This document shows positions 1 to 54,489 of a DNA stretch of 54,489 nt, in pieces. Both the position numbers and the translations under genes were made by a program. A model generated the notes under the pieces. That model was not told the origin of the DNA, did not search any database, and worked only from the letters and a program-made list of their open reading frames with translations. Numbering within the stretch: the stretch's first letter is position 1; each line of letters opens with the position of its first letter. The DNA comes from an uncultured Verrucomicrobiota bacterium (lineage in GTDB: Bacteria > Verrucomicrobiota > Verrucomicrobiia > Limisphaerales > UBA9464): assembly GCA_903922605.1 (NCBI GenBank), contig CAIXUG010000011.1, forward strand, positions 1 through 54,489, written 5' to 3'.

Positions 1-76
1 CCCGGATCGGCTTCCCGCCGTCCACTTCACGCAGCATCCGGATCTTCTCCTCAGTCGTGTGTCGCTTCCCTTTCAT
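1..76 (-). CDS. IS3-family transposase OrfA, N-terminus only
   Basis: From an ATG at 76-74 the minus strand encodes 25 residues beginning MKGKRHTTEEKIRMLREVDG, the start of the HTH domain of IS3-family OrfA proteins. The reading frame runs off the left edge. In this family OrfA is normally joined to the OrfB catalytic domain by programmed frameshifting; neither that site nor OrfB is visible. The call rests on this short but characteristic N-terminus. Confidence 0.7.
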   Translation of the reverse strand, partial: MKGKRHTTEEKIRMLREVDGGKPIR

Positions 77-141
77 GGTCTGGCCTTTCTTCGTTGCCCA
101 GACTCTCACTCCTCCTGGCTCAGTTTGGCGAGGTCAGGTCA
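1..141 (-). mobile_element. End of an IS3-family insertion sequence (partial)
   Basis: The left edge carries the 5' end of an IS3-type element that continues beyond the window. The probable outer terminus is near position 141, where the minus strand reads TGACCTGACC, an IS3-like TG-start end. Immediately beyond it an hsdR-derived reading frame resumes, so the element sits in or beside that gene. The other terminus and any target duplication lie outside the window, so the exact boundary is inferred from the end motif and from where hsdR homology begins. Confidence 0.65.
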
Positions 142-560
142 AGGTCTTCAGCGAGAAGCTCAAGAAAACCCTCAACGCCTACCACAATCGAGCCATCTCC
201 ACCATGGAGGTGATCGAGGAACTCATCCGCCTCGCCAAGGAACTCGACGCCGCGACCAAGGCGGGCAAGGAGATGGGCCTAACGGATGACGAGAAGGCTT
301 TTTACGACGCCCTTGCCGCGAACGCCTCCGCCGTGACCGCAATGGGCAACGACAAGCTCAAGCTCATTGCCGCCGAGCTGATCACCCAGGTGAAAAAGAG
401 CGTGACCATCGATTGGACCCTGCGAGAGAGCGCCCGCGCCAAAATCAAAGTCATGGTGAAGCGAATCCTGAACAAGTACGGCTACCCGCCCGATTTGCAG
501 GAGGAGGCGGTGAAGACCGTGCTTATGCAGGCGGAGTTGCTATGCGCGGAGTGGGTCTGA
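142..560 (+). pseudogene. hsdR: 3' remnant of type I restriction endonuclease subunit HsdR
   Basis: About 139 codons encode the C-terminal helical domain of EcoR124-type HsdR (DUF3387 region): the frame starts VFSEKLKK, runs through YHNRAISTMEVIEELI, the LTDDEKAFYDALA stretch, TIDWTLRESARAKIKV and KYGYPPDLQEEA, and stops at 558-560 after AELLCAEWV. In intact HsdR this domain contacts the methyltransferase core; the nuclease and DEAD-box motor domains lie upstream and are absent here. The frame enters from the IS3 terminus near 141, so insertion probably separated it from the rest of the gene. No hsdM or hsdS is visible. Remnant status is clear; whether the 5' part survives beyond the IS is unknown. 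Confidence 0.75.
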
Positions 561-948
561 AGGGAAGGGCCGGCTTACGGTGCATCCGCCCCGTGGTTAA
601 GTCAGAGCGGCGGCGGCTTTTCCAATTCCAAGGCGGTTAAGGTACTTCGCTCTTGCCTATTCGTCTTCCAGTTTTCTGAGCCGGCGAATCAACACAACTT
701 GCTTGGCATGTTACCCTTTTCCGTCCGGCCTGCGATCGTGACCAGCGAATGCAACTGCCTTTGGGGTTACTACGCAAAAGCCAATCCCGTCAATGAAGCC
801 GATTGGCGTTTTCCGTTTCCGCCCCCTTATAGGGTGCGGCTGAGAGCGGAAATCCGCGCCTTTTCCGCCGGAATTCCGGACGGAAAACGAGACGGAAAAC
901 ATGTTCCGCCATCCGCCATTCGCCTAGGGGTTTGGCGGTGGCGGAAGG
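561..948. other. Non-coding stretch with TTTTCCG repeats
   Basis: I find no convincing gene between the hsdR remnant and the end of the ATPase gene. Short frames here lack codon bias and recognisable motifs. The notable content is a set of TTTTCCG-type repeats and a palindrome, described separately, just downstream of the ATPase stop codon. Confidence 0.5.
717..900. repeat. Cluster of TTTTCCGTCCGG-type repeats with a large dyad
   Basis: TTTTCCGTCCGG occurs at 717-728 on the plus strand and at 876-887 on the minus strand. Related TTTTCCG copies start at 809 and 861, and GACGGAAAAC occurs twice at 879-888 and 891-900, 12 bp apart. Positions 861-887 form a near-perfect palindrome built around CCGGAATTCCGG (868-879), flanked by TTTTCCG and CGGAAAA, with a single extra base in the right arm. 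Direct plus inverted repeats beside a replication-type ATPase suggest an origin or protein-binding region; that role is inferred. Confidence 0.5.
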
Positions 949-2445
949 TCAGCCCAGCCCCGGCGGACGGGTGGCTCCCATCAGATAGGTGCCGTGGGGA
1001 TTACCTGACGCCAGATAGCCGAGGTCAACGGCCCGGCTCAATAGTCGCTCCACCGTTCGTTTGCTGGCGTTATGCGTCTGTTTCAGGCGGTCAGCGATCT
1101 TGCCGGTCTTACACTCACCACTTTCGACGACGCGCCATAGATCGGCCATGGTCAGGCTTGGTGTGTTGCTCTTCCCTTCGACCACCGCCCGCCATTCCGT
1201 GAGATTGAAGTCTGGGTCCAGGCCGTAGGCGAATGTTTCCGAGTCAAAGAGCAATCCACGCGTCTCAAAGCGTTCGCCGTTATTGGTTTTGCCGCAGGCG
1301 AGCACGAGTCGTTCGGCATCATCGCTGTCGCCGGGTGCTAGGTTCAACTGGGCCCGAGCGGTGGAGAACAGCACTTTGGATCCACGTACGAAGCCTCCGC
1401 CATCGAAGCAATCCGCCGCACGCTTGGCCTGGTCACGTCCCGTGCGAGCGTGAGCGACCACGAGTACCGCCGCGGTCGGCGCTTCCTGACGTAGGATGCC
1501 GAAGAGGTACGCCAACGCGTCGCGGGTGTCTTGGGTGTCGTTTTCGTTGCCGGGAATGAACGCAGCCCACGGGTCGAGCACCAAGACGTCCGGCTTGTGC
1601 GCTGCAAGAGTCGCGGCGAGCCGGGCGGCTGATTCGGACAGAATCATGACCCCATCGGCGGGCTCTACGAGGGCCACGAGACGCAGCTTGGTTTCTATGA
1701 GCGCCCATTCGTCGGCAGAGAAGTTCTTTTGCATCTGCCGCAGGTCGGTCTTCCAGCGGACCACGCTGTTTTCGTTCCCGACGAAGAGCCAGGTCGCGGG
1801 TGCGCCTTTGGTGGGCAGGCCGCACCAAGGCCGGCCGGTGATCTGGCAGAGGGCAAGCCAGAGTGAGAGACGCGACTTGCCCAAACCGCCTTGGCCCGCC
1901 AGCAGGCACAGCTCGCTTCGCCGCAAAAGGCCATCGCCCAGAAGGTCCTGTCCGGGAGGCGGTTCGTAGTTCAGGAATTCCGAGGGCTTCCAGACCGTGA
2001 AGGCGGAGCGGACGCGGGCCGCGACGGGATCCAACCGAACGGGAGAATGGGCTCGTTCAAGGTTGCGGATGGCGTTTTGGACCATTTCACGTCGCCCTCG
2101 GCAGTCTTCCAGTAGGTCCAGCGCGGCCCGGAAATCAGGCTCAAACCCGACGGCGACCTGAGCGTCGGTGAGTTCGGCATAGCTGGCCGAAGGGGGGCCG
2201 GATGCCGGTCCTGCGGTGTTCAGCGCGGCGATGAAGGCCGGCACGCTTGGCGTTCCATCGGGCGACAATACCTTCACCAGCGCCCGAAATACGTCGGGGT
2301 GGTGGTAGAAGTGGTCAGATCGCAAGTCCTTGGTCCAAGCGTGAGCCTCGACCACCTTTCCGTCGAGGAGAGCGAGAAGGATGTTACCGAGGGCGCGCTT
2401 TTCCTGGCGGGCGTCCGAGGGCGGTGGGAGATCGGCCAGGCTCAC
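949..2445 (-). CDS. DnaB/RepA-like AAA ATPase of an integrative element
   Basis: This 498-aa protein looks like a replicative helicase or ATPase of the RepA/AAA_25 type carried by plasmids and integrated elements. An N-terminal helical region (about 12-70) resembles a DnaB N-terminal domain. A Walker A motif GQGGLGKS lies near 184-191, a Walker B-like segment PDVLVLDPW near 285-293, and the C-terminal 60 residues look like a winged helix. I chose the GTG at 2445: GGAGGG lies six bases upstream, and the start overlaps the stop of the HTH gene (GTGTGA), which indicates translational coupling. A longer frame opens at 2553 but would overlap the HTH gene extensively. It is the last gene of the integrase module. 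A role in copying the excised element is inferred. Confidence 0.75.
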   Translation of the reverse strand: MSLADLPPPSDARQEKRALGNILLALLDGKVVEAHAWTKDLRSDHFYHHPDVFRALVKVLSPDGTPSVPAFIAALNTAGPASGPPSASYAELTDAQVAVGFEPDFRAALDLLEDCRGRREMVQNAIRNLERAHSPVRLDPVAARVRSAFTVWKPSEFLNYEPPPGQDLLGDGLLRRSELCLLAGQGGLGKSRLSLWLALCQITGRPWCGLPTKGAPATWLFVGNENSVVRWKTDLRQMQKNFSADEWALIETKLRLVALVEPADGVMILSESAARLAATLAAHKPDVLVLDPWAAFIPGNENDTQDTRDALAYLFGILRQEAPTAAVLVVAHARTGRDQAKRAADCFDGGGFVRGSKVLFSTARAQLNLAPGDSDDAERLVLACGKTNNGERFETRGLLFDSETFAYGLDPDFNLTEWRAVVEGKSNTPSLTMADLWRVVESGECKTGKIADRLKQTHNASKRTVERLLSRAVDLGYLASGNPHGTYLMGATRPPGLG

Positions 2446-2741
2446 ACAGTGCCCTCCGTCTGGCCCTCCGTGGTAGGCGCGATCCGCTGGCTGCGGCTGG
2501 CGGCGGTGTGGGAGGGCTTGCGGCGGGCGACCAAGAATCGCTCGCGGAGCCACGCGTCGCAGTCCGCGATTGGAAACAGCAGTTTCCGCGAGGAAACCCG
2601 TAAGACCGGGCAGCCAAAGGCTACCCAGTTGTCCACCGTCCGTGGCGAGGACGAGTGGCGTTTAGCAAAATCTTTCTTGCTGAGTGACGCGATCGGCGGG
2701 GTGGGGGTGTCGTTGTGATTGGATATAGTTTCGTTACGCAT
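2442..2741 (-). CDS. Excisionase-like helix-turn-helix protein
   Basis: This 99-aa protein has a MerR/excisionase-like DNA-binding core at about residues 20-70: LSKKDFAKRHSSSPRTVDNW, then VLRVSSRKLLFPIADCDAWL, the pattern of a helix-turn-helix followed by a wing. Proteins of this type select the excision direction of an integrase or regulate an element's genes. The start codon lies within the small palindrome CGTTACGCATAACG (2732-2745), and AACGCCC/GGGCGTT arms occur at 2742-2748 and 2772-2778, so autoregulation is plausible. Its stop overlaps the ATPase start. The iteron-like repeats at 2811-2869 are immediately upstream. The DNA-binding fold is fairly clear; the excisionase role is inferred. 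Confidence 0.6.
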   Translation of the reverse strand: MRNETISNHNDTPTPPIASLSKKDFAKRHSSSPRTVDNWVAFGCPVLRVSSRKLLFPIADCDAWLRERFLVARRKPSHTAASRSQRIAPTTEGQTEGTV

Positions 2742-2810
2742 AACGCCCAGTGCTTTAACACTCTCGATTTAGGGCGTTGGCGGGCTGTTTGGTGCTCAGC
2801 TCATGCGCAC

Positions 2811-2869
2811 GGATGCTTGTGGGAGGGTGGGACGATGCTTGCGGGCGGACGAGGGATGCTTACGGGAGG
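2811..2869. repeat. Three iteron-like direct repeats
   Basis: Three 15-bp copies of GATGCTTRYGGGMGG lie at 2812-2826, 2834-2848 and 2855-2869, starting 22 and 21 bp apart, about two helical turns, so bound proteins would sit on one face. They occupy the 177-bp gap between the 229-aa gene and the HTH gene, upstream of the HTH-ATPase pair. This is the arrangement of plasmid iterons or of excisionase/regulator binding sites. The repeats are directly visible; the function is inferred. Confidence 0.65.
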
Positions 2870-2918
2870 ATTTTGAGTTGCTCAAATCCGGTTTGAAGTG
2901 GGGAAGGGCACAAAAAAC

Positions 2919-3608
2919 TTATTTTTTCCCATAGCGCACATTGGATGCCTTGACGGCGCGATCATGGGTCATCTGTTTCTTGCTCTGGTTGTACCAGAGA
3001 AGGAAACGCCAAGAGAGATTGTCGTAATTATCCTCATTCAAGAGCCGGCTGCTGAGCTTCGCAATCGTATCGCCCGCCTCGGCGAGGGTGGTCTCCGGAG
3101 CCAGTCGATAATTCTCCATCGTGAAACCCGTGGGGTCAGCTTGCATTGCTTTGTCCACCCGCAAACCATACTTCAAGTAATCCCGGAACCGCTTTGTCCG
3201 CTCGCTTTCCGACTTGCCGGGCACGATGAGCGTTAAGAATTCTTTGAAGCTGATGGGGAACTTCTCTGGCCAAGGTCTGGATGGTTCTTTCGCGGCAAAT
3301 GCACGAGTATGTAGGTCAATGCCCGCTTCGCGCGCCACGGTCCGGCTCAGGGTGTCGCCGCAGGCCTTCCAAAGGTCAATCGCCTGGGTCGCGCAACCAT
3401 AAGCCTGTTCCCGGCCGAGCGGCCGGCCTTGGGCGAGGATGGCAGCGGTCTGCCACAATTCTTTTTGGCTCGGAAAGGAGTCCCGCCGCCGGAGTTCGAT
3501 CTGCGCGCGCTCGTTTGGCACGGAAGAAGGGGGCACGTCGGTCGCGGCCTTCTCAACCGAGTTCTCAGGCGGGATTGTGAGGGCTCCAGTGCTTTTTGGT
3601 TTGCTCAT
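2919..3608 (-). CDS. Unknown 229-aa protein of the integrase module
   Basis: I do not recognise this protein. It is hydrophilic, with no signal peptide or membrane segment. The N-terminal 45 residues are Pro/Ser-rich and probably disordered; the remainder looks helical and charged, with Trp-rich patches (RPWPEKFPISFKEFLTL, LSWRFLLWYNQSKKQ). Its ATG overlaps the integrase TGA by four bases (3605-3608), so the two are translationally coupled and probably function together. A role as a recombination accessory factor or element regulator is a guess from position only. Confidence 0.65.
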   Translation of the reverse strand: MSKPKSTGALTIPPENSVEKAATDVPPSSVPNERAQIELRRRDSFPSQKELWQTAAILAQGRPLGREQAYGCATQAIDLWKACGDTLSRTVAREAGIDLHTRAFAAKEPSRPWPEKFPISFKEFLTLIVPGKSESERTKRFRDYLKYGLRVDKAMQADPTGFTMENYRLAPETTLAEAGDTIAKLSSRLLNEDNYDNLSWRFLLWYNQSKKQMTHDRAVKASNVRYGKK

Positions 3609-4945
3609 AAGGCAGCGGGGAGGGGGATGACGTTATCGGCCGGAGCCGGGTAGATCGCGAAGTACCGCTTGGCGTCGGTTTCATTGGCAAGTCCACGATA
3701 ATGGCTATGGATGACTGCCACACTGTTGCCAGCTTCGAGGGAGGTGCGGGCAACGTCACCCCCGAGTGCGACGCGATACGTCACCCAGCTATGGCGGGCG
3801 CCGTTTTCCACGCGACGCACGTCGGCGGTCGTGCAGGCCTCGGTGACGCGCTTGGGTACGGCGGTCGCATGTTCGGGGAAAATGCGCGACAGCGCCGCCC
3901 CCCGGTGCGGCAGGAGCCAGCTGGCCGCATTGGCAGGAAGGGGCACCAGTCGGCGTGAGGCCGTCTTGGCGTCGCCGGCGCGCACGGTGACGTGACGTTG
4001 TTCGAAGTCCACGTCCTGCCAGCGCAGGCGGGCGACCTCGGCAGTCCGCAGGCCGCAGAAGAGACCGAGCACCAGGGCAGGCAGGACCACTTCGGGTGCC
4101 GCGCGCAACAGGGCTTCCGCTTCGGCGGGGGTCCAGAAATCGACGTCTCCGCCGCCGCGCACGGCTTCCCGCTCCAAGTCGCGGCAGGGATTCTCGGTCA
4201 GGATCCCCCGACGCCGATAGTGTTCGAACATTCCGCCCACCACTGTGGCGAAGTTTCGCCGGCTTTGGGCCGAAACCGGCTCGCCGTCCTCCCGGCGCAG
4301 GTCATCGAGCCAGCGCTGAAGGTCGGCGGTGGCGAAGTCGGCCAGAGCCTTGCCGGGGTGATCGGCGATAAACCGGCCCAACCGGGAGCGGAGATCCTGC
4401 AGCAGGCGAGGGGAACGGCGTTTGGACTCCTTGGCGTCGAAATAGGCATCCGCCGCTTTCGCCAGCGGCAAACGTTCACGGGAAGCCGGAGAGCGCTTGG
4501 CGAAGGCCTGGCAGGCTGCGACGACATTATGCGGGCCGACGAGCTTGGCGGCTTCCGCGAAAAGGGAGCAGGCGGTCTGCGGGTCGAGCTGAAACGGCGC
4601 AACAAGTTCTGTTGCGCGGAGGAGTTCCATGCGATCCGTCCCGGACATCTGGGCGCCGATGGCATCCCCGGCGTTCGTGAGGGCGGCGATGCGGGTGGCC
4701 TCCTTTTTGGCTTCCGCAAGGGTAGGGAGGGAGATGAGGACGCGCTTGCCGGAGGTATAGCTGGCCACCACGAAACGGGGCGAGCGACCGCGTTCAGAAG
4801 GCCTCGGATAGATGCTGACCGAGGTACGGCCGAGTTTGACGACGATGGGGGCGAAGGGGTCTTGCGAGTCCGTGCGAGTCGGTGCGGCCATGCGCGGACT
4901 GTTGCGCATTTGTTGCGCGGATTGCAACCACCGATTGCCGTCCAA
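3605..4945 (-). CDS. Tyrosine recombinase / site-specific integrase
   Basis: A 446-aa phage-type integrase with a SAM-like core-binding domain at about 160-250 and a catalytic domain at about 270-425. The visible active-site residues are Arg300 (GLRTAEVARL), Lys327, Arg384 and His385 (NGARHSW), His413 and the nucleophile Tyr416 in HSHYRG. The usual first His of the HxxR box is replaced by Asn381. An HYR-type motif around the tyrosine is common in verrucomicrobial and planctomycete integrases. The TTG at 4945 has a weak upstream AGG; ATGs at 4909 and 4891 are alternatives. The gene begins next to tRNA-Thr, its likely target, and its stop overlaps the next gene. Confidence 0.88.
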   Translation of the reverse strand: MDGNRWLQSAQQMRNSPRMAAPTRTDSQDPFAPIVVKLGRTSVSIYPRPSERGRSPRFVVASYTSGKRVLISLPTLAEAKKEATRIAALTNAGDAIGAQMSGTDRMELLRATELVAPFQLDPQTACSLFAEAAKLVGPHNVVAACQAFAKRSPASRERLPLAKAADAYFDAKESKRRSPRLLQDLRSRLGRFIADHPGKALADFATADLQRWLDDLRREDGEPVSAQSRRNFATVVGGMFEHYRRRGILTENPCRDLEREAVRGGGDVDFWTPAEAEALLRAAPEVVLPALVLGLFCGLRTAEVARLRWQDVDFEQRHVTVRAGDAKTASRRLVPLPANAASWLLPHRGAALSRIFPEHATAVPKRVTEACTTADVRRVENGARHSWVTYRVALGGDVARTSLEAGNSVAVIHSHYRGLANETDAKRYFAIYPAPADNVIPLPAAL

Positions 4946-4967
4946 GTTGCAACCTGTTGATTACCAC

Positions 4968-5042
<75 letters not shown>

Positions 5043-5409
5043 AATGAGGCGGGCAAGGCGGGAAGCCTTGCGCGCGGTGTATGTATGCTCCGGAAACGTG
5101 GGCGGCAAGTCTCATTTCCAGCCGGGAGCGAGGTGTGTGGCTTTGGTTTCGGGGCAATCCGCCGGGGAATGCGTCGCGGCGGCAAGTTTGACGGACATCC
5201 GGAGGGGCGCGAGGGATTCTGGCAGCGGATTCCACGAGCCGTTTCACGGAATTCCAGGGAATGCCGGTGGAACAAATTCCATTCCACCCATACCCCCAGA
5301 GTTTGGTGGAATGGAAATGCAATCACGGAGTCAGGGGTGAGGTTGACCAAACTACCGGGTAGGGTTCTGCCCTATTGTTGACGGAAAGGGCTCTGATAAA
5401 GACGCCCCC
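5043..5409. other. Non-coding stretch with a 12-bp inverted repeat
   Basis: No convincing gene lies between tRNA-Thr and the 65-aa gene; frames in both directions lack recognisable motifs. The arms TTCCATTCCACC (5277-5288) and GGTGGAATGGAA (5305-5316) form a perfect 12-bp inverted repeat with a 16-base loop and no adjacent T tract. It could be a protein-binding site or a decayed mobile-element end. The promoter of tRNA-Thr must lie just above 5042, but no clear -10/-35 pair is recognisable. Confidence 0.4.
5277..5316. repeat. Perfect 12-bp inverted repeat
   Basis: The arms at 5277-5288 and 5305-5316 are exact reverse complements around a 16-base loop. GGAATTCC and further TTCC/GGAA runs occur just upstream. 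There is no T tract, so it is not an obvious intrinsic terminator. Confidence 0.6.
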
Positions 5410-5607
5410 ATGAAAACTACAGGAGAGGAGAAAGAGGTCCGTCATTTTAGCGCCGGCGAAGAGGTGGGCTGCATCCTGACCGGCAAGATCGGCACGGTCG
5501 AAGCGGTCGAGGTGGATCCGAACTCCGAAGGTGACAACGTCTGGGTCAGTTTCGATGAGGGGAGAAGTCACCATAAAGTTTCCTCCCTCAATCTTGAGCC
5601 GGTTTAG
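5410..5607 (+). CDS. Small acidic protein, 65 aa, unknown
   Basis: A short acidic protein whose residues 13-60 alternate hydrophobic and charged positions with glycine turns (FSAGEEVGCILTGKIGTVEAV, then NVWVSFDEG), suggesting a small SH3/KOW-like beta-barrel; this is a fold guess. There is no signal peptide or membrane segment. Its last bases overlap the 3' end of the decayed LRR gene on the other strand. A clear ribosome-binding site is not visible, so it may not be expressed. Confidence 0.45.
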   Translation: MKTTGEEKEVRHFSAGEEVGCILTGKIGTVEAVEVDPNSEGDNVWVSFDEGRSHHKVSSLNLEPV

Positions 5608-6000
5608 AGAAAGTCCCAGATGGGCTGGGCGAGGTCGGTGGCGGCTTCGACCACAAAGCCCGGGCCTCGCGTGCCCGTCACATTGAAGCCGAACTGACCG
5701 TCCCGCACCCCGAAGCTGGCATCGGCGGTGAGGATCTGCGGATCCCATAGAACCGCTGGCCGTCCGACATGGTTGGCGCCTCAACCGACGGTTTCCGCAG
5801 GGGTTGGTCAGGTTGACGCAGTTGAAGAACGCCTGGTTGACGATGGTGAGGACGCTGTCCGGAATCGTGACGCTGGTAAGCTGGTAGGAGTCATGAAACG
5901 CGGACCATTCAAGGACCGTGACCGGCCAGCCGTTGATCACGGGGGTATGGCCAGAGCGTGATCCGGACTGGCGTATCATGGTAGGCACCGCCGCATAATC
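5604..6000 (-). pseudogene. Decayed relative of the BspA-like LRR_5 protein
   Basis: The minus strand holds fragments homologous to the intact gene at 6152-8404. Around 5937-5806 it encodes INGWPVTVL and LTSVTIPDSVLTIVNQAFFN, an LRR_5 unit. Then, in another frame, VGRPAVLWDPQILTADASFG and FVVEAATDLAQP follow to a TAA at 5604. These correspond to the N-terminal first repeat and the C-terminal tail of the intact protein, so most of the repeat region has been deleted and the pieces joined out of frame. Another shift precedes the LRR unit. It lies head-to-head with the intact gene. Confidence 0.75.
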
Positions 6001-6151
6001 GTGGTGACTACGCCGCGATTGACCTGTGGAAGCAAGACCCGGGCAAATGGTGAAGCAGAGAAGGCCGGTTCGAATTACCGGCTTGTATGCGGAACTTGCG
6101 GATCGTTCCATTGCTGAAATGAAGGAAGGTTTCCGAGCGAGGTGCAATCAT

Positions 6152-8404
6152 ATGTCTGCCGCTGCCCGCCTGGGTGCCAGCCTGATCCGGTCGCCATTGG
6201 GCATTGCCTGGATGCCTCTGGGCGTGGCCCTGATGCTGATGGGGACGCTGTCCGTGGTGGTCCAGGCCCAGTTCGACTACACGGTGGATCAGGGCGGCAT
6301 CACCCTCACCGGCTACGAGGGCCCGGGCGGCGACCTCAAGATTCCGAGCTTGCTGGACGGACTTCCGGTGACCGCCATCGCGGCCGGCGCCTTTTATAAC
6401 CATGCCGGCCTGACTGCGGTGAGCATTCCCGACAGTGTCACTTCCGTGGGCATCCAGGCCTTCCTGGACTGTCCGGATCTGGTCACTGCGACATTGGGGA
6501 AGGGCGTCACCAACCTTCAGGATGCCAACTTCGGCTTCTTCGGCACGCCTTTCAATGGCTGCACCAACCTCGTCGAGTTGAAGGTGGCTCCGGAGAATCC
6601 GGCGTACACCGTCGTCGATGGCGTGCTTTTCGACAAAGGGCAGACGCGGCTGATTCTGTATCCGCCAGGCAAAGCCGCAACCTCCCACGCCATCCCCGAC
6701 AGCGTCACCAATATCGTGGGTTATGCCTATTTCGGCTGCAATCGCCTGATCGAGGTCAAATTCGGGAAAAATGTGGTGTCCCTCGGACGCTCGGCGTTTT
6801 CGGGCTGCGAGGGGCTGTCCCAGATCACCTTTGGCCCCGGGCTCAGGAGTATCGGTGATTCCGCATTCGCGAACTGCTCCTCCCTGAGCGGCGTCCTTGA
6901 CCTCGGAAACGTTTCCGAGATTGGGGAGTCAGCGTTTGGCGGTTGCACCAACCTCACCGGCGTCAACCTCCCCGGGAGCGTCACGGCGGTCGGCGCGGAT
7001 GCGTTCGAGGGCTGTGACCATCTGGAAGCGTTTGCAGTGGCACCCGGAAATCCTGCCTTTTCCGCCCGCGATGGGGTTCTCTTCGACCTGGGCCAGACCC
7101 GGCTGGTCCAATACCCGGGAGGCAAAGCGGGAGACGCCTACCTCATTCCCGGAAGCGTCAAGGAAATCGGTGAGGGCGCATTTGGGCCCGGAATTGGCCC
7201 CGTCAGCCTCATCGTTCCCGCAACTGTCACCAACCTTGCATCCGCTGCCTTCGCGTATTGTGCCAGCTTGAAAAGCATCACGCTCGCCGAGGGAGTCACC
7301 GCCATTCCGGACAGTACGTTTGTCGGGTGCTCCGGCCTGACGAACGTGGCGATGTCGTCCCAGGTCCGCTCCATCGGCATGGACGTCTTTGCAGGTTGTG
7401 ACGGCCTGACCAGCATTACCATCCCGGCTGGCGTTACGAGCATCGGGAATTCGGCGTTTGGCCCGTGTACCAATCTGGCGAAATTCGAAGTGGACGCCGC
7501 CAACGTGTCGTTCGCCGCCGTTGACGGGGTGCTCTTCGATCGGAGCCGGACGGAACTGGTCTGCTATCCGGGCGGCAAGGAAGGGACGGTCTATGCCGTA
7601 CCGGACGGGGTTACAGGCATCGGTGAGTCGGGCTTTGGCAGCGCCGCCCGGCTCGGCCATGTATTGCTGCCCGACAGCCTCCGGCTCATCGGAAGCTTTG
7701 CCTTTGCCGGTTGTGCCAGCCTGGTCAGCATCGACATTCCCCGGGCTGCCGCCATTGACTATTTTGCCTTTGTCAACTGCCCCAGTCTGACGGGCATCAA
7801 CGTGGCCATGGACAATCCTTACCACACCAGTGTGGATGGAGTGCTTTTCGACAAATTGATTACCGATCTGCTCCAATATCCGGCGGGGAAAAAGGAAACC
7901 ACCTACACCATTCCGCAGGGAGTCGGTTATCTTTGGCAGTCCGCTTTTTATGGCAGCAAGGCTCTGAACAGTGTGACGGTACCCGATACCGTGTGGAAGA
8001 TTTTGCCCGATGCCTTTGAAGGATGCACGGCGCTGACACGGGTTTATTTCGAAGGCTCCGCGCCAGTCTTTCAGGGAGCCGTCTTCTACCGAACCCCGGC
8101 AACGATCTACCATCGGCCCGATACCGGCGACTGGCCGGCGAGCATAGGCGGGCGACCAGTCGTCTCCTGGAATCCGGCGATTCTGACCGCTGACGGCCGC
8201 CTTGGCCTATCGGCGGGTCATTTCGGTTTCACGATCACCGGTGCGTCGGGTGTCCCGCTGATCGTGGAAGCGTCTGACAATCTTGCCCAGCCCAATTGGG
8301 CCCCGGTGAACACGAACATCTGCGATGCCCAGGGGCTGGCCCAATTCAGCGATCCCGCCGGGGCAGGGGGAGTGGGACGTTTCTATCGTTTCCGGCCGCA
8401 GTAG
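6152..8404 (+). CDS. Secreted BspA-type leucine-rich repeat (LRR_5) protein
   Basis: A 750-aa exported protein made largely of LRR_5/BspA-type repeats (pattern: IPDSVTxIGxxAFxxCxxLTxVxIP). Residues 1-38 form a signal peptide ending at VVVQAQ. About 16-20 repeat units follow, interrupted by four DGVLFD modules (near 6619, 7072, 7525 and 7836) with a following LxxYPxGK. The last 80 residues (LTADGRLGLSAGHFGFTITG to GRFYRFRPQ) are a verrucomicrobial C-terminal beta region. The start at 6152 gives the signal peptide at once and has GAGG about eight bases upstream; a longer frame opens at 6026. A surface-adhesion or binding role is inferred from the BspA family. An inverted decayed relative lies upstream. 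Confidence 0.85.
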   Translation: MSAAARLGASLIRSPLGIAWMPLGVALMLMGTLSVVVQAQFDYTVDQGGITLTGYEGPGGDLKIPSLLDGLPVTAIAAGAFYNHAGLTAVSIPDSVTSVGIQAFLDCPDLVTATLGKGVTNLQDANFGFFGTPFNGCTNLVELKVAPENPAYTVVDGVLFDKGQTRLILYPPGKAATSHAIPDSVTNIVGYAYFGCNRLIEVKFGKNVVSLGRSAFSGCEGLSQITFGPGLRSIGDSAFANCSSLSGVLDLGNVSEIGESAFGGCTNLTGVNLPGSVTAVGADAFEGCDHLEAFAVAPGNPAFSARDGVLFDLGQTRLVQYPGGKAGDAYLIPGSVKEIGEGAFGPGIGPVSLIVPATVTNLASAAFAYCASLKSITLAEGVTAIPDSTFVGCSGLTNVAMSSQVRSIGMDVFAGCDGLTSITIPAGVTSIGNSAFGPCTNLAKFEVDAANVSFAAVDGVLFDRSRTELVCYPGGKEGTVYAVPDGVTGIGESGFGSAARLGHVLLPDSLRLIGSFAFAGCASLVSIDIPRAAAIDYFAFVNCPSLTGINVAMDNPYHTSVDGVLFDKLITDLLQYPAGKKETTYTIPQGVGYLWQSAFYGSKALNSVTVPDTVWKILPDAFEGCTALTRVYFEGSAPVFQGAVFYRTPATIYHRPDTGDWPASIGGRPVVSWNPAILTADGRLGLSAGHFGFTITGASGVPLIVEASDNLAQPNWAPVNTNICDAQGLAQFSDPAGAGGVGRFYRFRPQ

Positions 8405-8504
8405 GCGGAACGCGCCTGCACATTCGGCTGGCGGTGCCTGTCGCCGTGGTTTTCCATGGGCAGGCCGCGCATCGCGTCCTTCAGACGGGACCAGGTGACG
8501 GCAT

Positions 8505-9581
8505 TTGTTCGTGAAGATACTCATCACTGGAGCCTGTGGTTTTGTGGGCAGCACGCTGGCGCGGCAGCTTCTGGCCGAGTGGCCGGGCGTGGAGCTGACC
8601 GGCTTTGACCACCTCGGACGCGAAGGTGCGGAACTGAATCGCGATGCCCTTCGGCAGTTGGGCGTGCGGCTTATCCATGGCGACCTGCGTTGCGCCTCGG
8701 ATCTGGCGGACTGGCCCGCAGTGGACTGGGTGATCGATGCCGCCGCCAATCCCAGCGTGCTCGCCGGTCTCACGGGCGAGGGCGGCAGCCGGCAGTTGGT
8801 CGAGCACAACCTGCTCGGAACCGTGAACGTGCTCGAATACTGCCGTCGTCAGCGCGCTGGCTTCGTGCTGCTCAGCACCAGCCGGGTCTATTCGCTGCCG
8901 CCGCTCGCCGCTCTGCCGTTGAAGAAAGTGGGGCTGGCGTACGATCTGGACACCACCCAGCCGCTGCCGACGGGAGTCTCAGCCGAGGGGGTGGCCGAGG
9001 GTTTTTCCACCGCACCGCCGGTGTCGCTCTATGGCGTGACCAAGCTCGCGTCGGAACAGCTCGCGCTGGAGTACGGTGCGACGTTCGGCTTTCCGGTCTG
9101 GATCAACCGTTGCGGCGTGCTCGCCGGCGCCGGCCAGTTTGGCCGGGCGGACCAGGGCATTTTCGCCTACTGGATCAATGCTTGGCTTCGGCAGCGTCCG
9201 CTCAAGTACATCGGATTTGACGGCACGGGAGCGCAGGCGCGGGACTGCCTGCATCCGGCGGATCTGGTGCCGTTGCTGCGGCTCCAGCTCACGGAGCCGG
9301 CCCGCGACGCAACGCGCATCCAGAATGTCGCCGGTGGCCGGGCCCAGGTGATGTCCTTGGCCCAGCTCAGTGCGTGGTGTGCGGAACGGTTTGGCCTGCG
9401 GGAAGTGGCGAGCGATCCGGTCCCGCGTCCCTTTGATGTGGCGTGGCTGGCGTTGGATGCACGTCTGGCCGCCCGGCAATGGGGCTGGCAGCCGCGCACG
9501 TCTTTGCCGACCATCCTGGAGGAGATTGCCACCCACGCGGAGGCGAATCCCCGGTGGCTGGAAATCTCAGGCGTGCGATGA
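8505..9581 (+). CDS. NAD-dependent nucleotide-sugar epimerase/dehydratase (CDP-paratose 2-epimerase-like)
   Basis: A 358-aa extended short-chain dehydrogenase. The Rossmann motif ITGACGFVGS lies near residues 6-15 and the YxxxK pair is in SLYGVTKLASEQ; the C-terminal half includes FGRADQGIFAYWINAW and RDCLHPADL, resembling CDP-paratose/tyvelose epimerases. Such enzymes make activated sugars for surface polysaccharide; the exact substrate cannot be read from sequence. The TTG at 8505 or the GTG at 8511 is the start; neither has a clear ribosome-binding site. Its TGA overlaps the ATG of the glycosyltransferase, so it heads a glycan operon. Confidence 0.75.
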   Translation: MFVKILITGACGFVGSTLARQLLAEWPGVELTGFDHLGREGAELNRDALRQLGVRLIHGDLRCASDLADWPAVDWVIDAAANPSVLAGLTGEGGSRQLVEHNLLGTVNVLEYCRRQRAGFVLLSTSRVYSLPPLAALPLKKVGLAYDLDTTQPLPTGVSAEGVAEGFSTAPPVSLYGVTKLASEQLALEYGATFGFPVWINRCGVLAGAGQFGRADQGIFAYWINAWLRQRPLKYIGFDGTGAQARDCLHPADLVPLLRLQLTEPARDATRIQNVAGGRAQVMSLAQLSAWCAERFGLREVASDPVPRPFDVAWLALDARLAARQWGWQPRTSLPTILEEIATHAEANPRWLEISGVR

Positions 9582-10348
9582 ACCCGAACGTACCCAACCC
9601 CAATGCGCGGCCCTTGCGCCGATACAGCATTATCATTCCCGCACGGGATGAGGAGGGCTGCATCGAGTCGATGGTCGAGAAGCTCCATGTCGAGCTGCGC
9701 CTTCGGGCCATCGAGCATGAGATCGTGGTGGTGGACGACGGCAGCAAGGATGCCACCTGGGCGAAGCTGACCGCGCTGAAGGAGCGCATCGCCGAGCTGA
9801 ACCCCGTGCAGAATCCGGGCCCGCACGGTTTTGGGCGGGCGATCGTGTACGGGCTGGATCACATGCATGGCGATGCGGTCGCGATCATGATGGCGGACGA
9901 GTCGGACGACACCCGCGATGCAGTGCGCTATTGGGAGGAGCTGAACAAGGGCTACGACTGCGTGTTCGGCAGCCGCTTCATCAAGGGCGGCGGCGTCATC
10001 GACTACCCGAGGATCAAGCTGCTGGTGAACCGGATGGCAAATTTCTTCATCCGGCTCATGTTCAACCACGCGCTGAATGACACGACGAACGCCTTCAAGG
10101 CCTACCGGGCCGAGGTCATTGCCGGCTGCCGGCCGCTGATCGCGCCGCATTTCAATCTCACGGTGGAGATTCCGCTGAAGGCGATTGTGCGCGGGTTCAG
10201 CTACACGATCATTCCCATCACCTGGCGCAACCGGCGGACGGGCGAGGCGAAGCTCAAGATGAAGGAGATGGGCAGCCGTTATCTGTTCATCTGTCTCTAC
10301 GTGTGGCTGGAGAAGTATTTCAGCCGGGGCGACTACCGGAAGCGCTGA
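9578..10348 (+). CDS. Family 2 glycosyltransferase (dolichyl-phosphate-sugar synthase-like)
   Basis: A 256-aa GT-A enzyme. YSIIIPARDEEGCIESMVEKL near residue 16 and VVVDDGSKDAT are the nucleotide-binding elements; MMADESDD lies where the metal-binding DxD is usually found, and FGSRFIKGG follows. There is no transmembrane tail, as in DPM1-type enzymes, which transfer a sugar to a polyprenyl phosphate. The ATG at 9578 overlaps the preceding stop by four bases, indicating translational coupling; the polytopic protein starts 10 bp after its stop. The likely role is to load a lipid carrier with a sugar used by the downstream membrane protein. Confidence 0.85.
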   Translation: MNPNVPNPNARPLRRYSIIIPARDEEGCIESMVEKLHVELRLRAIEHEIVVVDDGSKDATWAKLTALKERIAELNPVQNPGPHGFGRAIVYGLDHMHGDAVAIMMADESDDTRDAVRYWEELNKGYDCVFGSRFIKGGGVIDYPRIKLLVNRMANFFIRLMFNHALNDTTNAFKAYRAEVIAGCRPLIAPHFNLTVEIPLKAIVRGFSYTIIPITWRNRRTGEAKLKMKEMGSRYLFICLYVWLEKYFSRGDYRKR

Positions 10349-10358
10349 ACGGCGGCCC

Positions 10359-12029
10359 ATGAATTCCTCCGCCATCGCGCCCGAGACTTCCACAGCCACG
10401 CGGGACACCCCGCCTTCCCAGCGGTTCCTATGGGGCACACTGCTTGGGCTGGTGGCCGTGTTGGGCTTGCTCGGCTGGTTTCTGGTGCGCGAGTTCCCCG
10501 CGCGCTTCTATGGGCCGGACTGGCTGACCGGTGAGCACAGCAACCAGCTTTATCGCGCGCAGGTGCTCGGCTCGGGCGGCCTGCTCTATCGGGATGTCGA
10601 ATGCCAGTATGGGCCGCTGCCCCTCTACGCCTACGCGGCCTTTGCCAAGGTGTTCGGAAACACCGTCCAGACGGGCGTCGCTTTTCACCTGTGCCTGAGC
10701 CTGGTGGTCGTGGCGGCGCTGTTCCGCTGGCTCGCGCGGGCCGCCCGCAGCCGTAACGAGGCCCTGTTGCTGGCCGGCCTGCTGGGCCTGGCCTCGCTGT
10801 GTCTCACGGTCTTCTACCGCAGCCCGCTGATCCTGTCCTTCGGGGCGAACTTTGAGTATCTGAGTTTCGAGCGGCTGTGGCTGATCGGGCTGGCTTCCGG
10901 CTGGCGACCTCTGCGCGAGCGTACGGCCCGGGATGCGTTCCGGATCGGCCTGTTTCTGTTCCTCTGGCAGCTGACCAAATTCGGCGGGGCGGCGTTTGGC
11001 GTCGCCGGGTATTTCCTGACCGATGCCGTCCATCTGCTGCTGGACGGCTCGCGGAGCGACCGCCGGGCCTGGTTTCCCTTCTGGCTGCGCGCCGGCCTCG
11101 CCTGCGTGGCGGCCGAAGCCCTGCGGATCGGGCTCTTCTACGCCGTGCTGCCGCCCGACCTGGCAGTCCGCACGCTCTGGCCGCTCTGGGTGGTCAGCAC
11201 GTATCCATACGACCGGCTGGATCTTTGGCTGAGCCCCCAGCACTTTCTCGTTTTCATTGCGCCGATCTTGGTGCCGGTCGTGGTGGGCTTGCTGGCGACC
11301 GCCGTCCGGCTGCTCCCGGTGGCGCGTGGCTGGAAGGCCGACCGGATGCCGGAGGCGCTCTGGTATCCGGTAGGGGTGCTCCTGGCTTTTTACCTGTGCG
11401 GGTCGGTGAACAAAGTCGGTTATTTCGGCCGGCAGTGGCTGTTTTTCCAGTACGCGTTTGCCCTGGTTCCCGTGCTGTTGTTGTTGGCGCTGCGCCTGCC
11501 CCGGGTCGCCGGCCTCACGCTGGCGCTTGGCACTTACGCGGCCAGCGCCGGCATGTTTCTGCGCACAGCGGCGGTGAAGCCGTCACCCACGATGATCCGC
11601 GTGGACACTCCGGTGGGCTTTGTGTGGGCAGGGCGGCAGGATCCGGAAGTTCTGATCTGGCAGGCCGCCCGTGGCTGGCTCGAAGCGCGGCCGGGCTCCC
11701 AGATGATCGTGTTCAGCAACTGGCTGGGCGGCGGATGGTATGCGGCCGAGCGGAAATGGGCGCCCCTGCGAAACACACTGTTTGTCACGGGGACGCGGAC
11801 CGCCAACGATCAGGATCAGCTGCGCGAACAACTCCCCAAGACCGACCTGCTGGTCTGCTTGCTGACTGTACCGGGGACAAAGGGCCCGACGGATAATCGG
11901 CTGGCACGCCTACGTCAGGAGCTTTCCCGCGTACTGCCGACCGACCTGCTACAACGGGTGCTGGCCGAATACATGGTGGCCGAGACCGATCCCGGGCTGG
12001 AAAACTGGCTGCTGCTCCGCCGCCGCTGA
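10359..12029 (+). CDS. Polytopic membrane protein, possible lipid-linked-sugar glycosyltransferase
   Basis: A 556-aa integral membrane protein with about 10-12 hydrophobic segments. The first is at about 25-47 (FLWGTLLGLVAVLGLLGWF), followed by a periplasmic-looking loop containing RDVECQYGPLPLYAY, reminiscent of the acidic first loop of GT-C (PMT/ArnT-like) transferases. The C-terminal 150 residues are soluble and contain an FSNWLGGGW stretch. Position directly after a GT2 enzyme fits use of a polyprenyl-phosphate sugar. The GT-C assignment is inference; a polysaccharide polymerase is possible. Confidence 0.6.
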   Translation: MNSSAIAPETSTATRDTPPSQRFLWGTLLGLVAVLGLLGWFLVREFPARFYGPDWLTGEHSNQLYRAQVLGSGGLLYRDVECQYGPLPLYAYAAFAKVFGNTVQTGVAFHLCLSLVVVAALFRWLARAARSRNEALLLAGLLGLASLCLTVFYRSPLILSFGANFEYLSFERLWLIGLASGWRPLRERTARDAFRIGLFLFLWQLTKFGGAAFGVAGYFLTDAVHLLLDGSRSDRRAWFPFWLRAGLACVAAEALRIGLFYAVLPPDLAVRTLWPLWVVSTYPYDRLDLWLSPQHFLVFIAPILVPVVVGLLATAVRLLPVARGWKADRMPEALWYPVGVLLAFYLCGSVNKVGYFGRQWLFFQYAFALVPVLLLLALRLPRVAGLTLALGTYAASAGMFLRTAAVKPSPTMIRVDTPVGFVWAGRQDPEVLIWQAARGWLEARPGSQMIVFSNWLGGGWYAAERKWAPLRNTLFVTGTRTANDQDQLREQLPKTDLLVCLLTVPGTKGPTDNRLARLRQELSRVLPTDLLQRVLAEYMVAETDPGLENWLLLRRR

Positions 12030-12060
12030 AGTAGCCGGTGATTGGTGGGCCTGCAAAGCG

Positions 12061-12708
12061 TTACCGCAGTTTGGGTAAACCCGACGGATGCCAGATCGCG
12101 CGGATTCGGTTGGTTCCAACTGGCTGCAATTCCACACCTTCATTGCGAAGGGCCTCCCAAAGGTCGAGCACCCGCCGGGAAGGACTGTCAAAGACCAGAT
12201 GGTCGGAGTCGAGGGAGGGGCTGGTCCAGCGCCACACCGAGGAGGAAATCGCGGTCGTTTCGTAATTCAATGAAACAGGCTCATCAGTCCTGGACTTGGG
12301 CTGTCGGGCGAACTCGATGTCGCCCGAAGGTAACTTTGCTTTGCAGATGGATTCGATCCCTTGGGCGACCCCAATTTTCCGGAGAAATCTCCGGCAGAAG
12401 TCATCCTTGCTGTGCAGCCAGAACACCGCGGTAGGCAGGCTGGATCTGCCGGTCAGATTGGCATATTCCGAAACCGCATCCGCGATTGAGATCTTGCGTG
12501 AGAATGTCCGGGGAAGGTCCGGCAGGCGGCCCTTCCGGGAGTCGATCGGCAGGGGCCCCATGAATTCCGAACGGTTCTTGGATGAGCCTGACGTGACAAC
12601 ATGGAAAACGGTGAACGTCACCGTCATCGCGACCATGGCGAACAGGAGCGCCAGGAAAAGCCGCCGCCGGTGGCGCCGCTTGGGATTCCCCGACAATGGA
12701 TTGAACAT
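12061..12708 (-). CDS. Membrane-anchored protein of unknown function
   Basis: A protein of about 215 residues with a basic N-terminus (NPKRRHRRR), one hydrophobic segment (LFLALLFAMVAMTVTFTVFHVV) and a hydrophilic extracytoplasmic domain of about 170 residues; I do not recognise the family. The ATG at 12708 is preceded by AAGG and places the membrane anchor at the N-terminus; ATGs at 12738, 12729 and 12774 are alternatives. It is convergent with the glycan operon. Confidence 0.55.
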   Translation of the reverse strand: MFNPLSGNPKRRHRRRLFLALLFAMVAMTVTFTVFHVVTSGSSKNRSEFMGPLPIDSRKGRLPDLPRTFSRKISIADAVSEYANLTGRSSLPTAVFWLHSKDDFCRRFLRKIGVAQGIESICKAKLPSGDIEFARQPKSRTDEPVSLNYETTAISSSVWRWTSPSLDSDHLVFDSPSRRVLDLWEALRNEGVELQPVGTNRIRAIWHPSGLPKLR

Positions 12709-12805
12709 AGGACCTTGGAGATCTTCCATCTTGGGCATCGAAAGATAAACCAACGCGGACCATCCGGCGTTCAAAGAAGGGCTGTCTGCCGGCGTTTCAA
12801 ACCAT

Positions 12806-13657
12806 TCACCCCCGCTGACACCGCGGGCACCAGTAGGTACTCCGGGCGGCCTGAACCATTTGCCGGATGGGGGTGCTGCAGTTCAGGCACGGCTGGCCGG
12901 CGCGGTCGTAAACCCGCAGGCGTTCGTCGTAGAAATTGGCACCCTTTTCAGCCGCCGCGCCATAATAGAACAGGCCATCCTTGCCGCCCGCAAAATCCAA
13001 CGGGATCGTGGAGCCGCAGGTGATTGCTTCGGCGAGGACTTCGCGGACGGTTTCCCGTAGCCGCCCAATCTGGTCGGACTTCAGCCGATTGGCAGCCCGG
13101 CGCGGCGAAATGCCGGCGCGGAACAGCGCCTCGCTGGCATAAATGTTGCCGATACCGGCGACGACAGTCTGGTCGAGTAACTTCACCTTGATCGGCTGGG
13201 CGGAGCGTTTCAGCGCGGCGGCGAAAACTTTGGGCGTGAAGTCTTCCGAAAGCGGTTCCGGCCCAAGCGAAGCCAGGGCAGTGGTATCGAGATGGAAGCG
13301 GCCGAAGTAGCGCGTGTCCTCAAACACAAACCGTTCCCGTCCCAGATCCAGCGACACTGCGGTGTGCTTGGGCAGTGGAGCCTGCTTGGGCTGGAGAAAC
13401 ATCCGGCCGGTCATGCCCAGATGCCCGATCAGCGTGAACGGTTCCTTCTTTCGACCGGGTTGGAGTTCGAACAGCAGATATTTTGCCCGCCGGGAGGTTG
13501 CGCCAAAGGTGGCCCCGACGAGGCGTGCGGAAAGCTCCTCGGCCGAGCTGGGCGCCACGATTTTAGGGCGGTTGACCGACACTCCCCGCACCGTCCGGCC
13601 GCGCATGAGCGGATCAAGGTGACGAACGAGGACTTCGACTTCGGGCAGTTCCGGCAT
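12806..13657 (-). CDS. mutM: Formamidopyrimidine-DNA glycosylase
   Basis: A 283-aa Fpg/MutM base-excision enzyme that removes oxidised purines such as 8-oxoguanine and cleaves the abasic site. It begins MPELPEVEVLVRHLDP, giving the N-terminal catalytic Pro and Glu. KYLLFELQPGRKKEPFTLIG and HLGMTGRMF are typical of the core, and the C-terminus holds a four-Cys zinc finger (CLNC...CPRC) with the DNA-contacting Arg just before the second pair. Length is normal. It lies 63 bp downstream of the lipid-transport operon. Confidence 0.95.
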   Translation of the reverse strand: MPELPEVEVLVRHLDPLMRGRTVRGVSVNRPKIVAPSSAEELSARLVGATFGATSRRAKYLLFELQPGRKKEPFTLIGHLGMTGRMFLQPKQAPLPKHTAVSLDLGRERFVFEDTRYFGRFHLDTTALASLGPEPLSEDFTPKVFAAALKRSAQPIKVKLLDQTVVAGIGNIYASEALFRAGISPRRAANRLKSDQIGRLRETVREVLAEAITCGSTIPLDFAGGKDGLFYYGAAAEKGANFYDERLRVYDRAGQPCLNCSTPIRQMVQAARSTYWCPRCQRG

Positions 13658-13720
13658 GGTCGGAGGTTAGAACGCCGTCGAGGCCAGGCAAACACCCGAT
13701 GCCCCGGGATTGCCCTGTGG

Positions 13721-14425
13721 TTATGGCTTGGCTGTTGCCCGGGTTTCCGCGGATGGGGACGTGGCGATGGCGGGCAAGTCCGCCACGATCGCGTTTGCCG
13801 CTGCCGCCATGGCTTCGCTGAGTCGCCCGGCCAATTGGCCGTAGTCTTTCCCGTCCCACGCCACGGCCTCGGCAATGAATCCACCGCGCTTGGCTGCCAC
13901 CGAATTGGTCCCGACCGGTCGCACTTCCCACGTCGCTTCAAACCGAACCGAACCGCCGCCATTGGCCACGCGAACTCCCTCGCAGGACAGAACCCGGATC
14001 GCCACCTCACAATCCAGTGAGCCGTCGCCATGCGAATTGACCGCCACGCCCGCCACATTGGGGGCATGACCGAGATTCTCCTTCATCACCTGGCTGATGG
14101 CCTGGTCCAGCGGCTCGGCCCAGCGGTCGAACTCCGCGAACTGGATTTCATTCGTGCCCGTCCGTACCACCATGGATCGGCCCTGCAGATAGCGCGGCAA
14201 TTCCACGGGCTTCAAGGCGACCAGCAACCGTTTGCGACCGCTTTCTTCAACGGGCCCGGTGGCGAAGTGCGCGGCGCTGAGCACATAGAACCGGGTAGGG
14301 TCCTCCTGCGGACGCATGAAACCGCAGCCAACCAGAAGGATCGCGGCAACAGCGCCGAGCAGCAGGCCCATAAGATAGTTAGCAGAATGGCGGCCGGGCG
14401 AACCGGTCTTGGGTAAAAAGTTCAT
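13721..14425 (-). CDS. ABC-transport auxiliary lipoprotein (PqiC-like)
   Basis: A 234-aa lipoprotein. Residues 19-35 are hydrophobic and end in a lipobox LLVGC, so the mature protein would start at Cys. The following RFYVLSAA and the YLQGRSMVVRTGTNEIQFAEFDRWAEPLDQAI region match the PqiC/ABC-trans_aux (DUF330) family. In Gram-negative bacteria such lipoproteins work on the outer membrane with MCE-domain proteins in phospholipid trafficking. The ATG at 14425 starts directly before the signal peptide, four bases after the MlaD-like gene. It is the last gene of the Mla-type operon. Confidence 0.8.
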   Translation of the reverse strand: MNFLPKTGSPGRHSANYLMGLLLGAVAAILLVGCGFMRPQEDPTRFYVLSAAHFATGPVEESGRKRLLVALKPVELPRYLQGRSMVVRTGTNEIQFAEFDRWAEPLDQAISQVMKENLGHAPNVAGVAVNSHGDGSLDCEVAIRVLSCEGVRVANGGGSVRFEATWEVRPVGTNSVAAKRGGFIAEAVAWDGKDYGQLAGRLSEAMAAAANAIVADLPAIATSPSAETRATAKP

Positions 14426-14429
14426 AGGA

Positions 14430-15419
14430 TTATGGGTCTTTGTCCGGCCGCTTTTTCCCCGTGAGCAGGGCCTTGGGATTCTGTTCGAGAAAGTCCGCGA
14501 GGCGTTGCAGCGATGAGGCCGCTTCCCCCACCTCCTGCAGCGTGCGGTCCGCTTCCTCGCCCAGGCCGGTCTGCGGGCCGAGAAGCTTGTGGATGCTCTC
14601 GGCCGCGTCGTGAAACGAGCGCAAGGACTGCACGAGTTCGGTTCCGACCGGTCCGACCTGGGCATCCAGCTTGGCGATCAGGCCCTGCAGGTCGGTGGCG
14701 GTCTTGCCCAGGCTCGCAAACGCCGACTTGGTCTCGGCGGAACCGGCCAACGACCCGATGGAATCGGCCGCCGCAGTCACTTTCGCCACCAATTGCTTCA
14801 GGTCCACGGTGCTGATCTGCTGGTTCATGGTGGCCAGCAAGCCCTCGAGTTCGCGCGAAAGGGCGGCGAAATCGACCTTGTTCAGGTTGTTGGCGGTCTT
14901 GGAGAGATTCTCGACCAGCTCTGCTATGTCGGAGCGCAAGGTTGGCACGACGGGATATTTCTCCTCTGCGCCGGCCCGGTCCTTCGCGGGAAATTCCTTC
15001 GGGTCGAACAGATCCAGCTCCACAAACTGCATTCCGGTGATGCCGACGAGGGCGATCTTGGCGCGCAACCCCTCATCGATCAGCCGTTGGAGGACGGCCC
15101 GATCCCCCAGCTTGACCGGTTTTCCGGCCCGATCACGGACCGTGTCCTTATCCAGCTCGGCCGTGACCGCGACGAGCGACCGCCGGGCCTGGTCATCATA
15201 GCGGATCTGGAGGGCCGCCACCCGACCCACACGGACACCGCGAAATTTCACCGGACTGCCCACGTCCAGGCCGGACACCGATTCGTTGAAGTAAGCCTGA
15301 AAGCGCGCCGGCTTGGAGAACAGGTGGAGGGAGCGAAACGAGAGCAGCGCGACGACGACGAGCACCACGCCACCGAGGACGAAGGTGCCGACCACGACCG
15401 GGTTGAGCTTGGCTTTCAT
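14430..15419 (-). CDS. mlaD: MCE-domain lipid-transport protein (MlaD/PqiB-like)
   Basis: A 329-aa periplasmic substrate-binding subunit: one N-terminal membrane anchor (VVVGTFVLGGVVLVVVALLSF) and one MCE domain at about 38-120 containing YFNESVSGLDVGSPVKFRGV and RVGRVAALQI. A long helical, coiled-coil-like tail follows (about 165-320). Such proteins form hexameric rings that shuttle lipid between membranes. The single MCE domain resembles MlaD; the long tail recalls Pqi/Yeb-type proteins. Its ATG overlaps the TGA of the ATPase gene (15416-15419). Confidence 0.88.
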   Translation of the reverse strand: MKAKLNPVVVGTFVLGGVVLVVVALLSFRSLHLFSKPARFQAYFNESVSGLDVGSPVKFRGVRVGRVAALQIRYDDQARRSLVAVTAELDKDTVRDRAGKPVKLGDRAVLQRLIDEGLRAKIALVGITGMQFVELDLFDPKEFPAKDRAGAEEKYPVVPTLRSDIAELVENLSKTANNLNKVDFAALSRELEGLLATMNQQISTVDLKQLVAKVTAAADSIGSLAGSAETKSAFASLGKTATDLQGLIAKLDAQVGPVGTELVQSLRSFHDAAESIHKLLGPQTGLGEEADRTLQEVGEAASSLQRLADFLEQNPKALLTGKKRPDKDP

Positions 15420-16228
15420 GGTGAGTGTGTTTTTGAACCACCGTCGGCGGGGTTGGGTTGCGGGCCAGGACCGTCATCCCGTTTCAGAAAATCGCGCACG
15501 CGGGAGTCCTCGCTGTGGGCGGCCAGTTCGTTGGGTTTGCCCTCGGCAATGATGCCTTTCGCGGTGCGATCGAACATGAGGACGCGGTCGGCGAGCCGGA
15601 AAATGCTGGAGAGCTGATGGGACACGATGACCATGGTCGTGCCCAGGACATCGCGAACCTGCAGGATCAGGCGGTCCATTTCCCGCGACGTGATCGGGTC
15701 GAGTCCCTCCGAGGGTTCATCGAAGAACACAATCGCCGGATCCAGCGCCAGGGCGCGGGCGAGGGCCGCGCGTTTCATCATGCCGCCACTGAGCTCCGAA
15801 GGGTAGAGCTCTTCCGAGCCGGCCAGGCCCACTTCCGTGAGTTTCAGGGTGACGATCTCTTCGCGATCGGCGCGCGACAGCGAGGTGTGTACCTCCAGCG
15901 GCAGGGACACATTTTCCGCCAACGTCATGGAACTCCAGAGCGCGTTGTTCTGATAGAGCACACCAAATGTTTTCAGAATTTCCCGCCGTTTAGTGGCATC
16001 TGCGCCCGTGAAGCTCTGGCCGAAATAGGCGACATCTCCTTTGATCGGTTGCAGCAGGCCGATCAGGCAGCGGAGCAGGGTGCTCTTGCCACAGCCGCTG
16101 CCGCCGATGACGAAGAGCAGTTCGCGGGGTTTGACCGCAAACGACACGTCCTGCAGCACGACCGACGCGTCATAGCCGCAGGTGAGGTTCTTCACTTCGA
16201 TTGCGGGTGCTGTCGGGTTCGGGTCCAT
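15416..16228 (-). CDS. mlaF: ABC transporter ATP-binding subunit, MlaF family
   Basis: A 270-aa ABC ATPase. Walker A GGSGCGKST lies near residues 42-50, the signature SELSGGMMKRAALARAL near 143-160, and Walker B IVFFDEPSEGLDPI follows. The signature LSGGM rather than LSGGQ is typical of the MlaF subgroup. It powers lipid movement through the MlaE permease encoded just upstream (7-bp gap) and overlaps mlaD by four bases. The C-terminal 20 residues are Pro/Gly-rich and probably flexible. Confidence 0.93.
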   Translation of the reverse strand: MDPNPTAPAIEVKNLTCGYDASVVLQDVSFAVKPRELLFVIGGSGCGKSTLLRCLIGLLQPIKGDVAYFGQSFTGADATKRREILKTFGVLYQNNALWSSMTLAENVSLPLEVHTSLSRADREEIVTLKLTEVGLAGSEELYPSELSGGMMKRAALARALALDPAIVFFDEPSEGLDPITSREMDRLILQVRDVLGTTMVIVSHQLSSIFRLADRVLMFDRTAKGIIAEGKPNELAAHSEDSRVRDFLKRDDGPGPQPNPADGGSKTHSP

Positions 16229-16235
16229 GGTCGGT

Positions 16236-17393
16236 TCAGATACCCAGCACGTTGAAGATCAGGGCGAACACGGCGTCCGTGATGACGATGAGGAGGATGC
16301 CCGTGACCACCGCTGAGGTGGTCGCCTTGCCCACGCCGGTGGCGCTTCGCTCGCAGTTCATTCCGCGCAGGCAACCGGCGAGGCCGATGCCCAGGCCGAA
16401 GACGACGCTCTTGATCAGTCCGCTGCCCACATCCAGCAGGCCCACCCGGTTCTGCGTCTCCACCCAGTAGGCCGTGGCCGGAATGCTCAGCATCGTGGCG
16501 GAGACAAACATGCCGCCCAGGATGCCCAGCACGTTCGCATACAGGGCCATGATCGGCATCATCACCGTTGTCGCCAGCAGCCGGGGCAGTACGAGGAAGT
16601 CCACGGTGGAAACACCCAGCGTCTCCAGCGCGTCGATTTCCGAGCCGACCTTCATGTTGCCAATTTGGGCGGCGAAGGCGGCACCAATGCCGCCCGCCAC
16701 GATCATGGCCGCCATCATCGGCCCCATCTCGCGCACCACCGACAGTCCGACGAGATCCGCGACGAAAACGGCGGCACCGTATTGCTGGAGCTGGATTGCC
16801 GCCTGAAAGGCCAGGATGACACCGACGAGGAAACTGACGAGGGCCACAATCGGCAGCGACGACACCCAGCACTGCTGCATCTCGACGAGGACATCCATCC
16901 ACCGGAATTTGTGAGGCCGCTTCACTATCCCGGCGAAACCCAGCGTGCATTCGCCGAGGAACGAGACGTTCTCCCGGACCTTTTTTCCGAGGTTGACCGT
17001 CCAAGCCTGGACGCGCTCGGCCAGGGTTTTGGCGCCAGGTTTGGTCTTCTTCTGGGAAGTGTCGGCCTCGGCAATCTGGCGCAGCAGCGTCTGGAGATTT
17101 TCGGGGAGGCCCTCGACGTTCAGGGTGTGCTTCGATTGCAGGCACCACGTGCGGCCATGCACCAGGAACAGGAGGAGTGAGGAATCCCATCTTCCCAGGC
17201 CGTCCGGGACGACCCGCATATTCGCGGGCGCGTGCTGGGCGATTACACTGTTCCAGGAAGGCACGGCGGCATTCAACTGCCAGTCGCCCCCGACCTTGAC
17301 CACGCAATCGCCGTCCGAGGAGCCGTCTTCCAGCTTCGCGGAAGCGGCTTTGGATCTCGATCCTTCCACTGGCAATGGATGGCTCGTGGTCAT
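16236..17393 (-). CDS. mlaE: MlaE-type lipid ABC permease with N-terminal STAS domain
   Basis: A 385-aa inner-membrane permease. Residues about 25-115 form a STAS-like domain (VKVGGDWQLNAAVPSWNSVI...LGRWDSSLLLFLV...LPENLQTLLR). In E. coli this role is filled by the separate MlaB protein, so here it appears fused. From about 150 the MlaE domain has 5-6 membrane segments and the characteristic MGPMMAAMIVAGGIGAAFAA and ALETLGVSTVDFLVLPR stretches. It is the first gene of the operon; ATPase, MCE protein and lipoprotein follow. Confidence 0.9.
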   Translation of the reverse strand: MTTSHPLPVEGSRSKAASAKLEDGSSDGDCVVKVGGDWQLNAAVPSWNSVIAQHAPANMRVVPDGLGRWDSSLLLFLVHGRTWCLQSKHTLNVEGLPENLQTLLRQIAEADTSQKKTKPGAKTLAERVQAWTVNLGKKVRENVSFLGECTLGFAGIVKRPHKFRWMDVLVEMQQCWVSSLPIVALVSFLVGVILAFQAAIQLQQYGAAVFVADLVGLSVVREMGPMMAAMIVAGGIGAAFAAQIGNMKVGSEIDALETLGVSTVDFLVLPRLLATTVMMPIMALYANVLGILGGMFVSATMLSIPATAYWVETQNRVGLLDVGSGLIKSVVFGLGIGLAGCLRGMNCERSATGVGKATTSAVVTGILLIVITDAVFALIFNVLGI

Positions 17394-17669
17394 GAATCGG
17401 AAATCAACGTGGATGAAACGCGGCGCGCACCAAGTGTCCGTTCGGCGTCAACGTCGAAGGCCGGGAGCGCTGCGCCAAAGGGACGCTTGTGCCTGAGCCA
17501 TACTGCGGTTGCGTGCGCCGCCATTGCCATGGGGTTCAACCCTACCGGGTACTTTGATCAATGAACTCCCGTCCCGGACAGGATGTTGCGAACCTCGCCC
17601 CATCCATCTTGTCGCAGTCACCGTTTGCTTCCGACCCCGCCGTCGGCTACTTCTCCCCGACTATCTTTT

Positions 17670-19271
17670 ATGGCTGCCACCGCACCCGACACACGCATTC
17701 CCGTCACCGTCCTCACCGGCTTCCTGGGAGCGGGCAAGACGACCCTGCTCAACCGCATTCTCACCGAGAACCACGGCAAACGCATCGCCGTGATCGAGAA
17801 CGAATTCGGCGAGATCGGCATCGACAACGCGCTGGTCATCGGTGCCGACGAGGAGATCTTCGAGATGAACAACGGCTGCATCTGCTGCACCGTGCGCGGA
17901 GATCTCATCCGCATCCTCGGGCAGCTGCTCAAGCGCCGCGACCGGTTTGACTACATCCTCGTTGAAACCACCGGCCTGGCCGATCCCGGCCCGGTGGCGC
18001 AGACTTTTTTCAGCGACGAGGAAGTGAAGGAAAGCTACCGCCTCGACGGCATCGTCACGCTCGTGGACGCGAAGCACATCGGCCTCCACCTCGGCGACGC
18101 GCCTGAGGCCAAGGGCCAGATCGCCTTCGCCGATCGCATCCTGTTGAACAAGACCGATCTCGTGACGACCGCCGAGCTGGACCGCCTCGAGGAAACCATC
18201 CACAGCATCAATGCGGTAGCGAAGATCCACCGTACCACGCAGGCCAATCTCGCCGTGGACCAGGTGATCAACCTGCACGCCTTCGATCTCGACCATAAGC
18301 TGTCACTCGATGGTGATTTTCTCGAGAAGGAGCTGCCGTTCGAATGGAGCGGGGCCTACCATCTGGATGCGGGCGAACACACCCTCGTGCTGGATGCCGG
18401 CCCCGATCCCGTGATGGGCGTGGTGCTGCTCCAGCTCGATGCGCATGAGGCGGGCCATTGCCCCGAGCACGGTGAGAAGCACGAGTGCGGCCACGGCCAT
18501 GAGCACAAGCACGGCCCCGATTGCGGACATGATCACGAGCATGACCACAAGGACGAGCATGGGCACGCGGAGAAGGAAGGCCACAAGCACGGGCCTGAAA
18601 GTGAGCATGAGCATGAGCATGAGCACGCGCATGAAGATCATGGGCATGACCACGATCACGACTGCGAGCATGATCACGGCGGCCTGCACGGTGCGCTGCA
18701 CGCGGCCGAAGACGTGGCCACGACAGTTTTCAGCTATCCGGCCAGTTCCGTTAAGAACGGCGGCGAATTGAAGCCCAGCAAGAAGCTCTTCAAGCTCGTG
18801 CTGGGCGAGGATGGCGGCCGCTATCGGGTGACCATCCCGGAGCATGGCAATTACGCGCTGTTCACCCAGCATGGCCTCGATGAGTTCTCCGGCCGTCTGG
18901 AGCGCGACGGCAAGGCGATTGAGCCGGCGCACGAGCATGAGCACGGCGGACACGTCCATGAGCACACGCACGACGAATCCGTCAGCAGTGTCGGCATCGA
19001 GGAAAAGCGCGAGCTGGATCCCAAGAAGCTTAACAACTGGCTCAGCGAACTGCTCCAGAGCAAGGGCGCGGACATCTTCCGCATGAAGGGCATCCTCAAC
19101 CTCAAGGGCTCGCCCAACCGCTTCGTGTTCCAGGGCGTCCACATGATGTTTGAGGGCAAGGCCGACCGGCCCTGGAAGGACGCAGACGAGCGCAAGAGCC
19201 AGCTCGTGTTCATTGGGCGCAAACTGGACCGTGAGGCCTTGAACGCGGGCTTCCGACGCTGCCTCGCCTGA
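17670..19271 (+). CDS. CobW/COG0523 GTPase, probable zinc metallochaperone with His-rich inserts
   Basis: A 533-aa G3E GTPase. Walker A GFLGAGKT is at 17-24, the metal-binding CxCC (GCICC) at residues 70-73, and the guanine-specificity NKTD near 160. A beta-rich middle region (about 220-258 and 346-410) is split by a His/Asp/Glu-rich stretch at about 260-345 with dozens of His residues. A second His-rich patch lies at about 417-434, and the CobW C-terminal domain occupies 445-533. The family delivers Zn, Co or Ni to target enzymes; the His runs suggest metal storage or sensing. I chose the ATG at 17670 because homology starts there; the frame opens earlier. A WD40 gene follows after 7 bp. Confidence 0.88.
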
Positions 19272-19278
19272 TCCGGCG

Positions 19279-20304
19279 ATGAGTCTGATTCCTCTCTGTC
19301 CCACCGACTGGCTGACCAATCTGGGCGATCCCGTGGCACAGGTCTCCTGGTCGCCCGATGGCACCGTCATCCTCGCCGGCGGTGTGGATGGCCGGGTTGC
19401 CCTCTTCAACGCTGCCGATGGCAGCCTTCATCGCGGTTTTGTCGCGCACGAGGGTGGCTTGTTCCGCGCTGCCTTTTCACCGACCGAAAATATTTTTGCG
19501 ACGTCGGGGCAGGATGGCACGGCCAAGCTCTGGAATCCGCTGACTGGCGAATTGCTGCACACGCTCAGCTTCGGTTCGGCGTGGGTGGAGCAGCTGGCCT
19601 GGGCACCCGCGGGAGGATGGCTCACCGTCGCCGCCGGGCGTCGCCTGCGGCTCTGGCAGCCCGCAACCGGGGTGGTTCACGAATCCCCCGACCACCGCAG
19701 CACCGTCGCGGCGCTGGCTTGGCGGTCCGATGGCCAGCGCGTCGCCTCCGCCTGCTACGCCGGCGCGGAAGTCTGGGCGGTCGCGACCGGGCAGCACGTC
19801 GAGACGCTGCCCTGGAAGACCTCGCTCATCTCCCTCGCGTGGTCACCCGACGGCCGCTGGCTGGTCGGTGGCACGCAGGAACAGAGCGTCCAAATCTGGG
19901 AGCTGCCCTTCAAGCCGGGCAACGAGCTCGCCATGTCCGGCTACGCCGCGAAGGTCCGCGAGCTGGCCTGGCACTATTCCGGCCGCTATCTTGCCACAGG
20001 CGGCGGGGAACAGGTCATGGTCTGGGACTGCGCGGGCAAGGGCCCCGCCGGCTCCACGCCGCGAATCCTTGAAGGGCACCTCGGCCGCGTGAACGCGCTG
20101 GACTACCAGCGCGCCGGCCACCTGCTCGCCAGCGGCGCGCAGGATGCTTCCGTGCTCCTCTGGAACGCCGGCAAATCCAGCAACGCCCTGCGCCAGTTCA
20201 AGCTGCCCGCCGCCGTGACTGAGGTCCGCTGGTCGCCCGACGGCAAGCGTGTCGCCATTGGTTGCCGCGATGGCTCGGTGGCAGTGGGACCGGCGCCGGT
20301 CTGA
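19279..20304 (+). CDS. WD40-repeat beta-propeller protein
   Basis: A 341-aa cytoplasmic protein consisting almost wholly of WD40 units (SPDGT...AGGVDGRVALFN; SPTENIFATSGQDGTAKLWN; RAGHLLASGAQDASVLLWN; SPDGKRVAIGCRDGSVAVG), about seven, enough for one complete propeller. There is no signal peptide. Such propellers act as protein-docking platforms. It starts seven bases after the CobW-type gene, so the two are almost certainly co-transcribed, suggesting a partner role in metal delivery; that is inference from position. Confidence 0.88.
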   Translation: MSLIPLCPTDWLTNLGDPVAQVSWSPDGTVILAGGVDGRVALFNAADGSLHRGFVAHEGGLFRAAFSPTENIFATSGQDGTAKLWNPLTGELLHTLSFGSAWVEQLAWAPAGGWLTVAAGRRLRLWQPATGVVHESPDHRSTVAALAWRSDGQRVASACYAGAEVWAVATGQHVETLPWKTSLISLAWSPDGRWLVGGTQEQSVQIWELPFKPGNELAMSGYAAKVRELAWHYSGRYLATGGGEQVMVWDCAGKGPAGSTPRILEGHLGRVNALDYQRAGHLLASGAQDASVLLWNAGKSSNALRQFKLPAAVTEVRWSPDGKRVAIGCRDGSVAVGPAPV

Positions 20305-20548
20305 GGCCCGAAGCATTGCGGATGCACGAGCCTATCCGACTTTGAGTGCGGGCGCGACGAACGCGTCAGCGTCCTGGAGTGCGGTGGCTTGACACCGCTT
20401 TCGGCTGCCGGACACGCGTGCGAATCAGAGCCAGGGTGAGTCCGCTCCATTGCTTGCGTCCGAAAGCGGCGTCTCCGCTACGCTCCACCGCGCGCACTCC
20501 ATGACGCTGGCGCGCTCACCGGACGCTCCCGACAGATTGCCCCCCGAA

Positions 20549-21589
20549 TCACCCCTTCTTCGCCGCTTTGACCTCCTCCACCCAGGGCTGGTGGTCGAGA
20601 TACCACCGAACCGTCTCGCGGATGCCCTTCTCGAAGGTGTAGGCGGGCTTCCAGCCGAGGTCGCGCTCGATCTTGGCGGCGTCGATCGCGTAGCGTCGAT
20701 CATGGCCGGCGCGGTCCTTTACGAAGGTGATCAGTTGGCGCGAGTTGCCGCCAAACTGCGGGGCGAGTTCATCTACGAGATCGCAGATCAACTCCACGAT
20801 GCAGATGTTGGCCCATTCGTTGTGGCCGCCGATGTTGTAGGTATCGCCGTTTTGCCCGCGAGTGAGCACCTGCCAAAGCGCCTCGCAATGGTCCGTGACA
20901 AACAGCCAGTCGCGGACGTTCAGGCCGTCGCCATACACGGGCACAGCCCGGCGTGCGATCAGGCTCTGGATGACCACCGGGATGAGCTTCTCCGGAAACT
21001 GGAAGGGCCCGTAGTTGTTCGAGCAGTTGGTCATGACCACCGGCAGCCCGTAGGTGTGGTGGTAAGCACGCACCAGCAGATCACTCGAGGCTTTGCTGGC
21101 GGAATAGGGGGAATTAGGCGCATATGGCGTGGTCTCGGTGAAGTAACCCGTCGCGCCCAGCGAGCCAAACACCTCGTCGGTCGAGACGTGATGAAAGCGC
21201 CGTTCGGCACTCGAACCTCGCAATTCGGAACTCGGACTGAGCCAGGCGTCGCGGACGGCTTCCAGCAGGTTGAACGTGCCGACGATGTTCGTGGAGATGA
21301 AGTCGCCCGGCCCGCTGATGGAGCGGTCCACATGCGATTCAGCGGCGAGATGCAGCACGTGCGTGATCGTGTGCTGCCGTACCACGCGGACGACTTCGGC
21401 CTTGTCGCGGATGTCCACGCGTTCGAACACGTAGTTCGCGTGCGCCTCCGCGCCGCGCAGATTGGCCAGATGCCCCGCGTAGGTGAGGGCGTCCAGGTTC
21501 ACGAGCTTGGCAATGTCGGACCGGCCCAGCAGGTGATGGATCAGGTTCGAGCCGATGAAGCCGGCACCGCCGGTGACGAGGAGGTTCAT
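20549..21589 (-). CDS. rmlB: dTDP-glucose 4,6-dehydratase
   Basis: A 346-aa short-chain dehydrogenase converting dTDP-glucose to dTDP-4-keto-6-deoxyglucose. It shows TGGAGFIGS near residue 6, the catalytic STDEVFGSL segment, YSASK, and [18 protein letters not shown], a signature of RmlB. Between LEAVRDAWL and FHHVSTDEV it has extra residues encoded by a heptanucleotide repeat (21203-21237). Last gene of the rmlA / RmlD-like / rmlB operon, three bases after the preceding stop. Confidence 0.95.
21203..21237. repeat. Heptanucleotide repeat inside rmlB
   Basis: About five degenerate heptamers lie in phase: in one register ACTCGAA, CCTCGCA, ATTCGGA and ACTCGGA follow one another. They encode the extra [14 protein letters not shown]-type residues just before the conserved catalytic segment of rmlB. 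The motif matches the repeat at 47973-48000 in its reverse complement. Confidence 0.6.
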
Positions 21590-21592
21590 GGG

Positions 21593-22552
21593 TTATTTCT
21601 CCGGCTGCCAGTTGCGGAGTGAGGTTTCTAAGGCTTCCTCGACCGGGCGGATCTTCACGCCGGTGGCCAGCAGCTTGGTGGTGTCCATGATGCAGTTCGA
21701 ACGCGGGGTCTTGGCGGCGATGCGGTAGAACTCCGCGTCGTCGGCCCAGAACTCGAACGTCCGCGCCGGCTTCAGCACGCGCTGGATGGCGGTCACTACC
21801 TCGCGGGTGGTGACGTAGCCGGGGTTCACCACATTGTAGATGCCAGCCGGAGCGCGGCGGTCCCACAGGTCAAGGCAGGCCCGGGCGAAGTCGGCGCGGT
21901 GCGAGATCGAGTTCACGTTGTCGTACACGCGGGCGTAGCGCTGAACCTTGCTGAGGTAGTTGCGCGCGTTGTCGATCTCGTCGAAGGGAATGCGCAGCCG
22001 CCAGATATAGCCTTCATGGTTGCGCAAGGCCTCCTCACCGAGCGCCTTCGAGCCGCTGTAAAAGCTGCACGGCTCGCGGCGGAAGGAGAAGTTCGGCTCG
22101 TCCGCCTCGGTGAAGCCATGGATCGCGGCGCGGTTGCCCTCCAGCAGGGCCTTGGCTGCGGGACTGGTCATGTCCTTCTCCACGCGCTGGATGCCGTTCT
22201 CGGTGATCTTGGCTCCGGCGTAGATGCAGCCGGAGGAGATGTGCCCCCATGACACACCAGCCGCCAGACACGACTGCGCGACGGTTACGGGCAGGATCGC
22301 ATTGCCCAGCAGGGTGTCGGCCTTGGCGGATTCGCAGGCATCGACATTCGGCTTGCCGGTGAAGCCGGCGCAGTTGACCACGAAGTCCCACCGGGAGGCG
22401 CGCAGCAGCTCAAGCAGTCGGTCGAAGCGCGTGTAATCCACCTCGGAGCGGCGCACCGTGCGGTATTCCCAGCCGCGCGCGGCCAGTTCGCGGGCGAAGG
22501 CCTGACCGATATAGCCGGTGCCGCCGAGCAGCAGGACGCGGGGCGCGCTCAC
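21593..22552 (-). CDS. RmlD/NRS-ER-like dTDP-sugar reductase (possibly bifunctional)
   Basis: A 319-aa extended SDR with GGTGYIG at 10-16 and a YxxxK pair at Tyr165/Lys169 (SFYSGSKALGEE). NCAGFTGKPNVDACES, then NARNYLSKVQRYARV and GIYNVVNPGYVTTREVV, resemble the plant NRS/ER and RHM C-terminal 3,5-epimerase/4-reductase family more than classical RmlD. In that family one protein performs both last steps of dTDP- or UDP-rhamnose synthesis, which would explain why no rmlC is present. The ATG overlaps the rmlA stop by four bases. The fold is certain; the bifunctional activity is inference. Confidence 0.78.
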   Translation of the reverse strand: MSAPRVLLLGGTGYIGQAFARELAARGWEYRTVRRSEVDYTRFDRLLELLRASRWDFVVNCAGFTGKPNVDACESAKADTLLGNAILPVTVAQSCLAAGVSWGHISSGCIYAGAKITENGIQRVEKDMTSPAAKALLEGNRAAIHGFTEADEPNFSFRREPCSFYSGSKALGEEALRNHEGYIWRLRIPFDEIDNARNYLSKVQRYARVYDNVNSISHRADFARACLDLWDRRAPAGIYNVVNPGYVTTREVVTAIQRVLKPARTFEFWADDAEFYRIAAKTPRSNCIMDTTKLLATGVKIRPVEEALETSLRNWQPEK

Positions 22553-23433
22553 GCCACACCTCCCAGACGGCGGGCTTCGCTGACGACGGCGGCCAGGTAG
22601 TCGCGGTACTCGCAGTTCGGCAGCGAGGCGGTAAGGCTGTGGAGCTGGTCGAGCGACAGGAAGCCACGCCGGAAGGCGGCCTCCTCGGGACAGCCGACCT
22701 TGATGCCCTGGCGCTTCTCGATGGTCTGCACGTAGGCACTGGCGTCGTGCAGGCTGCTGCTGGTGCCGGCGTCGAGCCAGGCGAAGCCGCGTCCGAGCCG
22801 TTGCACGTGCAGTGTACCGCGGCGTAGGTATTCGAGATTCACATCGGTGATCTCCAGCTCGCCGCGTGCCGATGGCTTCAGGGCCTTGGCGATGGCCACG
22901 ACGTCATTGTCGTAGAGATAGAGGCCGGGCACGGCGTAATTGCTCTTGGGCTGCTTCGGCTTTTCCTCGATGGAGATGGCCTTACCTGCCGCGTCGAATT
23001 CGACCACGCCATAGCGCTCCGGGTCGTGCACGTGGTAGCCGAAGATCGCGGCCCCGGTGGTGAACTCGCTGAACGCCCGGAAGAACGAGTCGCCGCCGTA
23101 GAAGATGTTGTCGCCGAGGATCAGCGTCACGGAATCCGCGCCGATGAAGGTGTCCGCGATCCGAAAGGCCTGTGCGATGCCCTGGGGCTGTGCCTGTTCG
23201 CGATATTCGATGCTGATGCCCCAGCGCGAACCGTCACCGAAGAGCTGGCGGAAGCGCGGCAGGTCGTGCGGCGTCGAGATCAGGCAGAACTCGCGCACGC
23301 CACCCTCGATCAGTGTCGAGAGCGGGTAGTACACCATCGGTTTGTCGAAAACCGGCTGGAGCTGCTTGCTCGCGACCTGCGTCAGCGGATACAGGCGCGA
23401 ACCGGCACCGCCGGCGAGTATGATGCCCTTCAT
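22549..23433 (-). CDS. rmlA: Glucose-1-phosphate thymidylyltransferase
   Basis: A 294-aa nucleotidyltransferase making dTDP-glucose from glucose-1-phosphate and dTTP. It begins MKGIILAGGAGSRLYPLTQV, with the GGAGSRLYP nucleotide loop, KQLQPVFDKPMVYYPLS, LILGDNIFYG and EEKPKQPKSNYAVPGLYLYD, all RmlA hallmarks. Length is normal. The ATG at 23433 matches the family start; the frame extends further upstream without homology. It heads the dTDP-sugar operon. The 255 bp upstream (23434-23688) contain no other gene and presumably hold the promoter, though I cannot identify one. Confidence 0.95.
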   Translation of the reverse strand: MKGIILAGGAGSRLYPLTQVASKQLQPVFDKPMVYYPLSTLIEGGVREFCLISTPHDLPRFRQLFGDGSRWGISIEYREQAQPQGIAQAFRIADTFIGADSVTLILGDNIFYGGDSFFRAFSEFTTGAAIFGYHVHDPERYGVVEFDAAGKAISIEEKPKQPKSNYAVPGLYLYDNDVVAIAKALKPSARGELEITDVNLEYLRRGTLHVQRLGRGFAWLDAGTSSSLHDASAYVQTIEKRQGIKVGCPEEAAFRRGFLSLDQLHSLTASLPNCEYRDYLAAVVSEARRLGGVA

Positions 23434-23688
23434 GTTCGGACGGAGAGTCGGGAACGAACCGGGGCTGCGCAACCGGGAAGCGCAGTCAGGCAATGTCCGA
23501 TGCGTTCCGAGGAAAAACCGGAAAACCGGCGGGGAGCGGCCTGCCCTGACGAAATCGCCTGTACCCTTGAGAGGTGACATGAGAAGTGTCGGATTTTCCG
23601 TTTTCGCCCGAGGCACATTGGACTCACCGCTCAGAGAGAGGCCACTGTCCTCCAACCGTCTGATTTCTTGAGCAACCTGTTAAGCAGC

Positions 23689-24912
23689 TCAGCCTGCGCC
23701 CAGACAGACCACATCGCCCCGGTCATTGCGCACGTAGATGCGGTGGCCCGCATAGGCGGGCGGGGTCCAGCAGGTCTTGGAGAGCACCTGCTGGCGGCCC
23801 AGCTCGGTGTAACCGCCGGCGGCAGCCTTCAGCGCGATCAGTTCACCACCCTCGGTCAGCGCCACCAGCGTGCTGCCCACACCGATGACGGTGCCGTAGC
23901 CGAATCCGTCCCTGGCCCAGTTCACCTTGCCGTCCTCCAGATTGAGAGAGACGAAGCGGCTGCTCGGCTGCTGCTGGGCGCCATCCACGCCATATAGCGC
24001 ACTGTCCACGAGCACGCTGTTGTTCAGGGCGTTTTTCAGCTCGGTGCTGGACCAGATCGAGGTGAGTTTCTGGCCGTCGAAGGCGAGCAGTTCCGAGCCC
24101 GAGTTGCCGGAGATGAACAGCCGCTTGCCGTCGGCCAGCGCGTAGGGCGTGCTGCCGGTCACATCGAACATCGCCTTGTAGGGATGCCGGGTGATTTCCT
24201 CGCCATCCTTGGCCGAGAGGATGGAAACGCCCTTGCCATCCATGGCGGCGATCAGCTTTTTCCCGTCCGCCGTGAACGCCACGGTGGTGGTATAGCCGGG
24301 GTCGTAGGCATTCTTGGAAATCCACAGCAGCTTGCCCGACTCGAGGTCAAAGGTGGCGACCTTGCCGGCGCTGAAGATGACCTGACTGCCGTCAACGACG
24401 GGCGAACTGGCGAAACCCCACCTGGGCAGTTTCAACCCGGCAGCCTCCGGCAGGCTGGCTTGCCAGAGCTTCGCCCCCGTATCCGCCGCGAGGCAGTACA
24501 CCTGGCCGTCCTTGCTGAGCGTGAGCAGGCGGTTGCCGATGACCGTGGGGGTCGCATTGGGACCACCGGGGTGCATCATGGGCATCAGTTGCGCCTCATA
24601 GCTGTACTTCCACTTGGTCTCGCCGGTGGCGGCGTCGAAGCAATAGACTGTCTCCTGCGACTGCCCATCGTGCCCGAGGGTGTAGGCCCGCCCATTCGCC
24701 ACGACGACCGACGAATAGCCATGCCCGACGTTGGCTTTCCAGGTGACCTTCCACTTGCTCAGATCGGCGTCGAATGATTGGTCGGTTGGGGCGAGATTGT
24801 AGCCAGCCGGCCCGAGCCAGCGTGGCCAATCGGCGGCGGGGAGCGGCTGGGTGAACAGGGGTAGGCTGAGGGCGAGCAGGGACAGGGTCGGTCGGGCGAG
24901 GCGGAAGTTCAT
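23689..24912 (-). CDS. Secreted PQQ-like beta-propeller protein
   Basis: A 407-aa exported protein. Residues 1-26 form a signal peptide (LSLLALSLPLFTQPLPAA), followed by DWPRWLGPAGYNLAPTD, the start typical of planctomycete/verrucomicrobial PQQ-like repeat proteins. Several PQQ-like/BamB-type blades follow (YCFDAATGETKWKYSYE; YCLAADTGAKLWQASL; FDLESGKLLWIS; VSLNLEDGKVNW). No quinoprotein catalytic domain is evident, so it is probably a binding or scaffold propeller rather than a dehydrogenase. I chose the ATG at 24912 for the signal peptide. Confidence 0.85.
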   Translation of the reverse strand: MNFRLARPTLSLLALSLPLFTQPLPAADWPRWLGPAGYNLAPTDQSFDADLSKWKVTWKANVGHGYSSVVVANGRAYTLGHDGQSQETVYCFDAATGETKWKYSYEAQLMPMMHPGGPNATPTVIGNRLLTLSKDGQVYCLAADTGAKLWQASLPEAAGLKLPRWGFASSPVVDGSQVIFSAGKVATFDLESGKLLWISKNAYDPGYTTTVAFTADGKKLIAAMDGKGVSILSAKDGEEITRHPYKAMFDVTGSTPYALADGKRLFISGNSGSELLAFDGQKLTSIWSSTELKNALNNSVLVDSALYGVDGAQQQPSSRFVSLNLEDGKVNWARDGFGYGTVIGVGSTLVALTEGGELIALKAAAGGYTELGRQQVLSKTCWTPPAYAGHRIYVRNDRGDVVCLGAG

Positions 24913-24994
24913 GGGCAAGGGATAAGGAGGGTTGATTCGCAGGCAAAGACCGCGCACATCCCAGTCAGTTACAGCCCAGTCAGGCGTGGGGATA

Positions 24995-25465
24995 TCATGC
25001 CTTCGGGGCGACTGCAAAACCGGTCTGGCGCAGGGCTTCGAACAGGGTGATGGCGACGCAGTTGGACAGGTTCAGCGAGCGGGCCTCCCCGTTCAGCATC
25101 GGGATGCGTAACCAGTGATCGCGATGCGCTTCCAGCAACGCGGTCGGCAGGCCGGCGCTTTCCCGGCCAAACACGAGGTAGTCGTTCAGCTCGTAGCCAG
25201 GATCAATGTACGTCCGTGGCCCGTCTGATTCGATGAGCCAGAACCGGGCTTCCGTCGGCTGGGCAGCCCGAAAAGCGGCCCAACTGGGCCAGACGTGCCA
25301 CGTGACGTGCTTCCAGTAGTCCATGCCGGCGCGCTTGAGCTGCCGGTCGTTCAGCTCGAAGCCGAGCGGTTCAATCAGATGCAGGGTGGTGCGGGTCGCG
25401 GCGCACAGGCGGGCAATGTTCCCGGTGTTGGGCGCGATTTCCGGCTCCACGAGGACGACGTGCAT
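24995..25465 (-). CDS. trmL: tRNA (cytidine(34)-2'-O)-methyltransferase
   Basis: A 156-aa SPOUT methyltransferase, the usual TrmL length. It has the knotted-fold motifs EPEIAPNTGNIARLCAAT near residue 8, LVFGRESAGLP near 96 and the SAM-binding IPM...RSLNLSNCVAI near the C-terminus. TrmL methylates the wobble ribose of tRNA-Leu isoacceptors. It lies 44 bp beyond truA on the same strand, forming a small tRNA-modification pair. Confidence 0.93.
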   Translation of the reverse strand: MHVVLVEPEIAPNTGNIARLCAATRTTLHLIEPLGFELNDRQLKRAGMDYWKHVTWHVWPSWAAFRAAQPTEARFWLIESDGPRTYIDPGYELNDYLVFGRESAGLPTALLEAHRDHWLRIPMLNGEARSLNLSNCVAITLFEALRQTGFAVAPKA

Positions 25466-25509
25466 TGGTCAAAAAGTGGGTTTGGCAGGAAGGTGTGGCA
25501 AGCGCCGGC

Positions 25510-26415
25510 CTACTCGATGTCGGCTGCTTCGTCCGAATCCGTTGCGCCCGGTTGTGGCTTGGGTTTCTTCCCGTAATAGACCTTCCACAGCACCAGGCCG
25601 TGAGCGGGAGCCGTCATGCCGGCGAGGGAGCGGTTGCGGCGCGCCAGCATCGGGACCAGTGCGTCCGGCTGAAGACGGCCCAGGCCGACTTCGACGAGGG
25701 TGCCGACGATTCCCCGGCACATCTTGTAGAGAAATCCGTCGGCTTCGATCACGACCGTGAGCAGCGGACCGCTGCGTTTCACCTCGCAGCGGGTGACGTT
25801 GCGCACGGTGTGCCGGCGCGCGTAGCCCGGTGTGGCGCTGAAGGCGAGGAAGTCGCGGCGTCCCACCAGCGCGGCGGCGGCGGCGCGCATGGCTTTCAGA
25901 TCCAGCGGACGCGGCACATGCCAGGCCTGGGTGCGCAGGAGCGGGTTCTGGGCGCTGTGGTTCCAGATCAGGTACCGGTACTGCTTGCCTCGGGCGGAGA
26001 AGCGCGCGTGAAAGCCGGGCCCCGTCGGGGCGACCGCGAGCACCCGGATGTCCTCGGGCAGATGCGCGTTGGCCGCCAGGATGAGCTTGGCCGGCGTCAT
26101 GCGGAACTCCGCCTGCGGTACATCGAAATGCGCGATCATTCCAAGCGCATGGACCCCAGTGTCGGTGCGACTGGAACTATGGACGCAGGGGGAGCTGGGA
26201 AAGAGCTTCGCCAATGCCTCCTCGACGCGCTGCTGGACCGCCACGTCATTGGGCTGGCGCTGCCAGCCATAGTAAGCCGTGCCGTCAAAGGCAATGGTCA
26301 GCCGATGGCGGATATGCCCAGGCAGAAGGATTTCAGGCTCAATGCGCAAGGCGGGCAGCGTGCGGCATTCCCCGCCGATTGGCCAGCCCGCGCGACCGAT
26401 GGCACGGGCTTTCAA
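25510..26415 (-). CDS. truA: tRNA pseudouridine(38-40) synthase
   Basis: A TruA-family enzyme isomerising uridines in the anticodon arm. Core motifs are RLTIAFDGTAYYGWQRQPN, SSRTDTGVHALG with the catalytic Asp in RTD, and RRDFLAFSATPG. The C-terminal FLYKMCRGIVGTLVEVGLG is also typical. The open frame from 26415 has about 34 residues before the conserved core; TTG or other starts around 26350 are possible, so the N-terminus is uncertain. The C-terminal tail (about 20 residues, acidic) is an extension. Confidence 0.93.
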   Translation of the reverse strand: MKARAIGRAGWPIGGECRTLPALRIEPEILLPGHIRHRLTIAFDGTAYYGWQRQPNDVAVQQRVEEALAKLFPSSPCVHSSSRTDTGVHALGMIAHFDVPQAEFRMTPAKLILAANAHLPEDIRVLAVAPTGPGFHARFSARGKQYRYLIWNHSAQNPLLRTQAWHVPRPLDLKAMRAAAAALVGRRDFLAFSATPGYARRHTVRNVTRCEVKRSGPLLTVVIEADGFLYKMCRGIVGTLVEVGLGRLQPDALVPMLARRNRSLAGMTAPAHGLVLWKVYYGKKPKPQPGATDSDEAADIE

Positions 26416-26457
26416 CCGGGCTCTTAAGCCCGCCCGTTTGTTGCCGATGAACCCACG

Positions 26458-26790
26458 GTGAACTCGTTGTCACTCCGGTACGGGCTGCCGGCCTTATTGG
26501 CGTGTGCCATTCTGGGCGGCTGCTCAGGCGAGGTTGAATCTTGGCCACCAGCGCTGCATACCCAACAGGAACGGCAGATGGTCGAGGCTGCCCAGCGGGC
26601 GGTGGACCGGTACGACGGCTGGTCGAAAACCCTCTTTGTGGTGGAACACCACGCGGACCAGTGGCGGGTTCAGGCCTGGAGAGTCGTGCATCCGCAGGCC
26701 CAAGGCCGTGGCCAGTGCGTGCCGTGGGGCGTCCGTAACGTCATCCTCAACGAGCAGGGCGACATGCTCGAATACCGGAACCACCTATAG
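26458..26790 (+). CDS. Small lipoprotein of unknown function
   Basis: A 110-aa protein starting at a GTG, with a hydrophobic N-terminus and lipobox LGGC (LLACAILGGCSG), so the mature protein of about 88 residues would be lipid-anchored. The mature part (TQQERQMVEAAQRAVDRYDGW, WRVQAWRVVHPQAQGRGQ, RNVILNEQGDMLEYRNH) looks like a small alpha+beta cystatin- or NTF2-like fold, which I cannot assign. It is divergent from truA and ends 11 bp before the convergent helicase gene. Confidence 0.6.
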   Translation: MNSLSLRYGLPALLACAILGGCSGEVESWPPALHTQQERQMVEAAQRAVDRYDGWSKTLFVVEHHADQWRVQAWRVVHPQAQGRGQCVPWGVRNVILNEQGDMLEYRNHL

Positions 26791-26801
26791 CATTTTACCG
26801 G

Positions 26802-29534
26802 TCAGGTCACCGTCGGCTTGGCGGGCTGAACTTCCGCTGTGTCATCACCACCCAACCGGGTCCACCACTGATGGTAGAGCCGTTCCAGGGTTTCGCGTGG
26901 ATCCTCGACCAGCAGCGCCTCCTTGATCTTGGTGGCGTACATGCCAAACGAAAGCGGGGGCACATCCGCCACCGGCCGGAGCCGGATGGGCCGGCGTTGC
27001 GACTGCAGGTCGGCGAGAAAAGCGGCGGCGCCGGGCGCGTCCAGGAAGCTGTGCATCGTGTCGCGCCGGGCTTCGCGCAGCAGCACGTGGTCCGGCTCAT
27101 ACTGGGCGAGCACGTTGAAAATGACCTCGGCGCTCCATTGCAGCTTCCGGGCGGATTTCGACTCGCCGAAGTAATTCCGATAGACCATCAGGCCCGTTTG
27201 GGCGGCGCTGCGGAAATGGTATTTCAACAGGTTGGAACGGCTGAGCGATTCGTCCAACTCCGCGAGAAAATGCTCCGGCGCAAAGAGGATCGGCAAGTCG
27301 GCTGCCGTCAGCCGCTGCTCATCGCTCACGGTGAGCACGAAGCCATAGTCATCCGGCGTGGACACGGCATTGCCGCCTCGCAGCCGCGACAGGCGCAGCG
27401 CGACGACGCGGGCCAGGGCGTCATTGGCGGCGCGGCCGATCAGCGAATGGAAGAAATAGTAACGCGGCTTGGCCGGGGTCGGTGGGCTAGGGGGCGGTGC
27501 GATCTTGGACGCGACTGTCAGGCCAGCGAGACGCAGCTCCCCCTGTGGCGGCTTCGAGTTCCGGCGCAGGTGGTTTTCCTTGGGCGGTTTTAGTCGCGTA
27601 TCGGCGGGCAGTTCCGGCTCACCGATGAGTTCCTCGACCAGCAGAAAGTCGGCGGTGGGAATCTCGCTGATCTGGTGCTGCGCGGCGTGGATACGGAAAA
27701 TGATGGCCGCGTTGGGCTCCTCGCATTCGAGCCGTTCGGCAATCCACGGGATCAGGGCAGGGGACTGGTTGAAATCCATCGACTCCAGCCGGGCGCGCAG
27801 CTCGCCACGAAAGGCCACGATCTCGCGACCGACGCGGTTTGAGAGCGGCATCTTGTTTGCACCCCAGCGCGGTATGGTGGGTGTGGCTCCGTCGGCCCGT
27901 GCCACCCGGGCCTCCATCATGCCGACACCTTCGAGCCGCAGGGGACGACCGCCGAGCATGAAGACATCGCCGGGGCGAAGCTGGCTGATGAAGCCCTCCT
28001 CCACCGTGCCGAGCGGGGTGTTGCGGAGCACGACGCGGACGACGCCCTCATTGAGGATCGTGCCGATGTTTTGCAGGAAATCGCGGCGAACCGCTCCGGC
28101 CCGCGCCTCATAAACACCGCGTGCGGCATCGATCACGATCTTGCCGAAGACCTCGGTGTATTGCTGCCGTAAGGCCTTGCCGCCGCCGGCAAGGTAATCA
28201 AGGACATCATCGAAGTCCTGCCGTGACAGGTTGCGATAAGGGTAGGCGCGCCGCACCAGTGCAAACGCGGCATCGCAACTGACCTCGCCCAAACAACCGA
28301 GGCTCAGGAGGTGCTGGGCGAGCACATCGAGCGGTGCCTGCGGGATGCGGACGGCATCCAGATGGCCGCGTCGCGCCAGTCGGGCCGTGGCACAGCACTC
28401 GACGAGGTCGTTGACGTTGGTGGCCATCAGCAGGCCCCGGCTGATCTCGTGAATGCTGTGGCCCGCGCGTCCCGTGCGCTGGAGCGCTTTGCTGACGCCC
28501 TTCGGCGTCGAGAGCATCACCACGAGGTCGATGGTGCCGATATCGATGCCCATCTCGAGCGAGGTGGAACAGACGACGGCGCGCAGTTCGCCGCGTTTGA
28601 GGCGGTCCTCGACCTCCAGCCGGAGATCCCGGTCGAGGCTGGCGTGATGGCATTCAATCTGGCCGGCGAGTTCGGGCAGGGTTTCCTTCAGCCAGTAGGT
28701 GGTGGATTCCGCGCCGCTGCGGGTGTTGCTGAACACGAGCGTGGTGCGGAACTTCTGGATGAGCTTGCCCAACGCCCGGACCAAGCGCGTGCCGCTGAAG
28801 CCCGCCAGCGGATACGGGTTGCCCTTCAGCGGCGTGTAAAGCCGGAGGTCGATCCGTTTCGTGGTCGTCACGTCCACGATCTCGCAGTGCCCATGGGTGC
28901 CGGTCAGAAAGGCGGCGACCTCCGACAGGGGAGCGACGGTGGCGGAAAGGCCGATACGCTGGAGCGGCGTACCGGCGGTCACTGCGCGCAGGGCCTCCAG
29001 CCGCTCCAGACTAAGTGAGAGGTGGGCACCACGCTTGTTTTCGGTCAGGGCGTGGATCTCATCCACGATGATCCAGCGGACGGAGGCGAGATGTGGCAGC
29101 CATTTGGGTTGGCTGAGCAGCAATGCGATGCTTTCCGGGGTGGTCAGCAGGATGTGTGGCGGATGGGTGAACTGGGCTTCCCGCTCCTTCACCTCCGTGT
29201 CGCCCGACCGTAGGCCCACGCGGATCGGCGGGGCTTCCCCGTAAATCTCGCGCAGCGGGCCGGACAGGTTCTTCTCCAGATCGTAGCTGAGCGCCCGCAA
29301 CGGAGAGACGTAGAGACAGTGAATGCCTTCCCGCAGGGGGCCGGTGGCCTGTTCCCGGGCCAGCCGGTGCAGAACCTCGAAGAAAGCGGCGAAGGTCTTG
29401 CCGGTGCCCGTGGGTGAGACGATGAGCACATTTTTCCCGGCGCGGATGAGCGGCCACGCGGCCGCCTGTGCGGGCGTGGGCTGCTCAAATTTGCGCCCGA
29501 ACCAATCCTGCACCGGGGAGGTGCCGTCACTCAT
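26802..29534 (-). CDS. Lhr-type DEAD/DEAH superfamily 2 helicase
   Basis: A 910-aa SF2 helicase of the Lhr-core class. It has the Q motif region PTPAQAAAWP, Walker A SPTGTGKT, DEIH, SAT, and the second RecA domain with RTGRAGH near residue 370. The Lhr-specific winged-helix and beta-barrel domains run to the C-terminus, with no long E. coli-type extension. Lhr proteins translocate 3'-5' on DNA and unwind DNA/RNA hybrids, probably in repair. The ATG at 29534 starts at the family N-terminus (MSDGTSPVQDWFGRKF). The neighbouring metallophosphoesterase often paired with Lhr is absent. Confidence 0.9.
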   Translation of the reverse strand: MSDGTSPVQDWFGRKFEQPTPAQAAAWPLIRAGKNVLIVSPTGTGKTFAAFFEVLHRLAREQATGPLREGIHCLYVSPLRALSYDLEKNLSGPLREIYGEAPPIRVGLRSGDTEVKEREAQFTHPPHILLTTPESIALLLSQPKWLPHLASVRWIIVDEIHALTENKRGAHLSLSLERLEALRAVTAGTPLQRIGLSATVAPLSEVAAFLTGTHGHCEIVDVTTTKRIDLRLYTPLKGNPYPLAGFSGTRLVRALGKLIQKFRTTLVFSNTRSGAESTTYWLKETLPELAGQIECHHASLDRDLRLEVEDRLKRGELRAVVCSTSLEMGIDIGTIDLVVMLSTPKGVSKALQRTGRAGHSIHEISRGLLMATNVNDLVECCATARLARRGHLDAVRIPQAPLDVLAQHLLSLGCLGEVSCDAAFALVRRAYPYRNLSRQDFDDVLDYLAGGGKALRQQYTEVFGKIVIDAARGVYEARAGAVRRDFLQNIGTILNEGVVRVVLRNTPLGTVEEGFISQLRPGDVFMLGGRPLRLEGVGMMEARVARADGATPTIPRWGANKMPLSNRVGREIVAFRGELRARLESMDFNQSPALIPWIAERLECEEPNAAIIFRIHAAQHQISEIPTADFLLVEELIGEPELPADTRLKPPKENHLRRNSKPPQGELRLAGLTVASKIAPPPSPPTPAKPRYYFFHSLIGRAANDALARVVALRLSRLRGGNAVSTPDDYGFVLTVSDEQRLTAADLPILFAPEHFLAELDESLSRSNLLKYHFRSAAQTGLMVYRNYFGESKSARKLQWSAEVIFNVLAQYEPDHVLLREARRDTMHSFLDAPGAAAFLADLQSQRRPIRLRPVADVPPLSFGMYATKIKEALLVEDPRETLERLYHQWWTRLGGDDTAEVQPAKPTVT

Positions 29535-29584
29535 TGGCAGACAGGGTAGAACGAGGGCGGTTTGAGGCAACCGCAGGCAGCATC

Positions 29585-29608
29585 CTAATCGTAATCTTAG
29601 TCCCAATC
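29585..29608. repeat. Hexanucleotide short tandem repeat
   Basis: Four 6-bp units CTAATC, GTAATC, TTAGTC and CCAATC follow in phase between the helicase gene and the divergent lipoprotein gene. A CCCAATC/GATTGGG inverted pair spans the next 50 bp. The repeat is short, so significance is modest. Confidence 0.4.
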
Positions 29609-29713
29609 ACTCCGCTTCGCGCCATGGGCATTAGGAGGAAGAGCGCGATTGGGATACGCAGCCGCGTCGCCCGTTGCACAAACGGCGCTCTTCGTGTAAA
29701 TCTTGGTGGCCCG

Positions 29714-30064
29714 ATGAAAAGACGCTTTTCCAGCATTGCGGTCCTGAGCCTCCTCTGGTTGCTGACTGGCTGCGTTCATCCGGTCGATTGGAAGAACCGG
29801 ATCGGCAGCTACACCTACGACGACGCGGTGAGGGAACTCGGCCCGCCGGACAAAAAGGAAACCCTGTCCGACAACACCCTGGTGGCCGAGTGGGAGACGG
29901 CCCGCGGTTTCACCCGTGTGAGCTATGAGGCGCTCTATCCCTACCATCGCTTCGAGCCAATCCGGACCGTGGAGTTTAACACGATGTCCACCCCGGACAC
30001 ATTTGTGCGCTTGACGTTTGACCCCGCGCGGAAGCTCACTCTGTATAAGCGCTTGTACCGATGA
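29714..30064 (+). CDS. Small lipoprotein of unknown function
   Basis: A 116-aa protein with an N-terminal signal and lipobox LLTGC (MKRRFSSIAVLSLLWLLTGC). The mature domain contains SYTYDDAVRELGPPDKKETL followed by VAEWETARG and RLTFDPARKLTLYKR, resembling small SmpA/OmlA-like lipoproteins that sense or bind partners at the outer membrane; this is a weak resemblance. The ATG at 29714 starts at the signal peptide. Its stop overlaps the start of the FtsB-like gene, so the two are translationally coupled. Confidence 0.7.
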   Translation: MKRRFSSIAVLSLLWLLTGCVHPVDWKNRIGSYTYDDAVRELGPPDKKETLSDNTLVAEWETARGFTRVSYEALYPYHRFEPIRTVEFNTMSTPDTFVRLTFDPARKLTLYKRLYR

Positions 30065-30384
30065 GCAATACCGACCGCAAAGAAGTGCGCCCCGGCCTGT
30101 TTGACTGGCTGAACCGCGTCCTCGTGGTGCTCATCGTCCTCGCGGTGGTGGTGGCCATCGGCCTGAACTATGTGCCGCTGATCCGGCAGAACCAGATGCT
30201 CCGCGAAAAGCTGCAGCTTCGGCAGGAGGAGGTGGCCCGGCTGAATGCGGAACTGCGCCGACTGGACACCGAAAACCGCGCCTTGCAGGGCGATCCCCGC
30301 TACATCGAACGCAAGGTTCGTGAGCTGGGTTACGCCAAGCCCGACGAGCTGGTGGTCACCTTCCGCGACCCCGCCCGGCCTTGA
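30061..30384 (+). CDS. FtsB/DivIC-like septum formation initiator
   Basis: A 107-aa bitopic membrane protein: a short cytoplasmic N-terminus, one membrane helix (VLVVLIVLAVVVAIGLNYVPL), then a coiled coil (LREKLQLRQEEVARLNAELRRLDTENRALQ) ending in DPRYIERKVRELGYAKPDE. That layout and the YIE...RELGYAKPDE tail are characteristic of FtsB/DivIC proteins, which link FtsL and FtsQ in the divisome. It overlaps the preceding lipoprotein gene by four bases; tmRNA begins 40 bp downstream. Confidence 0.82.
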   Translation: MSNTDRKEVRPGLFDWLNRVLVVLIVLAVVVAIGLNYVPLIRQNQMLREKLQLRQEEVARLNAELRRLDTENRALQGDPRYIERKVRELGYAKPDELVVTFRDPARP

Positions 30385-30424
30385 CGTCCGCCGGATCGGT
30401 GTCAGGTTCTTGCTGTTCCGTTGG

Positions 30425-30780
30425 GGGGGCGTACTGGTTTCGACTTGGAAAACCCGCCTGTGACGGCATGCCGAGGATGGTTCGTTGGCCTCGTAAATCG
30501 TCGGACCAAAAAAGTAATTGCTAACGAAGAGTTGGCTCTCGCGGCCTAATTAGCTGCGACGTTCGTTCCCGAACACCTGCTACGGGAGTACGAACGCCTT
30601 TAGCAGGCATGGTTGACGGCGGAGACTGCGCGTCGGCGACCGAGAAACTTCATGCGGACTAGGCGGAGCCGTTTCCTGTCGGTCGATTACGGTTTCGTAG
30701 AAAATCCTGACCGGCTAAGCATGTAGTCGTTACTGGTTGGCTAGCCAAGGACGCGGGTTCAACTCCCGCCGCCTCCACCA
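30425..30780 (+). ncRNA. ssrA: Transfer-messenger RNA (tmRNA)
   Basis: A one-piece tmRNA of about 356 nt. The 5' end GGGGGCGTACTGGTTTCGAC and the 3' end with GCGGGTTCAACTCCCGC and an encoded CCA are diagnostic; GGGGGCG pairs with CGCCTCC (one G-U). The resume region reads GCT AAC GAA GAG TTG GCT CTC GCG GCC TAA, giving tag ANEELALAA, which ends in the LAA degron. It rescues stalled ribosomes with SmpB. A strong terminator follows at 30802. Confidence 0.95.
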
Positions 30781-30801
30781 ACCTTGCAAGTGGGTTGAAT
30801 T

Positions 30802-30836
30802 ACCCGCCGCGCTCGACGCGGCGGGTTTCACTTTTC
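30802..30836 (+). terminator. Intrinsic terminator of tmRNA
   Basis: A perfect 10-bp GC-rich stem, ACCCGCCGCG (30802-30811) with CGCGGCGGGT (30817-30826) and loop CTCGA, is followed by a T-rich run (TTTCACTTTT). It lies 21 bp after the tmRNA CCA. Confidence 0.8.
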
Positions 30837-30880
30837 CAGACACCCCCGCTAAATGCCTGTGAGAGGCAGTGCCACATCCC

Positions 30881-33739
30881 TCATTGGGCGAGCACTTTGA
30901 CCTTGTACACGGCGGCGATCGGATCCACCGGACTGGCGGAGATGTTCGAGGCACGGAGGGTGACGGTGTCGGTGGCGCTTACAAAGGCGTTCCATACGAT
31001 TCCGCCAGTCGGGGCAGGGGGCAGGCCGAGGACCACGCTGTCACCCGTCTGCGCGCCGGTGACGGTGAGGGTGAGATCGGCCTGGGTACCGGGGGCGATG
31101 CTGCCGAAATCGAGCGTGGCCGAGCCGGCCAGCTCCTGGGGCGTGTTGTACCAGCGCGTGCCGTTGTAATAGGAGCCCTTGTGATCGGTAGTGTTGGCCA
31201 CCTCCAATCCTTCCGCAGGGCTGGCTATGGCGGTGCGCTGGAGCTTGTTCAGGCGCGGCGACAGAAAGCCAGTCGTGGCCGATTGCAGATCGAGGACGGC
31301 GCTGGCCGCCGGCGTGGTCGCCGTGGAGCTGGCGACGGACATGGCATTTCCGGTGTCCATCACGTTCACGATACGGGTCGTGGTGCCGGCGGGCGTCGCG
31401 GAGAATCCGGCGGTCATGCCGTGGTCAGCGGTGGACCAGGTCACAGAGGGGGTAAGTTCAACCGTCGCTCCCACCCACCAATTCGTGGAGCCGGCCAGGT
31501 CGAGCCCGAGCCCCGCCAGCCGCGCGATCTGGTAGATGGTGGTAGGCGTGGGATTGTCCGCCGTGCCATTCGCGGTCAGGGCATAGAGACCGGAAGCTCC
31601 GCCGAAGGACTGAAACAATGCCGTGCCGTTGGCCCCATTGCCCATTAGGGTTTCGAAGGTGGCGACGCTGGAACGGTTCGAGGGAACCGGGTTGCCGATT
31701 TTCCCGCTTGTGGCCGCCAGGGTCCCCAGGTTGGCTTTGCCGGGCACGGCCAGGTTCGACGCCGTCACCGCGCCGTTTGAGATGGCCAGAGGGAAGGTCG
31801 CGCCGCCGTCGGTGGTGAACTTATGGCTCAAAGCCTGGTAGGTATGCGTGATAGGTACGGCACTGTCATTGAAGGTGCTCTCGCGGAGAGTTCCGCCGAA
31901 GGAATCAAGCCCGAGGTTCACGTTGGAGGCGGGCCGGAGCTGGATGGGTACAGTGGCATAGGCAACCCCCAAGCCATCGGCAGTGATGAAGGTGGGCGAG
32001 CTGACCGTTAGCCGGCCGGAGGTGGCCGTGACCGTGCCGCCGATATTCAAGCCTCCCACCGTCGAGGTGCCGTTGACCGCCAGGTTGCCGCCCACGGAGG
32101 CGGCTCCGGCGGTTGCCCAGGCGGGGGCGGTGGCGACGTTGTTGGAGAAGACCAGGCCGTAGGTGGCACCGCCATCCGTGCTCCAGGCAAACGAGGTCGC
32201 CTTGCTCACCATCGCGATGGGGCTGTTGACGTCGTTGAAGGCTGAGAGTTGCACCGAGGCACCGACACTGCTGACGCCGAGGTTGACTCCGGTGGCGGGG
32301 CGGAACTGCTGCGGGGTGCGGTTCACCCAGTTGTTGTCAAAGCTCAGGGTGACGTTTGACCCGGTCAGGTTGATCGGGTTGCCGACGAAATTGACCGGGA
32401 TTCTGGTGCTGGCATCGTCCTTCGAGGCGTACATGAGAACGCCTGAGCCCGACTTGGTCCAGGCGAGGTTGATATCGGTGGCCATGCGGAACTGGGCGAA
32501 GGTGCCGAACTTGTGGTCCTGATCGTTGAAATTGAAATAATGCTGCAAAGCGTCGTGGCGGCTCAACGCAATCGGTACGCCCGTGTACGTTCCCACCCAG
32601 AAAGTGCTTCCGCTGCCTCGGGTTTGCAGCCGCAGGTCGCCCGGGACGCGGCCAAATCCCCAGGCATCGGTGGTTATCTCGCCGTAATTTCCGTTGAGGA
32701 CCGAGCGTTGCCTCACATCCAGAAAGTTAAGGGCCGCCCCTTGGTTGGCGTAGATGTCATCCGCGCAAAAGTCCATCCACACATCCGCGTTCGCATTGTT
32801 GGGCATGAGGTCGAACGGCATGCTGTAGCCCGGGGTCGTTGGACGGAAAAATGCCACCGGGTAGGGGCCGCCGGTACCGCCTGGAATATAGCCGTTTCCA
32901 ATCGAATAGCCGTTGTTCGCGCCGGCCAGATCGTCGGCATAGATAGTGATCGGCCAGCTGGTGCCGGTACCGATCTGCTTGGCGGTAAGCCCGCAACTGA
33001 CGCCGTTGGTGCTGTCGATCCCGCCCAGGTCGCTCACCGTGCTGTTAAAGGTCGCGGTCGTGGTCGTGGTGCCCGTCAGCCCGGTCAAAGTCCCGCTGGA
33101 ATTGGTGATGCGGACGGTATTCGCGATCCCGCTGAGGCCGTTGCCGCCCTGGCTGCCGCCAGTCAGGCCGAGCTGGTCCAAGGTATACGCCCGGGTGACA
33201 CGCAGGCCGGTCGCCGGATCCACCGGGCCCAGGGCCCAGAGTTTGATGGTGTTGCTGAGGTCGCCGTACATGGACGGATCGGCCAGGATCAGATTGGTGT
33301 GGGCACCGATGATCGTGGTATTGCCGTAGATTTTCGCCAGTTCTGTGCCATCCCACAGCGGGTTGGCAGAAAGCTCCGTGAGCGTGAAGCTGCCAGCCCA
33401 TTCGGGCACAGTAATGCGGAAGAGCAATTCGGCCCCGACCGTCACAGTGTAGTCGTTCGCCGGGAGCTCCTGGCTGAAGTTGCCGTTGGCGTCAGTCGTC
33501 GCCGTGACATCGGCTGCTGCAGCAGGCACGCCAGCATTGTTCGACACCGGGTGAAAGACGACGTTACCCACGAACGCTGCGCCATTGGCCTGGTGGATCG
33601 TGTCCAAGATCGTCGCGGCGAAGGCCGGGACGCTCAGGGCGAATACGGCCAGCAACCCGAGTAGAGGACGGAAAACTGTGGCTCGCCTAACTCCGGAAGC
33701 CTTCGGGTGCGGTCTGAAAACGGAGGGCAAACGCTTCAT
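30881..33739 (-). CDS. Large secreted protein with phage-tail-fibre-like C-terminal domains
   Basis: A protein of about 952 residues. A signal peptide (FRPLLGLLAVFALSVPAFA) precedes a carboxypeptidase-regulatory/Ig-like segment (TTDANGNFSQELPANDYTVTVG). A long Gly/Asn/Thr-rich beta region with repeated RPASNVNLG / RPATGVNLG blocks follows. Near residue 830 SAVLDLQSATTGFLSPRL and GLEVANTTDHKGSYYNGTRW recall tail-fibre/adhesin modules, and the last 70 residues (LDFGSIAPGTQADLTLTVTG to AVYKVKVLAQ) match a C-terminal domain frequent in phage structural proteins. Starts at 33751 or 33739 both precede the signal. A surface adhesin is more likely than a virion part, because no other phage genes are near; that is inference. 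Confidence 0.7.
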   Translation of the reverse strand: MKRLPSVFRPHPKASGVRRATVFRPLLGLLAVFALSVPAFAATILDTIHQANGAAFVGNVVFHPVSNNAGVPAAAADVTATTDANGNFSQELPANDYTVTVGAELLFRITVPEWAGSFTLTELSANPLWDGTELAKIYGNTTIIGAHTNLILADPSMYGDLSNTIKLWALGPVDPATGLRVTRAYTLDQLGLTGGSQGGNGLSGIANTVRITNSSGTLTGLTGTTTTTATFNSTVSDLGGIDSTNGVSCGLTAKQIGTGTSWPITIYADDLAGANNGYSIGNGYIPGGTGGPYPVAFFRPTTPGYSMPFDLMPNNANADVWMDFCADDIYANQGAALNFLDVRQRSVLNGNYGEITTDAWGFGRVPGDLRLQTRGSGSTFWVGTYTGVPIALSRHDALQHYFNFNDQDHKFGTFAQFRMATDINLAWTKSGSGVLMYASKDDASTRIPVNFVGNPINLTGSNVTLSFDNNWVNRTPQQFRPATGVNLGVSSVGASVQLSAFNDVNSPIAMVSKATSFAWSTDGGATYGLVFSNNVATAPAWATAGAASVGGNLAVNGTSTVGGLNIGGTVTATSGRLTVSSPTFITADGLGVAYATVPIQLRPASNVNLGLDSFGGTLRESTFNDSAVPITHTYQALSHKFTTDGGATFPLAISNGAVTASNLAVPGKANLGTLAATSGKIGNPVPSNRSSVATFETLMGNGANGTALFQSFGGASGLYALTANGTADNPTPTTIYQIARLAGLGLDLAGSTNWWVGATVELTPSVTWSTADHGMTAGFSATPAGTTTRIVNVMDTGNAMSVASSTATTPAASAVLDLQSATTGFLSPRLNKLQRTAIASPAEGLEVANTTDHKGSYYNGTRWYNTPQELAGSATLDFGSIAPGTQADLTLTVTGAQTGDSVVLGLPPAPTGGIVWNAFVSATDTVTLRASNISASPVDPIAAVYKVKVLAQ

Positions 33740-34075
33740 GATGAAGGTCATACTCAATTCGTTAAATCGCGGCAATTGTTCATTCTACGGGTGTCAATGG
33801 GGTGAAACCCTAACTCAAATAAACAGCAATGTGTGAAATAGTCGTAAATTCCTCACAGTTTTGATTTTGCGGATGATGCATTTCACCTGCCAACTCACTT
33901 TTGATGCCGATTTCAGGCATGCCATACCGCCTAATCATTTGGGGTGGTGATGGTTGTGTATTCTCGCAACGATCGCCTGCCAGGTGTCGCGATCGCCTAC
34001 CGTCGAGCCGCGGTCCCCATGGAATGGTTTCGGAAACGCCCCCGCCGCGATTTTTCTCCCCGCTATTGGCCCACG
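33740..34075. other. AT-rich intergenic stretch, probable promoter region
   Basis: No gene is supported here. The part from about 33760 to 33900 is distinctly AT-richer than its surroundings and lies upstream of the minus-strand secreted protein, so it probably holds that gene's promoter. TTGACA occurs on the minus strand at 33797-33792, but I see no matching -10 element at normal spacing, so I do not call one. Confidence 0.4.
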
Positions 34076-34109
34076 AAAAAGGCCGGAGGGGATTCCTCCG
34101 GCCTTTTTT
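34076..34109. terminator. Strong bidirectional intrinsic terminator
   Basis: GGCCGGAGG (34081-34089) pairs perfectly with CCTCCGGCC (34095-34103), flanked by AAAAA on one side and TTTTTT on the other, so it can terminate in both directions. It lies 22 bp after the stop of the 66-aa minus-strand gene, its most likely client. Confidence 0.9.
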
Positions 34110-34130
34110 GTTTGTAAGCTGCTGGAGAGC

Positions 34131-34331
34131 TTAGCGTTGGGCGAACATGGTGCCGGAAGTATGCGGCAGCCGAATCGCTTCCTGTCGCTGTTCGATCAGG
34201 CGGCCAAAGGATTCGTGGGAGAGGACCGTCACGGTGGCGATCACCGCCAGCATGCCTACCAGCCAGGTGAACCGGCGCAGCGTTTCCCGCAGTTCCATCG
34301 CCGGCAGCGCTGTGGTCGTGCTCGTCTTCAT
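34131..34331 (-). CDS. Small single-pass membrane protein, 66 aa
   Basis: I do not recognise this protein. From the ATG at 34331, preceded by AAAGGGAAC, it reads MKTSTTTALPAMELRETLRR, then a hydrophobic helix (FTWLVGMLAVIATVTVLS) and a short basic tail. The good ribosome-binding site and the strong terminator directly downstream argue for a real, separately transcribed gene. It follows the ADOP operon on the same strand but is separated from it by 245 bp that show no gene. Confidence 0.6.
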   Translation of the reverse strand: MKTSTTTALPAMELRETLRRFTWLVGMLAVIATVTVLSHESFGRLIEQRQEAIRLPHTSGTMFAQR

Positions 34332-34576
34332 GTTGTTCCCTTTGTTCATCGCGTCTCTTGCTGGCAACACGATGCCCAGATTCACGCCTCAAAGGGCAAT
34401 CCACCCGATGTTAGGGGACGATCCGAGGTCTCCCGGAAACGGATTAGGGACTCCGTAGGGGATTTGCCGGAGAGCTTGGAACGGCGAAGCCCGAGGGCTC
34501 CAGGCCGGTTGCCTCAAAAACTTGGGGCAGGCCAATTCTCACGTCCCCGGGGCAGTTCGGAAGGGGCCTGGCAGCA

Positions 34577-37243
34577 TCACTCGGATCTCAGCGCCTCCAC
34601 GGGATCGATGCGGCTGGCACGGAACGTTGGCAGCAGGCAGGCGAGGAGGGAAACCGCCGCCATGATGCCGGCGGTGCCGACCAGGGTTGCGGCCGGGAGC
34701 GGGGGGACGTTGAAGAGGACTCCTTGCATCGCGCGGCCCGCCAACCAGGAGCCAAAGCCACCCAGCAGCGTGCCAACGGTCAACAATCGCAGGCCGAGCC
34801 GGAGAAACTGGCTGGCGATCTGTTTCGGCAGCGCACTGAGCGCCATGCGCACGCCGATCTCGCGACGGCGCTGGGCCACCGCGAAGGCCAGCACCCCGTA
34901 GGTGCCGATCCCGGCCAGCAGCAGGGCCACCCCCGCGAAAATGGCCACCAGCAGCGCCGGGGAACGGCGTGCGACCAGGCTATCGGCGATCCGGACGTCC
35001 ATGGACCGCAGATCATTGACCGGCAGTTCGGGGTCGATCCCGCGCACGATCTGCTGGAGCGTGAGGCCGAACGATTCCGGCCTTTGGCTGGTCCGGACCA
35101 CGGCGGAAAAGTTGGCGACCGTGCGATACTGATAGGGAAAGTAAACCGCACCGGGAGTCCCTTTCTCGGTGACCTCCGCCTGCTTCATCGCCCCCACGAC
35201 CCCGACGACGGCGAAGGCTTCGGCTTCAGCCCCCTGGGTTACGCCGAGGAACAGACGCCGGCCAATGGCTCCGCCCGCCGGCCAATAGGGCCGGGCGAAA
35301 TCCTCGTCCACCACACAGACATGGCGGTCGGAATCGGTGTTCCCGAGGAAGCGCCCTTCGCGCAAGGGGATGCCCAGAGCGGCGAATGCGTCGCCGCCAA
35401 CACCATAAAAGTAGTGCCCGCGCAGGGAATCCCCGGCTGCCGGGACATAGCCCTCCACCGTAAAGGCGCTTTTGACACTGTTGCCGCTGAACGGGAGATC
35501 GTTGATCACGCCCGCCGCCGACACTCCGGGCTGGCTCGCGATCCCCTCCAATAGCCGTCCGACGAAAGTGAGCCGCTGCGGCCAGTCGGGGTAGCTTTTC
35601 CAGGGCAGGGAAATTTGCCCCGTGAGAATGTGATCGGGACGGAAGCCTAGCGGTGTGGCCAGGGCATGTTTCAGGCTCAGGCCCAGCAGGCCGGCACCGG
35701 CGACCAGGACAAAGGCCAGGGAGATCTGCGCGACGATGAAACCATGGCGCAGGCGTTGGGCGGCATGGCTTGCCATGCCGCCGCGGGATTCGGATTGCAG
35801 CGCGTGAGCGGGATGACCGCGCAGATTGAACCACGCGATCGGTCCCGCGATCAGAATCCCAGTGGCTACGGCCCCCTGCAGTGCTTCCAGCGCCAGCCTC
35901 CAGTCGAACTCAATGGTCGTTCCCAAAGGCATCTGCTCCACCCCCAGGACGGCCAGAAGGCGAATGCCACCGGCGCCAATCGCCAGGCCGAAGAGTCCGC
36001 CGATGCCGGCGAGCAGGACCGTCTCGGTGACCACCTGCCGCACCACGCGCCAACCGCTGGCGCCCATGGACCGACGGATGGCCATTTCACGCGCCCGGCT
36101 GCTGGCCCTGACCAGGAGGAGGTTGACGAGATTGACCCCGCCGATGAGCAGCAGGCACAACACCCCGGCCTGTGTCAGCAACAGGACCGGGCGAACCGAC
36201 CTCACGTGGTCGGCATGAAGCGGCGCCACCATCGTGCGGAAGCCCGCATCGCTGATCATTTTGGCATTGGGATATTCCGCCGCGTGCGTGGCATTGTGCG
36301 CATCCATCTGGGCCTGCGCCTCCGCGAGCGAGACGCCCGGCTGAAGTCGGCCGATCATCTCGCCGTCCACGTTGGAATGGCGCTCACTGACTTGGCGATT
36401 CTCGGCAGTGGATGCGAAGGGGAGGTAAAGCCGCGCTTTGGAGGAGAGGAACCGGAAGCCCGGAGGCAGCACCCCCACGACCGTCTTTTGCAAGCCGTCC
36501 ACGCGTACCTGGTGTCCGATGATGTTGGAGTCGGCGTTGAAATGCTGCCGCCAGTACGCGTCCGTGAGGATGGCCACGCCGTCGGTCTGATACGTCATTT
36601 CCGTGTCCGTAAAAGTGCGGCCGATCCGGGGGCTCACCCCGAGGGTGGCAAAGAAGTCGGGAGAAACACGGGCGATATCCAACTGTTCGGTGGAGCCTGT
36701 TTCGCCCACGATCGCCGTGCCTGCGTGCGCGAGGCCGATTTGGGAAAAGGCCGGGAGCTGGCCGCGGCGTTCATAATAGCCGGCGAGCGACGCGCCGGAG
36801 CGCTCGATGCCCGCGCGGGGGTAGATGTTGAACAGCGTCACGAGCCGGTCCGGGGCGGGAAACGGCAGCGGCCGGACCAGCACGGCATCCACGACCGCGA
36901 AGATGGCGAGGTTGGCGCCAAGGCAGATGGCCAGCGTGAGCACGGCCACGGCGGTGAAGCCGGGATTCCGGCGCAACTGCCGCGCCCCGAACCGGAGGTC
37001 CTGCAGGAGATTTTCCAGCCCGGACACGCCCCGCTGGTCACGGCAGGTTTCCTGGATCGATTCGGTCCGGCCAAATTGGCGAAGCGCGGCATAGCGGGCC
37101 TCCTCGGGATTCATCCCGGCCTCGATGTGCTCCTGCGTCCGCAACTCGATGTGCGAGCGCATCTCCTCCGCCATGTCGGCGTCGAGCTTGCGCTTGTGAA
37201 AGAGGGCCGTGAGACGGGATTGTATCCGGCGCAATAAGTTCAT
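34577..37243 (-). CDS. ADOP-family ABC permease (MacB/FtsX-like), third copy
   Basis: An 888-aa permease of the ADOP type (first described in Acidobacteria). An N-terminal cytoplasmic domain (DADMAEEMRSHIELRTQEHI, then ARYAALRQFGRTESIQETCR) is followed by eight or so membrane segments in two FtsX/MacB modules, each with a large extracytoplasmic MacB_PCD domain (about 115-330 and 590-740). No ATPase is encoded nearby in the operon. Last gene of the PadR-ADOP operon; transcription flows from 42986. Substrate unknown; lipids, peptides or drugs are possible for MacB-like systems. Confidence 0.88.
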   Translation of the reverse strand: MNLLRRIQSRLTALFHKRKLDADMAEEMRSHIELRTQEHIEAGMNPEEARYAALRQFGRTESIQETCRDQRGVSGLENLLQDLRFGARQLRRNPGFTAVAVLTLAICLGANLAIFAVVDAVLVRPLPFPAPDRLVTLFNIYPRAGIERSGASLAGYYERRGQLPAFSQIGLAHAGTAIVGETGSTEQLDIARVSPDFFATLGVSPRIGRTFTDTEMTYQTDGVAILTDAYWRQHFNADSNIIGHQVRVDGLQKTVVGVLPPGFRFLSSKARLYLPFASTAENRQVSERHSNVDGEMIGRLQPGVSLAEAQAQMDAHNATHAAEYPNAKMISDAGFRTMVAPLHADHVRSVRPVLLLTQAGVLCLLLIGGVNLVNLLLVRASSRAREMAIRRSMGASGWRVVRQVVTETVLLAGIGGLFGLAIGAGGIRLLAVLGVEQMPLGTTIEFDWRLALEALQGAVATGILIAGPIAWFNLRGHPAHALQSESRGGMASHAAQRLRHGFIVAQISLAFVLVAGAGLLGLSLKHALATPLGFRPDHILTGQISLPWKSYPDWPQRLTFVGRLLEGIASQPGVSAAGVINDLPFSGNSVKSAFTVEGYVPAAGDSLRGHYFYGVGGDAFAALGIPLREGRFLGNTDSDRHVCVVDEDFARPYWPAGGAIGRRLFLGVTQGAEAEAFAVVGVVGAMKQAEVTEKGTPGAVYFPYQYRTVANFSAVVRTSQRPESFGLTLQQIVRGIDPELPVNDLRSMDVRIADSLVARRSPALLVAIFAGVALLLAGIGTYGVLAFAVAQRRREIGVRMALSALPKQIASQFLRLGLRLLTVGTLLGGFGSWLAGRAMQGVLFNVPPLPAATLVGTAGIMAAVSLLACLLPTFRASRIDPVEALRSE

Positions 37244-37262
37244 GGGTTTTCCTCTCTTTTAA

Positions 37263-39890
37263 TCATACCTGTCTTAGCGCCACCATCGGGTTAACTCGCG
37301 CCGCCCGTCGCGCAGGGAAGTAACCAGCAACCAAGGCCACGGCACACAGCAGCAGAATCACGCCGGAGAAGACCACGGGGTCCGTCGCCGTGATGCCGAA
37401 CAGCAGGGACTCGATCCACTTGGTCAGCGCCAAAGACCCCACCGCTCCCAGGGTCACCCCGGCGATGGCGAGTCGCAGCGTCTTCGTGAGGACCTCCCGC
37501 TGCACGAGCCCTTCGCTGGCTCCCAGGGCCATACAGATTGCAATCTCCCGGGTACGGCGATTCACCGAATAAGAAATTTGCGCGTAAATCCCCAGCACTG
37601 CCAGCAACAGTGCGAACCCCGCAAACCCGGCCATCAGCAGCACCAGAAATCGCCGCGGCGATACCACCTTGCTGACCAGGTCCTGGAGCGTCTGCAACTC
37701 GCCAACCGGCAGATTTGGAACGATTGGACGCAAAACCGTTCGGAGGCTGGCCGCGAGGCTGGCGGGCGGCAGGGCGGTTCGCACCACCAGCATCATGGTC
37801 GCATAGTCCCCGGTCTGACGCATGGGCAGATACATTTCCGACCCGCCTGCCCTTTCAGGCCCTCCGTGGTGGACATCGGCAACCACACCGACTACAACCC
37901 GGCCCCCGTCCTGCGTCACGGTCTGTCCGATTGCGTCCTGTCCGGGCCAAAGAGTACGGGCCAAAGTTTCATTCACCATGACCACCGGTAGACTCGACGC
38001 CTGATCGCTCCCGGTGAATTCTCGGCCCGACTTCAAGGAGATTCCCAAGGCCTCGAAATATCCATCGCTCACGACACGAACAAATGCGTCGGGCGGGTAA
38101 TGGCCCTTTTCGTAAACCTGTCCTTTGCCCGAGACTTGCCAGGACCGGTCCCCATCGAGCGGCAGGACATCGCTGATCCCGGCGGCGGCGATCCCGGCAA
38201 CTGAACGGGTGCGCTGCAACACATCATCAATGAATGAGTTCTGTTGCGCGGCAGTCGCGTTCCGAAAACCCGGATCGATCCGCAACGCGAGTGCGCGTTC
38301 CGGCTGAAATCCCAGATTCACATCCAGGACCCGCAGGAAACTCTGGATGAGCAGCCCCGCGCCAACCAGCAGGACACAGGCGAGGGCAAGCTCGGAGACC
38401 ACAAGTCCGTCGCGGAACCGGCCATGTCGGCGCCCGCCACCTGAATCGCGGCCATCCTGCAACCGCTCATTCAGCCTGTAGGCGGGGACCTGCAGCGCAG
38501 GTGCCAGACCGAAAAGCACGCCCGAAGCGACCGCCGCCACGAGGGTAAACACAAGCGTGCCGCCATCGACCCGGACGCTTTCGAGAAGAGGAAGGTTGAC
38601 CGCATTGAGATGCGCCAGCCCCCGCGTGCCTGCCACGGCGAGAAGGAACCCCAGCGCAGCGCCACAAAACGAGAGGGCCACGCTCTCGGTCAGAACCTGT
38701 CGCAGCAGCCGAAAACGCCCGGCTCCCAAGGCCGCCCGCATCGCCATCTCCTTTTGCCGCGTCCCCATCCGCGCCATTTGCAGATGCGAAAGATTGGCGC
38801 AAACAATCAACATCACGACACCGACCGCGCACATCATCACCACGAGAGCCGGACGGACCTGTCCGCTCACATGCTGTTCCAGCGGAACCATTCCCGGGCG
38901 GACCAGATTCCGCTCCGGATGCTGGCTTTCGAGCTGTTTCGCCAACACGGTGAACTCAGCCCGCGCGCTCTGCAGGGTAACTCCAGGCTTCAGCCTTCCG
39001 ATGATCGCCAGGTTATTTCCCGCCGGTTTCGTGTTGTCCAATAGCGGCCAGGGAACGAAGGCATCGATCAGGGTACCGGGGTCAAAGGCACTCGCGAAAT
39101 CGAACGAGGCAGGCAGCACGCCCACCACGATTGCGGGAGCGTTGTTCAAGACCAGTATTCGTCCGACCATGTTCGGATCAGAAGCAAATCGCCGGCGCCA
39201 AAAGCGGTGGCTCAGCAGGACGGCGGGCGGAGCGGAATACTTCCCCTGGCACTCCTCCTTCGTAAAAGATCTGCCGATGACGGGCTCCACTCCCAGCAAG
39301 GCGAAGAAGTTCTCCGTGACCGGAACGCTCGTGAGCCGCTCAGGCTCGCCGCTTCCGGTCAAAAGCTGGTTGCCCTTGTTATAAGTCCCGGACCAGCCCG
39401 CCAAATCGGAGAATGACTGATTCTGGTCCCGCAGGTCTGAATAGTGTTCGGTCTGCGTGCTGTAGTTTTCCGAATTGGAAATCCATACCAAGCGTTCCGG
39501 ATCGCGGAAAGGGAGAGGGCGCAATAACAAGGCGTTGACCACGCTGAATGCGATCGAAGCGCCGCCGATGCCAAGGCCGGCGATGAGGATTGCAAACATG
39601 GTGAAACCCGCCTCGCGGCGCATTCCGCGAAATCCGTAGCGGAGGTCCTGCACCAGGTTCTCCAGCCAGGTGACGCCCCGTTGGTCGCGGCAGGTTTCCT
39701 GGATCGATTCGGTCCGGCCAAACTGGCGCAGCGCGGCGTAGCGGGCCTCCTCGGGATTCATCCCCGCATCGAAGTTTTCCTGTGTTCGCAGCTCGATATG
39801 CGAACGCATCTCCTCCGCCATGTCGGCGTCCAGCTCGCGCTTGCGAAAGAGGGCGCGAATCCGATTCTGAAGTTTGCCGGGCCAGTTCAT
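37263..39890 (-). CDS. ADOP-family ABC permease (MacB/FtsX-like), second copy
   Basis: An 875-aa ADOP permease with the same plan as its neighbours: N-terminal DADMAEEMRSHIELRTQENF domain, two MacB_PCD/FtsX modules and conserved end VNPMVALRQV. The first 85 residues are nearly identical to those of the flanking copies, while the periplasmic domains differ strongly, so the three copies arose by duplication and probably recognise different partners. It begins 20 bp after the first ADOP gene. Confidence 0.88.
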   Translation of the reverse strand: MNWPGKLQNRIRALFRKRELDADMAEEMRSHIELRTQENFDAGMNPEEARYAALRQFGRTESIQETCRDQRGVTWLENLVQDLRYGFRGMRREAGFTMFAILIAGLGIGGASIAFSVVNALLLRPLPFRDPERLVWISNSENYSTQTEHYSDLRDQNQSFSDLAGWSGTYNKGNQLLTGSGEPERLTSVPVTENFFALLGVEPVIGRSFTKEECQGKYSAPPAVLLSHRFWRRRFASDPNMVGRILVLNNAPAIVVGVLPASFDFASAFDPGTLIDAFVPWPLLDNTKPAGNNLAIIGRLKPGVTLQSARAEFTVLAKQLESQHPERNLVRPGMVPLEQHVSGQVRPALVVMMCAVGVVMLIVCANLSHLQMARMGTRQKEMAMRAALGAGRFRLLRQVLTESVALSFCGAALGFLLAVAGTRGLAHLNAVNLPLLESVRVDGGTLVFTLVAAVASGVLFGLAPALQVPAYRLNERLQDGRDSGGGRRHGRFRDGLVVSELALACVLLVGAGLLIQSFLRVLDVNLGFQPERALALRIDPGFRNATAAQQNSFIDDVLQRTRSVAGIAAAGISDVLPLDGDRSWQVSGKGQVYEKGHYPPDAFVRVVSDGYFEALGISLKSGREFTGSDQASSLPVVMVNETLARTLWPGQDAIGQTVTQDGGRVVVGVVADVHHGGPERAGGSEMYLPMRQTGDYATMMLVVRTALPPASLAASLRTVLRPIVPNLPVGELQTLQDLVSKVVSPRRFLVLLMAGFAGFALLLAVLGIYAQISYSVNRRTREIAICMALGASEGLVQREVLTKTLRLAIAGVTLGAVGSLALTKWIESLLFGITATDPVVFSGVILLLCAVALVAGYFPARRAARVNPMVALRQV

Positions 39891-39910
39891 GATATTTCCC
39901 CCCTAAGTTT

Positions 39911-42652
39911 TCATTCAGCTCGCAAGGCTTCCATCGGGTCCACGTGCGCAGCGCGTCGGGCCGGCAGCCAGGAGGCAAAGAAGGCGATGACCAGCAGCAG
40001 CCCCAGGACCCCGGCAAAGGTCACGGGATCGGTCGGAGTCACTCCGTAAAGGAGCGTTGAAACGAGCCGCGTCAGGGCCAGGCCACCGGCAATGCCAATC
40101 ACGGCCCCGATCAGGGCGAGCTTCAGCCCCTTGGCGACGATCAAAGACAGCACGTCGCTCCGCTGCGCGCCCAGGGCCACGCGGACTCCAATTTCGCGCG
40201 TGCGCTGGACGACGGCGAACGACAGGACGCCATAGAGTCCCAGGCATGCGAGGGCCAGGGAAAGCAGACTGAAGAAGCTCCCGGTCTCGGCCACCACCCG
40301 CTCCTGGCGGACCGATTCATCCACCACCGCCTCCAGAGTTCGGAAGCCTTCCACCCGTGCGGGCGCGAACACCTGCCTCATGGCTTGCTGCACCCGGGGC
40401 AGGGTGAGCGCTGCGGGGGTGGCTCGGGTGCGAACGACCAGCGTCATCGGCTGATAGGGATTCAACGGGGACGGCACATAGAAGGTCGGGGGCGAATCCT
40501 GGCGCAACGAATCGTATTTCGCGTCTTTGACGAGTGCGATGATCTCGAATTTCTGATCCGGTCGTCCGGGGAAATGGAGGCGTCTGCCGACCGGGTCCGC
40601 GTCGCCAAAATAACGCCGGGCCATTGCCTGATTGATGACCGCCGGCCAGGGCGCATTCGTGAAACTGGCCGCCCATTCGTCCTGCGGGGTGAAATCACGT
40701 CCCGAAAGCATTCTGAAGCCCAGTGTCTCCAGGAATTTCTGGCCGACCAGGGTTGCCTGACAGTCCAGCTCCTCTCCCGGAGCGGGGTCTTGACCGTCGG
40801 CGACGACGCGCTCGTGCCAGCCATTGCCGCTGAGCAGGCCGAACCCGTAGAGGCTCGCGGACTGGACTTCCGGCAGGGCTTCCAGGCCGGTGAGCACTTC
40901 GCGGTAGAGGGCGGCACGCTGCTTCGCGCCGACCCCCGGCCCGAAATCAAGGTCGAACTGGACGACGTTGGCGCGGTTGAAACCCAGGTCCAGGTGTTTG
41001 AGGTTGCGCAGGGTCCTGACAAAGAGGCCGGCCCCCACGAGCAGCATCAAGGAGAGGGCCACCTGTGCGACCACCAGCGACTGCTGCAGCCGCTGGCGGG
41101 ATGCGTTGCCCGCGCGGCTGACCACCGCCCCCCTGAGCACCGACGCGACATCCATCCGGCTGGCGCGCAACGCCGGGCCAAGCCCGAACAGCATGCCGGT
41201 GGCCAAAGCGATCCCGGTGGTGAAAACCAGCACCCGGGCATCGGGGGCGATGCTGAAGGAAATGGGGTCGGCGTCCAGACTCATCAGAGCGAGCAGCGCA
41301 CGCGTGCCAAGCTGGGCCAGAAGGAGCCCGCAGAGGCCACCCGAGACCGCCAGGAGCACACTTTCCGTCAACAGTTGGCGCACCAAACGGGCCCGTCCGG
41401 CCCCGAGGGCGTTGCGCACGGAAAATTCGCGGGCCCGCGAGGCCGAGCGCACCAACAGCAGACTGGCGACATTGGTACACCCAATGACCAATACCATGGC
41501 GACCACCGCTGTCAGGATCGAGAGGGCCACGCTGGACCGGTCCCGCAACCTCGTCCAGCCGGCATGGCCAGGGCGCAGTTCGAGCTCCGACGCGAGGGCG
41601 CGCTGCTGCTGCTCGGAAGGCCAGTCAGAGGCGTGGGCCCCGACGAGTTCATTGCGGTAGTGCTGGTAGGCCACTTTCAGCTCCGCCCCGGCCTGGCCCC
41701 GCCCGATCTCCGGAGCCAGCCGTCCCATCAGCCGGAGCCAGCTGCTGCCTTCCTTGAGCCGCCAGCCGTTGGGATCACGATCAACCTGCGGAGCCATCTG
41801 AATCGGCCACCACAGATCGGGATTCTCTCCGGGCTGGAAGCCGAAGAAGCCGGGCGGTGTGACACCCACGATATTGAACGGCAGTCCCTTGAAGGTCACC
41901 GGTTTGCCGATCACGGAAGGATCAGCGCCGAAGCGCCTCTGCCAATAACTGTGGCTGATGACGGCGACCGCTTGGGGCTGTTGCGGGCGATCATCCTCGG
42001 AGGTGATGGTACGGCCGATCAACGGCGGCACCCTGAGCACGGAGAAGAAATTTCCGGAAACAGGCTGGCCACGGACGTATTCGGTTTCGGTGTTGCCCAG
42101 CGAAGGAACGACCAGCGTGTCTTTGAGTCCGATGCCACCGGCCGCAAACAAGCCGGAAAGACCATGGGCACCGTCGCGGAGCTGCTCGTAAAGGGGAAAT
42201 GAGAACGTGTATTCGGGCCGGCCCGAATCGTCTGCCACCACCGCTTGCACCAGTTCTTCCGGTTCCCTTACCGGCAGCGACCGGAACAGCAAGGCGTTGG
42301 CCACCGTGAAAATTGCCGTGTTCGCCCCGATGCCGAGCGCCAGCGTGAGCACCGCCGCGGCGGTGAAGCCGGGATTCCGACGCAACTGCCGCGCGCCATA
42401 CCGGACGTCGTGGACCAAATTCTCCAGCCAGGTGACGCCCCGCTGGTCGCGGCAGGTTTCCTGAATCGACTCGGTCCGGCCAAACTGGCGCAGCGCGGCG
42501 TTGCGGGCCTCCTCGGGATTCAACCCGGCTTCAATGTTCTCCTGCGTCCGCAGCTCGATGTGCGCGCGCATTTCCTCCACCATGTCGGCGTCGAGTTGCG
42601 ATTTTCGGAAGAGGGCGCGGAAGGTGCGCCGGAGTTTTTGCCAGGAGTTCAT
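39911..42652 (-). CDS. ADOP-family ABC permease (MacB/FtsX-like), first copy
   Basis: A 913-aa ADOP permease with the N-terminal DADMVEEMRAHIELRTQENI domain, membrane segments near 100 (FTAAAVLTLALGIGANTAIF) and again in two FtsX blocks. The end is RAAHVDPMEALRAE, the classic MacB-family terminus. Directly after padR (7-bp gap), so it is presumably PadR-controlled together with the two following copies. Confidence 0.88.
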   Translation of the reverse strand: MNSWQKLRRTFRALFRKSQLDADMVEEMRAHIELRTQENIEAGLNPEEARNAALRQFGRTESIQETCRDQRGVTWLENLVHDVRYGARQLRRNPGFTAAAVLTLALGIGANTAIFTVANALLFRSLPVREPEELVQAVVADDSGRPEYTFSFPLYEQLRDGAHGLSGLFAAGGIGLKDTLVVPSLGNTETEYVRGQPVSGNFFSVLRVPPLIGRTITSEDDRPQQPQAVAVISHSYWQRRFGADPSVIGKPVTFKGLPFNIVGVTPPGFFGFQPGENPDLWWPIQMAPQVDRDPNGWRLKEGSSWLRLMGRLAPEIGRGQAGAELKVAYQHYRNELVGAHASDWPSEQQQRALASELELRPGHAGWTRLRDRSSVALSILTAVVAMVLVIGCTNVASLLLVRSASRAREFSVRNALGAGRARLVRQLLTESVLLAVSGGLCGLLLAQLGTRALLALMSLDADPISFSIAPDARVLVFTTGIALATGMLFGLGPALRASRMDVASVLRGAVVSRAGNASRQRLQQSLVVAQVALSLMLLVGAGLFVRTLRNLKHLDLGFNRANVVQFDLDFGPGVGAKQRAALYREVLTGLEALPEVQSASLYGFGLLSGNGWHERVVADGQDPAPGEELDCQATLVGQKFLETLGFRMLSGRDFTPQDEWAASFTNAPWPAVINQAMARRYFGDADPVGRRLHFPGRPDQKFEIIALVKDAKYDSLRQDSPPTFYVPSPLNPYQPMTLVVRTRATPAALTLPRVQQAMRQVFAPARVEGFRTLEAVVDESVRQERVVAETGSFFSLLSLALACLGLYGVLSFAVVQRTREIGVRVALGAQRSDVLSLIVAKGLKLALIGAVIGIAGGLALTRLVSTLLYGVTPTDPVTFAGVLGLLLVIAFFASWLPARRAAHVDPMEALRAE

Positions 42653-42659
42653 GCGCGCC

Positions 42660-42986
42660 TTAGGCGGATTGCATCACCTGACGGATCGCCAGGCACATGC
42701 GCTCCCAGCCGACGTTCTCGGCGTCCAGTTGTTTGCGTCCGGCCTTGGTCAGCCGGTAGTACTTGGCCTTGCGGTTGTTCTCGGACTGGCCCCATTCCGA
42801 TTCGATCCAACCCTGATCCTGCAAACGGTAGAGAGCGGGATAAAGCGACCCCTCACCGACGCTCAAGACTTCATCGGAGAGCTGGTGGATGCGCTGGCAG
42901 ATGCCGAACCCATGGATCGGTTCGCGCTGGAGCACTTTGAGGATCAGCATGTCGAGCGTACCGAGGAGGAGGTCAGTTTTTGCCAT
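42660..42986 (-). CDS. PadR-family transcriptional regulator
   Basis: A 108-aa winged-helix repressor. It shows the family signatures LLLGTLDMLILKVLQREPIHGFGICQRIHQ near the N-terminus and GEGSLYPALYRLQDQGWIESEW in the recognition-helix/wing region, ending in a short dimerisation helix. In this phylum PadR genes routinely precede ADOP permease genes. Two near-perfect palindromes lie just upstream of the start (42999-43051), consistent with autoregulation. Confidence 0.92.
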   Translation of the reverse strand: MAKTDLLLGTLDMLILKVLQREPIHGFGICQRIHQLSDEVLSVGEGSLYPALYRLQDQGWIESEWGQSENNRKAKYYRLTKAGRKQLDAENVGWERMCLAIRQVMQSA

Positions 42987-42998
42987 ATGCTTGCGTGT

Positions 42999-43051
42999 TC
43001 CTATCGAACTTCGATGGGAGAGTCGCCCGCTTCCTATCGACGGTCAATAGG
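42999..43051. promoter_or_regulatory. Two palindromes upstream of padR, candidate PadR operators
   Basis: Palindrome 1 spans 42999-43019 and is centred on TATCGAACTTCGATG, with 9 of 10 base pairs matched. Palindrome 2, CCTATCGACGGTCAATAGG at 43033-43051, has 8 of 9 pairs matched. Both share the half-site CCTATCGA; the copies of TTCCTATCGA start 33 bp apart, about three helical turns. They lie 13-65 bp upstream of the padR start and before the divergent ABC exporter, so both could be controlled. PadR binding is inferred. Confidence 0.65.
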
Positions 43052-43072
43052 AAAACGGAGAAGGCGGGAGAC

Positions 43073-43100
43073 GAACAGCGAACAGGGAACAGGGAACGGC
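43073..43100. repeat. Heptanucleotide tandem repeat GAACAGS
   Basis: Four consecutive 7-bp units GAACAGC, GAACAGG, GAACAGG and GAACGGC lie about 90 bp upstream of the ABC exporter start. The remainder of the gap between padR and the exporter shows no gene. Confidence 0.55.
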
Positions 43101-43192
43101 TGGTATGTTCGGCCCGCTCCGTCTCGCCCAAGCGCAAAATCCCCCCGCCGCAGCACCCTTTCCAATTCTCCGGCCGGCTCTAAGGTCCGGCG

Positions 43193-45064
43193 ATGGCGCG
43201 CTATTCACGGAACGATCAGGCCGGTGTGGACCTGCCCAAAGCCAAGCTGGACCGGGAGTCGCTCCGGCAGACGCTAGAACTGTTTGGCTACCTGCGGCCT
43301 TACCGGGCCCGCTTCACGGCGGCGCTGGTCGCACTGTTCATTTCCAGCCTGCTGAGCCTCGCCTTTCCTTATCTGGCCGGCAGCATCGTGGATGCCGCCT
43401 CAACCCAGGCCAAGGGCGGCGCGATGACCGGCGTGAACCGTACGGCGCTCCTGCTGATCGGGGTGCTCGCGGTGCAGGCGGGCTTCATGTTCTTCCAGTC
43501 GCTGTCGTTTGCGACGGTGGCGCAACGCAGCCTGGTGGACCTGCGTCGCGACACCTACGCGCGGCTGATCTCGCTGCCCATGACCTTCTTCGCGCAGCGC
43601 CGGGTCGGCGAACTCGCCAACCGCCTCTCCGCCGACCTGATCCAGATCGAGGATTCGCTGATTTCCGTCCTGCCCCAGATCCTGCGCCAGAGCACCCTGC
43701 TGATCGGCGGGGTCGGCCTCATTGCCGCGACGTCCCTCAAGCTCACCGGCATCATGCTGGCGAGCCTGCCGGTGCTCACCGTGGTCGCCGTGGTGTTCGG
43801 CCGGAAGACCCGCGGCATTGCCCGCGAGGCCCAGGATCGGCTGGCCGACACGGCGACGGTGGTTGAGGAAACGCTGCAAGGGATCATGAACGTGAAGGCC
43901 TTCGCCAACGAGTCCTACGAGCTGCGGCGCTACCACGACGGGTTGCTCCGGTTTCTTACGGCCACACTGCGCGGGGCCAAGCTGCGGGCGTCGTTCATCG
44001 CCTTCATCGTCTTTGCGCTGTTTGGCTCCATCGTGCTCGTGCTGTGGTCCGGCGCGCGGCTGTTGCAGGCGGGCGAGATCACCTTCGGCGAGCTGACCCG
44101 GTTCATCCTCTACACGACGTTTGTGGCGGGGGCGATGGGCCAGTTCGCCGAGCTTTACAGCCAGCTCCAGAAGGCCGTCGGTTCAACCCAGCGGGTTCGC
44201 GAACTTCTGCGCGAGACGGGCGAGGTGGAGGTGAAGCTCACGCCGGAGCCGGCCACGTCATTGCCCCGGCTGCGGGGGGAAGTGCGGCTGGAGCAGGTCC
44301 GCTTCACCTATCCCTCGCGCGCCGGTGTGGAGGTGTTGCACGGCATCGACGTGGTCGCGGCACCGGGGCAGGCGATTGCGCTGGTGGGGCCGAGCGGCGC
44401 CGGCAAGTCCACGCTCATCTCGCTGCTGCTCCGGCTCTACGATCCTTCGAGCGGCCGGCTGCTCATCGACGGCCGTGATGCTCGTGACTATCCGCTCGCC
44501 GCCCTGCGCGCGCAGATGGCGATGGTGCCACAGGAAGTGCTCCTTTTCGGTGGCAGCATCGCCGACAACATCGCCTATGGAAAACCCGGCGCGACCGCCG
44601 AAGAGATCGAGGAGGCGGCGCGCCAGGCCAATGCCCATGGTTTCATCAAGGCCTTCCCTGAAGGCTACGGCACCTTCGTGGGCGACCGGGGCATCAAGCT
44701 CTCCGGTGGGCAACGCCAGCGCGTAGCCATCGCCCGGGCCATCCTGCGCAATCCGGCGATCTTAATTCTCGACGAGGCGACCAGCTCGCTGGATTCGGAA
44801 AGTGAGCGGCTCATCCAGGAGGCGTTGGAGAAGCTCATGCGCGGGCGCACCTCCTTCATCATCGCTCACCGCCTCGCCACCATCCGCCACGCCGACCGCA
44901 TCGTGGTCATCGCCGACGGCCGCGTTGCCGAGTGGGGCACACACGAAGAACTCTCGGCGATCGAGGGCGGGGTCTATCGCCGGCTGGCGGCGCTACAGTT
45001 CCGGGAGGAAGCTTCGGCGGGCAACAGCTCCGAAGCGAATGCCGTGATTGCGCCGATGGTGTGA
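43193..45064 (+). CDS. MsbA-like ABC exporter (fused membrane and ATPase domains)
   Basis: A 623-aa half-transporter that would function as a dimer. Residues about 25-310 form the six-helix exporter domain; the ATPase domain starts near 355 with Walker A GPSGAGKST, Q-loop MAMVPQEVLLFGG, signature LSGGQRQRVAIARAI, Walker B ILILDEATSSLDS and H-loop AHRLATI. Family members export lipids, peptides or drugs. It is transcribed divergently from padR with 206 bp between them and ends 10 bp before the convergent DUF1501 gene. Confidence 0.92.
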   Translation: MARYSRNDQAGVDLPKAKLDRESLRQTLELFGYLRPYRARFTAALVALFISSLLSLAFPYLAGSIVDAASTQAKGGAMTGVNRTALLLIGVLAVQAGFMFFQSLSFATVAQRSLVDLRRDTYARLISLPMTFFAQRRVGELANRLSADLIQIEDSLISVLPQILRQSTLLIGGVGLIAATSLKLTGIMLASLPVLTVVAVVFGRKTRGIAREAQDRLADTATVVEETLQGIMNVKAFANESYELRRYHDGLLRFLTATLRGAKLRASFIAFIVFALFGSIVLVLWSGARLLQAGEITFGELTRFILYTTFVAGAMGQFAELYSQLQKAVGSTQRVRELLRETGEVEVKLTPEPATSLPRLRGEVRLEQVRFTYPSRAGVEVLHGIDVVAAPGQAIALVGPSGAGKSTLISLLLRLYDPSSGRLLIDGRDARDYPLAALRAQMAMVPQEVLLFGGSIADNIAYGKPGATAEEIEEAARQANAHGFIKAFPEGYGTFVGDRGIKLSGGQRQRVAIARAILRNPAILILDEATSSLDSESERLIQEALEKLMRGRTSFIIAHRLATIRHADRIVVIADGRVAEWGTHEELSAIEGGVYRRLAALQFREEASAGNSSEANAVIAPMV

Positions 45065-45074
45065 TTGGCCCAAG

Positions 45075-46520
45075 TCAGGCCAGCAGCGGCTTAACCAGAT
45101 CGCCGCTGATGTCGGTCAGGCGGTAGTCGCGGCCTTCGAAGCGGTGCGTGAAGCGCGTGTGTTCGATGCCCATCAGGTGGAGCATCGTGGCGTGGAGGTC
45201 ATGCACACTCACGGGATTCTCGGCGATGTTATAGCCGAAGTCGTCGGTCTTTCCGAACACGAGACCGGGCTTCACTCCGCCGCCGGCCATCCAAAGCGAA
45301 AAGCAGCGCGGATGATGGTCACGGCCGAAGCTGGCCTTCGTAATGTCGCCCTGCGAGTAGGCGGTGCGCCCGAATTCGCCGCCCCAGATCACCAAGGTTT
45401 CGTCGAGCAGGCCGCGCTGCTTCAGGTCCTTTATCAGGGCGGCGCTGGCCTGGTCGGTGGTCTTCGTCTGCGCCTTGAGGCCGTCGGGCAGGCCGCCGTG
45501 GTGGTCCCAGTCGCGGTGGCAGAGCTGGATGAAGCGGACGCCGCGCTCCGCGAGCCGGCGGGCGAGCAGGCAGTTGTTGGCGTAGGAGGCCTTGCCCGGT
45601 TCCGCTCCATAGGCCTCCAGAACTTCCTTGGGCTCCTTCGCGAGGTCCATGAGCTCCGGCACGCTCGTCTGCATGCGGAAGGCCAGCTCGTAGTTGTCGA
45701 TATGCGTGGCGATGTCGGGATCGCCCAGCACGCCGAGCTGGCGCTTGTTCAGTTCCTGCATCGCGTCAAGGAGCTGGCGACGGGTGGTGCCGCTCATCCC
45801 GGGCGGATTGGACACGTAGAGCACTGGATCGCCCTGGCTGCGCATCTGTACGCCCTGAAAATTACCGGGCAGAAAGCCATTGCCCCAATAGCGCGCCTGC
45901 AACGCCTGGCCGCCGCTGCCGCTGACAAGCACGACGAAAGCGGGCAGGTTCTCATTCTCGCTGCCGAGGCCGTACGCCAGCCACGCACCCATCGTCGGAC
46001 GCCCCGGCTGCTGGTTGCCGGTGCCGAAGAAGGTGACCGCCGGATCGTGATTGATCGGGTCGGTATGCACCGAGCGGACGAGCGCAATGTCGTCCGCAAT
46101 GCTGCCGATGTTCGGCAGCAGGCTGCTCAGCTCCATGCCCGACTTGCCGTACCGCTTGAACTCAAAGGCCGGCCCGACGCACTTGAGCACGGACTGTCCC
46201 GCCGTCATGCCCGTGATGCGCTGCCCCATGCGGACGCTCGGCGGCAATTCCTGCCCGGTCATCTCGGTGAGCTTGGTCTTGGGATCGAACAGGTCGAGAT
46301 GCGACGGCGCGCCCGACTGGAAGAGGTAGATGACCCGCTTCGCCTTCGGCGCGAAGTGCAGCGTCTTCAAGGCGCCCAAGGTCTTCGGAGCCGCGTCCGT
46401 CGCGCTGAGCAGGCGCGGGTTCATCAGCGTGGCCAGCGCGACCGCGCCGAGGCCGGTCGTGCTGCGGGTGAGGAAGGCGCGCCGGGTCAGGGTGCGCTCG
46501 AGGTCGGGTTGGAAGAGCAT
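45075..46520 (-). CDS. DUF1501 (sulfatase-fold) protein, Tat-exported
   Basis: A 481-aa DUF1501 protein. The N-terminus contains a Tat-type signal with LTRRAFLTRSTTGLGAVALATL. Family stretches are KRVIYLFQSGAPSHLDLFDPK near 60, LGSENENLPAFVVLVSG, and LVIWGGEFGRTAYSQG with GRDHHPRCFSLWMAGGGVK, an alkaline-phosphatase-like core with conserved metal-site-type Asp/His. In Planctomycetes and Verrucomicrobia it nearly always accompanies a DUF1549/DUF1553 protein; here that partner lies upstream, separated by a toxin-antitoxin pair. Confidence 0.92.
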   Translation of the reverse strand: MLFQPDLERTLTRRAFLTRSTTGLGAVALATLMNPRLLSATDAAPKTLGALKTLHFAPKAKRVIYLFQSGAPSHLDLFDPKTKLTEMTGQELPPSVRMGQRITGMTAGQSVLKCVGPAFEFKRYGKSGMELSSLLPNIGSIADDIALVRSVHTDPINHDPAVTFFGTGNQQPGRPTMGAWLAYGLGSENENLPAFVVLVSGSGGQALQARYWGNGFLPGNFQGVQMRSQGDPVLYVSNPPGMSGTTRRQLLDAMQELNKRQLGVLGDPDIATHIDNYELAFRMQTSVPELMDLAKEPKEVLEAYGAEPGKASYANNCLLARRLAERGVRFIQLCHRDWDHHGGLPDGLKAQTKTTDQASAALIKDLKQRGLLDETLVIWGGEFGRTAYSQGDITKASFGRDHHPRCFSLWMAGGGVKPGLVFGKTDDFGYNIAENPVSVHDLHATMLHLMGIEHTRFTHRFEGRDYRLTDISGDLVKPLLA

Positions 46521-46521
46521 G

Positions 46522-46929
46522 TCAGTCCCAAGGATTTAAGATTTTGGCTCCGGTACGACTCAGATCAGCGATATTGCGAGTAACTATCGTCAGTCCATGG
46601 GTCAGCGCAGTGGCGGCCAGCAGTGCGTCAATCGCGGGAATCGGGTCGCGGGATGAACCGACGAGCTGCCCCCAGCGGATCGCCACAGGCTGATCGATCG
46701 GAAGGATTCGGCCCTCGAACCAATCCGGCACATCCTGTTGGACCCAACTTTCGAGTCGCGCGCGGCGCTTGGCATCCGTGACTTTCATCAGTCCTTTTTC
46801 CAGTTCGCCCAAGGTCAGGACGCTGAGAAACAGTTCGTCCTCATGATCAACCAACCAGTGGCTGACTTTTGTGTTCGGCACCTTCCGGCTCAGCTCGGAG
46901 ATGACGTTGGTGTCGACGAGCCAGCTCAT
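46522..46929 (-). CDS. vapC: PIN-domain toxin (VapC/FitB-like)
   Basis: A 135-aa PIN ribonuclease-type toxin. Acidic catalytic residues are visible in LVDTNVISEL (Asp6), LTLGELEKGL (Glu42) and IPAIDALLAATAL, with the closing Asp in TRNIADLSRTG. Length and layout fit FitB/VapC toxins, which cleave RNA when the antitoxin is lost. It overlaps the antitoxin gene by four bases and ends one base before the DUF1501 gene, inside an unrelated operon. Confidence 0.88.
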   Translation of the reverse strand: MSWLVDTNVISELSRKVPNTKVSHWLVDHEDELFLSVLTLGELEKGLMKVTDAKRRARLESWVQQDVPDWFEGRILPIDQPVAIRWGQLVGSSRDPIPAIDALLAATALTHGLTIVTRNIADLSRTGAKILNPWD

Positions 46930-47177
46930 AGCTTCACGTCGCGCGGCAGGCTGCGATCACGGGTGACATCCAGTTCCAGCCCACGGATTGGTGCAAACAG
47001 CTCCAAGATGCTCTTCTTGCGCGACTTGATGCGTTTGAACTCCGCCACCGAGATGACCATGACCGTTGGTTCGCCATGGCGGGTAACTGTCTGCGGCCCT
47101 TTGCTCAGGGCGTTGTCCACGACCAGGCTGAACTGGTTTTTGGCATCCTGCAGTTGCCATACGCTTTTCATGGGCAT
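46926..47177 (-). CDS. Phd/YefM-type antitoxin
   Basis: An 83-aa protein: WQLQDAKNQFSLVVDNALSKGPQTVTRHGEPTVMVISVAEFKRI is the standard Phd/YefM N-terminal DNA-binding fold, followed by a C-terminal segment expected to wrap the toxin. It is directly upstream of the PIN toxin with a four-base overlap, so they form one unit. Such antitoxins normally repress their own promoter; the site would be in the 48 bp before the start, but I do not see a clear operator. Confidence 0.88.
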   Translation of the reverse strand: MPMKSVWQLQDAKNQFSLVVDNALSKGPQTVTRHGEPTVMVISVAEFKRIKSRKKSILELFAPIRGLELDVTRDRSLPRDVKL

Positions 47178-47225
47178 GATTCTTCACATCAGTTCTGGCC
47201 AGTCTAGCTAGAATTTACACATCGG

Positions 47226-50200
47226 TTACTTCGTGATCGTCTCGTTCAGGTTTAGCAGCACATTGGCGACCGCCGTCATGGCCGCCAGTTCGGCCGGCAC
47301 GGCGTTGGTGGCGGCTTTCGACTCGCCGACCTTCAACAGCTCCTCGGCCGCTTTCGGGTCGGCGCGGAAGTTGGCGAGCTGCTGTCCATAGGTCTTCTGC
47401 AGCACGCCCAGTTCCTCGGCTTGGGGGGCGCGGCCCAGCGTATGGCGGAAGGCGCGCACGAGGCGCTTGTCCAAGTCGGTCGGCTCCTCGCGCAGGACCC
47501 GCTGGGCCAGCCCACGGGCGGCCTCGACGAAGGCGGGATCGTTCATCAGCACCAACGACTGCAGCGGCGTCTGCGTGCGCTGCCGGAGGAAGGTGCAGAC
47601 CTCGCGGGTGGGTGCGTCGAAGGTCGCGAGCGGCGGATAATGCGCCGAGCGCCGCCAGAACACGTACATGCCGCGACGATAGAGCGCGTCGCCGTGGTCC
47701 TGCACAAACACCGAGTCCGTGCCGTCCCACAGGCCGGGCGGCTGGTAGGGCTTCACGCTGGGGCCGCCGATCTTCGGGTTTAGCAGGCCCGACACCACGA
47801 GGGCGTTGTCGCGGATGAACTCGGCGTCCAACCTCAGCCGGGGACCGCGAGAGAGCAGGCGGTTGTAGCGGTCGCGCTCCAGCTTCTCCGGCGTGATCAC
47901 GGCGGATTGCCGGTAGGTCGCGCTGGTAACGATGAGGCGGACAAGTGCCTTCACATCCCACGGAGGAATCAATTTCGAGTTTCGAGTTTCGAGTTTCGAA
48001 TCCGTGTTGCCGCCGTCGCGGAATTGGACGGCGAGCCAGTCGAGCAGCTCGGGATGGCTGGGCCATTCGCCTTGGGAGCCGAAGTCGTTCGCCGTCTTCA
48101 CCAGGCCGGTACCGAAGAACATGCCCCACCAGCGGTTTACCGTGACGCGGGCCATGAGGGGATTTTCCTTGGACACCAGCCAGCGGGCCAGCGCGAGGCG
48201 GTTCGTGGGCCCGGCGGGCAGGGGCGGCAGAAACGACGGGGTGCCGGCGGTGACGCGCTCGCCCTTGTTGCGGAAATCACCGCGCACCAGCACGTACGTT
48301 TCACGCGGCGGGTCCATTTCCTCCATCACCAGCGAGGTCGGAATCTCTGCCAGGAGCGTGTCCTTCTTCTGCCGGGCGGTGGTCAGGGCGGCTTCGGAGC
48401 GCAGGTAGTCCACCGCGTAGCCCGCCTTGTAGAAACGCGCCAGATCGGCCCGTTCCTCGTCGCTGCGATGACCGCGCGATTTGGCGATGAGCGGAAGGAA
48501 CGACTGGAAGGTCAGCCGGCGCGCTTCCTCGGCAGAAACCGCACGCCCATAGAAGCGCACGTCATCCATCAGCCCGGTGAACTGGGCTTCCGCGTTGCGG
48601 GCGCCGATGCGGAGCGGCTCCGCGTTGGCGAACGATTCCCTGAGCTGGTCCTTCTCGGTCTCGGTCTCCCGCACCTGGCCGTTCACGTAGAGTTTCAGCC
48701 CGGCGGCCTTGCCCGAGCCATCGTAGGTGACCACCAAGTGTGCCCACTGTCCCGTCGGCAGCTGCTCCTTGGCCTTCACCTTGAGCGCATCGTCGGGCCA
48801 GGCGTGGACGAGGTGAATCTGAGGCCGTCCGTCGCTGATGAGCAGGTCGAAGCCACGGTAGCCCGGGCCTTTCTCCATCTTGCTGAGCACCGCGCCGTTG
48901 CCCTGCGGCTTGATCCAAGCGGCGAAGGTGAAGGCGTTCGTACGATCAAAGGCCACGAGCGGGCCGAATTCGGCAAACGACTTGCCGTCGAGTTTCAACG
49001 CCTGATCGAGCCGGCCATCCGCGAACTCCGGCTTTTCCGCCCCGACGAGTTTGCCCTCGTTGGTCGTGCCGTTGGCCAGTGAAATGAGGGTTCCATCGAA
49101 GGCCAGCGTCGCCAGCAGGTTTGCCTCGTTCGGCTTGGCGGGCGGGCGTTCCTGGGTTTCCCGTTCCCATTTCTCCTGCGTCTCGCCGAGCTCGTTGATG
49201 CGGTCCTGCAGTGTCTTTTCGGCGTCCTTCAGCCGGAACTCGTCCTCGACAAACTGGCGGGCCTGCTCCGGGCTCGGCATGGGCAGGCGTGGTGGCGGGT
49301 TGTCGGTGCGGATGCGGTCGAGGCCCTTCTCCGGCACGTTGTGGAAGAACGCGTAGAGCCGGTAAAACTCCTTCGTCGTCATCGGGTCGAACTTGTGGTC
49401 GTGGCATTCGGTGCAGCCGACCGTCAGCCCGAGCCAGACCGCGCCCAGCGTGTTCACGCGATCCACCACGTACTTGTTGAGGTACTCGTCCGGGTCCGCG
49501 CCGCCCTCGTCGTTCGTCATGTTGTTGCGGACGAAGCCGGTGGCGAGGCGCTGCTCCGGCGTGGCGTCGGGCAAGAGGTCGCCGGCGAGCTGCTCGACGG
49601 TGAACTGGTCATAGGGCTTGTCGTCGTTGAAGGCCTTGATCGTCCAGTCGCGCCACAGCCACATGAAGCGCACGCCATCGAAATGGTAGCCGCTGGTATC
49701 GGCAAAGCGCGCCAGGTCCAGCCAGTTGGCGGTCATCCGCTCGCCGTATTGTGGTTCGCCCAACAGCCGTTCAACGAGGCGCTCGTAGGCTTCGGGTGAC
49801 TTGTTCGCGAGGAAGGCATCCACCTCCGCGATCGTGGGGGGCAGGCCGGTGAGGTCGAACTTCACGCGGCGGAGGAGCGTGGTTTTGTCCGCCTCGGGAG
49901 CCGGCTTCAGGCCTTCCTTTTCCAGGCGCGCGAGAATGAAGCGGTCAATCGGGTTGCGCACCCAGCGGCGGTCCTTCACCTCGGGCAGCGGTGGCCGCTC
50001 AGGCGGGATGAACGACCAATGCCCCTTCCACTTCGCACCGTCCTTCACCCAGCGTTGGAGCAGCGCGATCTGCTCGGGCGAGAGCGGCTTGCCCATCTTC
50101 GGTGGCGGCATGACCTCCTCGGGATCGGTACTGAGGATACGTGCGACGAGGGAACTCTTCGTCAGGTCACCGGCCACGAGCGCGTGCTGGCCGGATTTCA

Positions 50201-50429
50201 GCTCCTTGAACGCGTCCTTCTGCCGGTCGAGCCGCAGGCCGGCCTTGCGCTTGTTTTCGTCCGGCCCGTGACAGGCGTAGCAGCGGTCGGAGAGAATGGT
50301 CCGGATGTCGCGGTTAAAATCGACCGGGGCAGGGGAAGCGGGGCTGGCACCGACCGCCCTGATGGCGGCCAACAGGCACAGGCCGGCCAGTGAAAGCCAG
50401 AGGCCAAAGGGGTGCCGGTGCGGAATCAT
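47226..50429 (-). CDS. DUF1549/DUF1553 protein with N-terminal cytochrome c domain and LamG insert
   Basis: A planctomycete/verrucomicrobia-type protein of 1067 residues. A signal peptide (LWLSLAGLCLLAAIRAVGA) is followed by a PSCyt1 haem-c domain, DIRTILSDRCYACHGPDENKRK, with the CxxCH haem site. The DUF1549 domain (about 150-370, with NWLDLARFADTSGYHFDG and LGLTVGCTECHDHKFDP) comes next, then a coiled region, a LamG/concanavalin-like domain (about 440-640) and DUF1553 at the C-terminus (NRWWGMFFGTGLVKTANDFGSQG and onwards). It belongs to the system often paired with DUF1501. A seven-base repeat sits within the DUF1553 part. The ATG at 50429 lies two codons after a TTG. Confidence 0.93.
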   Translation of the reverse strand: MIPHRHPFGLWLSLAGLCLLAAIRAVGASPASPAPVDFNRDIRTILSDRCYACHGPDENKRKAGLRLDRQKDAFKELKSGQHALVAGDLTKSSLVARILSTDPEEVMPPPKMGKPLSPEQIALLQRWVKDGAKWKGHWSFIPPERPPLPEVKDRRWVRNPIDRFILARLEKEGLKPAPEADKTTLLRRVKFDLTGLPPTIAEVDAFLANKSPEAYERLVERLLGEPQYGERMTANWLDLARFADTSGYHFDGVRFMWLWRDWTIKAFNDDKPYDQFTVEQLAGDLLPDATPEQRLATGFVRNNMTNDEGGADPDEYLNKYVVDRVNTLGAVWLGLTVGCTECHDHKFDPMTTKEFYRLYAFFHNVPEKGLDRIRTDNPPPRLPMPSPEQARQFVEDEFRLKDAEKTLQDRINELGETQEKWERETQERPPAKPNEANLLATLAFDGTLISLANGTTNEGKLVGAEKPEFADGRLDQALKLDGKSFAEFGPLVAFDRTNAFTFAAWIKPQGNGAVLSKMEKGPGYRGFDLLISDGRPQIHLVHAWPDDALKVKAKEQLPTGQWAHLVVTYDGSGKAAGLKLYVNGQVRETETEKDQLRESFANAEPLRIGARNAEAQFTGLMDDVRFYGRAVSAEEARRLTFQSFLPLIAKSRGHRSDEERADLARFYKAGYAVDYLRSEAALTTARQKKDTLLAEIPTSLVMEEMDPPRETYVLVRGDFRNKGERVTAGTPSFLPPLPAGPTNRLALARWLVSKENPLMARVTVNRWWGMFFGTGLVKTANDFGSQGEWPSHPELLDWLAVQFRDGGNTDSKLETRNSKLIPPWDVKALVRLIVTSATYRQSAVITPEKLERDRYNRLLSRGPRLRLDAEFIRDNALVVSGLLNPKIGGPSVKPYQPPGLWDGTDSVFVQDHGDALYRRGMYVFWRRSAHYPPLATFDAPTREVCTFLRQRTQTPLQSLVLMNDPAFVEAARGLAQRVLREEPTDLDKRLVRAFRHTLGRAPQAEELGVLQKTYGQQLANFRADPKAAEELLKVGESKAATNAVPAELAAMTAVANVLLNLNETITK
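47973..48000. repeat. Heptanucleotide repeat inside the DUF1553 gene
   Basis: Four exact or nearly exact units TTTCGAG, TTTCGAG, TTTCGAG and TTTCGAA follow in phase. In the gene's own sense they read ACTCGAA-type heptamers and encode the insert DSKLETRNSKL between DGGN and IPPWDVKAL. The motif matches the repeat inside rmlB. Confidence 0.65.
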
Positions 50430-50517
50430 GGGCAAAGCGTAAACAGCCGCCGACGCGTTTCAACGCTGTCGCCGGGCTTTTGAATCAAAATGTGCTGAAG
50501 GTGACACCGGTTGGACT

Positions 50518-53500
50518 TCAGCGGCCCCCGCCTGATTCAGGAAACCATCCGCGCAGGAACTGCGCTTCGCTGCCGTCATAGACCGCCTCGGCCAGGTGCT
50601 CGATGCCGAGCTGGTTGCCCCAGGAGTAGTTGAGGACGAGCCGGCCATCGTGCTCGCAGAAGTCGATGTCCGAGTTGTTGAGGTTGACCGCGTTGGCGAT
50701 GCGGGCGCGCTGGCCGTCGTCGAGCTTCGGGTTGGCGATGACCTTGTCCTGCTGAGAAGCACGCAGCACAGGATTGAGCGGGCTGGCCTCCCATTTCACC
50801 AGGTCATGCGAACGGACCACGCGCAGCTCGTAGCCGTCGTGCGCCTCCAGAAAGAAATCGTAGAACCAACCGTCGAGCCAGCGCAGGCAGTGTGGCGCGG
50901 TGTAGCGGTCCTTGGAGTAGTTGCATTCAGGCGGCGTGACGGTCCAGGTGCGCAGGTCGCGCGACTTGGCGAAGCGGGCGGTGAACGGCACCCCCGCCTC
51001 CTCCGTGGGCTTGTCGATCTCGAACATCAGCACGAACTCGTTCCCCGCCTGACAGACGGAGGTGTTGAAGATTTCGTAATGACCCGCCGGGATGGCAGTC
51101 CAGGTGTCCCAAGTCTTGAAATCGCGCGAGGCGAAGACATTCACCTGCCCGCGCCCGAAGGTGCCGGTGACATAGACGGTGCCGTCGTGGACGAAGGCGC
51201 TGCCAAATTCGTGCCCATCGGCAAACGGCGGCGTGACTTCGCCCGTCGCCGGGTCGCGGAAGCGGAAGTAATTCGTCGCGCGTTTGTTGTCCCAATATTG
51301 CTGACCTGTGCCCTGCCGCACCCATTCGAAGCGCCACAGTTTCCCGCCCAGCACGATGGGCGTGGTCTCGACCAGATCGAGGTCAATGGTGCCGAGTTTG
51401 CGGATCAGCGGATGTTCGGTCGCGTCCAACGGCCCGCCGCCGTGCTGCGCGAGCCAGGTCTTGGCTTCTGCATTGGCAGTATTCCGCCAGATGAAATCCA
51501 CGATGGGCGTCGAGTCGTCCAGACCGTGCGGATGATGCTTTCCTCCCGGCTTGGCGATGAGCGTGATGTCGCCGCCGAGCTTGCGGTAGCGCTCCGCGAT
51601 CAAGCCGGTGTTCTCGTCCCAGGGCACGACCTCATCCGCGTCGCCATAGACATGAAGCAGGGGGACCTTGGCAGCAGCGAGTGGGGCGAGGCGGTCCACG
51701 GGATTATCCTTGTAGGCGAGGGCTTCGGCCTCGGACTTGAAACCGTAGCGCTGGAGCACGAGCTGCCAGTCGCCGGCGCTGCCCGGACCTTTGCCTTTGC
51801 CGCCCGGCCAGCTCTTGAAGTCGCACACCGGTGCATCACCATAGAGGCACGATACCTTGTCGGGATTCGCGATCGCCCAGTTATAGACGTAAAGGCCCCC
51901 GCGGCTCAGGCCGACGAGCGCGGGTTTGGGCGCGAAACCGTATTTCTCGGTCAACTCCTGATGTAGGACGTTCCAATGCGCGACCGCCTCCGGCGCGCCC
52001 AGCATGTCGGGCACGCTCATGTAAACGATGTGGAAGCCCCGGCCGAGCAGGGCGAGGTCGGGGTTGGGCTTGTGGCCAAAGAATTCGCCGTGCCACGCCC
52101 ATGGCCGGCCCGGGGCGACATGCTGGGGTGCGACCACGAGTACCGGTTTGCCATCCACCACGAAGTCAAAGCGCTCGAACCCGTACCAGAGCGAACGTTT
52201 GCCGGGAAACTGCACGTCCGCCAGCGCCTGAATCTGGCCCAGCAGCCGGGCCGCTTCGCCTTCGGCTTCGGCCACGGGTTTGCCCTTGGCCATGCCGGGA
52301 CGTTTATGACCGACCTGTGTCAGCCACGCGTCCTTGAGCAGGCGCTGGCGGAGCTCGACCAGCTTCAGCACCTCCGGGCCATTGGGAAGTGACTGAAAGA
52401 GCGCGTCGGGCGAGTCGGCCGCGAGCAACTCAGAAGGCGCGCCCAGACAGCGCAGCAGCTCGCGCGCGATGAGCCAGTGACCCTGCCGGTTGGGATGGAT
52501 GCCGTCGCCGGACACCGTAAACTGAGGTACGCTGGCGCGTTGTTGCTTGAGGAAGCGGCTCATCGGCCCGTGGACATCCACGACCTCCCAGCCGGCGGCG
52601 CGCTGTGAGAGGAGCCATTCGGAATAGCGCGCGAGCACGTCATCGTAGCCTTCGTAGGGCGAGGGGTAGGCGGTGAGTCCGGCGGGGAGGGTGCGACCCT
52701 TCAGCGGCAGCGGGTCAAAGATCGGCGGCGTGAGATGGACGATTTTCGCCCCGGCCGCTTCCACCTTTTGGTGCAGGCGTTTCATCCCCGCCCGGAACTT
52801 CTCGGCCCGCTCCTCGCCGAAAGGGAAATAGATGCCGTCGTTCATCCCGTAGCAGGCCACGACAAGATCGGGCTTCACTTGGGCCAGCGCGCGGTCCAGG
52901 CGCTCGTGCAGGTCGGGGCGGGGGAAGGCACCGCCCGCGTGTCCGTCTTCGGAAAGGCCGGAAACCGTCTCACTCGGCAGGCCGCTGTTGATGAGCTCGA
53001 ACTGGGCGGTAGGAAACCGCAGTCGTAGCCATGCCTCCACCATTTCCACCCACTCGCCGCCATAGGTGATGCTGTCGCCGAGCACGAGGATGCGCTTGGC
53101 AGCGGCGAACGGTTTGGCCGCCGCCGGAGCGTCCGCGGTCGGGTCCGTGGGCAGCAGGCGTACCTGCCGGATGTCCATGATCGCGCCGGCCTGCTTGCGC
53201 TGGGGCTTGATCGCGAGCGTATGACGACCCGCCGTCGTCAGGCGCACATGACCGATGTGGCGCGGCAGGAAGCTCTGAAAGTGCCCCGTTTCCTCCACCA
53301 CGAAGTCAAAGCGTCGGCCATCGACCTCGACGGCCACGTCGCTGCCGCCCTGGCCCTTGCCGCAGCCCTGCCAGACTTCGATGTCGAACGTGCCCGGCTG
53401 CGTGACCGTGAATTCCCAGTCGGCCCAGTCGGAGGCGTTCACCCAGTAGCCCAGGCAGTTTTTGTTCGTCGCCGCCTCGTAGCGCATCATGACGCTGTGG

Positions 53501-53970
53501 GTGGTGGCGTCATGGGAGCGCAGCACGATTTCGCCGGAGGGCTGTTGCGTGACCGGATCGCCTTCGGGCGCGGGCACGAGCGTGACGCCGCCAAGAGCGA
53601 AGGCAGCGGTCGTACCCGGTTTCGGCCCGGCGTGGACACTGAACGGATCTGATTTTACGAGGTGGAGCCGGCCGAGCGTTACGGTTTTGGGGCTGGCGCC
53701 GCCGTCAGTGGACAAGGGAGCCGACAAGATCTGGCCGGCGATCTCGACTTGCAATTCGGCACTCGCTGCCGCCGCTGAGACCGTCGCCTCGACCTCATAC
53801 ATTCCCCAGCGGGTCGGCTTGAAATCCCAATTGGCAGAATTACCCGTGGCCGGAACCGGGGCGGTGAAGGTGATCCGCCCATCCGGCAGCTGTTGGGCGC
53901 ACACCACGATTCCCCCAGCGGAAAGCCACAGCCCGACAGCGAGCCAGCACAGCGTACGGACGGATTTCAT
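50518..53970 (-). CDS. Secreted SGNH hydrolase + alpha/beta hydrolase + beta-propeller fusion
   Basis: An 1150-aa exported protein. After a signal peptide (about 1-25) come two beta domains (about 26-133 and 140-275, the second CBM-like). An SGNH/GDSL domain follows with GDS at 298-300 (Ser300), GMND near 375 and GDGIHPN with Asp489/His492. An alpha/beta-hydrolase domain at about 590-835 has GLSRGG (Ser689), YGDADEVVPW and a His at about 812-815. A GH43/GH32-like five-bladed propeller (about 850-1150) has FASRDFKTWDTWTAI and SRDLRTWTVTPP repeats. Likely polysaccharide deacetylation or ester cleavage plus glycan binding or hydrolysis. I chose the ATG at 53970 for the signal peptide. Confidence 0.8.
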   Translation of the reverse strand: MKSVRTLCWLAVGLWLSAGGIVVCAQQLPDGRITFTAPVPATGNSANWDFKPTRWGMYEVEATVSAAAASAELQVEIAGQILSAPLSTDGGASPKTVTLGRLHLVKSDPFSVHAGPKPGTTAAFALGGVTLVPAPEGDPVTQQPSGEIVLRSHDATTHSVMMRYEAATNKNCLGYWVNASDWADWEFTVTQPGTFDIEVWQGCGKGQGGSDVAVEVDGRRFDFVVEETGHFQSFLPRHIGHVRLTTAGRHTLAIKPQRKQAGAIMDIRQVRLLPTDPTADAPAAAKPFAAAKRILVLGDSITYGGEWVEMVEAWLRLRFPTAQFELINSGLPSETVSGLSEDGHAGGAFPRPDLHERLDRALAQVKPDLVVACYGMNDGIYFPFGEERAEKFRAGMKRLHQKVEAAGAKIVHLTPPIFDPLPLKGRTLPAGLTAYPSPYEGYDDVLARYSEWLLSQRAAGWEVVDVHGPMSRFLKQQRASVPQFTVSGDGIHPNRQGHWLIARELLRCLGAPSELLAADSPDALFQSLPNGPEVLKLVELRQRLLKDAWLTQVGHKRPGMAKGKPVAEAEGEAARLLGQIQALADVQFPGKRSLWYGFERFDFVVDGKPVLVVAPQHVAPGRPWAWHGEFFGHKPNPDLALLGRGFHIVYMSVPDMLGAPEAVAHWNVLHQELTEKYGFAPKPALVGLSRGGLYVYNWAIANPDKVSCLYGDAPVCDFKSWPGGKGKGPGSAGDWQLVLQRYGFKSEAEALAYKDNPVDRLAPLAAAKVPLLHVYGDADEVVPWDENTGLIAERYRKLGGDITLIAKPGGKHHPHGLDDSTPIVDFIWRNTANAEAKTWLAQHGGGPLDATEHPLIRKLGTIDLDLVETTPIVLGGKLWRFEWVRQGTGQQYWDNKRATNYFRFRDPATGEVTPPFADGHEFGSAFVHDGTVYVTGTFGRGQVNVFASRDFKTWDTWTAIPAGHYEIFNTSVCQAGNEFVLMFEIDKPTEEAGVPFTARFAKSRDLRTWTVTPPECNYSKDRYTAPHCLRWLDGWFYDFFLEAHDGYELRVVRSHDLVKWEASPLNPVLRASQQDKVIANPKLDDGQRARIANAVNLNNSDIDFCEHDGRLVLNYSWGNQLGIEHLAEAVYDGSEAQFLRGWFPESGGGR

Positions 53971-54357
53971 GCGGCGAGTGTGGGGATGGAAGCCGTCTGC
54001 GAAAAGCCCGGAGCGGGACGTGTGGGTGAATTTTGTGTCCGGCCTTCCGACAATCCATGGCCCGATCGCCGTTCGGGACGCGAAAACTATCCTGGCGCGC
54101 TGGTGGGGCAACGCTGCCGCGTTGCCCATTATTTCCGCCCCGACCAGCGTCAGCGCCGTCGGGGCGGCCCCAGGCAAGGACGCGGGGGGAATGTAAAAAC
54201 AACCAAGATGCAAAGACGCGAAGGAACTTTCAGACCACGCCCTTTGGGCGGAGCCGTAACGTCCTCGCCAGACAGGTCACCCTGTGGGCCTGGTGCGGCC
54301 GGCCGCCGGCATCGCTGTGCTCGCAGGGCGGCGAAATTAGGGCAACGCGGCAGGGCA
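53971..54357. other. Non-coding stretch with two hairpins
   Basis: No gene is supported upstream of the fusion hydrolase. Two perfect hairpins lie here: GGCAACGC/GCGTTGCC (54107-54126) and CCGCCCCGAC/GTCGGGGCGG (54135-54167). Two 8-bp units AAGATGCA and AAGACGCG start at 54205. The promoter of the fusion gene must lie in this stretch, but I cannot identify one. Confidence 0.4.
54107..54167. repeat. Two adjacent perfect hairpins
   Basis: An 8-bp stem with a four-base loop (54107-54126) is followed by a 10-bp stem with a 13-base loop (54135-54167). Neither is followed by a T tract. They lie in the untranslated region upstream of the fusion hydrolase or between it and the insertion sequence. 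Confidence 0.55.
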
Positions 54358-54489
54358 TGTGCTCAGCGCATGGGTAACACTTTATGCTCAGCGCATGGGT
54401 GACACTTCTGAGGCGGTATGCCTTGGAAAACTGAGAGTGCGGCGCGACAGCGGTGGGAGTTTGTGCGGGAGCATCTGGCTGGCAAAAGC
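54358..54489 (+). mobile_element. IS481-type insertion sequence, left end (partial)
   Basis: From about 54358 the sequence begins TGT and contains two 23-bp copies of TGCTCAGCGCATGGGTRACA (54360-54382 and 54385-54407; one mismatch), then a transposase start at 54418. TGT-type ends with a CATGGGT core are typical of IS481 elements. The element continues past the window edge; the outer boundary is inferred from the TGT. Confidence 0.6.
54418..54489 (+). CDS. IS481-family transposase, N-terminus only
   Basis: The frame opens MPWKTESAARQRWEFVREHL, matching the MPWK...R..FV start of IS481-type DDE transposases, and runs off the right edge after 24 codons. The catalytic DDE domain would be outside the window. 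GGCGG lies just upstream of the ATG. Confidence 0.65.
   Translation, partial: MPWKTESAARQRWEFVREHLAGKS

Follow-up and report, generated by a model that had tools for sequence, protein, structure and literature searches.

A three-gene rmlA-ER-rmlB operon of Verrucomicrobiota in which a plant-like NRS/ER homologue probably stands in for rmlC and rmlD

In bacteria, dTDP-rhamnose synthesis is described as taking four enzymes, RmlC and RmlD being distinct proteins (PMC12285223, PMC6556577). The locus considered here lies in a stretch of 54,489 nucleotides from an uncultured Verrucomicrobiota bacterium (the window, meaning that whole stretch), and raises the question of how rmlA and rmlB might lead to such a product with only a single gene between them. 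A search with the RmlC domain PF00908 gave no match on the window's contig (C11), in agreement with the sequence-only reading, which had noted that the operon is missing a 3,5-epimerase gene. The genes are:

20549..21589, minus strand: rmlB, dTDP-glucose 4,6-dehydratase (TIGR01181)
21593..22552, minus strand: ER, NRS/ER-like gene, putative bifunctional dTDP-4-keto-6-deoxyglucose 3,5-epimerase/4-reductase (PDB and fold matches)
22549..23433, minus strand: rmlA, glucose-1-phosphate thymidylyltransferase, for dTDP-glucose synthesis (TIGR01207, PF00483)

The three open reading frames were found at the expected place and are indeed tightly packed, rmlA being joined to ER by a 4-nt overlap (GTGA) and ER being separated from rmlB by 3 nt. 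The rmlA product has 294 residues counted from an ATG, the mechanical reading frame starting farther upstream at 23655; ER has 319 residues with a GTG start, and RmlB has 346. The outer two proteins pass their NCBIfam equivalog cut-offs, RmlA with 424.1 bits against TIGR01207 (cut-off 360.65) and RmlB with 471.4 bits against TIGR01181 (cut-off 365.1), the latter being the only one above this cut-off among the genome matches listed.

The middle protein had been read as NRS/ER-like, and its matches to solved structures, its catalytic residues and its sub-threshold RmlD score all uphold this assignment. In sequence searches of the PDB it recovered the Arabidopsis NRS/ER (4qqr, E 1.3e-29) and the mimivirus UDP-L-rhamnose synthase L780 (7jid, 4.3e-14) ahead of the RmlD 4wpg (2.9e-6), and the predicted model likewise matched 7jid (Z 33.5) and 4qqr (Z 31.4) ahead of the best RmlD (Z 28.6), with 30% identity to 4qqr over the structural alignment. 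A profile built from an alignment of 21 members (A1) scored 4qqr at 182.4 bits, 7jid at 109.8 and the best RmlD at 62.1. Against the RmlD equivalog TIGR01214 ER scored 84.7 bits, below the cut-off of 224.05, and its E-value of 5.7e-24 is the best among the 21 A1 members; against the NCBIfam Fcl model it scored 27.1, the cut-off being 500. PF04321 (RmlD_sub_bind) and PF01370 are the only Pfam domains in the protein, which also displays the GGTGYIG motif, and the lack of a PF00908 match within it rules out an RmlC/D fusion as its identity.

The two motifs singled out earlier, NCAGFTGKPNVD and NARNYLSKVQRY, are present in the ER translation, and motifs of the GxPNVDxCE and NxRNxxxKxxRY types are carried by both ER and the plant NRS/ER. 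The following positions, all on the minus strand, typify the protein:

22226..22228: Cys109 codon, equivalent of C115 in NRS/ER (4qqr) and C108 in mimivirus L780 (alignment)
22124..22207: residues 116-143, an insertion right after the Cys109 motif that serves as a clade marker (occupancy counts)
22046..22060: Tyr165 to Lys169 codons, the YxxxK pair of the SDR fold, invariant in A1
21947..21949: Lys202 codon, equivalent of K183 in 4qqr and K175 in L780 (alignment)

The cysteine is conserved in all 189 homologues and the lysine in 188, the lone exception (L024) having an arginine in its place, and the YxxxK pair is likewise seen in 189/189. None of 21 RmlDs has either of the first two residues; all show Tyr or Phe at the cysteine column and Thr or Ala at the lysine column. 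In L780 the catalytic role of Cys108 and Lys175 was confirmed by mutagenesis, according to a review (PMC9614988). The insertion is filled in all 80 of the closest genome loci, in 3/80 viral-contig loci and in none of 29 other genome loci, while only 5 of its 28 positions are filled in the Arabidopsis enzyme and 5 in the mimivirus enzyme.

These features suggest that the operon makes dTDP-L-rhamnose with ER as a bifunctional dTDP-4-keto-6-deoxyglucose 3,5-epimerase/4-reductase, a reading to which we assign a probability of slightly above three in four; the usual set of four genes would then be cut to three, with a single plant-like enzyme seemingly performing the last two steps. RmlA would provide dTDP-glucose, RmlB would convert it to dTDP-4-keto-6-deoxy-D-glucose, and ER would cover the steps of both RmlC and RmlD, with Cys109 and Lys202 acting as the acid/base pair that inverts C3 and C5, and the C4 ketone being reduced via Tyr165/Lys169 and NADPH. 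We infer the two activities, the use of NADPH, the preference for dTDP and L-rhamnose as the product from the matches, residues and gene order, along with the shared operon slot and the partial exclusion described below, and the earlier suggestion that a three-gene route to dTDP-rhamnose is possible stands on the same grounds.

The replacement of rmlC-rmlD by ER is systematic across related loci. Both rmlA and rmlB adjoin ER in 65 of 80 such loci, and neither RmlC nor RmlD was found in the examined flanking DNA of any of the 80. Among the 20 highest-scoring RmlC loci of the window's taxonomic order, 15 have the order rmlA-rmlC-rmlD-rmlB, and in 13 of these 15 the best-matching reference for RmlA is the RmlA of the window. 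Together, the two sets of loci point to one slot with two fillings, either ER or rmlC-rmlD. A genome of family f5 without ER (G099) shows the arrangement rmlC-rmlD-rmlB-rmlA. Four ER genes have no nearby rmlA or rmlB (L021, L024, L025 and L047; wider flanks were examined for L021 and L024).

An alternative explanation is that ER is a 4-reductase only, in effect a divergent RmlD, with an RmlC from elsewhere supplying the 3,5-epimerase in trans. The genome is not free of rmlC, as the PF00908 search returned a single RmlC homologue on another contig (C61:72836-73339), which scores 183.5 bits against the equivalog TIGR01221 (cut-off 155.75), so that epimerisation in trans is possible in ER's own genome. 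Given that TIGR02623 and TIGR02622 proteins and a C-methyltransferase are encoded alongside it, we read this RmlC as part of a CDP-sugar (CDP-glucose) pathway. ER itself matches the RmlD_sub_bind domain, as a divergent RmlD would. A profile search found no RmlD above the TIGR01214 cut-off anywhere in the genome. An RmlD-like gene on contig C26 (about 168 bits, 167.7-168.1, cut-off 224.05) was rejected as the RmlD of the pathway, as it lies on another contig and is devoid of the Cys and Lys, and it may still be a reductase; going by the translation, its neighbour is presumably a tRNA-synthetase-type protein.

The distribution across genomes, for which RmlC absence was called at E 1e-15 throughout, argues against such a division of labor. 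In a sample of 288 genomes from the phylum, RmlC was detected in 7 of 35 genomes with ER versus 181 of 253 without it, and RmlD in 1 of 35 versus 186 of 253 (Fisher tests uncorrected for shared ancestry); at the thresholds used, RmlC thus went unmatched in 28 of the 35 and RmlD in 34. Each of these seven RmlC genes has cytidylyltransferase or C-methyltransferase genes in its vicinity, and in no case is rmlA or rmlB close by. Among 144 genomes of the window's order, 66 have ER, and of these 30 have some RmlC, 36 have no RmlC match and six have RmlD. We had considered that RmlC never adjoins rmlA or rmlB in any ER genome; two genomes (G294 and G376) overturn this, each having a complete rmlA-rmlC-rmlD-rmlB operon and only a distant ER located elsewhere. 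It does hold in all 34 other examined ER genomes with RmlC but no rmlC-rmlD pair (the 7 of the phylum sample and 27 more of the order sample). One ER genome (G325) has a lone RmlC scoring like those of four-gene operons, which favors epimerisation in trans, and the exclusion between ER and rmlC/rmlD across genomes is partial. A fusion of RmlC with NRS/ER in Rhizaria (PMC6556577) also hints that a relative of NRS/ER may sometimes work together with RmlC. With the Cys and Lys being kept in ER and absent from every RmlD compared, we regard a reductase-only ER as improbable.

Two observations had been named in the sequence-only reading as together speaking against its proposal, namely an rmlC elsewhere in the genome and clustering of ER with RmlD; the former was found, though within a CDP-sugar cluster, and the latter is not clearly seen. 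ER scores below the RmlD cut-off and the RmlD residues are absent, and its placement in the rooted tree is outgroup-dependent. ER grouped with NRS/ER in the three trees made, with long branches, and an AU test of the alternative placement with RmlD gave p 0.006 with one outgroup and 0.39 with the other.

A bifunctional ER could also form a different 6-deoxyhexose, either dTDP-6-deoxy-L-talose through reduction from the opposite face or a 3-epimerised D-sugar. The face of reduction cannot be fixed from sequence, and Megavirus Mg535, which has been compared with these enzymes, epimerises C3 only (PMC9614988). However, both of the closest solved relatives are named as rhamnose-forming enzymes, ER occupies the rmlC-rmlD slot between rmlA and rmlB, and the three-gene run contains no further sugar-modifying gene, making another product hardly probable. 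That the cellular substrate is UDP-linked as in plants, with rmlA and rmlB serving another pathway, is very improbable: plant and viral NRS/ER favor UDP sugars (PMC6556577, PMC9614988), but ER is tightly packed with dTDP-type rmlA and rmlB, and L780 also accepts dTDP sugars (PMC9614988).

The inferred dTDP-rhamnose enzyme can be set against several known systems. The plant NRS/ER (UER), which also forms the C-terminal domain of RHM, shares with it the SDR fold, the epimerase Cys and Lys, and YxxxK; ER differs in being a single-domain protein whose operon partners are rmlA and rmlB of the dTDP type, in having the insertion after the Cys motif, and with respect to the UDP-sugar preference of the plant enzymes (PMC6556577). 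L780 is its best fold match and has the same Cys and Lys, but belongs to a eukaryotic virus, prefers a UDP sugar and has a separate viral dehydratase, R141, as its partner (PMC9614988). The canonical rmlABCD operon has rmlA, rmlB and the presumed end product in common with this one, and differs in that a single gene here replaces both rmlC and rmlD. The Prymnesium parvum RmlC/RmlD fusion, for which synthesis of TDP- and UDP-rhamnose has been demonstrated, and bacterial RmlCD chimeras combine epimerase and reductase in one protein (PMC6556577), as ER probably does, but they join an RmlC domain to RmlD, whereas ER has no RmlC domain. GDP-L-fucose synthase (Fcl/WcaG) performs 3,5-epimerase/4-reductase chemistry in one SDR, but acts on a GDP sugar, and the E. 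coli Fcl has a Cys at the Cys109 column but no Lys at the K202 column. Our literature searches found no description of an rmlA-ER-rmlB operon in the text passages that they covered, and the supplementary tables of PMC3220709 may list such loci.

IMG/VR contigs also carry at least 586 relatives of ER; among the best 80, which were analysed, rmlA and rmlB are both in the locus in 46 and adjacent in 25. A comparison of ten proteins from two of these 80 contigs with PHROGs assigned eight of the ten to a family. An annotated phage collection gave only six weak matches (at most 24% identity where more than 80% of the query was covered), and phages were therefore rejected as a well documented home of ER; plasmids likewise gave six weak matches.

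Yin et al. (PMC3220709) had pointed to NRS/ER homologues in Verrucomicrobia in 2011; they postulated a prokaryotic donor operon for plant RHM and NRS/ER and supposed a bacterial epimerase/reductase, supported there by four homologues only. It is conceivable, though unlikely, that the rmlA-ER-rmlB operon of Verrucomicrobiota is the surviving form of that donor, with the rmlC and rmlD functions already united in one gene beside the 4,6-dehydratase, such that fusion alone would give RHM. ER represents a concrete candidate for the supposed bacterial epimerase/reductase, and the origin of the plant enzyme thereby becomes testable. One gene seems to replace rmlC and rmlD in many members of one phylum, and a bacterial ER on the dTDP side could serve the enzymatic synthesis of dTDP-rhamnose.

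The sequence-only reading had described tightly packed rmlA, middle and rmlB genes, an arrangement confirmed by the overlap and gap between them and by related loci, which indicate that it is both real and general:

23433-20549, minus strand: rmlA-ER-rmlB operon of three genes, with a 4-nt overlap between rmlA and ER, a 3-nt gap between ER and rmlB, and an ER (the NRS/ER-like middle gene) of 319 aa

Both RmlA and RmlB of the window score above their NCBIfam equivalog cut-offs, which belong to the dTDP pathway, and among the matches listed for its own genome only the window rmlB exceeds the TIGR01181 cut-off. ER scored 84.7 bits against the RmlD equivalog, below the cut-off of 224.05, and no match in its own genome rose above this cut-off, the best being one of 167.7 bits on contig C26. 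This contig carries an RmlD-like SDR (L004 1480-2355, G000:C26) that lies under the RmlD cut-off and is devoid of the Cys and Lys of ER. Elsewhere in the window we noted a CobW-type GTPase whose two CobW domains are separated by a long histidine-rich stretch (17583-19271, plus strand), an adjoining WD40 protein (19279-20304) and a tmRNA gene (30425-30780) with the tag ANEELALAA.

The proposed NRS/ER-like nature of the middle protein held up in sequence, profile and predicted-fold comparisons. In a sequence search of solved structures, ER recovered the Arabidopsis NRS/ER (E 1.3e-29) ahead of the mimivirus UDP-rhamnose synthase (4.3e-14) and an RmlD (2.9e-6), and a profile of 21 homologues ranked the same three at 182.4, 109.8 and 62.1 bits. 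The predicted structure (mean pLDDT 88.5) matched the mimivirus L780 enzyme (7jid; Z 33.5, 2.0 Å, 279 residues) and the Arabidopsis enzyme (4qqr; Z 31.4, 2.0 Å, 269 residues) ahead of the best RmlD (Z 28.6, 2.3 Å, 269 residues); since one fold is common to all three, these matches rank relatives and are not proof.

C109 and K202 of ER align with C115 and K183 of 4qqr, and with C108 and K175 of L780 once three extra residues in its chain numbering are allowed for. The Arabidopsis pair has been proposed as catalytic. That of L780 is counted as catalytic, with confirmation by mutagenesis, in a review (PMC9614988). Across 189 homologues (109 from genomes and 80 from viral contigs, the window copy left out), the first column is invariably Cys and the second is Lys in 188, the exception being an Arg in locus L024. 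The search patterns leave out both positions, and as the best 80 per scan were kept, the sample is tilted to close relatives. All 21 RmlDs compared (20 from the phylum, one from E. coli) have Tyr or Phe at the Cys column and Thr or Ala at the Lys column. Directly behind the Cys motif lies an insertion, residues 116-143, which is filled in all of the 80 closest genome loci and found in 3/80 viral-contig loci; no more than 7 of its 28 positions are filled in the 29 other genome loci or in the Arabidopsis and mimivirus enzymes. It is a clade mark, and its place suggests that it may touch the substrate.

In the phylogeny with RmlD, plant and viral homologues called for by the sequence-only reading, ER and the only two eukaryote-side sequences included grouped apart from RmlD, on long branches, in all three trees (SH-aLRT 98, 92 and 100), but the AU test depended on the outgroup, with a tree holding ER with RmlD rejected when the C26 protein was used (p 0.006) and not with E. 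coli Fcl (p 0.39).

Gene neighborhoods were examined in 80 genome loci, the best 80 of 489 ER relatives. Both rmlA and rmlB lie within 1.3 kb of ER in 65, and the remainder show rmlA only (11), rmlB only (2) or neither (2), the contig ending on the missing side in several; the DNA examined around these 80 (mean flanks 6.4 and 6.8 kb) gave no match to RmlC or RmlD. The phylum sample contributed a further 29 loci, of which 24 have rmlB within about 1.5 kb of ER, one has rmlA alone and four have neither. Gene order varies by group (rmlA-ER-rmlB, ER-rmlB-rmlA, rmlB-ER-rmlA), so the association has outlived rearrangement. ER is also carried by IMG/VR contigs (L130-L209, for example L147 and L191), with both rmlA and rmlB in 46/80 loci and in some a sugar C-methyltransferase in between; neighboring proteins of two such contigs gave PHROG family matches in 8/10 cases, and annotated phage records yielded weak ER matches only.

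Across the phylum sample of 288 genomes (E-value thresholds: ER 1e-20; RmlC, PF00908, 1e-15; RmlD, TIGR01214, 1e-62, with at most 8 candidates scored per genome), ER was detected in 35, RmlC in 188 and RmlD in 187. RmlC occurs in 7/35 genomes with ER versus 181/253 without (Fisher p 6e-9), and RmlD in 1/35 versus 186/253 (p 1e-16), shared ancestry being ignored in both tests. Nine of the 13 listed single-contig ER genomes have neither. The exclusion is weaker in the order sample, where 66 of 144 genomes have ER (E 1e-60): RmlC is found in 30/66 versus 51/78 (p 0.019), RmlD in 6/66, one of them under the cut-off, versus 24/78 (p 0.002), and adjacent rmlC-rmlD pairs in 2/66 versus 20/78 (p 1e-4). 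The two exceptions, genomes G294 and G376, have a full four-gene operon and thus limit the three-gene rhamnose reading. Their ERs are distant (48 and 39% identity), with no adjoining rmlA or rmlB in the stretch fetched, and this branch probably does something else.

The search for rmlC proposed by the sequence-only reading did uncover one elsewhere in the genome, on contig C61 and above the RmlC equivalog cut-off, but in a CDP-sugar cluster rather than with rmlA or rmlB. The genes ahead of the RmlC homologue there (L002 13602-17358) encode a glucose-1-phosphate cytidylyltransferase, a CDP-glucose 4,6-dehydratase and a sugar C-methyltransferase, and the cluster suggests a C-methylated branched 6-deoxy sugar as the product. 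The six other phylum-sample genomes with both ER and RmlC likewise have RmlC near a cytidylyltransferase or C-methyltransferase, away from rmlA/rmlB. In 27 further order-sample cases lacking an rmlC-rmlD pair, such a neighbor scores at least 200 bits in 19, is weak in 3 and absent in 5, and no rmlA or rmlB of at least 150 bits lies beside RmlC in the stretches fetched. These neighbors indicate that RmlC in ER genomes is mostly a CDP-sugar enzyme. One of the five without such neighbors, in G325, stands alone and has a score like that of a four-gene-operon RmlC (E 1e-72). RmlC may help in trans in those ER genomes that hold one, including that of the window. Second ER copies, more distant (43-60% identity to that of the window), occur in G305 (C54:30459-31397), G347, G378, G382, G418 and G420; in G305 an RmlC is found about 4.5 kb away from this copy and a cytidylyltransferase separates the two, a possible sign of a subfamily that handles a different nucleotide sugar.

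In the accessible portions of the literature, Yin et al. 2011 (PMC3220709) record only four bacterial NRS/ER-domain homologues, all verrucomicrobial, suppose a prokaryotic donor in which the rmlC and rmlD functions were perhaps already joined, and report that genes for dehydratases, epimerases and reductases in general occur in clusters; those portions contain no description of an rmlA-ER-rmlB operon. The consulted sections of Wagstaff et al. 2019 (PMC6556577) assign separate RmlB, RmlC and RmlD to bacteria, name bacterial RmlCD chimeras as well, and describe a rhizarian RmlC-NRS/ER fusion of function not known to its authors; the word Verrucomicrobia is absent from the main text. One verrucomicrobial strain's dTDP-rhamnose pathway is called incomplete, lacking the RmlA and RmlD enzymes, in PMC9865893. 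No paper on a bacterial NRS/ER-type rhamnose enzyme was found in the literature searched, to which subscription journals are mostly external.

The best interpretation of the window operon is that it serves dTDP-rhamnose synthesis, with a predicted NRS/ER-type enzyme taking the place of both RmlC and RmlD. The 20 RmlC loci that score highest in the order sample include 15 with the order rmlA-rmlC-rmlD-rmlB, and in 13 of these 15 the window RmlA is the best reference (77-82% identity); the other five show rmlA-rmlC-rmlD without rmlB in the flank, rmlA-rmlC, rmlA-rmlB-rmlC-rmlD, and RmlC alone (two). Thus, within one order, the slot between closely similar rmlA and rmlB genes holds either ER or rmlC-rmlD, and a slot with two fillings supports the three-gene rhamnose reading. 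Family f5 includes 19 sampled genomes with ER, and its member G099, without ER, carries rmlC-rmlD-rmlB-rmlA. The loci L248-L267 from the order sample, with high-scoring RmlC mostly in rmlA-rmlC-rmlD-rmlB and with RmlA and RmlB closely resembling those of the window, offer a ready system in which to study this two-for-one gene replacement.
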